Part shown: in pieces, positions 1-64,000 of the stretch | Numbering within the stretch: position 1 is the stretch's first letter | How the letters are laid out: the number at the start of each line of letters is the position of its first letter | NCBI GenBank assembly: GCA_023375675.1 | Contig: JALQBC010000005.1 | Span: forward strand, 868,001-932,000 | DNA: 64,000 nt | From: Cytospora piceicola | Lineage: Eukaryota > Ascomycota > Sordariomycetes > Diaporthales > Cytosporaceae | Reading direction: 5' to 3' | Program-made: the position numbers and the translations under genes | Notes under the pieces: generated by a model | What the model was told of the DNA's origin: nothing | The model's database searches: none | What the model saw: only the letters and a program-made list of their open reading frames with translations

Positions 1-2418
1 CAGACGACTCAGTAGCAGGGCAGGCGTGTAGTTACCCCCCACCAAGTGCAGCCCGGGGGGAACGAGCCGCGAGGGACAGTACGAATGCGTATTCATCGTG
101 TACTGTGTACTGTTTTGAATGGGTGCAAGCGGCAGAAGACGGCTTGTGCTTTGATGGTTTTGGCTGTTCGTCCGCTACAACACCAGCTGCAGACGGTGTT
201 GGTGTGGCTTGTGTGTCTCGTCTGTGTAACCTGTTTCCTCAGTACATTTTGATATCCTTTTTCGCAGGTTACGCACCATCTCCCTTGCTGCTGAAAATCG
301 GCTTGAGCTGTCGTGAGAGTCCTCCAGATGCCCCGCTGTGAGGCCCAACTCTACAGCATAGTACATACCTAGGTGGTATGGCCGCCATCCTGGCCTACCT
401 ACCTAGGGTATATGAAAGAGTCAGCCTGACAAATTTACGTCCCATATGAAACAGCGGGCCAAGAAAGGAGAGAGGGGGATATACTCCATACTCCGTCCTG
501 ACGACATGTTTGTTCGTCATGTAACCACCGGCGGCTTCAATTTGAGCTCTCGATAGCTCTTCCAACTGTAGAGTGAATTCCGAGGTTTACGAGGGCAAAT
601 GGTCAAAATAGCCTGATAGCTCAAACTACCTAGGTACCTACTAGGTCATCAGTGTCTCGTAAGTACTGGGAGATTTCGTCACTAGGGTTTCAAAGTAGAG
701 GAAAGCGCCGAGTTCATCGTCCAGGTAGCAGTCCGTGGGTAAACTCGTGGAGACGACCGCTCTACCATTAGGGGGGGGGGGGAAGAGCACTGGGGAAAGG
801 AGCGCAACGAGATGGAGCTCCGCTCGCCATCAAGAGGACCCCTGCAAGCTTCTTGATCTGTCAATTCTCATCATCTCCACACATCTATACCACAATACGT
901 ACAACATATAGCACCTGAAGCTTAAGGTGATTGCGCCGTCGAGCGCAGTCTGTCTCCTTTCCGAAGTTAGCTTGAACTAATCGGGTAATCGTTGGTTTCC
1001 AACCAATGACAGTGCACTGTAGCGTATATCCAGGCCGAGAAATACAGCAGAGATGATGATCTGTTGACACTGACTTTCTTAGTAGCTCGGGTATTCGAGG
1101 TATCATAACGTGGGGTTGGCGTTACCTAACTTTAGCTGGAGGCAGGACTGACATCCCATGGATGGAAGCATGTGAGGGGGGGGTGGTAGCCCGGATGGGA
1201 GCCGAGTCGAACTAATCTGTACTACACTACAAACCTAGCATACTGCACGCCTAAATGGGTAGTTGCAACTTACATACCTTGGTAGGTACGTATACTATGT
1301 ACGTACAATAGAGCACAGTATACTAGGTAAGTGGGAGCTAAATTTGGGGCGAGACTAAGCTTGAAGGGGAATTAATCCAGAAGAAGTTCAACAAATCATC
1401 TTTCCCAATTTAGCAAGCTCTTGAGTCGTCCCCGACCCACTCTGGCAGCTACTCCTTAGCTGGCTTTGTCTAGTGTAGCAGGCACTGGGCTGGGCCGTCT
1501 AGCTACTGTACGGACTGACTACATAGTACATGTGGGCATGTACCTAGGTATCTACTGTACAAATGTACATACCCGAATACAGTGGATCCCTCTCCAGTTC
1601 GCCGTGACCCTAGATGGCCCTCACTCAATTTTGCTTGTATCATCCTACAAGGTTCCTACCGCTTCCACTTCTTAGGTTTGCAAGGGTGGATTACGATATT
1701 GAACATCCCCCAGTCCTCACGCCGTCGACCCTGCCAGCAGGGTCTTAGGCAGTTCTGTCGATATTCCATGCCTTGCCCGACTCGTAAAGCCGGCGCCGTC
1801 ACCTGCCAGTGTCGTTTGGTTTCCAATCTACTACTGCTGGTACGTATGTAGCTAGACCATACCCAAGTAGTCAGGGTAGTCTTCTCTGGAGGTCGAGTAG
1901 GCTAGATATCTCGACGAAGACTCTCCTCTCCCAGCATGGCACCTAGGCCCATCTAGTGTACCTGCCTTTTACACATAAACAGGAATGCCAGACCTCGCAA
2001 TTTCTTCCATCTCCACGCATTCGATACCGTCTCCTCTTTTCTCACATTCTCCCTCGAGTTTTCTGTACACACAACAGTCTACTTGTATTTTGGCATAGTC
2101 CTTGGACTGGCCATACTTGAACTCCTGGGACCCCCCCATCTCAGGACCTTGTGTCCCCCCTTCCACCGGTTGTCGATTTAAGAATCAGGTACGACGACCA
2201 CCTCTATGCCTAGCACACCTCAATCTGTGCCAAAATACACTTACTTTGTGCGCTCGACCGCGTTCCACCCCTTCTTCAAAATACATCATTTGGCCCACAG
2301 AGTATAACAGCTAACCCAGTAACCAGTCAGACCATCAAATATCGGCATCACTCGCTGGTGATTCAGTAACTGAGATAATCACCATCTTTGAAGAGAAAAA
2401 AACCCCCCGTCGGTCAAC
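1..2418. other. Intergenic, no gene recognised
   Basis: No open frame here has family resemblance or plausible splicing. The stretch holds several copies of the palindromic word ACCTAGGT (around 368, 628, 1540), a run of 12 G at 771-782, and short A/T- and C-rich tracts. The last few hundred bases probably contain the promoter and leader of the C2H2 gene at 2419. Confidence 0.6.
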
Positions 2419-3764
<1,346 letters not shown>

Positions 3765-5796
3765 AAGCCAGGAGAAGAGCAGGATGGAAACCCGCCAGGG
3801 CCACCATGAGACTGACTATACCTCTTGTGTCATATCTTTGGCGTCTCTTCGTTTCAGCCAGACTCGGCAACGTCGCGGTACCTGTTCGGCGTTGGCCAAC
3901 CACCTTGGCTTGTTGTTTTGTACCAGTACTATTGTAACTGTATTCCGTCTTGTCTCTGTTATGGTTGGGACCATAAATGGAGTTGGTTTTGTTCAGTTTT
4001 TTGTTTTTGATACCAGTTTATTCATTTTCTTTTTTGATAGGGTATTATTGTCTAATGAGATTGTAATGGATGGGGAATGGAGGTGTTTGACTGGTCTGGA
4101 GTAAAAGGAAAAAGGAAAAGGGATTACTGAGATGTTTTGCGAGTTCAGTTTGGATGACTTGGCAGTTGCCTGTTCCTAGGTGGCAGGTTACTCCACGAGT
4201 TAGAGTATGTGATGGAAGTTTGGGCTAAACGAGACCTGCCTGGTGAGAGGTGGGAGATCAGGTGCCAATGAAACATCCTTTCGTCATTGACTTGGATCAA
4301 TTAATCCAACCTGGTTCGATCAACTTAACGAGTGATTGTTAGACGGCTGGGCGCCGATTTGTGGCTGTAGTCAGCAGGGTTCCGGCCGGGCTCAGGTTTG
4401 GGCGACCAAGTCTGCCGTATCGTTGCCTGCGACCAAGTGAAGTGCCCACGCAGACACAGCCATGTTCTTTAGTGGTCCTTCGCTTAGCTAGACCATCCTC
4501 TCTACTGGCTTGTCGTCAGGAGAAAGTCGAGACGAGCATACTTCGAACCGCTTTGAAACAGGCTTAGGGCACGGGGCGTAGAAATCTGTGTCATGGAGAA
4601 TGAGGCCGAGAGTGTCTAATCGTCCTTGAAGAATCTTGGCAAGCCCTCGTAATGTGCAGGCTTCATGACCAAATCCAATCATTCGGACCTTCAACACGGC
4701 CTGCTGGATGTGGAAGCGCCAAGTATGGAACAAGAAACCGCCGATCTAGCTTCTGCTCGGGTTTCGTAGGACGGTCCGACCAGGACAGATGACAGTGATG
4801 CGGCGGCCAGTAGTGGTAAAATCCGCACAGACAGGCGCCGAACGGCTCTTGGAGCCGCGGGTTCTCTGCCCTAGGTCGTGCCGCTATTCAGCCTCACTTC
4901 TGCTTTATACCCTGATCCTAGTGGTCGTATTTATGGTTCCCACCGAGTATCATATTGAGTGCCCTTCTGATCCTCCGTGGACATTGGGCATGGTTGTCAA
5001 CACCGCGGGGCAGTCGGGGGGCCCCGATGGCGTGGCCCGTAGAAGATTCGTATTGAACGAGGGACTGCTGGCAACTTGAAGGATTAGGTAAGATTCAACG
5101 GTGTGCTTTTTATCCTTAGTGAGGCTGGTAGTCCCGACGAGTCTGAGAGACATATCAAAGCAAGACCTGTTGAGGCAGGCGCCTCTACACCGACTGATCG
5201 TGGATTAGAACACCTGAACTTTAGTCTCTAGGCGACCAAGTGCTCAGACCAGGACTTCTGGGCATTTAATGAGAACTCCTCGCCCGTGCCTCCCTAGACA
5301 AGTGCACTATGAGATGACTGGGAGGAATAAACTTTCCGCAAGGACAGATGAAAGATTTTTTTTTTTGGCTAAACTGAGCGCGTGAGCACCGATCATGGGC
5401 CAAACAACAGACACTCGTGTGAGCTGGTCTTCAGCATCATCATTGTCTAGTATTCTGACGGATGACCTTAGGGGCACAAGTGCGAGGACACACGAAACTT
5501 TATGTGCCCTAGTATGGCTACTTGGCTCGAAAATGCTGGGACGGTTTGATGCAAAGACGCTTGAGCCATAGTCTCAACCCGATCTAGATTTTACACTGGA
5601 CGCCTTTTTGACAGGAAATCAGCTGGGGAAGAGAGAGTTGGAAGGCCATGAAGGACTCCCGAGCGCTTTCAAAACTGCAGCTCGCCCACCTGCCATCCTC
5701 TGCCCTGACATTGACTTGTGCCCGTCCTTTTCCCTTCTCGCTGAACATAAACTCCCAGCCTCTTGACGAAACCAGTCTTCATCCATAATAAGAAAG
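3765..5796. other. Intergenic
   Basis: The first part, to about 4100, is T-rich and fits the 3' UTR of the C2H2 gene. The remainder shows only short, unsupported open frames. 5350-5360 has a run of T. The promoter and 5' leader of the 194-aa gene should lie in the last few hundred bases. Confidence 0.5.
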
Positions 5797-6381
5797 ATGG
5801 CTCCAGTTGATTTCCCGCGAGATATGCCGCAGGATACCGGTACGGGCTTCCACAAGGCCGGCGAAGGCGTCGCCGGGCCTGCCCAGACGGACAACAATGT
5901 CGGCGGACAACCTCAAAATCAGGCCTCCAACACAATACCCTACGGGAACTCCAACAGAGAAGCAGGAGATTCCCAGTCAGGTCTCCTACCTCATATGCCG
6001 TCGAGATATGATGCCCCGTATGCTCATCCGGGTCGGAGCCAGATGAGTATACCAAACTCCTCCGGCCAGCAGAACTTCCCGAGACCAGTGTTTGGGCCTC
6101 CTCTTCCACCGGCCGCAGTACCAGGTGCAGCCAGATCCATGGAAGCGAGCCAGAGCTACCCAGGTCCACAACCATACAGAGCCCCAGAGAATCTGAGCTC
6201 CTCGAACACAAGCAGAACCAGCTCTGACAGACCTGGTGTGACCTCGTCAACCCGGCCCGAGCATCTGGAAGAGGGACAACGGCCCAAGAATAATGGAAAA
6301 GATGGCAAGCCGAAGCCGTGGGAAGGAATGGAGGGCCTTGCGGCTTTGGACGACCTTGCGGGTTTTGGTGACTTTGAATGA
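5797..6381 (+). CDS. Disordered 194-aa protein, unknown function
   Basis: A single open frame of 194 aa that I do not assign to a known family. It is rich in Gly, Pro, Ser, Asn and Gln and has no predicted membrane segment or signal peptide. The C-terminus changes character: a basic patch (KNNGKDGKPKPW) is followed by an acidic and hydrophobic tail, EGMEGLAALDDLAGFGDFE. That could be a short helical binding motif; this is inference. The start ATG sits in a reasonable context (agATGGc). A 193-aa frame on the opposite strand covers the same bases but has a shadow-like composition rich in Cys, Trp and Arg, so the plus frame is preferred. It is followed by the YME1 gene in the same direction. Confidence 0.6.
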   Translation: MAPVDFPRDMPQDTGTGFHKAGEGVAGPAQTDNNVGGQPQNQASNTIPYGNSNREAGDSQSGLLPHMPSRYDAPYAHPGRSQMSIPNSSGQQNFPRPVFGPPLPPAAVPGAARSMEASQSYPGPQPYRAPENLSSSNTSRTSSDRPGVTSSTRPEHLEEGQRPKNNGKDGKPKPWEGMEGLAALDDLAGFGDFE

Positions 6382-7007
6382 GGCTCTCAAGAACGTCTAA
6401 ACGGCAAGATCCACTCGGAGCCGAGGCCGGAGCCGGAGCCGGAAGATAATATCGCCGCTGCTTTCTGGCGTTGGAACATTGGATGATCTCTGTACCTTCC
6501 CGGGTCGCTGAGCGTGATGTGGCTTTTTGATTTTGTTGGGGGTCAAACAGTTTTTGATTAGCAAGTTTACGCCACGAGGCAATCGCGAACTAACAGAAAA
6601 TTGAACTTCTTTCATTGTGCCTTCCTTCCCATTCAGTGACATATTCCACCTTCAGCAGGCAGTCGCACGTTACCACCAGCAACAGGGGCGCCCGGAAGCC
6701 AGAACCCGGACCCCGGAACTATTACGGGGCTCTACTAATCCGCAATCAGTTACCGTCGGCCAACCTTACGCTGACCTCATCAATCTCTCCGATTCAGCCT
6801 GCCGCACGGCGTTTGCGATTCGAAGCCTCTCGAAACCACATCAACGACGACACGCCACACAGGCGCGCGCCGCTATCTTCACTTGCGCCCAGTCATACTT
6901 TCTTGTTTTCTTATTCAAAACGCTATACTCGTCTACATCTATTCAATTCTTGACAGTGAAAAGCACGCCCATTACCTTTTGCGCATTCTGCGCTATTCAA
7001 GGGCGCC
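6382..7007. other. Spacer and YME1 leader
   Basis: Short spacer between two plus-strand genes. It should hold the terminator of the 194-aa gene and the promoter and leader of the protease. A 150-aa open frame from 6617 crosses it but has no family resemblance and is best read as chance. Confidence 0.5.
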
Positions 7008-9694
7008 ATGGCCTTTCAACATGCTTTGCTGCCCGTAAGTTGCGCCACTGCACCTGGAACGCTCGGTGACTGGTACCCGCTTGGGAAGTATTGAGAACGA
7101 TTGTAGACTAATATATACTGCGACTTACCAGGAACTCGCGGCGGTGACAGCTGAGACTTGGCCTTCGGTCGCGAACAGGTTGCCAACTTCTTGGAGAGCC
7201 TCAACAACACTAACCCGCCCAGCCTCATCTCTGTATCCCACGCCGCACTCTGACCGGGCCTCAAACCTCCCATACTTCCTTCGCAACGAGCTGCCTAGCC
7301 GGGACACCTGTCTCCCGAGCCACCAGCCGACGTACGACATCCGATCAACCATTGCCACAATGCCATCGTTCGCGCTGGCTGCGGCAGCTAACCCGCTTGT
7401 TCAACAATCCACCTTCCGTCTCGCGACACAGCAAACCTCAAGCGCCATGCCTCGATTGTTCTCGACAATAGCCACAGGTGGATTACAACGCGGAGCGGCG
7501 AGATTCTACACCACGTCTGGTTTCCACGCCTCCGCCATTTCTCGGCCTGTCTCCTCTGCCCAACCGTCATTCTCTCTTGGTCGCGCTATTGGTCTTCTGC
7601 AATACCGATTCTTCAGCAATGGGGGGATCTCTCGCAACATGCTGGCCAATCTCGAGGCTGCCGCCAACCGGAACCCGACTAGTCCCACGGCACAGAACGC
7701 TTTTTACCAGGTGTTACTTAAAGCGAACATGCCGGCTATCATTGTCGAGCGTTACCAGTCCGGGAGATACGCCAGGAACCAGGCTGTCGAGGAGGCCTAT
7801 GCCAAGGCTTTGTCTCTGCTTACCGCTAATAAGACTGTCGATATGGGGACACACGGTGGCCATTCCAGTGGGCTGAGCCAAGGCCAGCTCCAGGCCATCA
7901 GCCAGGCCGTAGCTGCCAACGCCCAAGGAGGAAACATCGCCATCTCTTCCAAGGGCTCTGGCGCCAAGGACGGTCCTATTCATGTCGTCGTCGATGAGTC
8001 TATTGGTACCTCTGTCTTCAAATGGATCCGCTTCTTCATGGTGTTTGGCTTCGTCTGCTACCTCAGCTTGATAGTTGTCAGCATGGTGGTCGAGTCTTTC
8101 AACACTCTCAAGCGAACTGGTACTGCTAGGGCTGATGCGGAGGTCAAGGCCGAAGCGCAGAAGGCTCGTTTCAACGACGTTCATGGATGTGATGAAGCCA
8201 AAGAGGAGCTTCAGGAAATCGTTGAGTTCCTGAAGAACCCTGACAAGTTCTCCACTTTGGGTGGCAAGCTGCCAAAGGGTGTTCTCCTTGTTGGTCCTCC
8301 TGGTACTGGTAAAACCCTGCTCGCACGCGCAGTCGCTGGTGAAGCCGGAGTTCCTTTCTTCTATATGTCCGGAAGTGAGTTCGACGAAATATACGTTGGT
8401 GTCGGTGCCAAGCGGGTCCGGGATCTCTTCGCTGCCGCAAGAGGCAAATCCCCGGCAATCATCTTCATTGATGAACTGGATGCCATAGGCGGAAAGCGTA
8501 ACACCAGGGATGCCACTTATGTGAAGCAGACACTGAATCAGCTCTTGACCGAGCTGGATGGATTCGACCAGAGCAGCCAAGTCATCATCCTCGCCGCGAC
8601 CAACTTCCCGAAGCTCCTTGACAAAGCTCTGACTCGTCCTGGTCGATTCGATCGTCACGTTTCGGTGGACCTGCCTGATGTCCGCGGACGGTTGGCTATT
8701 CTCAAGCATCATGCCCTGAAGGTCAAGATGTCCGAGGGCATCAACCTGCAAGAGCTAGCCCAGGGAACATCTGGATTGTCCGGTGCCGAGCTCGAAAACA
8801 TTGTCAACTCCGCCGCGATCAATGCCAGCAAGAACAAGTCTTTGTTCGTTACAATGAGGGACCTGATCTGGGCCAAGGATAAGGTTATCATGGGAGCTGA
8901 GAAGAGGACCATGGTCATCAGCGAGAAGGAGAAGCTTATGACGGCCTATCACGAAGCTGGCCATGCTCTGGCAGCCCTGTATACCACAGCCCAGCCCATG
9001 CCTCTGTACAAAGTCACGATCCTTCCCCGGGGAATGTCTCTTGGTCACACCGCCTTCCTTCCGGAGATGGACAAGTACTCTTGGAGTTCGTCGGATTATG
9101 CCGCCAGAATTGACTGCTCCATGGGCGGCAAGGTGGCTGAGGAGATCGTCTACGGCAACGACATGGTTACCTCAGGTGTCAGCGCAGTAAGTTGCCGGCC
9201 TATCAAACCCAGCCTTGTCTCAGGTTTACTAATCCCCATTCTAGGACCTCAACAACGCCACGGACCTAGCCTTCCAGATGGTCGCATCCTTTGGCATGGG
9301 TGGTCGGGACTTGGCTCCCATGGACTTCGGCTCCAGATACAGCCAACTCAGCTCGGCCACCAAGGAACTGGTCGAGAAGGAAGTACAAAAAATGCTGACC
9401 GTGTCCTATGATCGTACAAGGGAGCTCCTCAGACTGAAACGCAAGGAGCTTGATCTCCTGGCACAAGCGCTCGTCGACTACGAGACCCTGGACAAGGAGG
9501 AGGTACTGAAGGTCATCAAGGGCGAGAGACTCACCGATCGCATAAAAATGCCCAGGAGCGGCCAGATGACCATTCCAAGGCCTCCAAATCCGCTCGAGAG
9601 CCTCCCGCCGATCGCCGGCGGACAGCAGGGTGAGGATGCGGGCGGCTCCGATGGACCCCCGCCTCCACCACCTGCCCCTCCCGCCTCAGTTTAG
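7008..9694 (+). CDS. YME1: Mitochondrial i-AAA protease, YME1/IAP-1 homologue
   Basis: ATP-dependent zinc metalloprotease of the mitochondrial inner membrane, active on the intermembrane-space side and degrading unassembled or damaged inner-membrane proteins. Preferred exons are 7008-7034, 7132-9186 and 9245-9694 (843 aa). Intron 1 has GTAAGT, a CTAAT branch site and CAG; the last intron is 58 nt. An alternative start at 7360 gives 758 aa and begins with a plausible presequence. Visible features are a membrane segment (about residues 307-329), Walker A GPPGTGKT (about 397), Walker B FIDELDA, the arginine-finger region TRPGRFDRH, and the M41 zinc site HEAGH (about 616-620). The C-terminus ends in a proline run. 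All catalytic elements are present. Residues encoded near 7179-7250 may be locally out of frame; see findings. Confidence 0.95.
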
Positions 9695-10445
9695 AATTCT
9701 TGGTGGGATTGAGTGTATTGTATCGAAAAGGCAAGGATAGGAAGGATGGTCAGGAAGAAGGCACATCAGGGATGGATTCGGCAAAAGCGAATTGAGTGCA
9801 GCGAGTGTAAGTTTGTCAACGTATGAAGGGACCAGTCAGCGTTTAGAATCAGTTGGGGAAGAAATTGCTTCATGGTATCTTTCAAAAACGCATCCATGTG
9901 AAAGCAGCATTTCATTCGTTGGCACCAGTTACAATATCAACAAATTCAAGACACTCCACATCATCTTCACGGCCTTCTCTGACCGAACGTGGCAACGCGA
10001 CTCCAGTCCATGCATGCTATCTCCCGACATGATATAATGCACTGACGTGCGTGAAGGAATTCTTCCCTCTAACGTATCAAAATGCTGACCGCGACATTGT
10101 CCACCAAATACGAGTCTCAACAAACACTCAAATCATTGCATTTACGCTGGTATCATCGCTACCCTATTTAGCTATTCATTACCTGTTACTCCGTGACCCT
10201 GCCATGTGACAATATCATCAGGCATCAAGTGTCCCTCCTCTGCTTTGCCCCTGGAGAATTGACAGGGAAGGAGGGAGGGGGACAGAGAATGCGTAAAATA
10301 GCACGCCCTTTTTCATCAAACACATTACTTTTCGTGGTGTTTTGTGTGTTTTCTTCCTCTTTTGTCGTTGTCTCTCCTTTTGCTTTCATGATAAACACAC
10401 ATGCGCACGTACAACCCAGGGGACTCACTCACGCATCCCACCCTC
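9695..10445. other. Convergent spacer
   Basis: Spacer between the ends of the YME1 gene (plus) and the membrane-protein gene (minus). It holds both 3' UTRs. No supported coding frame; T-rich between about 10310 and 10390. Confidence 0.5.
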
Positions 10446-12847
10446 TCAGTGATCCGGATAATGGTATACGGTACCGGCACCGCGCCGCGGCGGCGAGAGC
10501 GACAGCGACCCCGACGGCGACAGCGCGACACCCACGATGCTCCGGCCCCCCGCAGTGTCCTCCCAGCTCCCCCAACTACCCTGGCTACCCCTCCCCCCCT
10601 CCCCGGGCCCGGGCCCGCCCTGGTGTTGTCCCTGTTGCCGCTGCTGTTGTTGTTGCTGTTGCCCCTGCAGGCTCCGCAGCGAGATGCTCCCCGGGCTGCG
10701 CCTCACGGCCCCCGCGCCCGCCGCGGCGGGGACGGGGTGCGCGGCGGTGGTGCTGGCCACGCCGATCTCTGAGGCGGCGGAGCTCGTCCGCCCCGAGCCC
10801 GGCGGGGGCGGCAGGGCCTTGTTCGGCGGCGGGCCCGGGGACGGCGACGCCGGCGACGCCGTGCTCGGGAGCGGGCTTACCAGGTCCGGGATCTCGAGCG
10901 GCTCGTCGTGGGGCCTCCTGGGCCGGATGGGCGACGACGGCGGCGTCGGGGCGAAAGGGTTGGAGGAGATGGCGGTGGGGTGGGTTTGTTGTTGTTTTTG
11001 CTGTTGTGGTGGCAGTGGTGCTGCCGCCACGACCGTCGTCACCGTGTCGGTGCTGTTCGTCCTGGAGTTGGTGTAGTATCCCTGGTTGTAGTCGCTGCTG
11101 CTGGTGGACGTCGATGTGATTGCGTTGCGCAGCGACGACGGCGCCCCCTTTCGCGGCGGAGACCCGGCGCATTGGTGGTGCAAATTTTCCAAGCTGGACC
11201 TTGGAGGGAAAGTGAAGGCCACTGGCGGAGGGGACTTGAGCCGTGTGTACGGGGGCGAAGAGGGCTCTGGTGATAGCGACGCCGGTGAGTTGATGCGCGA
11301 GGAGACCATCTCGTACGATTTCTCCTGCCGCGGCTCGAGTTTGTCATACGCCAGGCTGCCGGCGGGAGATGATGGATATGAGTCCCCTCCTAGTCCCCCT
11401 TCCCTCCTCTTCTGGGTGTGGCTGCTATAGTGGCTGCTACTACTATGATTACTGTGGTTCGTGTCGAATGGTGACCCGAACACGACGGACTCCGGACGGG
11501 AAAGTGGTCTCAACAGTGAGGGGAGTAGCTTCCTGTCCCGAAGACGCAGAGGTGGGGTCAGCGGCGGTCGGTCGTTAGTATAAGACTGTGTCGGCGAGAT
11601 CAACGGCTGGGGAGAGCTGGCCGGCGGCATGTCGAAGTCTTGCACGATCCTGCTGATGCGGCTTCTCATGTCGCTGGAGTAGTCGTCTTGTTGTTTCTGC
11701 CTTCGGCGGAGAACACATAGAAGGAGAAGCACTGCCCCGATGACAGCCAGCGCGGTGCAGACTGCGATCGCAACTATGGCCTCCGTAGGGAGATGATTCT
11801 TGTATTGTGAGACAGCATCGGTGATTGCGGTCGTTGGTATCGAATACTCTGGAGGGTCAGTGTTTGGACCAGTGGTTGTGGTGGCAGCCCCTATGTTGGT
11901 ACTTCTTCCAGACGAGGAAGTCGAGGACATAGAGACTGAGGGCTTAGAGACTGATGAATAGGCTGAGGAGGTAGAGGACCCCTGGCTGGTCGTAATGGTC
12001 GGCTCCGCCGTGGTGAACAAGGTCGAGGTAGTGGACAGGTTAATGGCAGGACCTTCCGTGGGCTGGCTTTCCTCGCTGACTATAGGCTGAGCACACAGGT
12101 TGCACTGGTATGATGGTGGGGGCGCTCTCGGATCAATGAGGTGTGGGAAGTTGATGCTTCGCCATGAAGTCAGTATACAGTCAGTTAATAACACGGGAAA
12201 AATCAAAACCGTTTGTTGACTGACTTATCGCAACTGTCGACGATATGTTGCACGTTGGCTGGCACTCAGTCAACTACCATAGCTCAAGAGGATAGCAACA
12301 GAGAATTTCAAAGTCCCACTCACGGTCAAAAGGTTTGGGGACCAAGCCGCACCATTTTTGATCCATATAGTATAGCGGATAGAATACGTCGCCTCCTCCA
12401 CCACCTTCCTGTAACGACCGGCAAACAGCGTCATTGATCTCGGTCTGATTGAACCTGCTTTTCAGGAAGGCGTCCAGGCAACTCTTAAAACACAAAGTTG
12501 ACGTCTCTTTCAATGGCTGCGCAGCCCCTGGACCCTCGAAGGGACAAGTGCAATCCTGTCGTCGTTCGAGTCCCATGTCTGGGGACAATCCCATCATCTT
12601 GTCCCTCGTCTCAAGGTTGTTCCGGTGATTGCAATCACTGCTGAAGGCACAGAGCGGCTGGAGGATGTGTAACGAGACAAGAGAGCCTATACATTACGGG
12701 GCGGGCGAAATCAGATGCATATCAGGCTCCTCCTTCACCGCCGATGTCAATGCTGAGAAGCGAGGGGACGGCAGAAGCAAGAAGGCAAGCAAACGAGCGT
12801 GGTGCAGGGTGGCAGATAGAATAGATAATCAGAGCATCTGGCCTCAT
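10446..12847 (-). CDS. Cys-rich single-pass membrane protein, unknown
   Basis: Exons on the minus strand are 12847-12739, 12686-12324, 12264-12225 and 12156-10446. All three introns (52, 59 and 68 nt) are GT-AG with matching phases, giving 740 aa. Exons 1-2 start with a hydrophobic stretch usable as a signal sequence, followed by an ectodomain with about nine cysteines (DCTCPFEG, LCFKSC, VCRSL, KWCGL, DSCDN). A Ser/Thr-rich stalk follows, then one strong membrane helix (AIVAIAVCTALAVIGAVLLL), the stop-transfer RRRQK, and a long Pro/Ser/Gln-rich tail with a Q run. The layout is that of a fungal cell-surface sensor or adhesin, but I recognise no named domain in the ectodomain. The 40-nt exon 3 encodes one ectodomain Cys. 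The N-terminal exon is the least certain part. Confidence 0.7.
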
Positions 12848-15800
12848 GAAACAGAGAGGCTGGAAAGGCAGAGTCAAGAGAGACACGACAAACAGTGTCT
12901 ATGCTAGACGTGACAGGGACAGGCCGTATATAGAAGTGTCTGAACTTCTCCAGGGTAATTTATGCGGTGCACGATAAAGCAATGCCGTCGCTATATACCG
13001 GAGGTCGCAAAACCAGGGGTCCTTCTCGCCCTTCACTGATAACCGTACATCATGGTCCACCACCGTGTCACTTGAGCGTGGGAGCACCGAGATACTGGGG
13101 AGGTGAAGATCAACTGTAGAACTGGGGCCGGGGCTCTGGGAGCCGTGTCCTGATGATGGGTTGGGAATGTTGGAGGTTGGACGCGGCCTGCAAGGTACGC
13201 CACCTAGGTGAGCTATGTGCGCGTTACACAACTCTGCCGCCGCCCGCTGCCGGACGAGAATACTTGTTCGTATGGAAGACTAGCTGTCGGAGCACGGGAT
13301 CTCCACTTGAAGCTTGAATAAAAGATGCAGCTAGCCTTTAAGCGTCCTTTTCTTTCTTTTTCTGCGCCCTTTCAGCTGGCCTCGGCCGGGATCAACAAGA
13401 GGCCAAACGGATTTTCAAGCTAAAGAGCAATCCGCAGCCTAGCATCAGAGCCCGAGTACACTGTGGGGGGAGCTTTTTGCGAGGACCATGGCCATAAGTC
13501 AACTTCCTCAACCTCGTTGGCGTCTTGACGTTTGAGGCTTGCCTTTGTCAACACCGGTGTCTGAAACAGAAGGACAAGGGAGTACTCGCTCATGTCTGAC
13601 CAGATTCGTTGTACGTGATGGGTCTTGAGGACCCGTCCTCTGAAGCTGAATATAGAGGAGAGCAACCTGAAGGAGATGTTCAAACCCTGGTCAGGAGATT
13701 CCGTACACCAGCGGATGCAAGTGTGACTGAGGCGGTTTGAATGACCGGACGAACAACGGAGGTAAATGCAGCAGAGGGGAGCACAGCGATGCGGCTGGAG
13801 CTGAGGTAGGACCTTCAGGGGCGAGCATGCGACGACGAGGTGCACTTGCAGCTCTTGAAAGTGAAGACCAGGTGGGGCTATTAAGCTGTTTGAAGACCGA
13901 CCACAATGCAAACCCTCCGGCACCAATCACAGAGCCAAGTCAGGTGCTCATGGTGCTCAGGGTAGCTCTGTCGGCCCAGTGTCTGCTCTCTCAGCGCAAA
14001 ACATCTCGCAGACTGAGTACGAGGGAGCGAATTGGGGCGCAGATGGCACCAGCCTTGTCCAATGGTTATGCGAGGTACGCGAAGAGCCACAGGCGACTGT
14101 GAGACTGCCAAAGATGTTGTGCGAGAGGAGCCCCTCGTGATACAGGTCTCTGCCGTTTCTAGTGTTGCTTCTTGATGCAAAACTTCCTCTCGAGTCCTGT
14201 ATGTCTGAGCCGTTTGCTTGTTCCGTTCTCATGCCCCTGCAGGTCATGTTTGCCCACGAGTGCGGCACGTGAAAAGCCCAACATCCCCTCACCCCATTCC
14301 TTTTGAACCTTGCAAACAATGCGATTATGCAACTAAAATCAGTTCATGTAGAACTGAGACATTGATAAGCCACGCTGTCATCAGTTTATGGGTCTATCTG
14401 TAAATCAATTTGCGTAATCTGCGTACTCAGTCTGAGCCTCTGGAGTTTCCTTGCAAGAAACTGCAAATGTTGTCGATCAAAACCTTCCAGAAGCTTGACC
14501 GCTGCGTAAATGCTGCTGAAGGCACGGGTTGTGGCATACCTAGATGTCCTCGGCCGAGAAGTTGGCACTGAGGCGGCCGGAGGGCGAGGCCCCTCTGGTG
14601 CATGCCGGCGTATCAATTGTTGAATTCCGTGCCGTCCCTTGCATTTAGGACCCTTGGAATCGAGATTCGTAAAGCTTCACCCAATTGAGTGGCAGAATCG
14701 CTATTGTGGACTCTGGCCTAACTGCTTCCAAGTCCAAGTAAAGTATACGCAGGCCTCAAGCCTTTGGTTTGTGTACTGGTCCATAAAACTAAACTCAAGG
14801 AAAATGTAACCCTCTCATAGATAACGGCTGCTTAAAGCTTCCCACGTGCGGGAGGTTGTGCCGAACTGGAATGACGGGTGAAGAAGTAAATACCCTGTCA
14901 CGCAAGACAAAAGGTGATTGGCTCACAAGCCTCCAATCAATATGTCCGGGCCTTGTCCGGCCGGGTCTGACCAGATTCGACGAGTCCGAGCCGGATACGG
15001 AATCTTGGTGACCTTGACGTAGCAGCCCTAATGCTGGGCAACCCCAACTCTGGCCTGCTTGGGTCAGGAACGAGAATATTCCGAATGACACCGTGTTCGT
15101 GGAGAAGAGAGGGGTGGGCACTGCAATGTTCAATTGGGCAGCGTTATCATTGGAGGGCTTAGATAGACTATTGCCTCGTATTGCAAAACGGTCAACCCTC
15201 CACTCAACCATCTCGTTCTTATCTTGCAGGAACCTGGCTCTGACTATGGACTCTGGCGGCTAAGCTTGTCGAATCCAGCCGCCAAGCGGAGAGCCGCAAG
15301 ACCGCGACTCTGGGCGCCCATTGGTCGAGCTACAATGTTTTCAGTCTTTCAGCTGGCTTGGAAAATCATATATTGCCATCCGAGTGCTTATACAAGCTGT
15401 CTGAGGCCCCACCTCGATCTGCATAACCGCGTTGCTAGAAAGGCAAAGCCAGGTGAGCAAGACACATCTTGGCCTTGGCTCAGAGATGTGTACTTGGACC
15501 GAGACGTACAGATGAACTCCGGTCGTCGGTCCGGCTGCGCTCTTGCTTCTTGAGAAGAACACTCTCTTCGTTGCATGCTGTAGGGCTCGGCAAGATACAT
15601 TGCTGGCACGCTTGCGCTGTCCAACAGGCGACCGAAGCACCTGAGAGGCTCACCATCCCGACCCTCCGGATCTACCGGTAATCGCTCTGCGGTTGCATTG
15701 CAGTAGCTCGCCTGCGAGGATTCGGACAGCCTGTTTCTTGTCCGAAGGGTGGCCAATATTTCCCCTCTGCTATGGTTCTGTGAGTCGAGCATCTGGGCGA

Positions 15801-15858
15801 CAGGCCGAGATCAACGGTGGATTATCGACTGAAAATGCTTCGTTGGGCTTGACGAGTT
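12848..15858. other. 3-kb gene-poor spacer
   Basis: Three kilobases without a supportable gene. Open frames of 100-170 aa exist on the minus strand (for example near 13420-13926 and 14795-15211), but they have no domain resemblance, no convincing splice continuity and shadow-like composition. It may hold long promoter regions or untranslated RNA. Confidence 0.5.
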
Positions 15859-17088
15859 TCAAGAGTCGACTTGCATGGCCTCTTCGGCTTGACCACGCTC
15901 TAGTCGTTCGATCTTTAGTTGTATCCCAGCCTTCCACTGCCTGTACTCTGCCCTCCTTCGCTCGCTCAGATAATCGAATTTGTCCTGAAGCATCGTATCC
16001 GCCTTTCTGATCTGCACGGCGGCGGCGGCGGTAGTTGTGACGTCTTCCTCGATACCGTCCTCGGGCCCGTCATCCTCGCCGTCTCCTTGATCTCTGAGGA
16101 AGTCAATACTCCGGTACCAATCGCTGTTCAGCCAGCCCCTGGTTGCAACCTCTGTAACGGCCTCATCGATATCACCCGCTCTGACAGTTTCTTGCCAGTC
16201 CTTCCAGAATGTGATGGCTTCTTCATCAGTGACTCCATCTTTGCGGCCCCTGATAGTGGGAATCGTGACCTCTTCCCTCGTTCTTGCCAGCGACCCCAGC
16301 ACCTCCTTGCGCGTGCTCGTGTACCGTAACTTCGAGGTCTTGGCCGTCATCTCCTCCCCAGGAGCTAGGCTTGCTGACATGGATACATACCAGTATAGAG
16401 CTCCGACAAGGGCGGTCAAGTGGCTGTTGATCCACTCGTTCTCGGTCCTTCGCCGGTATGGCGCAACGATAGACTCCAGACCCGCAATGACGGTGGGTGC
16501 GAGGTCGGGCCCACCGCTGCCGCCAAGAGAGGTGCATAGATGTCGCACCGTAGGACGCATCCATGGAGGAAGTGCAGAGTCTTGCTTCTTGGAAGTGCCC
16601 TGGAGATTCAGCTTAGAAGGAGTTCCGGCTTTGCCAGGAGTGCGGAATGCTGCTAGAGACGTTTCCTTGGTGGGTGTCCCTCTCGACGGCACCCTGGGCC
16701 TGGGCGTGCCTAGGCCGCTTGCTCTGGAACGGGCGGGTGTCGAAGCATTGGGCAGGACTTTGTCAAGAACTGTGTAGAGACGTTTGTAGATGCGCGGCGG
16801 GATAGGAGGCCGCGGTTCGATAGGCGGTAGATCCAGTGATATCTTGAGTCTGTGAGATATGTAAGGAGCTGAGGGCACATATACGTTTGGCGGTGATTAA
16901 TCCTACCTATCGCAAGCCAGATGACAACATGCGTATAAACGTGCAATCTCCTCTTCAGCCTTGAGGGTGCTCGCTTTGTGTCTGGACTGAGCAAGCAGGG
17001 AACTTGAGAGCTCGACGAGGCCCGGAGGCAGGGTCGAGTTTTGTGTTGGAAGGAGTGAGAACAGGGCCTGCTCAATCGGTCGACTCAT
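15859..17088 (-). CDS. ORC6: Origin recognition complex subunit 6
   Basis: Exon 1 is 17088-16907 and exon 2 is 16849-15859, joined by a 57-nt GT-AG intron (donor GTAGGA, acceptor CACAG); the product is 390 aa. ORC6 is part of the nuclear complex that marks replication origins and helps load the MCM helicase. The N-terminal domain, with segments such as IARLYACCHLACDR and PPRIYKRLYTVLDKVLP, matches the cyclin/TFIIB-like fold of fungal Orc6. A Ser/Thr/Pro-rich linker with TP and SP sites (TPRPRVPSRGTP) follows, which fits CDK regulation (inference). The C-terminal region ends in a charged helix (ERRRAEYRQWKAG). It is divergent to the EF-hand gene, with a 578-bp shared promoter. Confidence 0.88.
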
Positions 17089-17666
17089 TCTTTCAGAGTA
17101 CTAAGGATGTGAAGGCTTGTTGCCACAATCCTGAAGCTCTTCAATATCCGGTGGGCCCGATGTTAAGATACAATGTTTCCGTGAATTGTATGGTTGTGGT
17201 AGTAGTGATAGAGCTCAACAACAAGTTCAATGTTTAATTGATGAATTGATAAGATCGCGCCAAGCTTCTGGAGAAAGTTACGCGATTACAAGGGTACGGA
17301 AGCTCCTCAGGAAAGAAGAAAGACACGACAGCACGTGGGAAATGGGCCCAGTTTTTGACGGCCTTGATCGATCTTGATCTCAGGAAACAGTGGCATTGTA
17401 CAGTATGTACAGATCTATAGTAGCTCCCTGGAGAGAGATAAAGCCCCTGAAGCTAGCCCCAAGCAGCGGCACTAACGGCGCGCTGGGTCGCCTCGGGAAG
17501 AGGCGAAACCTTGGAACATGGATTTGGCAAGTACCGACTGACGTCTTTCCTCAACCTTGAAACTCCCATCTTCTTGTCTCTCTTCAGCCAACTATCCAGT
17601 TGAATTTTTACTTGATCAATTGCCTCCCCCGATCCTCTTATACCCGATCTATCACCTTCAGCAGCC
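17089..17666. promoter_or_regulatory. Divergent promoter, ORC6 / EF-hand gene
   Basis: A 578-bp region between two divergently transcribed genes, so it must contain both core promoters. It includes an AT-rich segment near 17190-17250. No specific factor site can be claimed. Confidence 0.5.
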
Positions 17667-18340
17667 ATGTTCTCAACTCTCGTTGCTGCGCTCGCACTGA
17701 GCGGCGCATGTCTCGCGCACGGCGACCATGGCGAACAAAGCCAGAGGCCAATAGTCGATGAGAATGCCGATTGGATGACCAAACACATGGCAGGTACGAA
17801 ATATCTGTCCAGTCCCCTCTGCTGCTACAAGGGCTGACTGGAAGACTTTCATTAGGGGAACACCACGCCGCCGAGTTCGATGCAGGCTCCTTCTTCGCCC
17901 TGCACGACTTCAACTCCAACGGGCAATGGGAGCCCGAGGAGATACTGAGGACGTACGGCCTGTTCGACGACTCAAACAAACACGTCACCGAGCAGAGGAA
18001 ATCAGAGATCGCTCGCGAGATCCTGAGGCTGGCCGACAACAACAAGGACGGCGTGATCACCAAGGACGAGTTTGAGGTCTTTATGATCGAGGGTGGCACG
18101 CTGCCGGACGTGGGCACGGGGCCCGGACACCATGGTGACGATGAGTACGAGTACGAAATCCACCACTGGGAATTATACCACGACGATGACACCAAGCTCG
18201 AGGACCTGACACACCCGGAGGACATCGAGCACTTCCGGAAGCACGAGGAGATGGAAGACGAGCAAGAGCGCCTTGAACAGCTCTCGAAGCAGCAAATAGT
18301 GGAGGCAAACATCCCAAACAAGTTCAGGAGATCAGGTTAA
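17667..18340 (+). CDS. Secretory-pathway EF-hand protein, SSP120-like
   Basis: Exons 17667-17793 and 17856-18340, 62-nt intron (donor GTACGA, acceptor TTAG), 203 aa. The N-terminus is a clear signal peptide, MFSTLVAALALSGACLA, followed by a His-rich start to the mature chain. Two EF-hand loops are visible: a less regular one at DFNSNGQWEPEE and a canonical one at DNNKDGVITKDE. The C-terminal third is acidic and predicted helical. The overall plan resembles yeast Ssp120 and animal nucleobindin-type calcium-binding proteins of the secretory pathway. It lacks a C-terminal HDEL signal. The role in calcium buffering or cargo handling is inferred from the family. Confidence 0.82.
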
Positions 18341-18432
18341 TACCTCCTGGATGCTCGGGAACAATGCGATGGACGCGACTACGAGACATACAGCAGAACG
18401 AGTACACGACCGGCACACGATGACGATGTGTG

Positions 18433-19674
18433 TCATGGTGTGTCATTAGACCTATACCTTTTAATATAGACATCGAAGACGCAGTGCCATACATCTGGCG
18501 CGAACGTCTTCACTAATTCAACATATTCCACCTTCGCAAACTCGCGGTTCCCTCCATGTTCGTTCCATTCATCGAATAGGTTCTGGGTCTCGCCTTTCCG
18601 GTGCTCAACATCCATAGCGCCCACATTCTCATGCAGGTGCAACCACCCATCACCGTCTTCGCCCAGGATTTCCCTCGCAGCCTCCCAACTGGTGTCGCTT
18701 CTTGGCAGCAGGCCACAGTTGACGTGCGATACCTCTAGATTGAGACCATGAGCCCGCAACTCCCGCACCCTCCTTGCTGCTTCTTGGTTGTTTTCCAGGA
18801 ACACTACAATCGTATCATCACCCGACACCAACTCAGCCGTCGGTCTCATCAACTCCTCATCCTTGATAACCCTGACAGACCACCCATTCGCCCGTGCCCC
18901 CCTGCGAAGTCCCTCCACACTCCACGGATTGATCTCCCAACAGAGAACCCTCATGCCAAGCTTGGCGTAGCAGAAAACGAAGTAGCCTATCCCGGCATAG
19001 AGATCTACCGCCCACGTTTTTGCCAGAGCTGCTCGTGTCCGTACTCTGTGTGACATCTCAGATTGTGCTTTATCCTGAAGTGACTTTGGCGGCTCATGAA
19101 AGGCCAGGAGTCTAGCTTTCTCTTTGACGTTGCCTCTCGAAAACATTGTCCACCGCGGGGCCCAGGTCTGCCTGATCCTGTTCTGCGTCGTTGATGCCCA
19201 AACGGCCTGGACAAAGTCCTCGCTCGATACGGTCTGTCCCTTGATCTCGGTCGGACCAAAGTCGCCATGCAGGATGCGCAGACCGGTGGGGCTCCTGAGA
19301 ATGTTTTCCTCTCTTCGGACCGAGGCGTCTTTCGCTTCCGGTTGCGTTGTCACCGTCAATGGGATGCCATCATTGACGGCCAGGTACGCGGTCGGCTCCC
19401 TCGTCCCTCGTCCGATCTCGCGCAGGATGATGCTCCAGAGTTTATCGCTGCAATCCTGCGAAGTGGCCGCCAGTGTCTCCCTCCAGGTCGGTGAGGTGAA
19501 GCTGCCACTGGGCAGCAGGATCACCGGCTCATATATGACCCATCTTTTTGGCGCCTCCGCAACCAGAGTGTCTACTGATGCCCCGAGGGCGGACAGTTCT
19601 GTATGGTTGTCGTTAAACCATCCCCTCACCGCAGCAGAGACGGAGTTTTCTGGCTTTGGCTTGCTGCGCGGCAT
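18433..19674 (-). CDS. TRM12: tRNA wybutosine-synthesising protein 2 (TYW2)
   Basis: Single-exon gene of 413 aa. TYW2/Trm12 transfers the 3-amino-3-carboxypropyl group of S-adenosylmethionine to the wyosine intermediate at position 37 of tRNA-Phe in the cytosol. The AdoMet-binding motif I is visible as VDLYAGIGYFVF, followed by the acidic strand LCWEINPWSVEGLRRGA, the arrangement characteristic of the Trm5/Trm12 fold. The C-terminal half contains HENVG and ends with a strand like VWHCVFDVYIKRY. It is convergent with the EF-hand gene, with only 92 bp between stop codons, so 3' UTRs probably overlap. Confidence 0.88.
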   Translation of the reverse strand: MPRSKPKPENSVSAAVRGWFNDNHTELSALGASVDTLVAEAPKRWVIYEPVILLPSGSFTSPTWRETLAATSQDCSDKLWSIILREIGRGTREPTAYLAVNDGIPLTVTTQPEAKDASVRREENILRSPTGLRILHGDFGPTEIKGQTVSSEDFVQAVWASTTQNRIRQTWAPRWTMFSRGNVKEKARLLAFHEPPKSLQDKAQSEMSHRVRTRAALAKTWAVDLYAGIGYFVFCYAKLGMRVLCWEINPWSVEGLRRGARANGWSVRVIKDEELMRPTAELVSGDDTIVVFLENNQEAARRVRELRAHGLNLEVSHVNCGLLPRSDTSWEAAREILGEDGDGWLHLHENVGAMDVEHRKGETQNLFDEWNEHGGNREFAKVEYVELVKTFAPDVWHCVFDVYIKRYRSNDTP

Positions 19675-20231
19675 ATTGGAGGCGGGAACAGGGAAGGGCG
19701 TTTACATGTTATGATATGAGCGAGTATCTCAACCTCGACGGGGAATCTCCTCCACCAAAACTCCACGTACAGTATTAACCCTAACCCTATATGTGCTTTT
19801 CAGGTGGTTTCTGAGCCTCTTACATACCTAAGTACTTAAGTACCAAGTAAGCACTTCCCCTGGATTACAGTTGCTTGATCTAAGGCTCATGTGGGCTTGT
19901 TTAGCTTCGGTTGACTTCTTGCGGAAGGTAGCCGGGTTCACGAATGTTTGGATCCCGTCCTTGCGGTCTCGAGCGATAACAATGCCACCTCTACACGACA
20001 AGCCTTTGGGAAGGAAAAGAGGGTCATGAAGCATATATGGATGGGTCTGGTCAAGAACTTTGACAATACGCATAGTAACTACCTAGGTAAGGTTTCAAGA
20101 TGACTTAGGTTGGATCCTACCCGGATTCGGGGATTTTAATTCGACAACCGGTAGGATAACAAAGCACTTTCCTTCATCAGTCCCCCGGGGTCCTTCCTGT
20201 TGCCGAGGGCGTACCAATCGCAACAATTTAA
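19675..20231. other. Intergenic with telomere-like repeat
   Basis: Spacer holding the TRM12 promoter. It contains two units of the fungal telomere word (CCCTAA) near 19779-19790, and TACCTAAGTACTTAAGTACC and ACCTAGGT palindromic words near 19827-19850 and 20080. No gene seen. Confidence 0.5.
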
Positions 20232-20624
20232 ATCAAGCAGCTTACCACCGTCACTGCCATCTTTCTGGCTAGGTTGCTGCCGGACTTTGTGGTTGCAAAA
20301 GAGGGCGCATTGTGCAAGAAGGCCGAGTACCACGATACTCACGGCAGCTCCGACAACGCCTGTGACATCGTAAGTTACTGAAGAAACACCTACCATCCCT
20401 TCCCCCCTTCCCCAAGCTCTAGGGGTTCTCTATGTCTCTCCCTTCTCATTACCTGAAGCTGATTTTGATCTTTCTTGCGCAACTTATAGGTTCAGTGCGT
20501 TGCTGAGACCAACGGCGACGGAATGTACTACTGGGCCAAGTCCAGCTCGTGTAAGGGCCTGGGGCTGTCCAACAACGGAGTCTGCAATGGGGATGTCGGT
20601 TCAGCAATGACTCAGTGCTGTTAG
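20232..20624 (+). pseudogene. Small Cys-rich secreted protein, start codon lost
   Basis: Two exons, 20232-20369 and 20490-20624, joined by a 120-nt intron (GTAAGT...TATAG), encode about 90 residues. The first 20 or so codons read like a signal peptide (KQLTTVTAIFLA), but the codon where ATG is expected is ATC at 20232-20234, right after an in-frame TAA. The hydrophobic core also contains one Arg and one Asp. The mature part has seven cysteines and ends in QCC, the pattern of small secreted effector-like proteins. No ATG in any frame lies between 20101 and 20231. Possible explanations are recent decay, an unrecognised upstream exon (an ATG at 20041 followed by a GTAAGG could serve), non-AUG initiation or sequencing error. 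An antisense 86-aa frame covers exon 1 but has shadow composition. Confidence 0.55.
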
Positions 20625-21497
20625 ACAGCCCTGGAGGTTGCATGTGTGCGGTTATATCTTGATATGAGTGGAAATGAGGGGATGGGAGCATAAGGACGGA
20701 CGGGTGGAAATGTCGATTCATATGTTCAGTATCTGGTTTGCGTTTGTCCTTCGGGGCAAGGGCCAACTAGGTATATACGGATTATAGCCTGGCCATGGTC
20801 ACTCAATGGGTCTTTATACAACAAATTACAGAGGCGACCACTTACACGTGTAGCCCTTTGGCTGTGATATACACCATCATTCATCCTGGCCTTTGCCTGA
20901 TTAATCTTCTGAGACCCCTAATGCCCTGTCACGTTACAGTTATGGCGCTCATTTAGTTGATAACCTCCCAGAGAAATGGGGGTAGTAGTCATATTGATTT
21001 GCCGTCGCTCTTCTGTTGTGGAGTGCTTTCAATTTCCTGCTGTACTTCAATGTTCCGGACCACTCTGCCATCTCTGAAAGTCGCCACTTGTTCATGTATG
21101 TTTTGAAATATCGCGTTGCAAGAGGTCTCAGCCCATTGTTTCAACCGATTTTTTCTTATTTTTTTTCCCCATGCGTACCCAAACCGTATTTCCTGCTTCA
21201 GGTGAGTAGCAGCACACATGTGCAACCAGAGTTATAAAAACCCAAGCCCAACGCCGAAATACCCCAAAGTGCAGCTCGTGTTCGTTTGAATCTTGCGTGC
21301 GACCAAGTAAGAAAACTGAAATGGTATGCTTCTGTGCAGAAGCCAAATCGACGAACAGTGAGGGTCGTACAAAATGATGTTTTCCGTCGTTGTATACCGA
21401 GGTACGTTCGAGTACCGATGACAGTGGCCTCATCTATGAGAGAACATCCCGTAGCTCCTTTCTCGAATGTCAGTCTACCCAGAATGTAATGTGACCT
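20625..21497. other. Intergenic
   Basis: Spacer between the small secreted gene (plus) and the SNF2 gene (minus), containing both 3' ends. A further 3' exon of the SNF2 gene within 21360-21497 cannot be excluded because a good donor (GTACGT) precedes the chosen stop. Confidence 0.4.
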
Positions 21498-24400
21498 CTA
21501 TGTTTGGCAACGTACCGTGACTTTCCTCCGTTCCTCGTGACGATGTGTTGACAAAAGCATGTTAACCAGCTCCTGCTTCCGCCCTTGGACTTGTCGGACA
21601 TACTTGGAGGCCAAATATTAGAGCGTGCGATTAATCAGTAGCAGGCACGCGAAGAACAACGAACCTCCTCGATCGATTCCTTGATGAAGAACCGGACGGT
21701 CACCACAGGCTGTGTCTGTCCAAGCCGGTACACTCTAGCCAGGGCTTGTTCCTCAATCGCTGGATTCCATTGCGGCTCCATCAAATACGCACGGCTTGCC
21801 GCAGTAAGAGTGAGTCTGACGTGAATACATATAAGTTCCTGTAATCATGGTATGGATCATGGAATCTTGTACGTACCCGACAGCACCGCAAGAAAGTGAC
21901 ATGAGTAATATTGCCTCGGTTTCCAATTCTGAGAAGCGCTGCAAGATCTCACCCCTTTGCTTGGCTTGCACATTTCCATCAACTTGCAGACACGTGATTC
22001 CTGCTTGTGTGAGTGCTGATGAAGCGAGATCTAGAGTTGACTTCCAGAACGAGAACACGATGCTAGGCACAGATTAGCAAGTTTTAACCAAGTCGACGTG
22101 CATGTATATACGGACCTTTTCGTTGCATGTCTCTGGGATTTCAAGTCGTTGACAAGGGCTTTGATTTTGGTTGGAAATACCCTACTAGAACTCCGGTCTC
22201 CCTGAAACGTGACATTGTTCGAGAATTGAGAATCCAGCTGAGACATTGGAACACCGTCTTGGGAGCTTTCAATTGTTCCGATGGCGTCTGAACAGCAGGA
22301 CAGACATTGACTTGAGCTCTTGCCGCTGATCAATATCCCACAAATCGTGCAAGTCGATGGTAACCCAGTCAAATCGTCATCATCCAAAGGCTTATCCACA
22401 ACACCAAATGCGCCATTGAGATTTCCTGTACCGGTTCCTGTTGAAGTGGCATCTGATGGAGTGGCATCCCTGAGATTCATAGAACTTCCGAGGTTGCAGA
22501 CCATCCTCAGGGCGTTGATTTTTGATATGGCGTTCATATATCCGTTCCCGCCAGTCTCTGAGCTTATTATGTCGTCCAGATACTGAATTGTGGCCCGTTT
22601 AGCTAAATTGTATGTAGTCTTGTCTTGGCCATCCAATTCCAATGGAATCATTATGTCCGTCCGTCTGGGAAGATTAAGTATATCTTTGTTACGGCGGAGC
22701 ATTGTGTATCCAAGCAACTGCTTGAGCCTCTCAATAGCCACTTTCGGGTTTTCTGACTCCCATGTGAGGCTTTTGTGTTCATTGTATGGATAGAGTCGAA
22801 GAAATCGGAATAAGCTGAACAGTTCGGATAGGTGATTCTGGATTGGTGTTGCAGTAACCACCCACCTACGATCGGCGACCAAGGCACAAGTGGCCTGGGC
22901 AGTCGCTGCAGTGCTGTTCTTGATAAGTTGTGCTGCAGAAAAGTCAGTTTTGCGTATACATCTAGGAGTCTTGATCTCGGATTACAACCTTCGTCCAGAA
23001 TTACTCGGTGCCAATAGTGCGTGAAGATGCTTGTTTTTCCACCCTTGACAGTCCATTCGCGGGCTAACGTAGTGTACGTCGTGAAGACAATATCAAATTC
23101 CGAGAAGCTACTAGATCCCTTAGCTCGGTCAGGCCCATGATACAGAAACCATGATAGATGGCCAGGTGAAGTGTGTCTAGTCTTGGGTCAGCGATTCCTA
23201 AGGTTCTCAGACTGACACATTGAAAACCCACTGTCGAATCTCTGTTTCCCAATTCAATAGGACTGTTTCATTAGCAGTAGCCAACAGGAGCAAGACGAGT
23301 TACTCACGGGAAGGTGGCACCACGATCAAAGTTTCCCTTCGTAGCTGTCTCGATTCTATGTGTACAGATTTGTCGTGGGCAATTAGTGCGATCATGCTTA
23401 GGGTCTTTCCCAGACCCATGTCATCGGCAATAATGCCCCCGTAGAACGGGACTGGGCGTTCATAATGTTGGGTGTCGTCAATGTTGTTCAGGTATCTGTA
23501 TATGGATCAGTCAAGGCAGCTAAAACCAAGGAGAGATGTTTAGGGATTGGTAAACAATCCACCAAACTCACACTGTGTTTCCGGCTTCGTCAGCAGTCAC
23601 GGACCACACGTCGTCTTTCATCCTATTGAGCTGCCAACCCTGCTCTCGGCGGACCATGAACGTAAGACATCTCTTCTGATGACTGCGCAACGTAAAAGTT
23701 AGGGTTGTCCAACAGCGTCGTTTCGTTGAGTATATATTTGAAAATAGTACCTTTTGAGCTGGGTAAGAAGTAATGTAGACCCTTCGGTCTCTCGCATATT
23801 ATCTTCAGAGGTGAAGTCTTTGAGGACGTCTACCGCTTTGACCTGACCCACCTCGGAACAAGACACATCCATGTCGTACCTGAAGCTGATGGTGCGTAGA
23901 CCCTCAGTATTCTGGAATCTTTGGGGGTTCCAGTAGATGGTATTCCTCTCTGCATGAATCGGGTCTTGAAGATAGACGTCAATTTCCTGAAGAGTATCTC
24001 CCAGGTCTCTGGCAAGCGCCTTTTCCCCATAGATCGTCAGCCATAGAGTACCTCTGGACCGGTCTGTGGCAGCTTTGGGAGCTGGGATCCAGAGGAGGTC
24101 AAACTCAACTCCTTCTTTTCTGAAAAGTTCCAGTAACTTGACATCACGCTGTGTAAGCCTGCCGCAGGTGGTATGGTCTGGTTGGCGTAGTTGTCCCGTA
24201 TCATCTGTTTGCAGTATCATCTGATGTGATATTGGGTCCACCTTTGTAACTACGAAACTTGTTATCTTGACAATAAATTAGTTCGGCTCGATATCAGCAT
24301 CTCAGAAGCAGTATGAAATATACCTACTGCTCCAAAGCACACCAGCTCGACGGGCTTTATACTGTCGTTCGATTCCTGAACACATGGAGTATTCGAGAAT

Positions 24401-24642
24401 ATTTCCACTTCCGTCTCAGAGTGCTCGTTCTGGAGGCAAATCGCCCACTCATCGTGCTGGGAAAGCGCCAAAAAAGGCACACACTGACGTTCATGGCTAG
24501 ATAAGAAATCTTGATTATTGCCAACAAAGTCTTGAGCCCGAGTTGTGTTATCACATGCAACTGGCGAGATGGTCTGGATATCGAACGTTGATGTATTTCC
24601 CAAGCGACGACGTTTGGCATGTCGTGCGTTGTTATCGTTCAT
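21498..24642 (-). CDS. SNF2-family ATPase, RAD5/HLTF-like
   Basis: Ten exons on the minus strand: 24642-24328, 24265-23751, 23682-23572, 23495-23308, 23262-23217, 23176-22989, 22932-22116, 22062-21877, 21815-21665 and 21602-21498. All introns are GT-AG and phases close, giving 873 aa. Helicase motifs in order are Walker A DMGLGKT (about residue 339), motif Ia-region YHGPDRAK, motif II ILDEAQ (about 451-456), motif III TATPIQN, motif [19 protein letters not shown] and motif [18 protein letters not shown]. Between the helicase lobes is CTICG then CLSCC, a shortened remnant where RAD5/HLTF proteins carry a RING finger, so ubiquitin-ligase activity is doubtful. Likely a nuclear ATP-dependent DNA translocase. 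One intron is only 40 nt. The last exon boundary is uncertain. Confidence 0.85.
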
Positions 24643-25496
24643 GGCTCAATCTTTCTGCCAGGTCTCAATTGGGCTGGCACGGCCGTACGATGGAACCACA
24701 ATTCAGCAATTGGTTCTAGTTGATGCTGTAAGTAGAGGCGACCGCAACATAGTCACAATTATGTGGAGTGCGACATGGAGTAGAAAGAAAGCAGACTTCA
24801 CAGGTCTGTTATGGGACACAAATGTTAACCCCAAGGGTCAGCAAGGTTGGCAGTTTCCATCCTGAAGGTGGAAGTCAGCAGTACTGGGCACAGCATGCTG
24901 TAATTGCCAAAGTAGTGGTACCTAAGTATCACCTGTGCAAGGCAGATTCGGGGGCAGTGCCCCTCCCCCTCTCACTGCTGAACGCGGTGCCGTGTATACA
25001 TAGGCTCCAAATACGTTATTATATCTGAAATATTTCTGGCGGAATCTCGTCTACTACATGATATGTGTTCATTACACATTTCACCATGTGGCATTTTAGC
25101 ACGTGCAAATGACCCTGGAGCCTACCTACCCAGGTAGATAGCTGGGGAGGGATCTTTGATGAGGACCGATTGACTTAATATCTGCTTGGACGTAGGCATG
25201 GCCTGTCATGCAGTCAATAAGCCATGTGGAAATGATCACAGAGATCCTAAAATGAGGCTGGGTAGTGCCCACCTGCATACCGACGGACTGCGCCCTGGGG
25301 CTGTAGATGAAATGAAAAATTGGAGTTGCATTAGCCACAATGCCACCTCGGAACATAAGGGCTGGGCCAAAGCCGGCAGGTCTACTGGATAAGTATAGAA
25401 AGACGTGGTTCCCAGCAGCTGGTAAATCCATGCAAAGACACACACATCTCTCCATTCCGATCTTTGGCTCATCTGTAGTATCGTTGGAGACCCAGA
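24643..25496. promoter_or_regulatory. Divergent promoter, SNF2 / NLR-Tup1 gene
   Basis: An 854-bp region between two divergent genes, holding both promoters. It contains a TACCTACCCAGGTAG word at 25126-25140. No other element can be assigned. Confidence 0.45.
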
Positions 25497-28400
25497 ATGG
25501 CGCAAAGACAACTGGAGCTATCCTGTGAAAGGTTCCGGAACGAGCTCGATGCTGGGGACGACAAATTGATCAGAGCGACTTCTTTGAATGACGTCCGTGC
25601 TACCATTGCTCAAACTGAGAGGGAGCTGGCATCCCGGCAAGGCCTTCGAAACTTTGACAGACTGTCTCCCTATATCAATGCCGTCGAGCGCTATGGTACA
25701 GTAATCGAGGTGTTCTGTAACTCATCACCTATAGTGCCTTACATATGGGTAAGTCGTCTGCCACTTTATTCTAGCGGGCGTAGCTCACTCTGACTCCACG
25801 ATTACTAGGGTCCTGTGAAGTTGATCATATTGGTATGCCATACCATCTTGTGCGGATATTCCTGAAAGGCTGAGCATAACTTATACTGGTACAGGCCATC
25901 AAGGAACAGACTCGAGCATTAGAGCAAATACTTGGTGCATATGCTCAAATTGGCAATGCCTTGCCAAGGCTATCTGCCCTCCAAGAGTCGCTAAAAGACG
26001 ATTACGACTTCCAGGTGCTCTTTGCCTTCTTACACGAAGACATCACCGAATTCCACCTCAGGGTTTACCGACTTATACGCAGACCAGGTAAGCTTCCACT
26101 TACGTCCAATGCTGTGTCTGATTAGGGTGCTAAAAGCCGACATAATAGCCTGGACAATATTCTTTTCCTCGGCTTGGAGTCGCTTCGAACGCCATTTCAG
26201 CGCTCTAATTGCCAATATAGCGAAGACAAGTGATCTGATTGATAAGCAAGCGGCGACATACCACATCTTGGAGGTGAAGGAATGGAGACAAAGGTCACTG
26301 GATGACTCTATCACCCGCGAAAAACGTTGGGACACGGAACAGATCCTGGCAGTAAATAACTGGCTTGGGAACGAAGTCCAACTTCAGAAGCTGAAGTTGG
26401 ACAGGCTGGGTGCTCGAAGCCATGCGGGCACCTCATCTTGGATCACGAAACACATCAAGTTCAGATCTTGGCTACAGAGGGGCCGCGGAAATCCTATTCT
26501 ATGGATCTACGGGAAACCTGGGTCTGGTCAGTTCTCCATTTTTGTCTCACGACGCCAAGCCAACATTGAATGCTGACGTATACTGCAAGGCAAATCTGTT
26601 CTGATATCACAGGTTGTATCATTCGTCTCTGCCGACCCAAATAAAAGAATCCTGTTCTTCTTTTGCGACTACCAAATACCAGCCTATGAAGTCACGACCC
26701 AGATCCTCAAGGCTTACCTAGCCCAATACATCTCCCAAGATCCTGGGATTGTGCCGTTTCTTTACGACGAGTACCTTGCCAAGGCACTCTCACCAGGAGC
26801 CAAGGAGCTGAAACGGGCGCTCATCGATGTTTTTAAGTCCACAAATTTCGTCAGATTAATCGTGGATGGGCTTGATGAGGTTCAAGTGTCCGAACATAAG
26901 CTCATTCTTCGAGAGCTCATACAAATCACAAAGCTCTGTGGCGAGACCTGCAAGCTTCTTGTAGCCAGTCAAGATCTTCCAAGCATTCGCCCTATGCTTG
27001 GTCACATGCCCCATATATTTCTTGGAGATGAGCGCGAGGCGATCAGAACGGATATGGGCATGGTAGTCGATGCGGCGTTGACGGATCTTAACGAAAGTTT
27101 GAATGGTGCACTTCAAGTGCAGAAGGCGTCACTTCAAGAGTCAATTCTTAACAAGGCCCAAGGTTAGGATTGTTTACTGTACCATCCGGGTGAAGAAGGA
27201 CAGTACTAATTCAGAGTATAGGCATGTTTCTCTGGATCCAACTCATTCTACCGCTACTGGAAACCTCTTGCAGCTTATCTGAGTTGAGGTCTAACATCGA
27301 AGCGCTACCCAAGGACCTGGAAGACATGTTAGTCACATTTGAGGATTCTACCCAGGTGTGTCACTAGGTCTTGTTGCTAATGGTAATGTCTTAAAAAGGT
27401 ATGAAAAGCTCCTCAATAATATCCGCAATCGCTGTACCCCTCGAGATCTATCGAGAGTCTCAAGGATATTCGAATGGCTTCTCTTTGCAAAGAGGAGAGA
27501 CCATATCCAGAAATATGATGTTCTCCTTGGATCGAGCATCCATGAAGACTGCATGACTCTGGATAGAGATACCAGACCTTTCCCTAACGCTTTAGATATT
27601 TGCAAACCGTTGATAGAAGACGGGCCAGACCGTACCGTCAGTTTGATACATTCGACATTGCCCTCGTATGTCTATATTGATCTACCTTTCCACAAATAAG
27701 CCGAATATCTCTAATATATATAGCTTTCTCCTTGGTTCACGAAGTGGGCCTTCTATCTCTGCACATATCGCTCACGAGCATATCGCTTTCGCCTGTGTAT
27801 CCCAACTAATCCAGATCCTAGAGTTCGCTCAATCGGAATCTCGAGAAGATGAAATCATGGAAGCCGTCGGGCTTGGGTGCTTAGGTCTTCAACGATATGC
27901 CAGTGAGAATTGGACCTTCCACATTCAGAAATACACCGAACTTTCTCACACAGAGCTGAATCCCGAAGTTCCTCTGATGAGACAACTCTTACGACTCGCA
28001 ACCAGGCATAACGAACTATCGGGAATACTGAAGCCACATGTCACTGAGAACGCTCAAGATTTGGCTTCGACTCTAGTCACGGATACCTGGCTTCAAGGAC
28101 TAGGGGCATTTCCTGGAGTTTGTGACTTGTTCGGTCGTATTCACTGCTTCCAGGATTTGTTCTCTGCTCAACAACGTCTCACAGGACCCGGTATGCGAGT
28201 TTATCCCTTCTATTAGTCACATGTGTGTGTTAATATCTCATTATCTTAGACGTTCTGGCGGTTGACTCGGACACAACTCTTTTCTCGCTTGCGGACTCCA
28301 AATATCAGGCTGTTGTACAGCGCCTACTTGAAGCAACCAGTTGCACTCGCCTGTCATCGGCTGAGCTACTCGCTTTCAAAACCGAGTTTGGAGATACTGC

Positions 28401-29871
28401 CTTCGTCTGTCCCGTCAAAGGGTGTCTCTCAAGTTTAGGGTACCCATCTGCAGCTGAGCTTAATGACCACAAGACTCGACAACATAGCCAGCGTCTGAGG
28501 TGCTATCAAGGAAAATGTGTTCACAACGACGTCGGCTTCGCGAATGAGGGTAGTCTTCGCCAGCATGTGCAAAAGACGCACAAAAAAATGCTACCGCAAA
28601 TTCCGACGGCAATTAAAAGGGAGAGGAAGATCGAAGATTATAAACCGCCCGTATCACCCGGCCAGCCGCCACACACTCGCTCCCGTGATTACGTCGGTCT
28701 TGATCTTGAGCGGTCCCCTGATCAGCACGAGCAAGCTCGAGATGACTGGTTCGTGTTCTTCAATTCATCTGTCCGTCGCCTGTTGGATGTGGATCTTATC
28801 CACACTCTGCCCCACGAGAGTGTTGTCCACTGCGTCAACATCAGCATCGATGGGCAGTTTGTAGCTGCAGGGTGCAACAAGACTGCTCAGATCTACGATC
28901 TTATCAGTGGAAAGAGAATCTGCGTTCTACAAGATGACAGCGCCAGCGCCAGCGCCCGATCTTTTGACGCTTGGTACATCAATATCGTTTGCTTCAGCCC
29001 CGATGGCAAGTATCTTGCTACTGCAGGTCGAAATTTGATCCAAGTAAGTGATTAAGCTGTCGCTCCCTCCGCGGGGTTTTCGCTAAATTTGTCAGGTCTG
29101 GGATATCGCTTCTCGCTCGATCAGTTACACCTGTTCTAGCCACATGCATACTGTCTATAGCTTAGGCTTCTCTAGTGATGGCAGGGCTATTGCCTCTGGC
29201 GATGCTGAAGGCAATGTCAGGCTTTGGGATCTTGACAATCAATCTAATCAATCTAGCGTGCTAATACTTACTATTGGTAACGGAGGAGTTACTGATATTG
29301 CTATCTCTCCCGACTGCTCGCTAGTTGCAGCTGGATCTACAGATATGACCATCCACGTCTGGGATATCCATACCCGAACTCAGATCGAGCACCTTAAGAG
29401 CCCCGACGGGCATATGGAATATATACATAGTATTACCTTCTCCTCTGATAACAAGAAACTTATCAGCAGAAGTCTCGATGGGATTACCAAGATATGGGAG
29501 CTCAGCTTATGTCGACAGGGCGAAATCGAAAAAGTTCGGTGCTCTCAAACATTCGAGGGTTTTGGGGTAAGCCATTATCTTCTTAAAGTGTATAACGATA
29601 GCCAACTTTATTAATTTATATTCAGGATCCCGGTGCTAGCGTCGCTCTGACACCCGATAGTCACTGGATGCTAACCGCTTGTTATGATGGTACCCTGGAT
29701 TTTTGGGACTCGAGAACCAGTGACAGGCAACTTATGGTCCGGGGTCACACGGAAAGCATTCACTCAGTGGCAGCGAGTCCGACAGGCAGGTACTTCGTTA
29801 CCGGCTCTGCAGACAATCGAGTCCGCATTTGGGCGTACGACCTATCAGGTATTAACACGAGCTGGATCTGA
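25497..29871 (+). CDS. NLR-like DUF7708-NACHT-C2H2-Tup1 WD40 fusion
   Basis: Eleven exons: 25497-25748, 25809-25832, 25895-26087, 26149-26526, 26590-27162, 27222-27327, 27399-27665, 27724-28190, 28250-29043, 29096-29566 and 29626-29871. Every intron is GT-AG, phases close, and no stop interrupts the 1256 aa. Residues 1-160 resemble the DUF7708 N-terminal module of fungal STAND proteins (WGPVKLIIL, partly from a 24-nt exon). The NACHT ATPase has Walker A GKPGSGKS (278-285) and Walker B LIVDGLDE (372-379). Two C2H2 fingers follow (C807, C812, H827, H832; C838, C843, H859, H864). From about 918 the chain reads like the Tup1/RCO-1 corepressor: DWFVFFN and LLDVDLIHTLPHESVV before blade 1, then seven WD40 blades. 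It may act as a cytosolic or nuclear sensor in incompatibility or immunity; the ligand is unknown. The Tup1 assignment rests on recognition, not a search. Confidence 0.85.
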
Positions 29872-30580
29872 CTGAAAAACAGGCACGATTGTATATATAG
29901 TACATCCTTTAATTCTAGTATAGGACCTTCCTAACGGAAGGCATTTTGAACAATGACTCTCGAGTAATCCGGCAGCCCGGCGTGAAGTCGTGGAGTCCTT
30001 GATATGAATCTCCACCTCGTTCAGCATTAACCCCAACCCTAGGTACCATACAATGCCCAGGTGACCACCTGGGCAGGTATCAATGCTGAGCCTCTGGGTA
30101 GGTACCTAGGTAGTTGGACGAATCCATCTATACAGCACCAAACTGTAGATGCCAAGGTAAGGCATTTGGAGCAGACATTCTTTGAAGGAGAAACGGGCCT
30201 GAGAAGTGACTATATCATTTGATAGAAGGTATGCTGAAACAGACCTCAAGAAGATAATCATTTGGGATCCAATAATCAGTCGCGATGCATCTGATAAATT
30301 TCTTGGTAATCTACTTGTTAATAAGTCACTTCGTTCCCATTCAATCTCATTATCGGCCAAGATGTTTCGGTCTGCTACTAGATGCTTCAAGCAGTGTACA
30401 CACCTGCACCCCTCTTTCAGGCATGTGCACAGGGGACAACCTCGGGAACCCCAAGAGACGGGGTCATACATGTAGGGACTACAACTCTAACATCTATCTA
30501 CCTTTCTCACTTTCATCTTGGCAGAACATATAGCACTCCTTCTCGTTTTCCTTTCTTTGAGATATACTTCATAGGTCGCA
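29872..30580. other. Intergenic
   Basis: Spacer between two plus-strand genes, containing the NLR 3' UTR and SDR promoter. It includes CCAGGTGACCACCTGG, a perfect palindrome at 30058-30073, and GGTACCTAGG words at 30101-30111. No gene seen. Confidence 0.5.
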
Positions 30581-31829
30581 ATGGCCGAAAACGCAAAAGA
30601 AAGGCTCCGCGCAATCGGTAAACAAATGGCACCAGCTGTCGTCGAGGACGAGGCCTTTGACAACGTCCCACCTATCAAGCAGGTCGCGAAGCCTTCCAAC
30701 GGTCCGCGAGCTCAAGGAAAGGTCATCATTATGACAGGTATTCTTTCAATTACATCTCATATCGCCTCATCCCATCTCAATTCTCTTCCCTCCCCTCCCT
30801 TCTTCTTGTCAAAAGCCGTCCTGCTGACAAACCCTAACCCTCAGGCGCGAACTCACCACTGGGCATTGGTCGGGCGACAGCCCATCAATTCGCCCAGAAC
30901 GGCGCAAAGGCAGTGTATATCTGCGACTTTGATGACAAGTATCTGGGATACCACGAGAGACAAATCAAGTCTCTGTACCCCGGGGTCAACGTCCATACGC
31001 GGAGGTTCGATGCCGCGGACGAGCCTGCTGTCAAGGAGGTCGTAGGGGACGCGCTGCAGCGCTATGGCAGGTTAGATGTGATGTTTGCGAACGCGGGCAT
31101 CATTGGCGACCATGTGCCGTTCTTGGAAACCTCCGAAGAGGACTTCATGCAAGTCCTGCGGGTGAATACTTTGGGGTGAGTGTCCTTGTGAAACTCCTCC
31201 CTCTCAACTTCCAGGTGCTACACACAGACGTGGTGATGGTGCTTCTTCTTCTTCCCGTATATACATTACTAAGATATTGCCTAAACTCAAGACCATTCCT
31301 GGCCGCCAAACACGCCGCTCCCGCCATGGCCAAGACATCCGCAGAGAAGCCGCAGCCTGGCGGAAGCATCATCATGACGGCCTCCGTTGCCGGCATTCGC
31401 TCCAACGCAGGGCCCACACCATACTCGGCGTCAAAGTCGGCCGTCATAAACATGGCGTCGACGATGGCTTATCAACTTGCCGGTTCCAACATCAGAGTCA
31501 ACGCCATCTGCCCCGGTGTCGTCGAGACCGGGATGACAGCCCCCATGTACGAAACGGCTCGGGCCCGTGGAACGGAGAAGAGGATCGGCCAGCTCAACCC
31601 TCTGAAGCGAGGGAGCACCGCGGACGAGGTCGCGCGTGTGGCGCTGTTCTTGGGAAGTGATGAGAGCAGCTATGTCAACGGGCAGTCTTGGGCCGTCGAT
31701 GGTGGCCTCAGTGCGGGCCACCCTTACGTTGCGGTATGTCTCATCCGGTTCATATCTTCTGACTGCAAACTGCATTCCACGCGACTAGAGATGACTGAAG
31801 CTGACATAAAATAGGGGAAGCTTGCTTGA
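30581..31829 (+). CDS. Short-chain dehydrogenase/reductase
   Basis: Exons 30581-30737, 30845-31175, 31292-31733 and 31815-31829 give 314 aa. Classical SDR oxidoreductase with NAD(P)-dependent activity on an unknown alcohol or ketone. The nucleotide-binding glycine motif is [12 protein letters not shown], somewhat expanded relative to the usual TGxxxGxG. FANAG follows, then the catalytic Ser in the MTASVAG strand and YSASK with the active-site Tyr and Lys. The chain closes with SWAVDGGL and a four-residue last exon reading GKLA before the stop. The 50-residue N-terminal extension before the Rossmann fold shows no clear targeting signal. The first intron ends in a CCCTAACCCT stretch, which is probably coincidental. 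Confidence 0.87.
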
Positions 31830-32533
31830 AAGAGGGTTCGTGCGTGCCTCCCATCTGTCTTATACTCGTGGCACCTCTCTCGGGGAGGAGCAGCTGGTAG
31901 ACGTACCTGGTCGGCATGGCCCAAATCGTCGAGTGGCCAACGCTTTTGGGAGGAGTCACATATCGGAAAGCCTTGGGTAATCGGCGCTCTGTGAACTACA
32001 CAAGCAAAAGCGTTTTGTATATAGTGAGATGTTCAAGTCCAATGTATCCTGTTCGAGGCCGAGATGGCTTTCCAATGTTAGCTTTGAAATCCAAGGCGTC
32101 TTGCCCAGCATCACGATCTCGTAGCACGATAGCAGTGCAATCGTTACACATCAAATCGGGTACACTTTTGAAAGTGTTTCTGCAGATGGTCCTTCGTTCC
32201 AGATACCTTCAACACACCTGCGTACAGTTGCCGGCATACTAGTCGTCTCCAATGCACTTCCACTGCGCGGAACGATGGTAAGTAAGACAGAGCCTATGGC
32301 TGCAAAATAACCCTGGATATACCGCAGACCTCAGTAGTACTCGAGTTCCGAAGTGGGAACTCAGTAAGTTCTGTCGCCTCCTCAAATACATTCCTGTGTG
32401 TACTCGTCCTATACCAAATACTTACACACTACCTGCCTCAGGGGCTAATCCGCACTAGGTTGACGGCTAACTCAACTGGCGCCCCGGCAGCTCCAACACA
32501 AAGGCCAATATGGCACCCGCACCAGCTCAACCT
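31830..32533. other. Convergent spacer
   Basis: Spacer between the 3' ends of the SDR gene (plus) and the 5-alpha-reductase-like gene (minus). No supported frame or repeat. Confidence 0.5.
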
Positions 32534-33471
32534 CTACAAGACACCCGGGATCACAGCCCACTTACCGCGTATCTTCTCCTCGCCAAACTTCTCAGCATAC
32601 CACCTCTTCCCCTTGACCGCCCGCGGCAGCATCGCCGCGACCTCGTTGATGACGAACATGCGCGCCGGGACGCAGCCCAGCCCGCACGCGAGGTAGAACC
32701 CGGCCCACTCGACCCACTCGGCGAGGTAGTGCGGGTACAGCACGTACCTGAACAGGCCGGCCTGGGGCACCTGGTAGTGCTTCTCGACGCTGCCGGGCCG
32801 GGCGCCCTGCCCCCCGGCCAGCCTCGCCTGGCGCGCCTGCTCGCGGCGGCGGATCTCGCGGAGCTCCTCGTCGTGGAAGTAGTTGGCCGACAGGCCGACG
32901 TGGAAGAGGGCGAGGCCCGCCGCGAACTGCAGGGTCGGGTACGGGGCGAGCTGCCGGGCCCAGGCGCCGGCGGTCACGGGCCCGTACGCGGCGAGCCAGC
33001 TGCCGATGCAGGTGGCGTTGACGAGCTGGAAGGCCATGGCGGAGGCCCAGACGAAGAGGTGGATGGGCGACATGGACGGCTGGATGAAGGGGAAGACCAG
33101 GGCGCGGTAGATGTAGTGGATGACGTAGAGGGCCGCGAGGACCTTGTTCTGCCAGGGGAGGTCGGTGATGCCGTGCTGCGCGGGGAGGGTGTTCATCATG
33201 TAGAGGAGCGTGAGGAAGCCGGGGCTTTCCATGGTCACCCAGGCCAGGCGCCCGGGCAGGTTAAGCGCGCTGTTGGAGGACGTCTTGCCCATGCCGTACC
33301 AGGAGACGAACCATTGTAGAGATGCTCCCTGTGGGTTTTGTTCGTGTCAGCAACATTTTCGGAAGACACCACGGTGAGGTAAATGCCTACCAACGGGAAG
33401 AATTGCCAGATGAAGAGGATGAGATCGTAGTTCTCCCGGGACGGAGGATACCAGTTCTCTATGAGCGCCAT
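32534..33471 (-). CDS. Steroid 5-alpha-reductase family protein
   Basis: Exon 1 33471-33391 and exon 2 33328-32534, with a 62-nt GT-AG intron, give 291 aa. The C-terminal catalytic region of the 3-oxo-5-alpha-steroid 4-dehydrogenase family is recognisable: NYFHDEELREIRR, YQVPQAGLFRYVLYPHY and LAEWVEWAGFYLACG, ending in a hydrophilic tail. Several membrane segments are visible, so it should be an ER membrane NADPH-dependent enoyl reductase. Fungal members are usually unassigned; the substrate could be a sterol, polyprenol or fatty enoyl. Exon 2 is markedly GC-rich compared with its neighbours, which may only reflect strong codon bias. An in-frame upstream ATG at 33591 would add 40 residues lacking family resemblance, so 33471 is preferred. 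Confidence 0.85.
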
Positions 33472-36400
33472 GGCGTAACTTGGGGGTTCAAGCACCGACT
33501 GTTCGATTGTTGTCTCCGCTGAAACTCGCAGTGGAACAACACCAAGACCAGTCACTTCCGGCTCTTCTAAGTGAGCCCAAACGTATACCAAATTGAATGT
33601 ATTATGTAGCTAGGCGCGAAAATGGTTGACATCATCATATATTCCATTGCAGACCAGGAATCCATAGAACCCCAACACAACGCCCAAGCCAATGTGACAG
33701 TCTTATCGATAAGGGTTCTGCCACTAACAATTCAAAGTTGGCAGGCGGTCGACGACCCCCCTAACTCCCTTGTGGAAGGACAACAGACGACACTGCGGTT
33801 GTACTGCAGATGGAAGGACAACACCTGACGGAATGTGGTGAGATGTTTGCATCGCCCACGCATGATGATAATGTCTCATACATTCGGTAAGCCACAATGT
33901 CACAGTAGTCAGCGCTTCGATGGTACCTTCCACGATTGAATGCTGCGTATCCTCACGAGCAGGCTTCTACTCCTTCGACGTCAGCACTGAGGGACACTGG
34001 ACTCAGTATCCCAGGGCTACTAACAGGTTCAAGATTTCGTCTTCCAACCTTTTTTTTAGATGAGGATACATAGTGAATGTCATGTCCGAGAAAATCGGTT
34101 TGGTTATGGTGCTCTCAAGATCGCTCCAGGTTACTGAAACTCTCAGCTTTTCACGAAGGACTGGCGCGACTCCTACTTGGAATCCGTAGTTCGATTTCTC
34201 GATGAGAACACAAAATCATGGCGCCCATAACGATAATTCTATCGCTATATTTCGCCCGGACGTTCAAAAGGCAATATCCACCCCCGGATCACAATGGGAC
34301 GGCGGACGCATCCTGGCTCCATGAGAGTAACACCCCAGCGATGAATCTGCACTCGAGACCACCACAAACGTTTCACACCTAGAACAAGGGCCAGAAAGAA
34401 CCAGACTGCCAGGCACTCTCCGCCAAGCTGCTGACTGCAGGTATAAGCCGTAGTCGAGATCTAGGGCCAATGATGTCGCCCCTCCCCGCCCCCCTGCGAA
34501 ACGTCCCCTGCCCAGGTGCCGAGAAGGCCCCCTTGTACAGGAAAGAAAAAGAGGAAAAGCAAAGAATAGCAGGGAAGATAACATCCTGAGCTGCAGGGCC
34601 AGAGGTGGCTGAATGCTCGGGGCCTTGCATTTTCATGGTCTCGAACATGGAAAGCCCTCCCTTGCCGCTGCGTTATCTCGCACTGCAGTAGTCTGGCAGT
34701 GCAAGCCGCCAGGCCCTTGCTGAACCAGTAGCCTCGTCGAGCCGATTTCCTACTGCCGGCCCAGTAGAAACGGTTCCCGCATGCCAGGTGATACAAGCCG
34801 TTCTGCAGGAGGACCAAAAGGGCCAGCCCTGCCGCAGTAGGCGCATGGTGGTGGTGCTGTGTGACGGCTGTGTGGTCAGTGAGAGGGTTGTCGAGAGGTG
34901 TGGCCCGGGGTGGCCCGGGGTGAGTGTGAGAGACTCTCGCCCCGGGGTAACTCGGTTTCCCCAAGCAGCGGTGTGGCAGTGTTTCTTGGGCAAACGCCCT
35001 TTGGCCGTTGCTTGCTTGGAGGCCAGGGACCAAAGAAGGCCCAAAGGCCCAATATACCCAATCTGTGGGCGCGATAGAGTTGTTGAAGATTTCATGGCAC
35101 TTAGATCTGGACCTGGGCAGGGGTTAGAATTAAAATAGCATCAATTTACTCCCCAGCCTCCGCATCTACAGCACCGCCATTGACCAATCCATCCAATCTC
35201 CTGCAATCCACCTTCTCTACAATCTAGGTGCTTACACGATAGATTCAGACGATATATGCGGGGGATTATGGAACACTGTACCGATGTAGCAAGTTTGCCA
35301 GGCACTGCAAGTTTGGTTGCTGACGAACTGACGAACCTCTGCTTAGAGGTTCAGGAGCAGTTGGGACGAAGCCGATGGTGAGCACAAGGATAGCCCATGA
35401 AACTTTCCTCTTTCGTCATCCCACGGGGCGTGGTATCATTGACGTTTTGAGAGGGCTGAAAGAGTGGGTTTCGCTCTGTGAGATGGCACCAGCAAAAGAG
35501 ACTGGTCAGATGGCGCGAACGCGAGCCTTATCAGCCGAGATAATGGCGTGAAGAGACGGTTCACGCTGCTGCAGGGTCGAAAGCACCTGTCGGCATCAAG
35601 GGGATGGCTTGGAAATAACGTCAAGGTCGCCCACTGGTGGCAAGAGTTTCGTTCATAATCGCGATGGGTAGACAACCGACAAGACACTATCTCCCATGAT
35701 CGTCAAGAAGCCGGCGAGTCGGTACAGTACGACAGTACACAGTATATCTGGTACAAATGTGATAGACGCCACGCCCGAGATCCGACGTGAAGACTGTCTG
35801 ATTGTCCGCTGCGTTCGTTGCACGGCAGGCCGTGCGATGAGGAGCCCGACACCGCGACGGGTCTCTCACACTGTGAGGCATTGCAGCCAATGCCAGCCGC
35901 CACGTTTTGCACAGGAACAGAGTGAACATGTCACACATAGCCAGCTGTGCAGCATACTGGGCTCAGGTCCCCCCGTCTGAACACTCAAAGAAGCGCTGAG
36001 GAGAGGGCAGAGGGCAGGTGCCAGCCAACCACAGTGGGTTTGGTATCATGGTTCGCCACAGGGCTGCTGCAATTGAAACCATGCTGGCAGATCAGTGCCG
36101 CTAAATGGCCACCGCCCCGGACCTACTCATGCACAGGGCACAGCCGACCACTCTCGAGTCTTGTGCTCTGCTACTGTGGGAAGGTGGCGAGGTTGGAGAG
36201 GGGCTTGCGGGCGGGGGAGTCCCCAGTCTGTCAGTATGAGCTGCTTTCAGAGCCAGCCGGCCAGCAGCGAAAGGGGGTTGGCATTTGATGCATTTGGCCT
36301 ACATGACCCGGCCGTGAGTTTCACAGCGACTTGTCGAGGCCCTCTCAGCCTCTTTTTCCGCGTGAAGGTGAACATTGACAGACCCAACGGGACCTTTAGA

Positions 36401-38270
36401 AGAGAGAGGGAGGGGTCTCGCTTGAGGGTTTGATGAACTGCCTCGTTCGCTTATAGGAATCTTGTCAGAAGTTGGAATTAGGGATGGGGATCTCATGAGG
36501 GCCCCAAATTGACTTGCAGCACCACCCCGCCACTTCTCGCTCCTGCCACTGTGACTCCGGCCCATGCTTTTTGCTTTATGCAAATGCTACCACAAACCTT
36601 ATGGTCTACCACGGTAACGGTCGGCCCTTAATTCCGTGGCCTCGTCACTCGATGCAACCAAAGGCTGGAATGTTTCGCGGCCATGCCCGAACAGGCTGTT
36701 GTTGATAAACTTTGAACGAATTCGGAATTCGTAAGGCTGAATTCGTGGAAGGTATTGGTGTAAACGTGGACGTTAACGAATATGATCCGTGACGGTAACG
36801 CCTTTTCTCACACGGCTTCTCAATCATGTCGGCCAGCGAACAACAGCTGTGGAATGTCCTGAATGTGCAGGGCTCCAGAAAAGGATTGGGCAGGAAGATC
36901 CCCTTGTGGGACAGTGCCGACGACTAGCATCCAGACGGTGACGGGCATTCTAGAAGAGCGCTTGACCGTTCTTGGCTTCCGTCAAATGAAAACATGGCCA
37001 ATGAGACATGAGTGCTTCTAGCCACTCACCCAGGTTACCTTTGCTAGGCGGCCACCATCACGAGTCACGACAGGGTACCGCTTCAGTCTTGGGGGTCAAA
37101 CATAGTGATCGGCGATGAAGCCGTCCGTCGATTGGATGCAGTCAGATTGGGACCCATGCCACTCTGTGCCCGAAAACCGACAAATATTGGTCGATCATCC
37201 CTCCCCCCTCTTCGTAGTCGACTGGTGTTATAGTACGTACTGTGGTTAGTATCGGAGGCACCGGGTTATGGCATTCGGAGAAGAATGATGCTCGGGTCCG
37301 CTTCAAAATGCAAAGCAGATTCTGGGTTGTCCATACGTGTGAAAAAGTAGGTATAGTAGTGTGAAGACTATTCCTTACGAGATCATTTAAATGCAGCTAG
37401 GTAATACCTACATCGGCATATGGAGGATATTGGGAGATAATTGGGAGAGGTCGATCCTACAGATTACATACGGATCCGTACGTATAAATCCCTACTGTGT
37501 ACGATGGACTGTGTAATAGGATCGCATCGGCATCGGCAGGGGGCTACTGTGCACATCTTAGTTTCGGGCACGGTAGGACATTCTGTCTCTCTTTGAGGTC
37601 GTCATCCTGCCAACCTGCCAACCAGCCCAACCGAGCAGCCAAGCAGGCCGAGCAATAACATCAACACACACACTGTCCCGCACACCACAGTCTACAGTAC
37701 GCACAGTACACAACCCACAATCCACAGCCCATTCACACCCACACACACACATCAGTGCTCCTGGGCGGGCCTGGCGGGCACACTGGAGACCCCGGTCTCC
37801 TCCCACGTCTTCCCACCCACCCTCCTCCTGTCTCTAGTCTCTCTCCTCTCTGTGGGTGTGTGTGCTGTCCAACAAAAGACGTCCGCCCGTTCCTCCCTTC
37901 CCGGCTCTTCTTCCCTCTACTTCTACCACCATTCACCACCATTCACCAATTCGCTCCGAACCCTATCGACAATTCTCACGTCTCACCACTGTACTCTACC
38001 ATCTTCAAACTACGACTCAAACGACGATCAAAAGCGATATTCAACATAATAATCCCAAGGCTTTCTTCAATCTGCCTCACCATTTGACCTTGCACCGCCG
38101 TCCAACAAACATCCTCGGCACATTTTTCACTTTTTGCTGAGACTTGTGGCTTAGTCCCGCAAAACGTCGGCGTACAACACAACACAACTGAGCCTCAAAT
38201 TCCCAAACCACAACGACCACTGCCACATTGGACCAACTAATCGAAATACTGGCTTGAAAAATCAGCAACA
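33472..38270. other. 4.8-kb gene-free region with long leader
   Basis: The longest gene-free stretch of the window. Only short frames without resemblance to known proteins are present. Visible landmarks are a perfect tandem duplication of a 10-bp C/G unit at 34901-34920, and a strongly CA/CT-rich stretch from about 37600 to 38270 leading into the gene at 38271, which looks like a core promoter plus a long 5' leader. It may also contain non-coding transcripts; the sequence alone cannot show that. Confidence 0.5.
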
Positions 38271-38941
38271 ATGGCTTCATACTACCACTTCAACCCCCAC
38301 CAGCAACATCCCACACCACCAACAGCCTCGGCTGTCTCTCACAGTCATCATGGTGGCCGGAATCGCCGGGGCCCGAGGCTTTCGGTTTCGCAAAACAACT
38401 CTCACAAGCAATTCCGGGGTGTGCGGAGTATGAAGGAGTTGAACGAGTCGGCGGCGCTCTCCAGTTTCCGCATGAAGTACGAGCTTGGTCGCTCGTTTGA
38501 TCTTGAGGACGACTTGGAGTTCTGCCCCGGCCTCGTTACGGAGAGTGACGTGAGTTCCCCCGAGGCTGACCTGGACACATACCTGCCTTGGTCTGTGTCC
38601 CTTTGAGTGCCAATGGTTGACTAACAAACCCTGGTTTGCAGTTGGCTTACAGCGGTTCTGAACGGTCTTCTCTCGCGAGCAACTCCCCCACAGGCTCCCC
38701 GACGCAACAGCCTCAACAAGTGGCGGCAGCGTACATGAACTCGGCCCCTGCTGGCTTCCTGCCTCCGTCCTTCCAGGCCCACCACTCCCACCCCAAGCTC
38801 CACCAGCCTGCCGCCACCCGTGCTCGCAACGCCATCCCCATTATCAACCCTGCCAACGGTCAAGGCTTGACAATGCCGTCCCCGCCCACGTCGGTGTCGC
38901 CCTCGGTCCGGATGCAGCAAGGCATGCGCACCCGGTGGTAA
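38271..38941 (+). CDS. 192-aa protein, unknown
   Basis: Exons 38271-38549 and 38642-38941, with a 92-nt intron (GTGAGT...TGCAG), give 192 aa. I do not recognise a named family. The N-terminus is His/Gln/Pro-rich. Around residues 50-92 is a compact charged block, including SMKELNESAALSSFRMKYE and GRSFDLEDDLEFCPG, that looks like a structured or binding element. The rest is Ser/Pro/Gln-rich and disordered, with SP and TP sites, ending in MRTRW. No signal peptide or membrane segment. A very large upstream region and a long CT/CA-rich leader suggest complex regulation, as for developmental or signalling regulators (inference). Confidence 0.75.
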
Positions 38942-40920
38942 ACTGATGTGATACCGCTGCTACTGTGAGGAGAGGTGGCTTCGTCCCAGCCGTCGTCCTG
39001 ACGACACTGAGGATTGTGGGCTCACTACACGCTCTTCATCAGGCAGCTGCTCATCCTGGCGGGCACCGACTACCCAACAAGCAGGCAATTCGATATTGAT
39101 TTCACATGGCAGGCAGGGAATGCCTTCTTGGTCGACTGGAGTTTCGACAATTCGACATTTGGGCTCAGGCCCCTCACCTTGTATAAAGATACCTTACCGA
39201 CATATGCTCCTCTTTTCGGGGCTGGGAGCGTAAGCTCCCTATGGCGCTACACGGAAACTCGGTCGATACCATTCTGTCTGCTTCTGCTTGTATTACAATT
39301 GAGCGGTGCGGTGCTTCGACTACGAAAGATGGGGGCTGTTTTGATTTTCGAACGGGCGTTATCTGGACCTGCATATTCGACGATATGACGATTCTGCATC
39401 GGTGTTTCAACGGCGGAGCTGGACGGACCTCCACTCCACAAACGAGAAGCGGCGACTTCGCATGATAAAACGGTTCATCTTGGGTCTCTTGCGTTCGTCC
39501 AAAGACAAAAAAAGATCTTTTTTCGACATATAGAACGAATCATCCTAACGGGGTTGTGGCAGTTCTCAGCGGAGTTTCTTTGTATGCAGTCAGGGGTTTT
39601 TGATGCTTTTTGGGCTTACGGAAACAAAGACCCGGGTGGATCGGGCGGCTGGCAAAGATACTATGGTTTTCACGTGTTATTGCGATGCGAGTTTTCACGC
39701 AAAGCTGGGCAAACGGTGGGGCAAACGGACACGGCGGAGTTGGTTCATCTTTCTTATCCTTACTTTACTTTTTTGGGTTGTATGTCTCTTTTATATTCAT
39801 GTATGATGGGCGGCGCTCTACCCCATAATCTGCCGGCTTATTTTTGTCGAGTTTTTCCTCTCCGTCGCTATTTTCCAGGGTTTTTGAGTTGGTTGCATAC
39901 GCGAGGTGTGTGGAATCCTGGTTTTGTGTCTAAGGAGGGCAATACTGATGCATCTGGTTTGGCTGGAGCGTTTTGGGGGTGTTCAAGGGGTATTATACCC
40001 GGAATTGGAGTGTGTGTGCTCAAAGGTATCAAATCTTTAGCTGAATCAAAAAAGGGGCGATAAAAAGCCTGTTTCTGATCAAAATGTTCACTCTACTGTG
40101 TACTCGGTCATTCTCGGTGACATGCTCAGATATGCTGATATGTTGGCTCCCAGATGTGTATATGTCGTACCGTCTGTAGCATGGGATGGATGTTGGAGGC
40201 TGGCTAATTTCGGCTTGGCCACGTGAGAGGCTCGAGAGGCGTCCTGGGCTTAACTCCTACATAAACCCCATAAGAGAGGGTGCTCCATACCCACCGAGAA
40301 TCTGCAATACCCCGGAGCTTTATTCCATGATTACTGCAAGTCACACCAATAAGTACCGGAGAACTGAAGACAACCCTGAAAACACATTCTCGGTTACCTG
40401 GCCCGCACAAGGACGCGGGTATTCACCGACGGGCCATCGGTCGGACCTCCCCAGTCCCCTCTCTCATCCTTACCCTAAGGTACGAAATGAGCTCGACCCG
40501 CAACCCGTATAAGCAGCGACTTGGCGACGACGGCCTCGAGGACCGGCTCGGGCCGCCACACAAGCGAAGTAACAATGCCCTCTTTCAATTTCCATCCTCC
40601 CCCTCGTGTCCGGCATCCTTTCCGCTGTTGCCGTCCCCGCGTGCGTGGGGCCGCTGCTGGACATTGATGCAAGAGGCCGGTGCACTATCCACTGTACCTA
40701 TGTACTTTAACACCTAGGTACCTATACCTACCTAGGTAGGTACTTGGGTTTTCGCACACCTCAACCCTCGTTATTAGTTATCTTGCAACGTGTGCATATC
40801 TCGAGGACATGGCTGACCAGGTGTATGGAGATACAAACAGGGTTGACTGGCAGGCCTTCTCTGGGGGAATCTAGCACTGCCGTCGCGGTCAGTGCCAGCG
40901 CCAGCAGCGTATTCGGCGGC
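38942..40920. other. Long 3' UTR and spacer
   Basis: From 38942 to about 40070 the plus strand becomes increasingly G/T-rich and carries no convincing gene, which fits a long 3' UTR of the preceding gene. A 169-aa frame at 39554-40063 has chance-like composition. A dense cluster of CCTAGGTA-type words lies at 40711-40744, just before the BTB gene promoter. Confidence 0.45.
40711..40744. repeat. CCTAGGTA palindrome cluster
   Basis: Overlapping units of TACCTAGGTA and TACCTA within 34 bp. The same word family recurs across intergenic spacers of the window but was not seen inside conserved coding exons. Confidence 0.8.
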
Positions 40921-42054
40921 ATGGCGGACTCTGTTGAGAGAGCGGCGGCAATGGCCGGGGACGCCGGGAGTGCTGATGGTGGTATGGAGCTTGAAGCGCC
41001 GCATGTTGACAGGTATGTGGCCCTCCTGCTCGCTGTCTGTTCCGTCTTGATGAGGCCTGGGGCTGCAAAGCGAGCAGGCCATGTCTGGGCTGGTGGGAGG
41101 TGTGCCGCTGTGGCATGCTATGGCCGGACCCCTTCTCCATCTGTCAGCCAACTCTGTGTCCATCTGACTGAACTTAACGGCATGGTTTTGCCTAGAAACA
41201 TCCAACGTTCAACTGACACCGTCCTACAGGCTGTTCTCGGACCGTGTCGTGACCGTCCTCGTTGGGCCACATGAGACGAAATGGTGCTTGCACGAGAACC
41301 TCCTCTCAGGCGCCTCCGACTTCTTCAAGTCCGCCTTCAACAGCGGCTTCAAGGAGTCCATCGAGGGCAAGATCACCATGCCCGAGGACGACCCCCAGGC
41401 GTTTGAGCTTTTTGTCCGGTGGCTGTACATCCGCACCCTCGTGCCCCAGGCCGTCACCAGTGCGACTACCACCGCCAACCTCCTCTTCCGGCCTACCTCG
41501 AGCGGGGCTGCGTCTTGTATTCATGATTCTCTGCGCCTCTACGTGCTTGCCTCCAAGCTGTTGATCGAGGACCTCGAGAACGTCTGTGTGGATATAGCCC
41601 ACGCGTATTACGGGGTAGGGATGAGACGGCCAGATATCAAGGACGGTACGAGGAGACTAGATTCTATCACACAAGCCCCCTTCCCCCCTCCCCCAAGCCA
41701 GCCAAAAGAGAAAAAGAGGAGATGATACCACACACCTCTGAACTTGGGTAGTGGCGCTGACAATCACTCCGGGCAGTGCAATTCATCTACGACAACACCA
41801 TGCCAAACTCGGGCATGCGCAAGCTCCTGAGGGAGCGCCTCACGCTGGGCCTGTTCAAGGGGAGGCAGCACAACCCGGTGACGGCCGAGTGGAGGGACAT
41901 CATGAACGAGACGCCCGACCTGGGCTTCGACATCGTCAGCGAGGCGGCGTCCTACAGCTGGATCTCCGGCGGGAACGCCCCCGCGAGGGCCATCTCCGAC
42001 AAGTGCGCGTATCACAGGCACGACAGGAACGAGGCGTGCGTTATACTCTTCTAA
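40921..42054 (+). CDS. BTB/POZ domain protein, paralogue 1
   Basis: Exons 40921-41012, 41230-41645 and 41777-42054 give 261 aa; phases close at both GT-AG introns. The BTB/POZ fold starts at about residue 31: RVVTVLVGPHETKWCLHE, FFKSAFNSGFKESIEG, then the fungal signature MPEDDPQAFELFVRWLY and LYVLASKLLIEDLEN. The C-terminal part has QFIYDNTMPNSGMRKLL and a Cys/His segment, KCAYHRHDRNEAC. The family mediates dimerisation, often as cullin-3 adaptors, but fungal members of this type are mostly uncharacterised. The start at 40921 is chosen because upstream in-frame codons look random. A GTGCGT donor near the stop leaves open one further exon. Confidence 0.82.
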
Positions 42055-44433
42055 ACCTCTGTCCTTCTTGTTCTCCCTTTCCTCTCTTTTCCCTTCCCCG
42101 GTTTGACCTTGGAGATTGACCATTGAGGCGCTGTCAACAGCAGAGCCAGCAGGACTGTCTTGTAGGAAGGTTGGTGACATCGTGGGCGGACTTATGGAAG
42201 GCGTTTTGGCACGGAACAGGAAACCCCCCTCCTTCCACACCCTCGTCTTCTTTCCCTTGTGCTGTTAGTGGGGTACCCTGATTTATGTTTGGATGGTATT
42301 TGAAGCAAAGCGAAGAAGTTACTGCGCAGCATCTGGGATTTTAAGTACTTCAACTTGACACATGCTCCTCGAAACACGTGCGACGGACTCGAAGTATAAG
42401 GATCTCATGGTCTCTGGGCAGTAGTCCTCTATTCTCAGTCCAGAGGAAAGTGTTCCCACTGAACAGCACGTCCGCCTCATATCTGATAGATTGGAGTAAG
42501 CCGCGGGCATGTCTTTGTTGGGCGTGTGGAACACGACGGATGGTACGGGTTTAGTATGTCGTATGGATCGTACTTTGCGAAGGTTTCTGGTTCCATATGC
42601 GGTCACAATATCTTTACGGAACTTCAATAGTCTAATTATGTCGTTGTCTTGGTTCTTGGATTTATCTAATGTATTCGTCTTTGTCAGTTCTCCACGTGAA
42701 GGCTTTCGTCCCTCATGCCGCTGTAGCTAGATCGTGGTGACTTGCCGTCACTAGTTGTTGCCTCGAATCTCGAGAGTCTTTGTTTGATAGTCTCACTTGA
42801 ATATGTTCCCTTGGGTCTCCCGGGTTGTCGGCCTATTGAGTACCCAGGCAAGTATTTCTTGGGAGGCAAGGCCATCATGTATAGCCGAACTGGTATCTCG
42901 GGAATCTCATCTGGCACTGGCACTTTGTGCCATCACTTTCATACATGTACATGTGTATAAACAAACACGAATGAAAGTGATGACATGATCTCTTGTTTGA
43001 GTGGTATCTGCCCAAATAACTACCAACAAAAACCAAACCCAAGAACCAATACGTCGTGGTTTTTTCAAAGCTGAAGCCTCACACGAGCAGGGGGGTTTCC
43101 ACTGGCCTCCAGTGGTTCGATGCTCATACCCAGCTTCCCTAGCAAATGCTTCAGACCTTTGTAATAGTCGATGTCGAGCCTCCGACTGGTGACTGCAGTA
43201 ACTCCTCCCAGAGCAAAAAAAGGTATCATAGAGTATAGCAGCTCTTGAGCCAATACTTCCCAATCCGATTTGCATACACACTGCTGGGTATCTGTGCATT
43301 GCTGGCCCATCGTATAACAACTGTTATTTGTGGCAATACTGCTTGAGCCTCCTCTTGGAGGCTGCGATCGGCTTCTGTGCCAACGCCAGTTGTGCAAGCG
43401 GACAGATATGCGGTCCCAATTTCGGGGCGTAACTCACGGACACATGCGCACGTATACAACGTAGTTTTGAGTACGCCCAGAGTGTACATACCACTGGACA
43501 ACGTGCTTCAGTCTTCGTTACCGGCCTCCACACCCCCAAGGGCGGTGAAACCTGGATTCTTCCCAATGAGGCTGTCCTCGACTCAACGCTACCAAGCCGG
43601 TAGAGTCTGGAGCCAAAGCAATTCTGTAACAACAAGGGCCTTTCTCATCCAAAGAATCTTACCGTCTTATAAATAATTGATCCAAGGATACTTCAGCACC
43701 TCTAGCGCTTTAAGCATTTTGCTATGACCAAGATCCATCGTGCCTCCCACCAGGTCCATCAGGTCCGGATCGACATGTCTGTGAACGTGAACGGCCTGCA
43801 CGGTTTCTCAGCGGTCGACTACCTAAGTACCCAGAACAATGTAGAGTGTATCTACCCATATCCTGTCGCCAAGATGCTTAAACAGTCTATCCTTATCAGC
43901 GAAGTAGGATATTTAGCGTTTTAGGTCATGGGCAGGCACGTTTTCGCCCTCGCCCTCGCCTATACTATCCTCCCCCACAGCGGATATGGCATCGTTTGGA
44001 TGTGTTTCTTCTGTATTTTGGTTTTCGTTGTCTGGGAGAGCCGAATTGATGGGTCCTGCCTGTGTACCTGGGTACTTACTTGGTAGGCCCCTAGGTACTA
44101 AGTAGGGAGGTAAACGGCCGTTTCCAGGTGACTGCAAGTACTCATCAGTTCTATGTGTAAAGGCTAGCTACCTCCTGAAGTAGAAGACGTTTAAGAAGCT
44201 CCTTGACCTTCAGACTTACGTAGGTCTAGGTACGTACCTACCAAGGTAATTAAGTCCTGTACCTACCTAGGTACCTAGGTAGCTAGGTACTCGCCGTTTT
44301 CTTTCCTGCTCCCCAGTACCAAGCACATGCCTGGATAGGCACCTTCACTTTCTGATAACAACTTCCATTCAAAGATTCGTTTCCGACTGCCACATACACA
44401 CACAAACACAAAAAACCAAACCAAACAGGAAAG
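42055..44433. other. Spacer with possible decayed coding relics
   Basis: 2.4 kb between two BTB genes. The minus strand at about 43000-43500 has protein-like pieces in two frames. One contains EIGTAYLSACTTGVG, resembling the catalytic Cys region of CHAT-domain proteins. Another contains LDIDYYKGLKHLLGKLG. They cannot be joined convincingly into one gene. 44060-44290 is packed with TACCTAGG-type words. Confidence 0.4.
44218..44290. repeat. Dense TACCTAGG/CCTAGGTA repeat tract
   Basis: Over 70 bp made almost wholly of overlapping palindromic TACCTAGGTA variants (ACGTACCTACC, TACCTAGGTACCTAGG, TAGCTAGGTAC), directly upstream of BTB paralogue 2. It could form cruciform structures. Confidence 0.85.
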
Positions 44434-45433
44434 ATGTCAGGCAACAAAAAGAGAAAGATTGACAAGCTCGACGGCTCCAAAGCAGGAGAACAGTCGCCGA
44501 CCCGACGAAGGATGGACTTCTCAGCATCGACGCCCGAGACCAAGGCCAAGGAGGGCGACGCGCCAGCTCCCGAGAATACTGTCGAGTGAGTACAGCCTCT
44601 TTAGTGTGCGATTTGGTACGTGCCCGCATATTGATTGATACCATCGCAGTGCCTCCTACCTCGGCGGACGAATTGTCACCATTGCCGTGGGCACTGACAA
44701 AGTCAAGTTCACCGTCCACGAGCAAGCCTTGTCCCAAGCGGCCAAGGACAGCTTCTTCCACGCCGCGTTCAACATCGGCTTCAAAGAGTCTGTGACTGGG
44801 TACCTCGAGCTGCCTGAGGAGGACCCTGAGATCTTCAAGCTTGCCTTGAAATTGATCTATACTGGTTATGCCGGTGGCAGAGACTTCAGTGGATTCTTCG
44901 TTGTTCTCAGCATGACCACGATAATCAAGCTGTACGTGCTTGCCCAAAAGTACCTGGTAATTGGTATTCAAGACGCCATCATTTCGTACCTTCACCACAA
45001 GCTTCAACGAGAGTACAACACCTGGTCTACGATTGGTGACGACAAGGAGGCTTTCGACTACTTTCTTGCGGAAGTACCTGAGACCTCTCACCTCTACAGA
45101 CTCTTCGTCCGTTCCATGGCTTTCTCCATGCTCCAGCCGACTGATATGCACAGTCATCGCCACTACATAGGCGACCCCGATTCAGATGGTGTGGTTTTTG
45201 ACTGTAATGGGCCCTCTAGCTCGAAAGAACAGGTGGACAACTGGCTGGGCGCAGCGCCAGACGAGATGTGTCGTTCCGTACTCGAGGTAGTCTTGACTGT
45301 GAAGACTTTGGGATGTTGCATGTCCTTCGAGGAAGTCGTGGGGATCATGTCCGACTTCCTTCTGGATCGGGGCTCGGATTGGGTCCTACGGGGGGGATGT
45401 TGGGACCTTGGAGATAGACCGGATACGCCATGA
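44434..45433 (+). CDS. BTB/POZ domain protein, paralogue 2
   Basis: Exons 44434-44585 and 44650-45433, with a 64-nt intron (GTGAGT...CGCAG), give 311 aa. The N-terminal 50 residues are hydrophilic, with a nuclear-localisation-like KKRKIDK. The BTB core follows: RIVTIAVGTDKVKFTVHE, FFHAAFNIGFKESVTG, LELPEEDPEIFKLALKLIY and IKLYVLAQKYLVIGIQDAI. After this the chain keeps homology to paralogue 3 (LQREYN, FLAEVPETSHLYRLFVR) and contains a C-terminal segment with LTVKTLGCCMSFEEVV. The intron sits at the same place, just before the BTB core, as in its two neighbours, supporting tandem duplication. The function as an adaptor or regulator is inferred. Confidence 0.85.
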
Positions 45434-46056
45434 AAGCCTTGAGAGAAGACTGTTCAGCATCGAACGCATGTGTTGGCCCTGAACAGAGGAAAGTGGAAGA
45501 GTGAAATGGCAAGTGCAGCCACAGAGAAATTAGAGGGGAATGGCCGGGAAACAAGATTTTTTGAGGGTTTGAGATCATGCTAGCTACGACATCTGGTGTG
45601 TTCAAGGTCTCAGGAGAGCTGAGATACAGAGGCTAAGACCAACCAGATGACACAGGTTACATACATGCCAATGAGACAGCTGTTGACCACAATCTAGAGT
45701 TGAAAGGCCCAGAGACTCTATTTTCTGTCTTGAAATTTCACGAGCTGTTGAGATATGAGTGTCTATCGAAGGTTGGGTTGTAGTGTCTTTATACATATGT
45801 TGAGCCGCACTTGAGGGCTCTTTCCAAGAAGAAACTGCCTCCCTTGCTGGCCCCTTCCTCACCACCAAATACATTGACATTGCTTTCTTTCACCGAATGT
45901 TAAGTCTATGTACTCGTCTAAGACATCGACAACATTGACTGCGACAGCCAATATCATCAAGCCAGTGCGGAAGAGGAAACCCGACCGACAACTTGACGGC
46001 GGTAGAAGGCCAATATTCCAGCCAACCTATAATTTCAAGCGAACCCGATTGACACG
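45434..46056. other. Spacer between BTB paralogues 2 and 3
   Basis: Contains the 3' UTR of paralogue 2 and the promoter of paralogue 3. No supported gene or repeat. Confidence 0.5.
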
Positions 46057-46834
46057 ATGAGCGACACCCCGGCTGCCAACCCAGAGATGGGCAAGTAAGT
46101 CAAAACACATGCGCCTGTCAGTGTGTTGGGGAGTTTCCCCAGTTTGGTGTCTCATACTGATCGCCATGCATAGCGCCTCCATCTTCAGCTCCCCAATTGT
46201 CACCATCGCGGTTGGGCCCAACAAGATCCTGTACTTCGTTCACGAGAAAGCCCTGGCCAGGGCAAAAGCTGGGCTGTTCTTCAACAGGGTCTTCACGAAT
46301 GGCCTCCGGGAGACGCAGACCAGATACCTCGAACTTCCCGAAGATGACCCCGGCGCATTCGAGGGCTTCGTCGAGTGGCTGTACGGTACTTGCTGGCTCG
46401 GTGAAATCCAGGCCGTCGGAAGCATGCTTTTCAAGTACGGCCCCCCTCAGCTGCTTCGGGATTACATCTTCGCACACAAGTATCTGGTCCGCGGCCTCCA
46501 GGACAGCATCACGGCCGAGATGTACGATCGAATGCAGGCTGAATACTAGTATGATGTCGGCTTCCATCAAAACCTCCTCGAGGATTTCTTCGCCAGCGTT
46601 CCCAGTTCCAGCATGCACAGACTACTAGCTAGGTGGTTTATCAACGACGCCCTGTACCCAACCCCGGGAAACAAACTCGAAGGCATTGTCATCGAGAGCA
46701 TTGTGGATAGCCTGCCGAACGAGTTCGTGCGCCTGGTGACGCAGGAGATGTTCAAGGTCCATATCAATGGTGATAGGCTTGCAAGAGGCCAAATCTTGGG
46801 GCAAAAGGGTGAGTATCTTGTGTATGGACACTAA
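46057..46834 (+). pseudogene. BTB/POZ paralogue 3, in-frame stop
   Basis: Exon 1 46057-46094 and exon 2 from 46174, with a 79-nt intron (GTAAGT...CATAG). The BTB core is complete: SPIVTIAVGPNKILYFVHE, RVFTNGLRETQTRYLELPE, DDPGAFEGFVEWLYG and DYIFAHKYLVRGLQDSI. The frame then meets TAG at 46547-46549, after 136 residues. Beyond the TAG the same frame runs open for a further 94 codons to 46834, and the peptide (EDFFASVPSSSMHRLLARWF) is collinear with paralogue 2 (FLAEVPETSHLYRLFVR). So a single nonsense codon interrupts an otherwise intact gene. It may be a young pseudogene, a truncated BTB-only protein, a readthrough product or a sequencing error. Confidence 0.8.
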
Positions 46835-47748
46835 GATGGACAAGCATGAATTAAATCGCACGCACGCCACCACCGGATCTGACCCGGGACCCGTGGACAC
46901 GAGCAACGAAGGAGGAGAAATTGGAGACGATTATAGCTTATTTTTGGACATGCATTTGGGATATGATGGAGGCGTTAATTATGGGGTTTCGAGAGGAACA
47001 GTGACGGTGACGTGTGAGGTGTTGTGAAGTGTCGTTGAAATATACTTTGCGGCTCTTGTTCCCTCCGGAGGTCTGAGCAACCTCTCGTTGATGACTACGT
47101 AGGTACTTACTGTTAATGAGTACTAAGCATAGATGACCGACCCCTGAACCCTTGGACGGGCTGACGAGGTTACATACTGTAGTAAAGAGGTCTTGCGACA
47201 CCCACGACATGAAGACGCAATCATAGTACAGAGAGGCAGAGATTTCCTTGGAACAAAAGCTACTAGAAACACAGTGAACTCTCTCGCAATGGTGATCCCC
47301 AGCGATCCCAGTCAATCCCCAGGTTCAGGAGGGCATTGTGGCTGATGCAGCCACTAGAAATGCCGCGATTGTCAGCTATAACCCTGCATGATCGAGCTCC
47401 AATGATGGAGTCCCCCATCATCATCAAGCCTCCAAGCTTGCAATCATGACATCATGCCACATGAGCTCCCCTTAGCTTCACCCACGCTCGACAACTCTCC
47501 CCCTTGCCCGAACCACCCACCCGAGGTCTAAACTCTGTGTGCCCTTGCCTACCTGGGTATCTAATTCAACATTTCGTCGTCCTAATTCTTTCTTCTCCCC
47601 CTTCATAATCTGTTACACCAATAATTTAACCTGAACACCTCTCCGAAACCGATCAATCAGATCTCAAAACATCCTCACTTCACCCTCACTTACACACAAG
47701 ACCTTACCGTCCAATACAATCTATCTCCCTCTCTCTCCCACCACAACC
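46835..47748. other. Intergenic
   Basis: Spacer upstream of the small mitochondrial protein gene. The last 200 bases are C/T-rich and look like a promoter and leader. No supported gene. Confidence 0.5.
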
Positions 47749-48187
47749 ATGGCTTCCAGACTCTTCATCCGCTCGACCGCAGCCCTGCGACCAACCACCA
47801 CCACCGCCGCCGCCAGCCCTCTTCTCCGGAGGAGCTTCGCAGTGTCCTCAGTGAACAGCATCAAGGAGTCCTCAGACGGTACGGCCCCCCTACCCCAAGG
47901 AGGAACAAACAAGTTGGGCAAAAGACAAGCAAAAGGCTAACACTCCCACCTCTTTTTTTCCCACCCCAACAGCAGACCACAAAGACTACGACAAGCACAA
48001 GCAGGACTCCCTCTCCAAGCAGAAGTCGGGCAAGGGCCACTGGAAGCCCGAGCTCGCCTCGGACGCCGAGGAGGCCATCAAGGCCGACCGCTCCGGCAAC
48101 GAGAACATCTCCAAGCTGCAGGAGCGCACCAAGGCCCACGCCGAGGAGAAGACCAAGCAGGGCACCTCCGGTTCCGATCCCATGTAA
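47749..48187 (+). CDS. Small mitochondrial protein, FMP16-like
   Basis: Exons 47749-47878 and 47973-48187, with a 94-nt intron, give 114 aa. The N-terminus is a typical mitochondrial presequence: basic, Ser/Thr/Ala-rich and without acidic residues (MASRLFIRSTAALRP then LLRRSFAVSSVNS). The mature part is highly charged and probably helical, with DHKDYDKHKQDSL, GHWKPELASDAEEAIKADR and KLQERTKAHAEEKTKQ. It resembles the fungal family that includes yeast Fmp16, found in mitochondrial proteomics and without a settled function; that assignment is from memory and moderate. The C/T-rich leader suggests strong expression. Confidence 0.75.
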
Positions 48188-48791
48188 GATTCTCGGGTCA
48201 CCATCTTTTCCCCCCCAATCACCATTATCGTCGTCGTCATCATCATCACTTTCCGGACACACAACGACCGACACGGCAACGACACACCACGGCACATACA
48301 ATGATTTTCCTATTTGTCAACGGGAACTCGGGAGGGGCCCGCCTTACCTGAAAAGTTTGGGGAGACATAGCTGCGTGGGATGGCAGTGCTGACAGGAAGA
48401 CTCAAAAAGTTGAGAAAAGCAGGCAATGGTCCCGAACAGGGCGGTTTGATTTTGGTAACACCGGCGTTCTTTGAGAGTGGCAGGCGGTGGTTATTCCGAG
48501 GATATACGTCAATGGCATTTGGGCAGGTAGACGACATAGCATCGAGAAAGCCCTTCCACTGAATGCGAATTTTTTTGAAACTTCACTTGGCTATCTGCAT
48601 GGCAATCCGCTTTGTGATCAACGCATTATCAACATTGCGCCTTCGTAGCATTCGTTCGTGATCCCATGGGGTATAAAGACGGGTTAAAACAACCAGCAAC
48701 TAACTGCAGACTGCTCGCAGATGAGGTGGGGGGCGGGGGCAAAGAGTAAGAAGTCAAGCAATAAACAATCCCGTCTGTTCGAAAAGTTCAC
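48188..48791. other. Convergent spacer
   Basis: Between the 3' ends of the FMP16-like gene (plus) and the JmjC gene (minus). No supported coding frame. Confidence 0.5.
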
Positions 48792-51700
48792 TCACGTCCT
48801 CCTGCCTCGAGGACGGCCTCTGCCCCGGCCACGGCCCCCTCCTCTCCCCTTTCCCCTGATAGCCATCCGTCCTCTTGGGGCTGTCCGGCCCCTGGTGCTC
48901 GGTACTGCAGGAATATCGTCATCTTCATCTCCGTCATCGTCAGCAGACCCAGTGCGGGAGCTGAAGCCGGACCCAGAGGCCGAATTATGATCACTGCCGC
49001 CGTCTACACGGGAGCCAGAAGCAGACGCCGAATCACGATCGCTGCCACCGTCACTACCGCTGTAATAGCTGTAGCCGTCTTCGTCAAAATCGCCAAGCCT
49101 GACAACGGTTGGGCCTCCCACATGCTCATCCTCCTCGTCCGAGTCACCAAGTCTCACGACCGTCGGACCCGCTGGTTTGGGCGGCGGGGACGGCTCCATG
49201 CTGTCGTATGTAGGCTCGACGGGAGCACGACTGGGCTCCTTTGAAAAGGTGGGTGCACTTGAGACCCTCGACCTCGGTGCCACGCTGGAGGCCTTGGACT
49301 CGGGAGCGACGCTTGCCGGCCCCGATGAAACGTGCTCCTCATCGGCATCGTCAAAATACTCATGAGCATCATACATCGGCACGTCGCCATCTTCCTGTGT
49401 GTCCGATGCTTGATCTTCCGGTGCTTGATATTCCGGTGCTTGATTTTCCGGTGCTTGATCGTCCACTAGGACAATGGAGTCCTCTGCAGGGGCTGCATCA
49501 ATGGCATCGTCGTCATCGCCATCCTTGCTTCGACTTGTCTCCGCACCGTCGCGGCTGCTCTTCCTCTTTCCGATCTTGACTTTCTTGCCCCTGAGCGCCA
49601 TACGCTCAGCCATGGACATGAACTTCTCGCTGGACGGCCCGGGAGCAGCGGCGTTAGATGTTCCACGAGAGCGAGTTGCTCTCCTCGAGCTTGGCTCTTC
49701 TGCTGCCATCGCCGGAGCCGCGTTCTTGCGCGGGCGGCCCCTTGATCGTCTCTGGACCGAGACCGACCGAGACGCTGGCTCGCGGGATGCCTCGTCCTCT
49801 TCCAGCTCCCTGGCAAGCTGCTGTTCCAATTCCTCGATAGTTGAGTCCTTAGGAGATTCTGGCTCGTTGTCAACAACCACTGAACTGACGGCTAAAGACG
49901 ATCGTGGTGGGCGGCCACGCCGCTTGGGTGCGCCGGATTGTGGAGTGGGAGGTTTTGGAGTAGCCTTTGGCACAGAGTGAGGAGGGCCTGAATCAGACTT
50001 GCGAGGTCTACCTGGTCTCTTCTTGCGGACAGGTGCTGATACTGTATCCTGGGCCTCTAAGCCGCCGGTGATGGCGCGCATGGCTTCCGCAGCGAGGTCA
50101 ATGGGGTCTCTGCTCCGCTCCTGATGCTCCTGAGCGGGCTGCGGCGTAGGTGTGACTGTCTTGGGTTTGATCGGCAACACGTCATTGAATTCCTCAATGT
50201 CATCCATGTCTGCGTAGGAAACCTTGGGCCTCGACTGCCGCAACGTCGGAACGTTGGGATCGAACGGGCGGCCTTTGTCGACGGGGCCCTCATCCTGACC
50301 ATCCTGACCGTCCTGCTCATGTTGGTTCTCTTCTTCAGCAGAGGCCTCCTGCTGTCCAGTCTCCCGAGGCGGTGCAGGCGGTGCATCAACCATGGTTATG
50401 TCCTCACCAAGCAGTGCTGGGTCGACATTCTGTAGACCGTCGGCCTGGGGTGTTTTCTCAGTCCTGGTTTTTCTCCTATGCGACCTACCCACAACAAAGT
50501 CGGGATCTTCGTCCTGACGAGCACGCCGCTTTGCTGCACGCAGCGACTTTTTGACCCACTCTGACTCTTCGAACTCCTCGTCGAAGACATCCCTCTCTGT
50601 GGGCTCCTCGTAGGGATTGAACAGAATCTTGTCAGGGTCATCTTTTTGTTCGTAGTATAGCCGTCCCAGCCTCCGCTCTGCACCAAGCAAGGAAGGATCA
50701 GGATAGGCTTCAGGCTCTGGTAAGAGCGACCCATTAAGATCAGGAAGCATGGGGAGACCTTCAGCTTCGACGTCATTGGCCGCCTGTGGCTGAGGGCCAG
50801 CTTGGTCGTTGTTGTAGTCAGCAGCGCCATTGGCAAGTCCACCAACCGGTTCTTGACCTCCGAAACCATTGGTTTCAGGAGGTGGCGCCGCCATGTCCTG
50901 GTCGGGGCCCGGGCCGCCACCTGCGAGCTCACCTACGGCATCCGCATTGTCTTTAGCCTTGTCGGCCTCGGCTTCCTGCCGCAACCGCTGAATTCGTTTG
51001 CTGTTGTGATTGCGGCTTCCATCACCAGCTGCATGAAGCCAGTTCAGATTGTGCACGCGGAAGTCTACCAAAGTCTCCTGACTGCGATCATCTGCGATAG
51101 CACGCGTATCGTGTCCAATGTAGGTGTTTTTGGGCTCATACGGGTTTGTATTGCCCGTCCTTCGACATCCGCCGCAGTTGCAGATTCCTTGGCATTTAGG
51201 ACATTGCCATCGTTCCTCTTGCAACACCTCCTGCGGCATCATATCAAAAGCTCGGTAGAGAACACCAAAGCAATACGCCTGGTTGCACCCTGGATTGGTA
51301 CAGAAGGCCAGACGATAGGTGTAGTCTTTATGGCAGCAAGTGTGGCATTTGTATGTGTCACCCTTCTTCTTCTTCCTCCTTGGCTTCTTGGTGCGTCCCT
51401 GATTGTCAACCTCTGGCTCTGACGGCTCCGGATCAGGCTCTTTGTCAGGTTTCGAGATGTCATTGAAAGGTCGTCTCCTGAGCTGTTCCTGGCAGATCTG
51501 AGCCAATGACTTCCTGCCAATCTTCATTCTGGCAATCTCGAGTGGCGGGGGTGACAGGTTCATGTCGACGTAACCATCGTTGGTAATGACCATGTCTCGC
51601 CATAACTCATAATGGCCCACCAACTCGGACCAGTCCCACTGCTCACACCAGGAAAGCCCTGAAACGCAAAGGCAGGATCGGCCCATGGCGTAGCATTCCA

Positions 51701-53127
51701 TGCAGACGTCATATGTGTCCTGGTCGCCACCGACAAGGTCCCGAACACAATGTTTGCAAGTGAGGAACTTGTTGAAGATGTTAGAGCGGCAATAAGAGCA
51801 GATGACGCATGAATCGTAGGGGACCAGTTCCACGTTCTTTTCCTTAGATCCAAACATTTCGTCCACCAGTATTTCCGTGAAAAGCTGTAGAAGCTTCTTG
51901 AAATCTTTCTTCAGTTGTGTCAGTCTTACGGAATCTCTACCAACCTCTTCTCCGAGGAGCAGCGACATCTGGGATTCTGCCGCGTCTCGGAGTTGCTGGT
52001 AGTATTTCTGCAAAGTGTAATAGATGATGGCCTTGTTCTTGTATTGCTCATCGCGACAGACGAGCCTTTGTCGAGGGAGTGCTTCATGCAGAGCATAGTC
52101 AAGAGTATCGATAGTCGTACGATTCCAAGCGACTTTCATCGTTCTCGTGCCACGGTTCCAAACCTGATGAGGTGCCAAGGGTGGGATGAGGATGAAGTCG
52201 CCAGGTTTCTGCTCAACGACGTAGACCGGAAATGTCGCCTTCTTCCAAGCGTTTACTTGGGCGAAATGCTTCTCAATCTCGACATCATGACCCAGCATAG
52301 ACAGGAAGTATTCCCGGACGACTTGTCGGTCTTTGGTCTCAGTCATGAACCAGACCGAGCTGCCCTCCTTCTCCCCATTCTCATTGCTCGAGGCTTCGAC
52401 CATGATATTCTGACCAAGAGAGCCGCACATCTCTCGATGTGCTGGGGTGTATGTTCCTTCGTGTCCAATGTAACACATCAAATTTTGAGCCCGCATCTCT
52501 GCGGGAAGACTGCTCATAAGATCACCTGCCGGGGCTGCTGTGTGCTCTTCCATGAATATGTCGTCGTCTTTTGAGCCAGCGTCCTCCACATTTTCATTCC
52601 AGTAGAAGAGTCCGGGCGGCATAACCTTGCGAAGATGGTCATGCCATTCCGGCGGGCAATCGATGTCTTTCATATACAGTCTTTGCCTCCGCTCGTCTCG
52701 GAAATTGTTCGGGGTCCATTGGTCGGTAAGCTGTCGCATCGATCGCAGGTAGTGACCCATGGTCATGGGAATATTAGAGTGTGCATTGATGTCGCGAACC
52801 TCTTCCTCTGTGTGGTTATTAGCATCGAGACGATCATGTGAATGGCACCGCGGTAAACATACGCTTCTTGTTGTATGTGTCCTCGAGGTACTGGGCACTG
52901 AAAAGCGATTTGGGAAGCTTGCTGTTCCAGCCCTCGATGACAAGAGGTTTCCCCTGCTTGACGACCTGATACCACACGAGCTTCTCAAATTCGAGCTTCC
53001 TGATCTTGTTGGCTGGAATGCGCTGGACCCATTCAAAGTTGGGCGTCCGATCGACCAGTCCCTCCAGGTGCAAGTCCGGTGGAACTGGGTCGAATTTGGC
53101 CTGGGGGTGTGTTGCTATGCTAGGCAT
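48792..53127 (-). CDS. JmjC protein with zf-4CXXC_R1 and AT-hooks
   Basis: Exon 1 53127-52863 and exon 2 52807-48792, with a 55-nt intron (GTATGT, GCTAATAAC branch, ACAG), give 1426 aa. The N-terminal half is a JmjC oxygenase domain with candidate iron ligands H212, E214 (TPAHREM) and H302 (APHQVW), so it may be an active Fe(II)/2-oxoglutarate demethylase. A Cys cluster (CSYCRSN, CKHC, CMEC) follows, then a zf-4CXXC_R1 (CDCA7-type) finger with CHTCCH, CTNPGCNQAYC and CPKCQGICNCGGCR. The C-terminal third is disordered, with three AT-hook cores (PGRPRK, RRGRPPR, RGRPRK), acidic stretches, repeats and an RG-rich end. It is a nuclear chromatin regulator; similarity in plan to Neurospora DMM-1 is possible but unverified. 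The annotated long frame extending upstream of the intron is not used. Confidence 0.9.
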
Positions 53128-53915
53128 TCTGACAGTTGATGATCACAAGCTTGGGCGAATGCTTGGATGTGACGGAAGCTGATGACCGTCACTGTCAAAG
53201 TTGGCGGATCGCATGCGACCAAACGACACGACGGCGGAGGATGAACCGCTCAGTGCATATTCGACGGGCTTATCCCCCACAAGAAGAGGTGAAATATACC
53301 GAGATATGAGGCGGGAATTAGCAAGAGATACTCTTCTGAAAGGGGAGAGTCACAAGTGGTTGTATTCGTATGTGAGAGGTGACGACGCCTTGTCAATAGC
53401 ACGGTTGTATGGCAGTGTCCAGGCGCGGTAGGTGCGATTATGAACCTGGGAAGCACGCTTAGTTGCCTACGCGCCGCCCAATCAGCGTTTTCAGCCGCGC
53501 GTTTGGCCCACTGTAATTTTCAATTGGCAAGGCTGCATGAGTTGCATTTAGGTACTTGTTTGTAGCACGGCATATATCATTAAGAACGTTAAAGAAATTA
53601 TAGTCTTGTTACCTGCAGGAGTTTCATCTGTGGTCAAGTAGAGGTAAGGAACATTCCCCCATCGCCGTCGACGAAACTCTTGTTGGTGTGGAGTTGTTTA
53701 CCCTTTCAAATGTGACGTTCGAACGACAAGCTCTGGAGATACTGCAAGCGCAGATCAATGGGATCTAAGCCGGGTTTGAATTTGTACTTCTTTTTGGCAG
53801 CTGGATGTTCAGTAATTGCAGGTGGGAACATCTCTTGCCATCAAATCCGCGGCTGTTGGTTCCCGTTGACAAAGCTGATACTTCATGCAGGTGGAAACAA
53901 AGGGTTTGAGCTACC
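53128..53915. promoter_or_regulatory. Divergent promoter, JmjC / COQ2
   Basis: Region between divergently transcribed JmjC and COQ2 genes. It carries a 76-aa plus-strand frame (53201-53431) with no recognised homology, which I do not call as a gene. AT-rich near 53560-53610. Confidence 0.5.
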
Positions 53916-55139
53916 ATGAACGCCGTCCGGGCTGGCAGAACAGGAGCAGGCTCATCTGGCTTATTCACTTCATGTCTTTATCCCCAAGGCTCGTTGCGCC
54001 ATAGCCAGATATGGGCGACTTTCCATAGGTCTCAGTCCCGCCATGGACAGACGGCCCGGTTGATCGCACCTCCTGCAACAAGAGCATTCGTCCACAACGG
54101 AGCAGCCAAACCAGCAGCTGCAGCTCAAGCAGTCGCCATACCTCCTGAGCAGCCGCTACCGCCGGCATACGCGCCGCCCAAGACCGGCATCCTCTCTGTA
54201 CTGCCCTCATCATGGGTCCCCTATGCTGAGCTGATAAGGCTCGACAAGCCCACCGGCACCTACTACCTCTTCTTCCCATGCCTCTTCTCAACACTCATGG
54301 CAGCACCGATGGCAGCACCGATGGCGACGCCAGGAGCCGCCATCGGGACCTCGGCACTCTTCTTCGCCGGCGCTCTGATCATGCGCGGTGCCGGCTGTAC
54401 CATCAATGACCTCTGGGACCGTAACCTTGACCCCCAAGTGCGGCGGACGAGACTGCGGCCCATCGCAAGAGGTGCCATCACGCCGTTCCAGGGACTGGTA
54501 TTCACAGGAGCCCAGTTATTTGCAGGACTGGCGATCCTGCTCCAGTTCCCGCTCGAGTGCTTCTTCTACGCTACGCCCAGCCTGTTATTTGTGGCTTCAT
54601 ACCCTCTCATGAAGAGGGTGACGTACTATCCGCAGTTCGTCCTGGGGATGACCTTCTCATGGGGCGCCATAGTCGGCTTCCCAGCCATGGGAGTTGACCT
54701 GCTATCAAACACGCCGGCTCTTACAGCCGCCGCCTTGCTGTATTCATCCAACGTCGCCTGGACGGTTCTATATGACTGCATTTACGCGCATATGGACATC
54801 AAGGATGACGTCAAGGCTGGCATCAAGAGCGTCGCTCTGGCACATGATCAATCTAAGAGATTTCTGGTGGGACTCGGCGCCGTACAAGTCGGGCTCCTTA
54901 CTGCTGCGGGTGTGGCCGCAGGCGCGGGACCGGCATTCTTCGTCGGAAGCTGCGGAGGGGCCATCGTCACTCTGGGCATCATGATCAAGAGGGTCAAGCT
55001 CCAGGATGTGAAGGACTGCTGGTGGTGGTTTGTGAACGGAGCCTGGTTGACTGGTGGGGTCATTAGTGCTGGATTGGCTGTGGACTATGCTCTCAGATAC
55101 ACGGCTAAGGAACAGGCCGAGGAGGCTCAGCAGCAATAG
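53916..55139 (+). CDS. COQ2: 4-hydroxybenzoate polyprenyltransferase (COQ2)
   Basis: Single-exon gene of 407 aa. COQ2 is a mitochondrial inner-membrane enzyme that attaches the polyprenyl tail to 4-hydroxybenzoate in ubiquinone synthesis. The N-terminus is basic and Ser/Ala-rich with no acidic residues, as expected for a presequence. The UbiA-family first Asp-rich motif is NDLWDRNLDPQVRRT (about residue 163) and the second is YDCIYAHMDIKDD (about residue 286). About eight hydrophobic helices are visible. A short direct repeat (MAAPMAAPMATP) lies in the loop before the first motif and looks like a local tandem expansion. It is convergent with RPS23. Confidence 0.95.
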   Translation: MNAVRAGRTGAGSSGLFTSCLYPQGSLRHSQIWATFHRSQSRHGQTARLIAPPATRAFVHNGAAKPAAAAQAVAIPPEQPLPPAYAPPKTGILSVLPSSWVPYAELIRLDKPTGTYYLFFPCLFSTLMAAPMAAPMATPGAAIGTSALFFAGALIMRGAGCTINDLWDRNLDPQVRRTRLRPIARGAITPFQGLVFTGAQLFAGLAILLQFPLECFFYATPSLLFVASYPLMKRVTYYPQFVLGMTFSWGAIVGFPAMGVDLLSNTPALTAAALLYSSNVAWTVLYDCIYAHMDIKDDVKAGIKSVALAHDQSKRFLVGLGAVQVGLLTAAGVAAGAGPAFFVGSCGGAIVTLGIMIKRVKLQDVKDCWWWFVNGAWLTGGVISAGLAVDYALRYTAKEQAEEAQQQ

Positions 55140-55414
55140 CCCTCGTGTACTATCATGTAGACTCTCAATGAAGCTGAACCGTAATGGAGCCCCATTCGAG
55201 ATTTATCACTGGCCGTCCTTGCTCTCTTCATATCGGAACCTCCGCGTTGCTTGATCGTGTTCTCTTGTGGCGTAATGGTCTTTTCATTCGTCGACCATGT
55301 CTACCATGGAAATATCAGAACCCCCTTTGCCTGATGACTGATGCCGATGAGAGCAAACACAGATGACGCCGAACCCGAAAGCATCCCTTTTCCATTTCCA
55401 TTCTTGTAAACTGC

Positions 55415-55967
55415 TTAAGAACGGGGCTTCTCCTTCTTCTCCTTCCACAGAGCAAGCAGACCGACACCAGAGACCTTGACGACCTTGAATCGCACACCGG
55501 GAATATCACCCTTGGCCTTGCCCTTACGACCGAATCCAGCGAGGAGGACCTCGTCGTTCTCGTCGACGAAGTTGAGACAACCGTCGTTGGGGACTGCAAA
55601 TCGTATCATGTCAGCTGATTTGACCCCAAAACAATCATCCTGCTTCCATATTTTCGTTCTTCTCTGTATGTTGCAGGATGCAACGTTGCGGGGTGGGATT
55701 ATTCGTACCGAAAGCAGTGACCTTCTTGCCGTTCTTGATCAACTGAACACGGACACACTTTCGGATAGCGGAGTTGGGCTGCTTGGCCTCAACACCGACC
55801 TTCTCGAGAACAATTCCCTTGGCGTGGGAAGAACCACCGAAGGGCGAGGACTTGAAGGCAGTGCCCAGGGCACGCTTCTTGTACTGCAGATCAGACCATC
55901 GCTGCTCGCGACGGTTGTTGCGCAGCTTGCGCGCGGCGTTGAGACCTCTCGGCTTTCCCTTTCCCAT
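55415..55967 (-). CDS. RPS23: 40S ribosomal protein S23 (uS12)
   Basis: Exon 1 55967-55709 and exon 2 55593-55415, with a 115-nt intron, give exactly the 145 aa typical of eukaryotic uS12. uS12 sits at the decoding centre of the small subunit. The universally conserved loop [19 protein letters not shown] is intact, followed by [20 protein letters not shown] after the splice. The base composition shows the strong C-ending codon bias of ribosomal protein genes. An additional intron in the 5' UTR is possible: TCAATAG, an acceptor-like sequence on the minus strand, lies just upstream of the ATG. Confidence 0.97.
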
Positions 55968-56786
55968 CTTGAATGGCTATTGAGTGCAAAAAAAAACGTC
56001 AGTCTCGTGTACTTGTCGGAAGCTGAGATTCGATGTTCGGTGGATTGATCGTGCAAACGGCGTGCTCGTGCAACGCCGTTGTCGCCTGTTGACTGTTCGC
56101 CACGTGCAGGTGTCGGTTCGTTCGTGATTGTATGTTGGGCTTGGTTTCAAGGCAATCGAGATGGGACAGACAGCATCTACTCACCGATTATGGCTTGATC
56201 GCTCGAAATTGGGTGATGTGGGGTGGGTGGTTGTCGTGGAAGTGCTCCAGATGGACTGCTCAGCGCGGTCATGCAAAACGAAAAATGTGCGCCTCTCGTT
56301 TGGGAAAGGAAGGGGCGCTCGGGCCAACTTGCAAAAACGTCGGAGAAGGATTTTCATATTGCCGGTCACCCCAGAAGCACTAGCCTCTGGTGACTTTACC
56401 GGCTAAAAGCACTGCCTCCCTCCCCCTTAGGTGCACTGTGTCCGGTCTCCTTTGCGACATGACACGACCAACCTACACTCACTTGGCGTAACTTCAGAGA
56501 GACTTTGATTTGATCTGTATTTCGTCCTGGGGTTCATGTTGGTGACCGTTTCTCTATAATTACAGTATCAGGAGGTCGCATTGTTTTCACGAATTCTATC
56601 GCTCACATACATCTCAACCTCGCCTGTGCACTCCAATTCCTCAGCTGACTTCCACCTTGGGAAGGTGGCTGTAGGTACCTAATCTGTACTCATCGCCGGA
56701 CTCAGGCCGGACTCAGGCCGGACTCAGAGGAACACGGCACGGCACATGACTGTTCGGCATTGCGTGGATGTGTAAGGCTAGGAACC
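55968..56786. promoter_or_regulatory. Divergent promoter, RPS23 / DUF5315-like gene
   Basis: Region between two divergent genes, holding both promoters. Contains three perfect 11-bp tandem units at 56695-56727 and a GGTACCTA word near 56674. A 92-aa plus frame at 56128 is considered chance. Confidence 0.5.
56695..56727. repeat. 11-bp tandem repeat, three copies
   Basis: Three perfect head-to-tail copies of GCCGGACTCAG, 60 bp upstream of the ATG at 56787. Confidence 0.9.
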
Positions 56787-57713
56787 ATGTCTCAGTCAGA
56801 GCAGAAGTCAAAGCCGCAAAGGGATCCGCCGCCGTCCCTTTTCCTGCACCCTTCACCAACCGCCTCTAATGTGTCATTACCAAGTGCTGTTTCTGGCTCT
56901 AAGCCTGTCATCACTGGTCTTCCATCTACCTCTCAAGTTCAACCGCGCTCCTCCGGTCTTTTATCTCATGACCCCTTAGCTGCAGCGCTTTCAACTCTTT
57001 CGGAAAATATGGAGACCCGCTCTTCCCGGAACCCTGGCCAGGCTGCGACAGCCTCCCGCCGGCCGGCCGGGGGCTCTGGATCAGGTGCGCTGGGCGCCGG
57101 CGGGCTGAATCTCCCGCCAATCCAGACCACGAGAAGGGAATCGACTAGGGCCACTGATAGGACTGATGCGCTCTGGGCTGAGATGCAGGCGACTTTGGAA
57201 GAGGTCGAGCTCTCCGCTAGCGGTGGCACCCGGGTGTTCGGTCCTGATCACGACCGCAAGCTCGCAGAGCTTAGAGCAGCACAGATCGCACTTGCGCAGG
57301 CCTGGGCACGGAGCGAGGCGGATGAGGCAATGGAGACATCTGCTGTGCCAGGATCAGCCTCGGAGTATGGTGCTGGCGCAGATTCCAAGACCGACGGAAC
57401 GGCGAATGTTGGCAGTGCTGCCGGCACGGGTGGTGCTGCGAGGAGTGCAGGAGCTGCGAGCATGCGGCGTGGAAGTGTTGGTGTTGGCGGAGAACGATTG
57501 GGTCAGAAGCTCGAGGAGGAGACGGAGAATGATATCAAGTATGCGAGGAGGCGGAGGGAGGCCAACGATCGTTACTTTCAGCGTGTCAACCAGGGAGTAC
57601 TGGATGTTGTCGCAAAGCTCGACAACGTAGCCACGGCAATGCGCGCAGTCGAGCAGGAAAGCAAGGATGTGTGGGGAGAGACGGATAGCTTACCGTCCAG
57701 TGGAAGACCGTAA
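56787..57713 (+). CDS. Coiled-coil/disordered protein, DUF5315-like
   Basis: Open frame of 308 aa from the ATG at 56787 (ccATGtc); an earlier in-frame ATG at 56760 is less likely. The first 115 residues are Ser/Pro-rich and disordered. From about residue 125 a conserved-looking helical block appears (LWAEMQATLEEVELSASGG, HDRKLAELRAAQIALAQAW), and the last 70 residues form a second helical block (KYARRRREANDRYFQ, VLDVVAKLDNVATAMRAVE). This resembles the fungal domain of unknown function DUF5315, from memory. The stop TAA is part of CCGTAAGT, a perfect splice donor, so the true protein may continue in a downstream exon. Confidence 0.7.
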   Translation: MSQSEQKSKPQRDPPPSLFLHPSPTASNVSLPSAVSGSKPVITGLPSTSQVQPRSSGLLSHDPLAAALSTLSENMETRSSRNPGQAATASRRPAGGSGSGALGAGGLNLPPIQTTRRESTRATDRTDALWAEMQATLEEVELSASGGTRVFGPDHDRKLAELRAAQIALAQAWARSEADEAMETSAVPGSASEYGAGADSKTDGTANVGSAAGTGGAARSAGAASMRRGSVGVGGERLGQKLEEETENDIKYARRRREANDRYFQRVNQGVLDVVAKLDNVATAMRAVEQESKDVWGETDSLPSSGRP

Positions 57714-58389
57714 GTTTTTCTTCCTAGTTATTCTTGGGAGAGCATGGCGTTTGGGAACATCTGCTTTGCGAAGGCGTCACGGTGCAAATCAAGTTAGGGG
57801 CGGCCTCTTTCATCAAGGTTCAATCACCAGCCCGTAAGTTTGTAACATATATATGTAAGACATTGTTTGCATACAAGCTCGATACAAGCTCGTACGCTTC
57901 TATGCCCTTGAGCAACACATTGTACATCATTGCAGATCGCGGACGTCATAATCGACAGGAGATACAGACTCAAAATACTCGAGTGACAGTATCGTCTTGA
58001 TGGTTGGAGGGTTTATCCGACTTTTGTTGGCTTGCCCTGTCCAGCTCCGACGTCTAAGGGCCATTTTACCTCGCAGTAACCATTCCAGCGAAAACCCGTC
58101 GAAGTTTGCCGCAGAGTATGCGTCAAGGTGCGAAATCGACCACTTTCTGCTCCCATGTTATAAAGCAACACGTAGTGATTCTTTGTAGTGATGACTGGCT
58201 CCCCGATACAAACGGGATTCCATCGAAACACCTACATAGTAGATAGCACGTACACTTGATGACAATTTGTAAATTTCCAAATGGCACATGACAAGCTTTC
58301 CGGGTTGAGTTAGCGACATGGCACGTCACATGTGCACATGCCAAAGAACGCAAAGGCTTGGAAGGGCGGTCGGGATTGGGTCTGGGCAC
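57714..58389. other. Spacer
   Basis: Follows the DUF5315-like gene, and may contain a further 3' exon and its UTR. No other feature is supported before the inverted repeat. Confidence 0.4.
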
Positions 58390-58885
58390 GGACCGCTGTC
58401 TGGGGCGATTGCGGATTCCGAAACCTCCAGTGGTTATACAGCACGGTCCAAGTATGTTTCCCACCGAATCTTAACTTTTTCCCTAATTACGCTTTGCGCA
58501 TTGGTTGAAATAAGAAATAAAAGCTATCGTTGAATTTATCTCATCAAGAGCTATAGATCTATATAAGCTATAAGATTATTAAGTCAAGGCGCGAAATATG
58601 GAGATTTTTTAGAGAACATTAGAAGTAAGAGGAAAAAGAGACAGGAAAGTTATCAACATTACCTTTAGATCTCCACATTTCGCGCCTTCACTTAATAATC
58701 TTATAGCTTATATAGATCTATAGCTCTTGATGAGATAAATTCAACGATAGCTTTTATTTCTTATTTCAACTAATGCGCAAAGCGTAATTAACTTCAAAAG
58801 ACTAAGAGAAAACGACTTAAAACACAGCTGGTCCGTGCACCATAGCTGAGGTTTCGGAATCCGCAATCGCCGCTGACAGCGGGCC
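58390..58885. repeat. Large AT-rich inverted repeat, MITE-like
   Basis: Left arm about 58390-58605 and right arm about 58669-58885 are reverse complements, separated by a 63-nt loop. The inner 120 bp or so of each arm are nearly identical with only a few mismatches (for example the block around 58545-58595 against 58680-58740). The outer 90 bp are more diverged but share blocks such as GGCGATTGCGGATTCCGAAA. There is no coding frame inside. It could be a non-autonomous transposon (MITE) or a snap-back palindrome. No clear target-site duplication was seen. The transcript would form a long hairpin. Confidence 0.88.
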
Positions 58886-59180
58886 AACGCCCTTATTGCT
58901 TACAGTTTAAGACCAACGACGTCCCAACTTTGAGCCAATACCTTCAACTCCTGAAAACAAACACATCACCTCTAATATCGTGCGGGAGACATACAGATCG
59001 AGAACCAACCAAGATCAAACAATAATAGCCATCGCGCCTGTAACTTAAACTACCTGGGTACTTCAGCCAATTTTATCGATCGTTCAAGACAGACGTCACC
59101 ACATCCACGTAACCCTTCTGCTCGATTGACCCCACTCCGTCATTCTCCCAGTATCAGTACCACAACACCAAACCGCAACA
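58886..59180. promoter_or_regulatory. Promoter/leader of I9 inhibitor gene
   Basis: About 295 bp between the inverted repeat and the inhibitor start codon, containing its promoter and leader. A CTACCTGGGTACTTC word occurs at 59050-59064. Confidence 0.4.
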
Positions 59181-59545
59181 ATGAGACTGATCACGTACCT
59201 TATCCCGGCCCTCTCTGTCATCAGCGGCGTCTTCGCCGTCGAGGCGCAGAAGTCCTTCCTCATGTCGTTCCCTAAGGGAACCTCAGACAAAGTCGTCAAG
59301 GAAGCCAAGCAGAAGATCATCGATGCCAAGGGGTTCATCACGCACGAGTACACTCTCATCAAGTAAGTCATCCGGGAGGGAGTAAAATCGCCAAAGTAGC
59401 TAGTATCACTAACAACATTCTGTCTAGGGGCTTTGCTGCGAGCGCCGGTGAGGGAGTCTTCCAGGACCTGCAAATATGGGCACAGAGCAGTGGCGCAACG
59501 GTCGAGGAGGACAAGGTTGTCAACATTAACAAGGAGCATGTCTAA
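59181..59545 (+). CDS. Secreted I9-type peptidase inhibitor
   Basis: Exons 59181-59362 and 59428-59545, with a 65-nt intron (GTAAGT...TCTAG), give 99 aa. It starts with a clear signal peptide, MRLITYLIPALSVISGVFA. The mature 80 residues form an Inhibitor_I9 fold, the propeptide-like inhibitor of subtilisins: KSFLMSFPKGTSDKVVKEAK, IIDAKGFITHEYTLIKGFA and ATVEEDKVVNINKEHV. Yeast Pbi2 and mushroom POIA1 belong to the same family but are cytosolic or lack a signal peptide; secretion here suggests a role outside the cell or in the vacuolar route (inference). The C-terminal tail, which enters the protease active site in this family, is present. Confidence 0.85.
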
Positions 59546-61727
59546 ACGAATACATCGTGAGAAGATGCGGATCTGACATATGAGTGTATTGCACTTATGT
59601 GTCGTGGTATGAAAGGCGTTTGGGGGAATGGGTCGTATGGGAATAGGAGTTCGGATGTCAAGATGAACTGTTCCACTCGTTCATTCAAGGTCAGGGAGGT
59701 CTGCATTCACCACGCCCAAACGGGGACTTGACGGTTACGGCGTTATAGACCATACAGGAAATGGGCATTTGATTTTGACGAGTCTGTCAATGACCGAGTT
59801 GGTGAACTGGCTTAAATCTTCTCTGTTGCTCGTCCTGATGTTGACCCGGCATGGGCGACCATCGAGACTAATAATACTAGACGACGAGGTTGTATTTATC
59901 TTGGATTAGGCCGAATAATACCTACAATGGTAGTGACCCCGGGGAAGAGAACACTGGCCATCAATCAAGTATGAGCCCGAGATTCGGGTCTTTCTTGCAC
60001 GCAGGCGTCAATCCTTGTCTAGTGAGTGAATACTATCATTCTTGGAGTTCTAGCCGACCTAGAACGGCTAGAAAGCCGTAGCAAGTCGCATGGATCATGA
60101 CAACCTGAGCATCCATGTTGAAATAGAGTACCTGTGCGGTGTGTGACGGCCAATATATAGTATTGATATGCTACGGTTTTAGGCTCGTTTCATCTCGACT
60201 ACTCCGGCAGCTGATCTGGCAGCACCTGGATGGAGAATCGACTCGATGTCAAAGCGATTATGTGGAGCCTTGCGCATTCGATGTTTCATGAAGCACCATC
60301 CCATCCCACGGCCTCCGAGTTATCCGGACGAGAGGCAAAGCAGCAGGATAGTAGGAAGCATTAAGGATGTCTTTGTCCTTGACAAACAAGTGGGCTCCTT
60401 TCTCTCGACGACAATGTCATTCTCGGGCCCAGGCTCAAAGGAAGGAGGTCGGTCCCTTCCATCACCGGCCACTCGGATGCAATATCAACCATGGGATCTG
60501 GTGTGACAGGCAACGGGCGGCGCCTTCATTTCATGCAGGATAGGTTGCAAACAATATCCGGAGTCGTACCCCGTTGGGCAGCCTGGCAAGCCACGGCAAG
60601 GGGATTGCCGGCCACGTGAGCAGCAGCTCAATGTTGAGATGTACTGAATACCTAGGTATACTGTGTAACCATGGTAGCAACCATCACCTCATTACTCTAG
60701 ATTTGGGAGGGACAGGCTGAATTTTCTGAATTGTCTGACAAGAGAAATCAACATATTAGCTAAACCCATGCAGGCCCAAAGCGGATGATTCTCGGATCCC
60801 GGTGAAAACGCCCACCTCGCGTAACGGTGTCGCTAGGCCAAACAGGGTCATTTCTATGAGGCACGCTATGTCGAGCTCCAGGGTTGGGCTCTAAGGCCAA
60901 AGCTTCTTTTCTGCTCTGGACCTCGGATCTCCCGTGCACAGCTCTTGGCCCTCATTTTACTATGTGCATTCAGATTACAGATTGAGACGAGGTGAAATCC
61001 ACCTTGATCGTTCTGGGATCCATTCAAACTTCAGGGAGTCTCCCAGAAGTGCGGGATTGGTTCCCTTGAGGGGCGATGGACTGACAATGGTCTTTGAGAA
61101 CAAACAACAAACAACGTTCACCTGAACAAGGACCATCGCAATTGCAACAATCAAACCGCAACTCGACTGTAAGCACAAACACAGACAGACAATGCATGGC
61201 AAAGAGAATAATCAGGGTACATTGACTTGAACAACTCGACTCGAAAGGCACGGGAGCGGATCCAAAGCTTCGGGAGAGAGTCTAGGGGCGGCCTGTACCG
61301 TTCGCGTTCGTCAAATGGTGTATCAAGGAACCCACTCTTGGTATATCTGAGGTCTGTTTGACTTGATTAAATAAAGCTGCAGACTCCTCCTGCTATCTGA
61401 CCACCAATCTGTCCGTGATTGTCTTGCAACTTCATCATCCTACATTTCAAGATTACACACACCCGGGCTTGAATCCAATTTATCCCTTACATTGCCCTGT
61501 TGAAACATTCGTGCCTCTTTTTTTTCCTTCCCTTTCCCTTGCTGGGCTGCGACTTCTTCACCGACAAGACACACGGCACGACACAACGCACTTGCCCTTC
61601 CCGCAACTTACTTAAGTACTTACTTACCCCCAGTGCCTGTTGCTTATACCCGCATTCTACGAGCCTCGGTTTCAAGTTTCGACAACACGTTTTCGATCTA
61701 AGTGCACGACGAGCAAATACAGCAACC
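59546..61727. other. 2.2-kb intergenic region
   Basis: No supported gene. It carries an ATACCTAGGTAT palindrome at 60648-60659. The last 350 bases before the Hook start codon are C/T-rich and look like its promoter and 5' leader. Confidence 0.5.
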
Positions 61728-64000
61728 ATGCCATTCAGTCCAGCCGCGCAGGTCGCGCTGTTGAAATGGGTCAACAGCTTCCCCGTCGATGGCCATGATC
61801 CCGCCGAGACTATGGGCGACCTCGCAGACGGTATCCTCCTCTCACAATTGCTCCACGACCTCGACCCAACCTACGACACCTCCGAGCTCGACAGGAACGT
61901 GGGCTCCTCGAAATGGCTTACCCAGAAGCGTAACTTGCAGTCGGTCTACAAGGGTCTTTTCAAGTACATGCGTCAGGAAGCCCCCGAGTGCGTGCCGTTG
62001 GCACAGGTGGCCGACTTCCGTGCCATCGCAGAGAACCCAGACGCAGAGGGTCTCACTCAGGTACCTTCCCCCGAATATGAACAGCAGTTCCTTGAGTCCG
62101 GCGAGTGTCACAAGATACTGACCAGTCTCGCATCCAAGCTCGTCGCCGTCTTTCTCGCCACCGCCGTTATGAACTCGAACGAAGATGTCAGGACCAAGGC
62201 CATCAGCAAGGTCCAGGGCCCTCTGAACCCCGCGGAGCAGAACGAGATAAGACGGATATTGGAGCAAAAACAGCTCGAGATGTCGGAGCTGGCCGCGAAG
62301 GCCGAAGAAGAGGGCACTGGTGACCGGGATCCCGATTTGGAACACGAGGAAGAACGTCTGCGACTAGAGTCCAATCTGGAGAAGAAAGTGCGGGAACTGG
62401 ACATGGCGACGAAACGATATGCCGACCTCAACTCCCGTCACAGCTACCTTCAAGAATCCCACGACGAAATCAAGGCGAAACTGGCTGAGGTCGAGACAGA
62501 GCTCGCCGAGATCCGGAAACTCCATGGCGCCGACGAGTCACAGAAGGTCCAGGCACTTACGCGCAAGATCGACGAGCAGGCGGCCCTCATTGCTGGTCAA
62601 GAGGAGGAGATCGACAATTATCAGACAAAGCAAAGGCAAATGGAGGTCGAGCTCGAACGATTCAAGGCCAGCAGTGAGGAAGGCCAGGATTACAAGGACA
62701 AATACGATGAGCTGCACCACCAGATGCAGGAGCTCGAGAGGAAAGCCAATGCTGCTGACAGATACAAGCAAAAGCTCGCCACGCAGCGGAACCTTGAGCA
62801 AGAAGTCGCGACCCTTCAGTATGAGCTGGAATCAAGGAGAGAGCTGGACAATCAGCTCAAGAAGGCTATGCTCGAGAGGGACAGGTTGCACATGACAGAA
62901 AAGGAGATGCTTGCTGCCATGACCCAGATTGAGCAGTCCCTTAATGATGAGCGCGACCGGAAGGAGCAGTACAGACAGCTGTACGACGAGCTCAAGGCGG
63001 AGTTCTCACAGCTCGACCATCAAAACAATGTCAACGAGAAGTATATCGAGGATATGAAGGAGCAGTTGGGTGCGGCTGGGGAAATCCCCAGGGCTCCTTC
63101 GCCTGGATCCGAAACAGGAGGACTTAGCAACCTCGAGCACGAGCTTCAGCAGACCACTAACGACTTCTCGAAGGTAAAGTTGTTGGAAGCGGAGGTCGAG
63201 GTCCTTAGGCACGGCGCGACCACTGCCACGCAGGCTGATGACATCCGGCGAGAACTGGAGCGTGTCAAGGCAGAACGGGATGTCGCTACGAAGAACTACC
63301 AGCTGGTCTTCGAGAAGCACGCCGTTGCCCAGGAGCAGATTGAGGCTCTCCTCAACAATATGACCGGCGAAGGGTTAGTCAACAGCATCGATGAAGCACT
63401 CCAATATGGCCCGCTCTCGATACTTACATCCAACTACTATAGGCACGTGGCTTTCAGCAACCTCCGACAACAGTATTCTGAGGCCAGCAAGGAACTCGCC
63501 GAGATCAAGGTCCAGAACCGCAAGCTCGAGGAAGTGGCCAAGGACAAGGACCGCGACATGCTCGCCATGAAGACCGACTGTGCGTTGTTGGAAGATCCTA
63601 GCTACAGCCTTGATTATGAGACTGACAACGACGACTATACAGTGGATGCCGTCGGCCAAGAGCGTCTCGACGGGCTCGAGCGTCTCAAGCAATCTGACCA
63701 ACTAATCGCAGCATCTCTCAGGTCCGAGCTCGAGACTCTGCGCACCAAGTACAACAATCTCGAGATCGAAAACAACATGCACAAGTCGCAGCTCCTCGAC
63801 GCCCTCGTCGCCAAGGAGAAGCTCTCCAAGGAACGCGAGCTGGAAGGCCATACGTCGGGAGTGGCACCCGAGGGAGTCGACCAGGCCGTATACGACGAGA
63901 AGCTCAAGGAATACAGGTCAAAGTCCGAGAAGCTCCGGGACCGCGTCATCCTGCAAAAGGAGGTGAGTCACCCTAAGTTACGAAACACTACTGTATTCGA
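61728..64000 (+). CDS. Hook-family dynein adaptor, 5' part
   Basis: Starts at ATG 61728 and runs past the window end. Exons seen are 61728-63373, 63443-63579 and 63643-63962; a GTGAGT donor follows at 63963. The N-terminal 160 residues form the Hook domain, a calponin-homology-like fold (ALLKWVNSF, LADGILLSQLLHDLDPTY, NLQSVYKGLFKYMRQ, CHKILTSLASKLVAVFLATA). From about residue 185 the chain is continuous coiled coil. Hook proteins link early endosomes to cytoplasmic dynein for transport along microtubules; HookA does this in Aspergillus hyphae. The C-terminal cargo-binding region lies outside the window. The first intron is 69 nt, divisible by three and free of stops, so retention would only add 23 residues. 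Confidence 0.92.
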   Translation, partial: MPFSPAAQVALLKWVNSFPVDGHDPAETMGDLADGILLSQLLHDLDPTYDTSELDRNVGSSKWLTQKRNLQSVYKGLFKYMRQEAPECVPLAQVADFRAIAENPDAEGLTQVPSPEYEQQFLESGECHKILTSLASKLVAVFLATAVMNSNEDVRTKAISKVQGPLNPAEQNEIRRILEQKQLEMSELAAKAEEEGTGDRDPDLEHEEERLRLESNLEKKVRELDMATKRYADLNSRHSYLQESHDEIKAKLAEVETELAEIRKLHGADESQKVQALTRKIDEQAALIAGQEEEIDNYQTKQRQMEVELERFKASSEEGQDYKDKYDELHHQMQELERKANAADRYKQKLATQRNLEQEVATLQYELESRRELDNQLKKAMLERDRLHMTEKEMLAAMTQIEQSLNDERDRKEQYRQLYDELKAEFSQLDHQNNVNEKYIEDMKEQLGAAGEIPRAPSPGSETGGLSNLEHELQQTTNDFSKVKLLEAEVEVLRHGATTATQADDIRRELERVKAERDVATKNYQLVFEKHAVAQEQIEALLNNMTGEGLVNSIDEALQYGPLSILTSNYYRHVAFSNLRQQYSEASKELAEIKVQNRKLEEVAKDKDRDMLAMKTDCALLEDPSYSLDYETDNDDYTVDAVGQERLDGLERLKQSDQLIAASLRSELETLRTKYNNLEIENNMHKSQLLDALVAKEKLSKERELEGHTSGVAPEGVDQAVYDEKLKEYRSKSEKLRDRVILQKEVSHPKLRNTTVF

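What the first reader, a model, noticed from the sequence alone, without database searches (positions are those of the whole stretch)
25497..29871. NLR-like NACHT protein fused to a Tup1/RCO-1-type WD40 propeller
The C-terminal 340 residues do not look like the highly repeated WD40 arrays of known fungal NACHT-WD40 proteins. They follow the Tup1 corepressor blade by blade. The linker before blade 1 (DWFVFFN, LLDVDLIHTLPHESVV), blade 1 (GCNKTAQIYD), blade 2 (CFSPDGKYLATAG, VWDIASRSI) and the last blades (SVALTPD, ASPTGRYFVTGSADNR) match what I recall of Tup1. The frame is uninterrupted across eleven exons, so this is one gene under coding constraint. A corepressor domain built into an immune-type receptor would be an integrated-decoy or guard arrangement, or a receptor that can act on chromatin through Ssn6-like partners. 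I know of no description of it.
Basis: partly seen in the sequence, partly recalled or inferred. Interest (0 to 1): 0.92.

Follow-up and report, generated by a model that had tools for sequence, protein, structure and literature searches.

The report
Fungal immune-type receptor carrying Tup1 propeller
A fungal gene joins an immune-receptor-like ATPase to a copy of the fungus's own Tup1 gene-repressor propeller, whose binding face has since been rebuilt; this suggests that housekeeping proteins can be recycled as sensors in fungal immunity.

Summary
The fusion is real. An 11-exon gene (25497-29871, +) encodes 1256 residues: helical DUF7708 domain, NACHT-type STAND ATPase, two C2H2 motifs, then a seven-bladed propeller. 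Receptor homology ends near residue 877-887 and Tup1 homology starts at 891, inside one uninterrupted exon. In trees the propeller falls with Tup1 (100/100 against eight NLR-type WD40 propellers) and, without that outgroup, with the genome's own and Diaporthe Tup1 (100/99). It keeps Tup1's last intron position but lacks the Ssn6-binding N-terminus. Residues conserved in true Tup1s changed at 37 of 70 top-face loop positions but only 3 of 22 bottom-loop and 13 of 68 core positions; two fast-evolving true Tup1s show the reverse. The repressor-docking face was released and rebuilt on a kept scaffold. Best reading: a Tup1 propeller recruited into the receptor's C-terminal sensor slot. Action on chromatin through Ssn6 is not supported; a decoy mimicking Tup1's top face is disfavoured. 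Tup1-propeller capture recurs: a metagenomic NLR-ankyrin-Tup1 protein (separate origin), Xylariales proteins, a Marasmius kinase. Integrated decoys in fungal NLRs are already published; my searches showed no Tup1 case.

The parts
25497..29871 (+). whole gene, 11 exons, 1256-residue protein
   Evidence: spliced model; backbone homology from residue 1 in P0001
25677..26264 (+). DUF7708 (residues 61-195), helical N-terminal domain, presumed output module
   Evidence: Pfam 1.4e-11; all-helical in the AlphaFold model of relative P0001
26427..26969 (+). NPHP3_N / NACHT-type STAND ATPase (residues 250-409), Walker A GKPGSGKS at 278, acidic DGLDE at 375
   Evidence: Pfam 1.6e-29; motif positions; Foldseek matches of the P0001 model to STAND and other AAA+ ATPases
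28408..28581 (+). two C2H2 zinc-finger-like motifs (residues 807-864)
   Evidence: pattern match in the window and, as a pair, in 10 of the 14 relatives P0001-P0014; no Pfam finger family at E 0.5
28618..28660 (+). junction: receptor homology ends near residue 877-887, Tup1 homology starts at 891
   Evidence: inside exon 9 with no stop
28744..29841 (+). Tup1-derived seven-bladed WD40 propeller (residues 919-1247)
29044..29095 (+). intron in blade 2, absent from the genome's own Tup1 gene
29567..29625 (+). intron at the same place and phase as the last intron of the own Tup1 gene (FEGFG|DPGAS against FEGHR|DFVLS)

Best explanation
A fungus near Diaporthe (judged from its Tup1) copied, as DNA with its intron, the 3' part of its own Tup1 gene (linker plus propeller) onto the C-terminal end of a DUF7708-NACHT-C2H2 receptor gene. 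The propeller now serves as the receptor's ligand-sensing domain. Its scaffold is kept, but the top face that in Tup1 docks repressors has been freed and rebuilt. The inferred working cycle: the receptor rests closed; a ligand (non-self protein, pathogen effector, or a changed host protein) binds the new top face; the NACHT ATPase opens and oligomerises; the helical N-terminal domains are brought together and trigger a defence or cell-death output. Shown here: architecture, Tup1 origin, no Tup1 N-terminus, top-face-biased change, overall coding constraint. Inferred: the ligand, oligomerisation and output.
For: Tup1 side of a 100/100 branch against 8 NLR-type WD40 propellers; with own and Diaporthe Tup1 100/99. 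Conserved top-loop positions changed 37/70, bottom loops 3/22 (p 0.0012), core 13/68 (p 4e-5). Leave-one-out true Tup1s run the other way: Malassezia 3/71 loops against 21/103 rest, Phaffia 6/72 against 22/101. dN 0.32, dS 1.64, ratio 0.20. In 11 relatives measured, the tail after the backbone differs widely in length (20-651 residues), so this end is a variable slot. STAND-type fold of relative P0001. In HET-E the residues under positive selection lie on the propeller's top surface (PMC1805685, passage).
Against: No expression, population or ligand data. Only one sequence of this fusion, so positive selection cannot be separated from release of Tup1 constraint: over all columns, conserved or not, top mismatch is 55/97, bottom 34/75, core 55/153, a weaker contrast. 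In the tree with the outgroup the window's place inside the Tup1 side is unresolved and a long-branch warning names it. No paper in the library names DUF7708. dN/dS is averaged over both genes and dS is near saturation.
Confidence: 0.55

Rival explanations
1. Integrated decoy: the propeller still resembles Tup1 enough to be hit by an antagonist's effector or mycovirus protein aimed at Tup1, and being hit triggers the receptor.
For: Domain derives from the fungus's own Tup1. Integrated decoys are proposed for Sordariales NLRs with a CHK-2-derived kinase (PMC12258605 section 14). The related plant corepressor TOPLESS is bound by a pathogen effector (PMC7446885, abstract and passages). RCO-1, the Neurospora Tup1, is needed for hyphal fusion (PMC3068686, abstract and passages), so it is a plausible thing to guard. 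The independent NLR-ankyrin-Tup1 protein P0165 keeps 7/7 hotspots and 67/70 top-loop positions.
Against: In the window's own protein 37/70 conserved top-loop positions and 5/7 Tup11 hotspot positions are changed. The listings of searches (15 of 104 papers shown; 5 papers) named no effector or viral protein aimed at fungal Tup1; those papers were not opened, except PMC1805685 and PMC7446885 in passages.
Confidence: 0.22
2. Transcriptional switch: the fused propeller competes with Tup1 for DNA-bound repressors when the receptor is activated and so derepresses Tup1 targets.
For: C2H2 motifs lie just before the propeller; the top face of Tup1-type propellers matters for repression and binds the DNA-binding factor Fep1 in Tup11 (PMC2882346, PMC3419727, passages).
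Against: Top face largely rebuilt; no Tup_N found, so no Ssn6 recruitment by the known route; the C2H2 pair is also present in relatives without the propeller.
Confidence: 0.1
3. A decaying or non-functional fusion that drifts.
For: Very long branch: 2.1 against 0.04 for the own Tup1; no relative with the same fusion among the proteins listed.
Against: All 11 exons open, GT..AG introns; differences by codon position 99, 77, 168 over 325 codons and dN/dS 0.20; no CpA excess of C>T; change is face-specific, not uniform.
Confidence: 0.08
4. Two genes read as one: a C2H2 receptor and a separate Tup1-like gene that happen to be adjacent.
For: The gene model rests on sequence alone, without RNA.
Against: The junction lies inside one 794-base exon with no stop, about 40 bases after receptor homology ends; four other captured propellers (P0165, P0174, P0177, P0198) carry a similar piece of Tup1 linker.
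Confidence: 0.05

Closest known systems
Fungal Tup1 / RcoA / RCO-1 corepressor
   Same: Propeller and the linker before it are Tup1-derived; last intron position shared
   Different: No Tup_N domain found; top face rebuilt; fused to a receptor
DUF7708-NACHT-C2H2 receptor family (for example P0001, Fusarium flagelliforme)
   Same: Whole backbone to residue about 877, 47% identity, including both C2H2 motifs
   Different: Relatives scanned with Pfam (P0001, P0002, P0003, P0005) have no propeller at E 1e-5; their tails are short or unrelated
Fungal NACHT-WD40 allorecognition proteins (HET-E/NWD type)
   Same: NACHT ATPase followed by a C-terminal WD40 propeller
   Different: Blades here are diverged (at most 39% identical), not near-identical tandem repeats, and come from Tup1; the near-identity of HET-E repeats is recalled
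Sordariales NLRs with CHK-2-derived kinase (putative integrated decoys, PMC12258605)
   Same: Domain of a single-copy core host gene fused to the receptor's C-terminus
   Different: Different host gene; here the functional face diverged
P0165, metagenomic NLR-type C2H2-ankyrin-Tup1 protein
   Same: NLR-type winged-helix part and C2H2-like motifs, ending in a Tup1 propeller
   Different: Separate origin (AU p 9.5e-4); ankyrin repeats in between; top face kept; N-terminal part with the ATPase not seen (contig of 5138 bases)

Membership tests
NLR-type STAND receptor | NACHT/STAND ATPase with Walker A and acidic Walker B motifs | tested here: met
   NPHP3_N 1.6e-29, GKPGSGKS, DGLDE; the NACHT model itself scores 23.3 bits, under its 26.7 cut-off; P0001 model matches STAND ATPases and resistosomes, with ORC/Cdc6 chains among the same matches
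NLR-type STAND receptor | N-terminal output domain | tested here: inconclusive
   DUF7708 present; function unknown
NLR-type STAND receptor | ligand-triggered oligomerisation and immune output | not testable with these tools
   needs experiment
Tup1/RcoA corepressor | C-terminal Tup1 propeller | tested here: met
Tup1/RcoA corepressor | N-terminal Tup_N domain for tetramerisation and Ssn6 | tested here: not met
   not among families found in residues 1-919 at E 0.5; only genome match is in the true Tup1 gene
Tup1/RcoA corepressor | conserved top face for repressor docking | tested here: not met
   13/21 R1, R1-2, D-1 positions and 37/70 conserved loop positions changed
Integrated decoy NLR | extra domain duplicated from a host protein | tested here: met
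   own and Diaporthe Tup1 clade 100/99
Integrated decoy NLR | domain keeps the surface that the antagonist hits | tested here: inconclusive
   top face not kept; antagonist and its surface unknown
Integrated decoy NLR | host original is a target of antagonists | not testable with these tools
   no report in the listings of searches
HET-E/HNWD allorecognition WD40 | near-identical tandem WD40 repeats (recalled) | tested here: not met

The most novel reading that the evidence does not exclude
Tup1's propeller is repeatedly captured by receptor-like proteins in fungi (the window's NLR, the P0165 NLR-ankyrin protein, the Xylariales proteins and a basidiomycete kinase), because Tup1 is a hub attacked by a still unknown class of fungal antagonists or viruses. 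Some captures stay faithful baits (P0165), others are rebuilt into new sensors (window, Xylaria scruposa P0177).
Probability: 0.2. Interest if true: 0.85.

Novelty: new variant of a known kind. Interest (0 to 1): 0.63.

Why it matters
WD40 counts as a normal C-terminal domain of fungal NLRs, so a domain census does not see that a given propeller came from a core host gene. This gene shows that it can. It also gives a case in which a highly conserved binding face lost its constraint after joining a receptor while the fold was kept, with an independent capture (P0165) that kept the face as a natural contrast. If Tup1 is a common bait, the fungal antagonists that target it become a direct search goal.

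Tried and rejected
Repeat-induced point mutation as cause of the divergence: C>T by next base A 17/71, C 14/61, G 15/57, T 11/70, so no CpA excess; there is a general excess of C>T plus G>A (111) over T>C plus A>G (71) and a lower GC (0.493 against 0.541). One origin for the seven ascomycete fusions: rejected, AU p 6.5e-7. Window with P0165: rejected, p 9.5e-4. Window with the Xylariales group: NOT rejected, p 0.13, although the best tree puts the window with own and Diaporthe Tup1. Position-only tests are weaker: 8 kept and 13 changed of 21 against 142 and 77 of other conserved columns, p 0.019; on the 18 positions conserved in all Tup1 rows (95% or more), 10/18 against a pool rate of 0.33, permutation p 0.033, and neighbouring shifts also change much, such as 11/18 at -1 and 8/13 at +2. 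I therefore rely on loop classes, which I set from Tup1 blade motifs after seeing the residue result. P0220 was labelled a fusion in the trees but carries Tup_N and is a Tup1 with extra sequence. YN00 failed. Foldseek gave no match that I could assign to the DUF7708 part. No neighbouring effector gene was seen among ten ORFs scanned (nine of the 47 listed plus one shorter; four had no Pfam match).

Full report
What is there. The gene runs from 25497 to 29871 on the + strand in a 43.6-Mb assembly of 99 contigs. Eleven exons joined at GT..AG introns give 1256 residues. Pfam places DUF7708 at 61-195 and NPHP3_N, a NACHT-like STAND ATPase, at 250-409. Two C2H2-like motifs lie at 807-832 and 838-864; a pair of such motifs also occurs in 10 of the 14 top relatives P0001-P0014. 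The propeller starts at residue 919.

The junction. Of 16 relatives compared by BLASTP, 11 give alignments that end between window residues 868 and 889 (P0001, P0002, P0003 and P0009 at 877); four end earlier (P0010 804, P0013 835, P0087 627, P0100 517) and P0011 runs a weak 28.5% segment to 905. Tup1 homology starts at residue 891. The switch lies at about 28618-28660, within exon 9, which has no stop in the coding frame and 4 and 18 stops in the other two. The Tup1 piece brings 28 residues of linker, and P0165, P0174, P0177 and P0198 bring a similar linker.

Origin of the propeller. The genome gives one Tup_N match, a partial one just under the family cut-off, in the true Tup1 gene on contig C68; that Tup1 is 95% identical to Diaporthe Tup1 over the propeller (315 of 330). 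The window propeller matches it at 201 of 365, while the best BLASTP hits to the eight NLR-type WD40 propellers are 21-34%. A 49-row tree separates 41 Tup1-type rows, the window among them, from those 8 at 100/100; in that tree the window's place inside the Tup1 side is unresolved, it has no starred set, and a long-branch warning names it. Without the 8, the window groups with own Tup1 and Diaporthe Tup1 at 100/99; its sister within that trio is unresolved (92/2). Rows were a choice: 26 of the 49 proteins (the other 23 were partial, near-duplicates or simply not chosen) and 10 of the 120 listed, three of them split in two. The last intron sits at the same place and phase in both genes, while the window gene has one further intron in blade 2. 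So the copy most likely came from DNA, not from a processed messenger.

What happened after fusion. The window branch is 2.1 changes per column against 0.04 for own Tup1. It is still under constraint: dN 0.32, dS 1.64, and 168 of 344 nucleotide differences fall in third positions. Following the published scheme of R1, R1-2 and D-1 top-face residues (PMC3419727, passages), 13 of 21 such positions changed although 17 of the 21 are invariant in 27 Tup1s; 5 of the 7 residues shown by calorimetry to matter in Tup11-Fep1 binding are changed, mapped by motif, not by structure. Using loop classes, conserved top-loop positions changed 37/70, the rest 16/90 (odds ratio 5.2, p 4e-6); split further, bottom loops 3/22 and core 13/68. 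Leave-one-out controls with fast true Tup1s give 3/71 against 21/103 (Malassezia), 6/72 against 22/101 (Phaffia) and 2/72 against 10/99 (Mycena). Among other captured or tandem propellers the pattern varies: P0177 30/70 against 11/90 (p 2e-5), P0198 20/70 against 11/89 (p 0.015), P0174 19/70 against 13/89 (p 0.07), P0114 first copy 26/67 against 21/89 (p 0.05) and second copy 7/70 against 18/90, P0159 13/70 against 9/90, P0173 13/70 against 13/90, P0111 second copy 7/70 against 7/90, P0113 second copy 3/62 against 13/78, and P0165 3/70 against 10/90 (which printed only the 14 rows with 12 or more changes). None of these p values is corrected for many tests. Over all columns, conserved or not, the contrast is smaller (top 55/97, bottom 34/75, core 55/153), so loss of Tup1's binding constraint is shown; positive selection is not.

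Recurrence. A search limited to proteins of 0.55-1.75 times the length of the whole protein scored 7998 candidates and gave 2820 hits, 120 listed. Ten of those 120 carry the Tup1 entry motif; one, P0220, has Tup_N and is a Tup1. The others are P0165 (GPIID_WHD winged helix, ankyrin repeats, C2H2-like motifs by eye, Tup1), five Xylariales proteins (P0159, P0173, P0174, P0177, P0198) with a shared N-terminal region, a Marasmius protein kinase with two Tup1 propellers, and two proteins with tandem Tup1 propellers that might be joined gene models. I call the Xylariales group zinc-finger proteins from the source's name for P0198 and by eye; Pfam gave only E 0.27 for P0159's N-terminal part, and the other four were not scanned. 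Lower-ranked hits were not seen, so this is a lower bound. One origin for the seven ascomycete fusions is rejected (p 6.5e-7), and so is joining the window with P0165 (p 9.5e-4); joining the window with the Xylariales group is not rejected (p 0.13).

Receptor side. The backbone is closest to Fusarium and Monosporascus proteins at 46-49%; the own genome has no close paralogue, the best being 32-33% on contig C1. The AlphaFold model of P0001 (14 sequences, mean pLDDT 66) shows an all-helical N-terminal region followed by the ATPase. Foldseek's best PDB match is a chain from the maltose-system entry 8bob (MalT, as I recall); plant NLR chains (G10, NRC2, NRC4, Sr35) follow, mixed with ORC/Cdc6-type ATPases, at whole-length scores of 0.25 or less and 11-13% identity in the top ten. 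This supports a STAND/AAA+ core and no more.

Literature. The census papers PMC9815663, PMC12258605 and PMC4986451 show 0 uses of 'tup1' in the search listing. [quoted passage not shown] Two NLR allorecognition papers mention Tup1, one for its propeller surface and one only in its reference list (passages). The listings of searches (20 of 24 papers; 20 of 111; 10 of 1,551; 15 of 104; 5; 5) showed no Tup1-NLR fusion; most listed papers were not opened, and subscription journals are mostly missing from the library.

Verdict. A real, intact fusion; a new variant of the known integrated-domain NLR kind. The Tup1 origin is well supported, the chromatin reading is not, and a rebuilt sensor is more likely than a faithful decoy.

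Noticed in passing
P0159, P0173, P0174, P0177, P0198: Xylariales proteins with a shared N-terminal region, C2H2-like motifs by eye and a C-terminal Tup1 propeller; Pfam found neither NACHT nor Tup_N in the N-terminal part of P0159, the only one scanned that way. Some have a changed top face.
   Followed up: partly
P0165 (metagenome contig, 5138 bases): NLR-type winged-helix part, C2H2-like motifs, ankyrin repeats and a Tup1 propeller with an intact top face; a separate NLR-Tup1 capture, ATPase part not seen.
   Followed up: partly
P0114: Marasmius tenuissimus protein kinase followed by two Tup1-type propellers, one with a changed and one with a kept top face.
   Followed up: partly
29044-29095: Intron in blade 2 of the fused copy that the own Tup1 gene lacks; could be intron gain after the duplication.
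   Followed up: no
window 48795-53114 (-), 22034-22981 (-), 7039-9408 (+), 53910-55136 (+): Neighbouring ORFs with JmjC plus zf-4CXXC_R1, SNF2, Yme1-type AAA/M41 and UbiA domains; an ordinary chromosomal setting.
   Followed up: no
P0003, P0005, P0007 C-terminal tails: Tails after the backbone share similarity with each other but gave no match to P0001's tail; the C-terminal slot of this receptor family looks variable.
   Followed up: no
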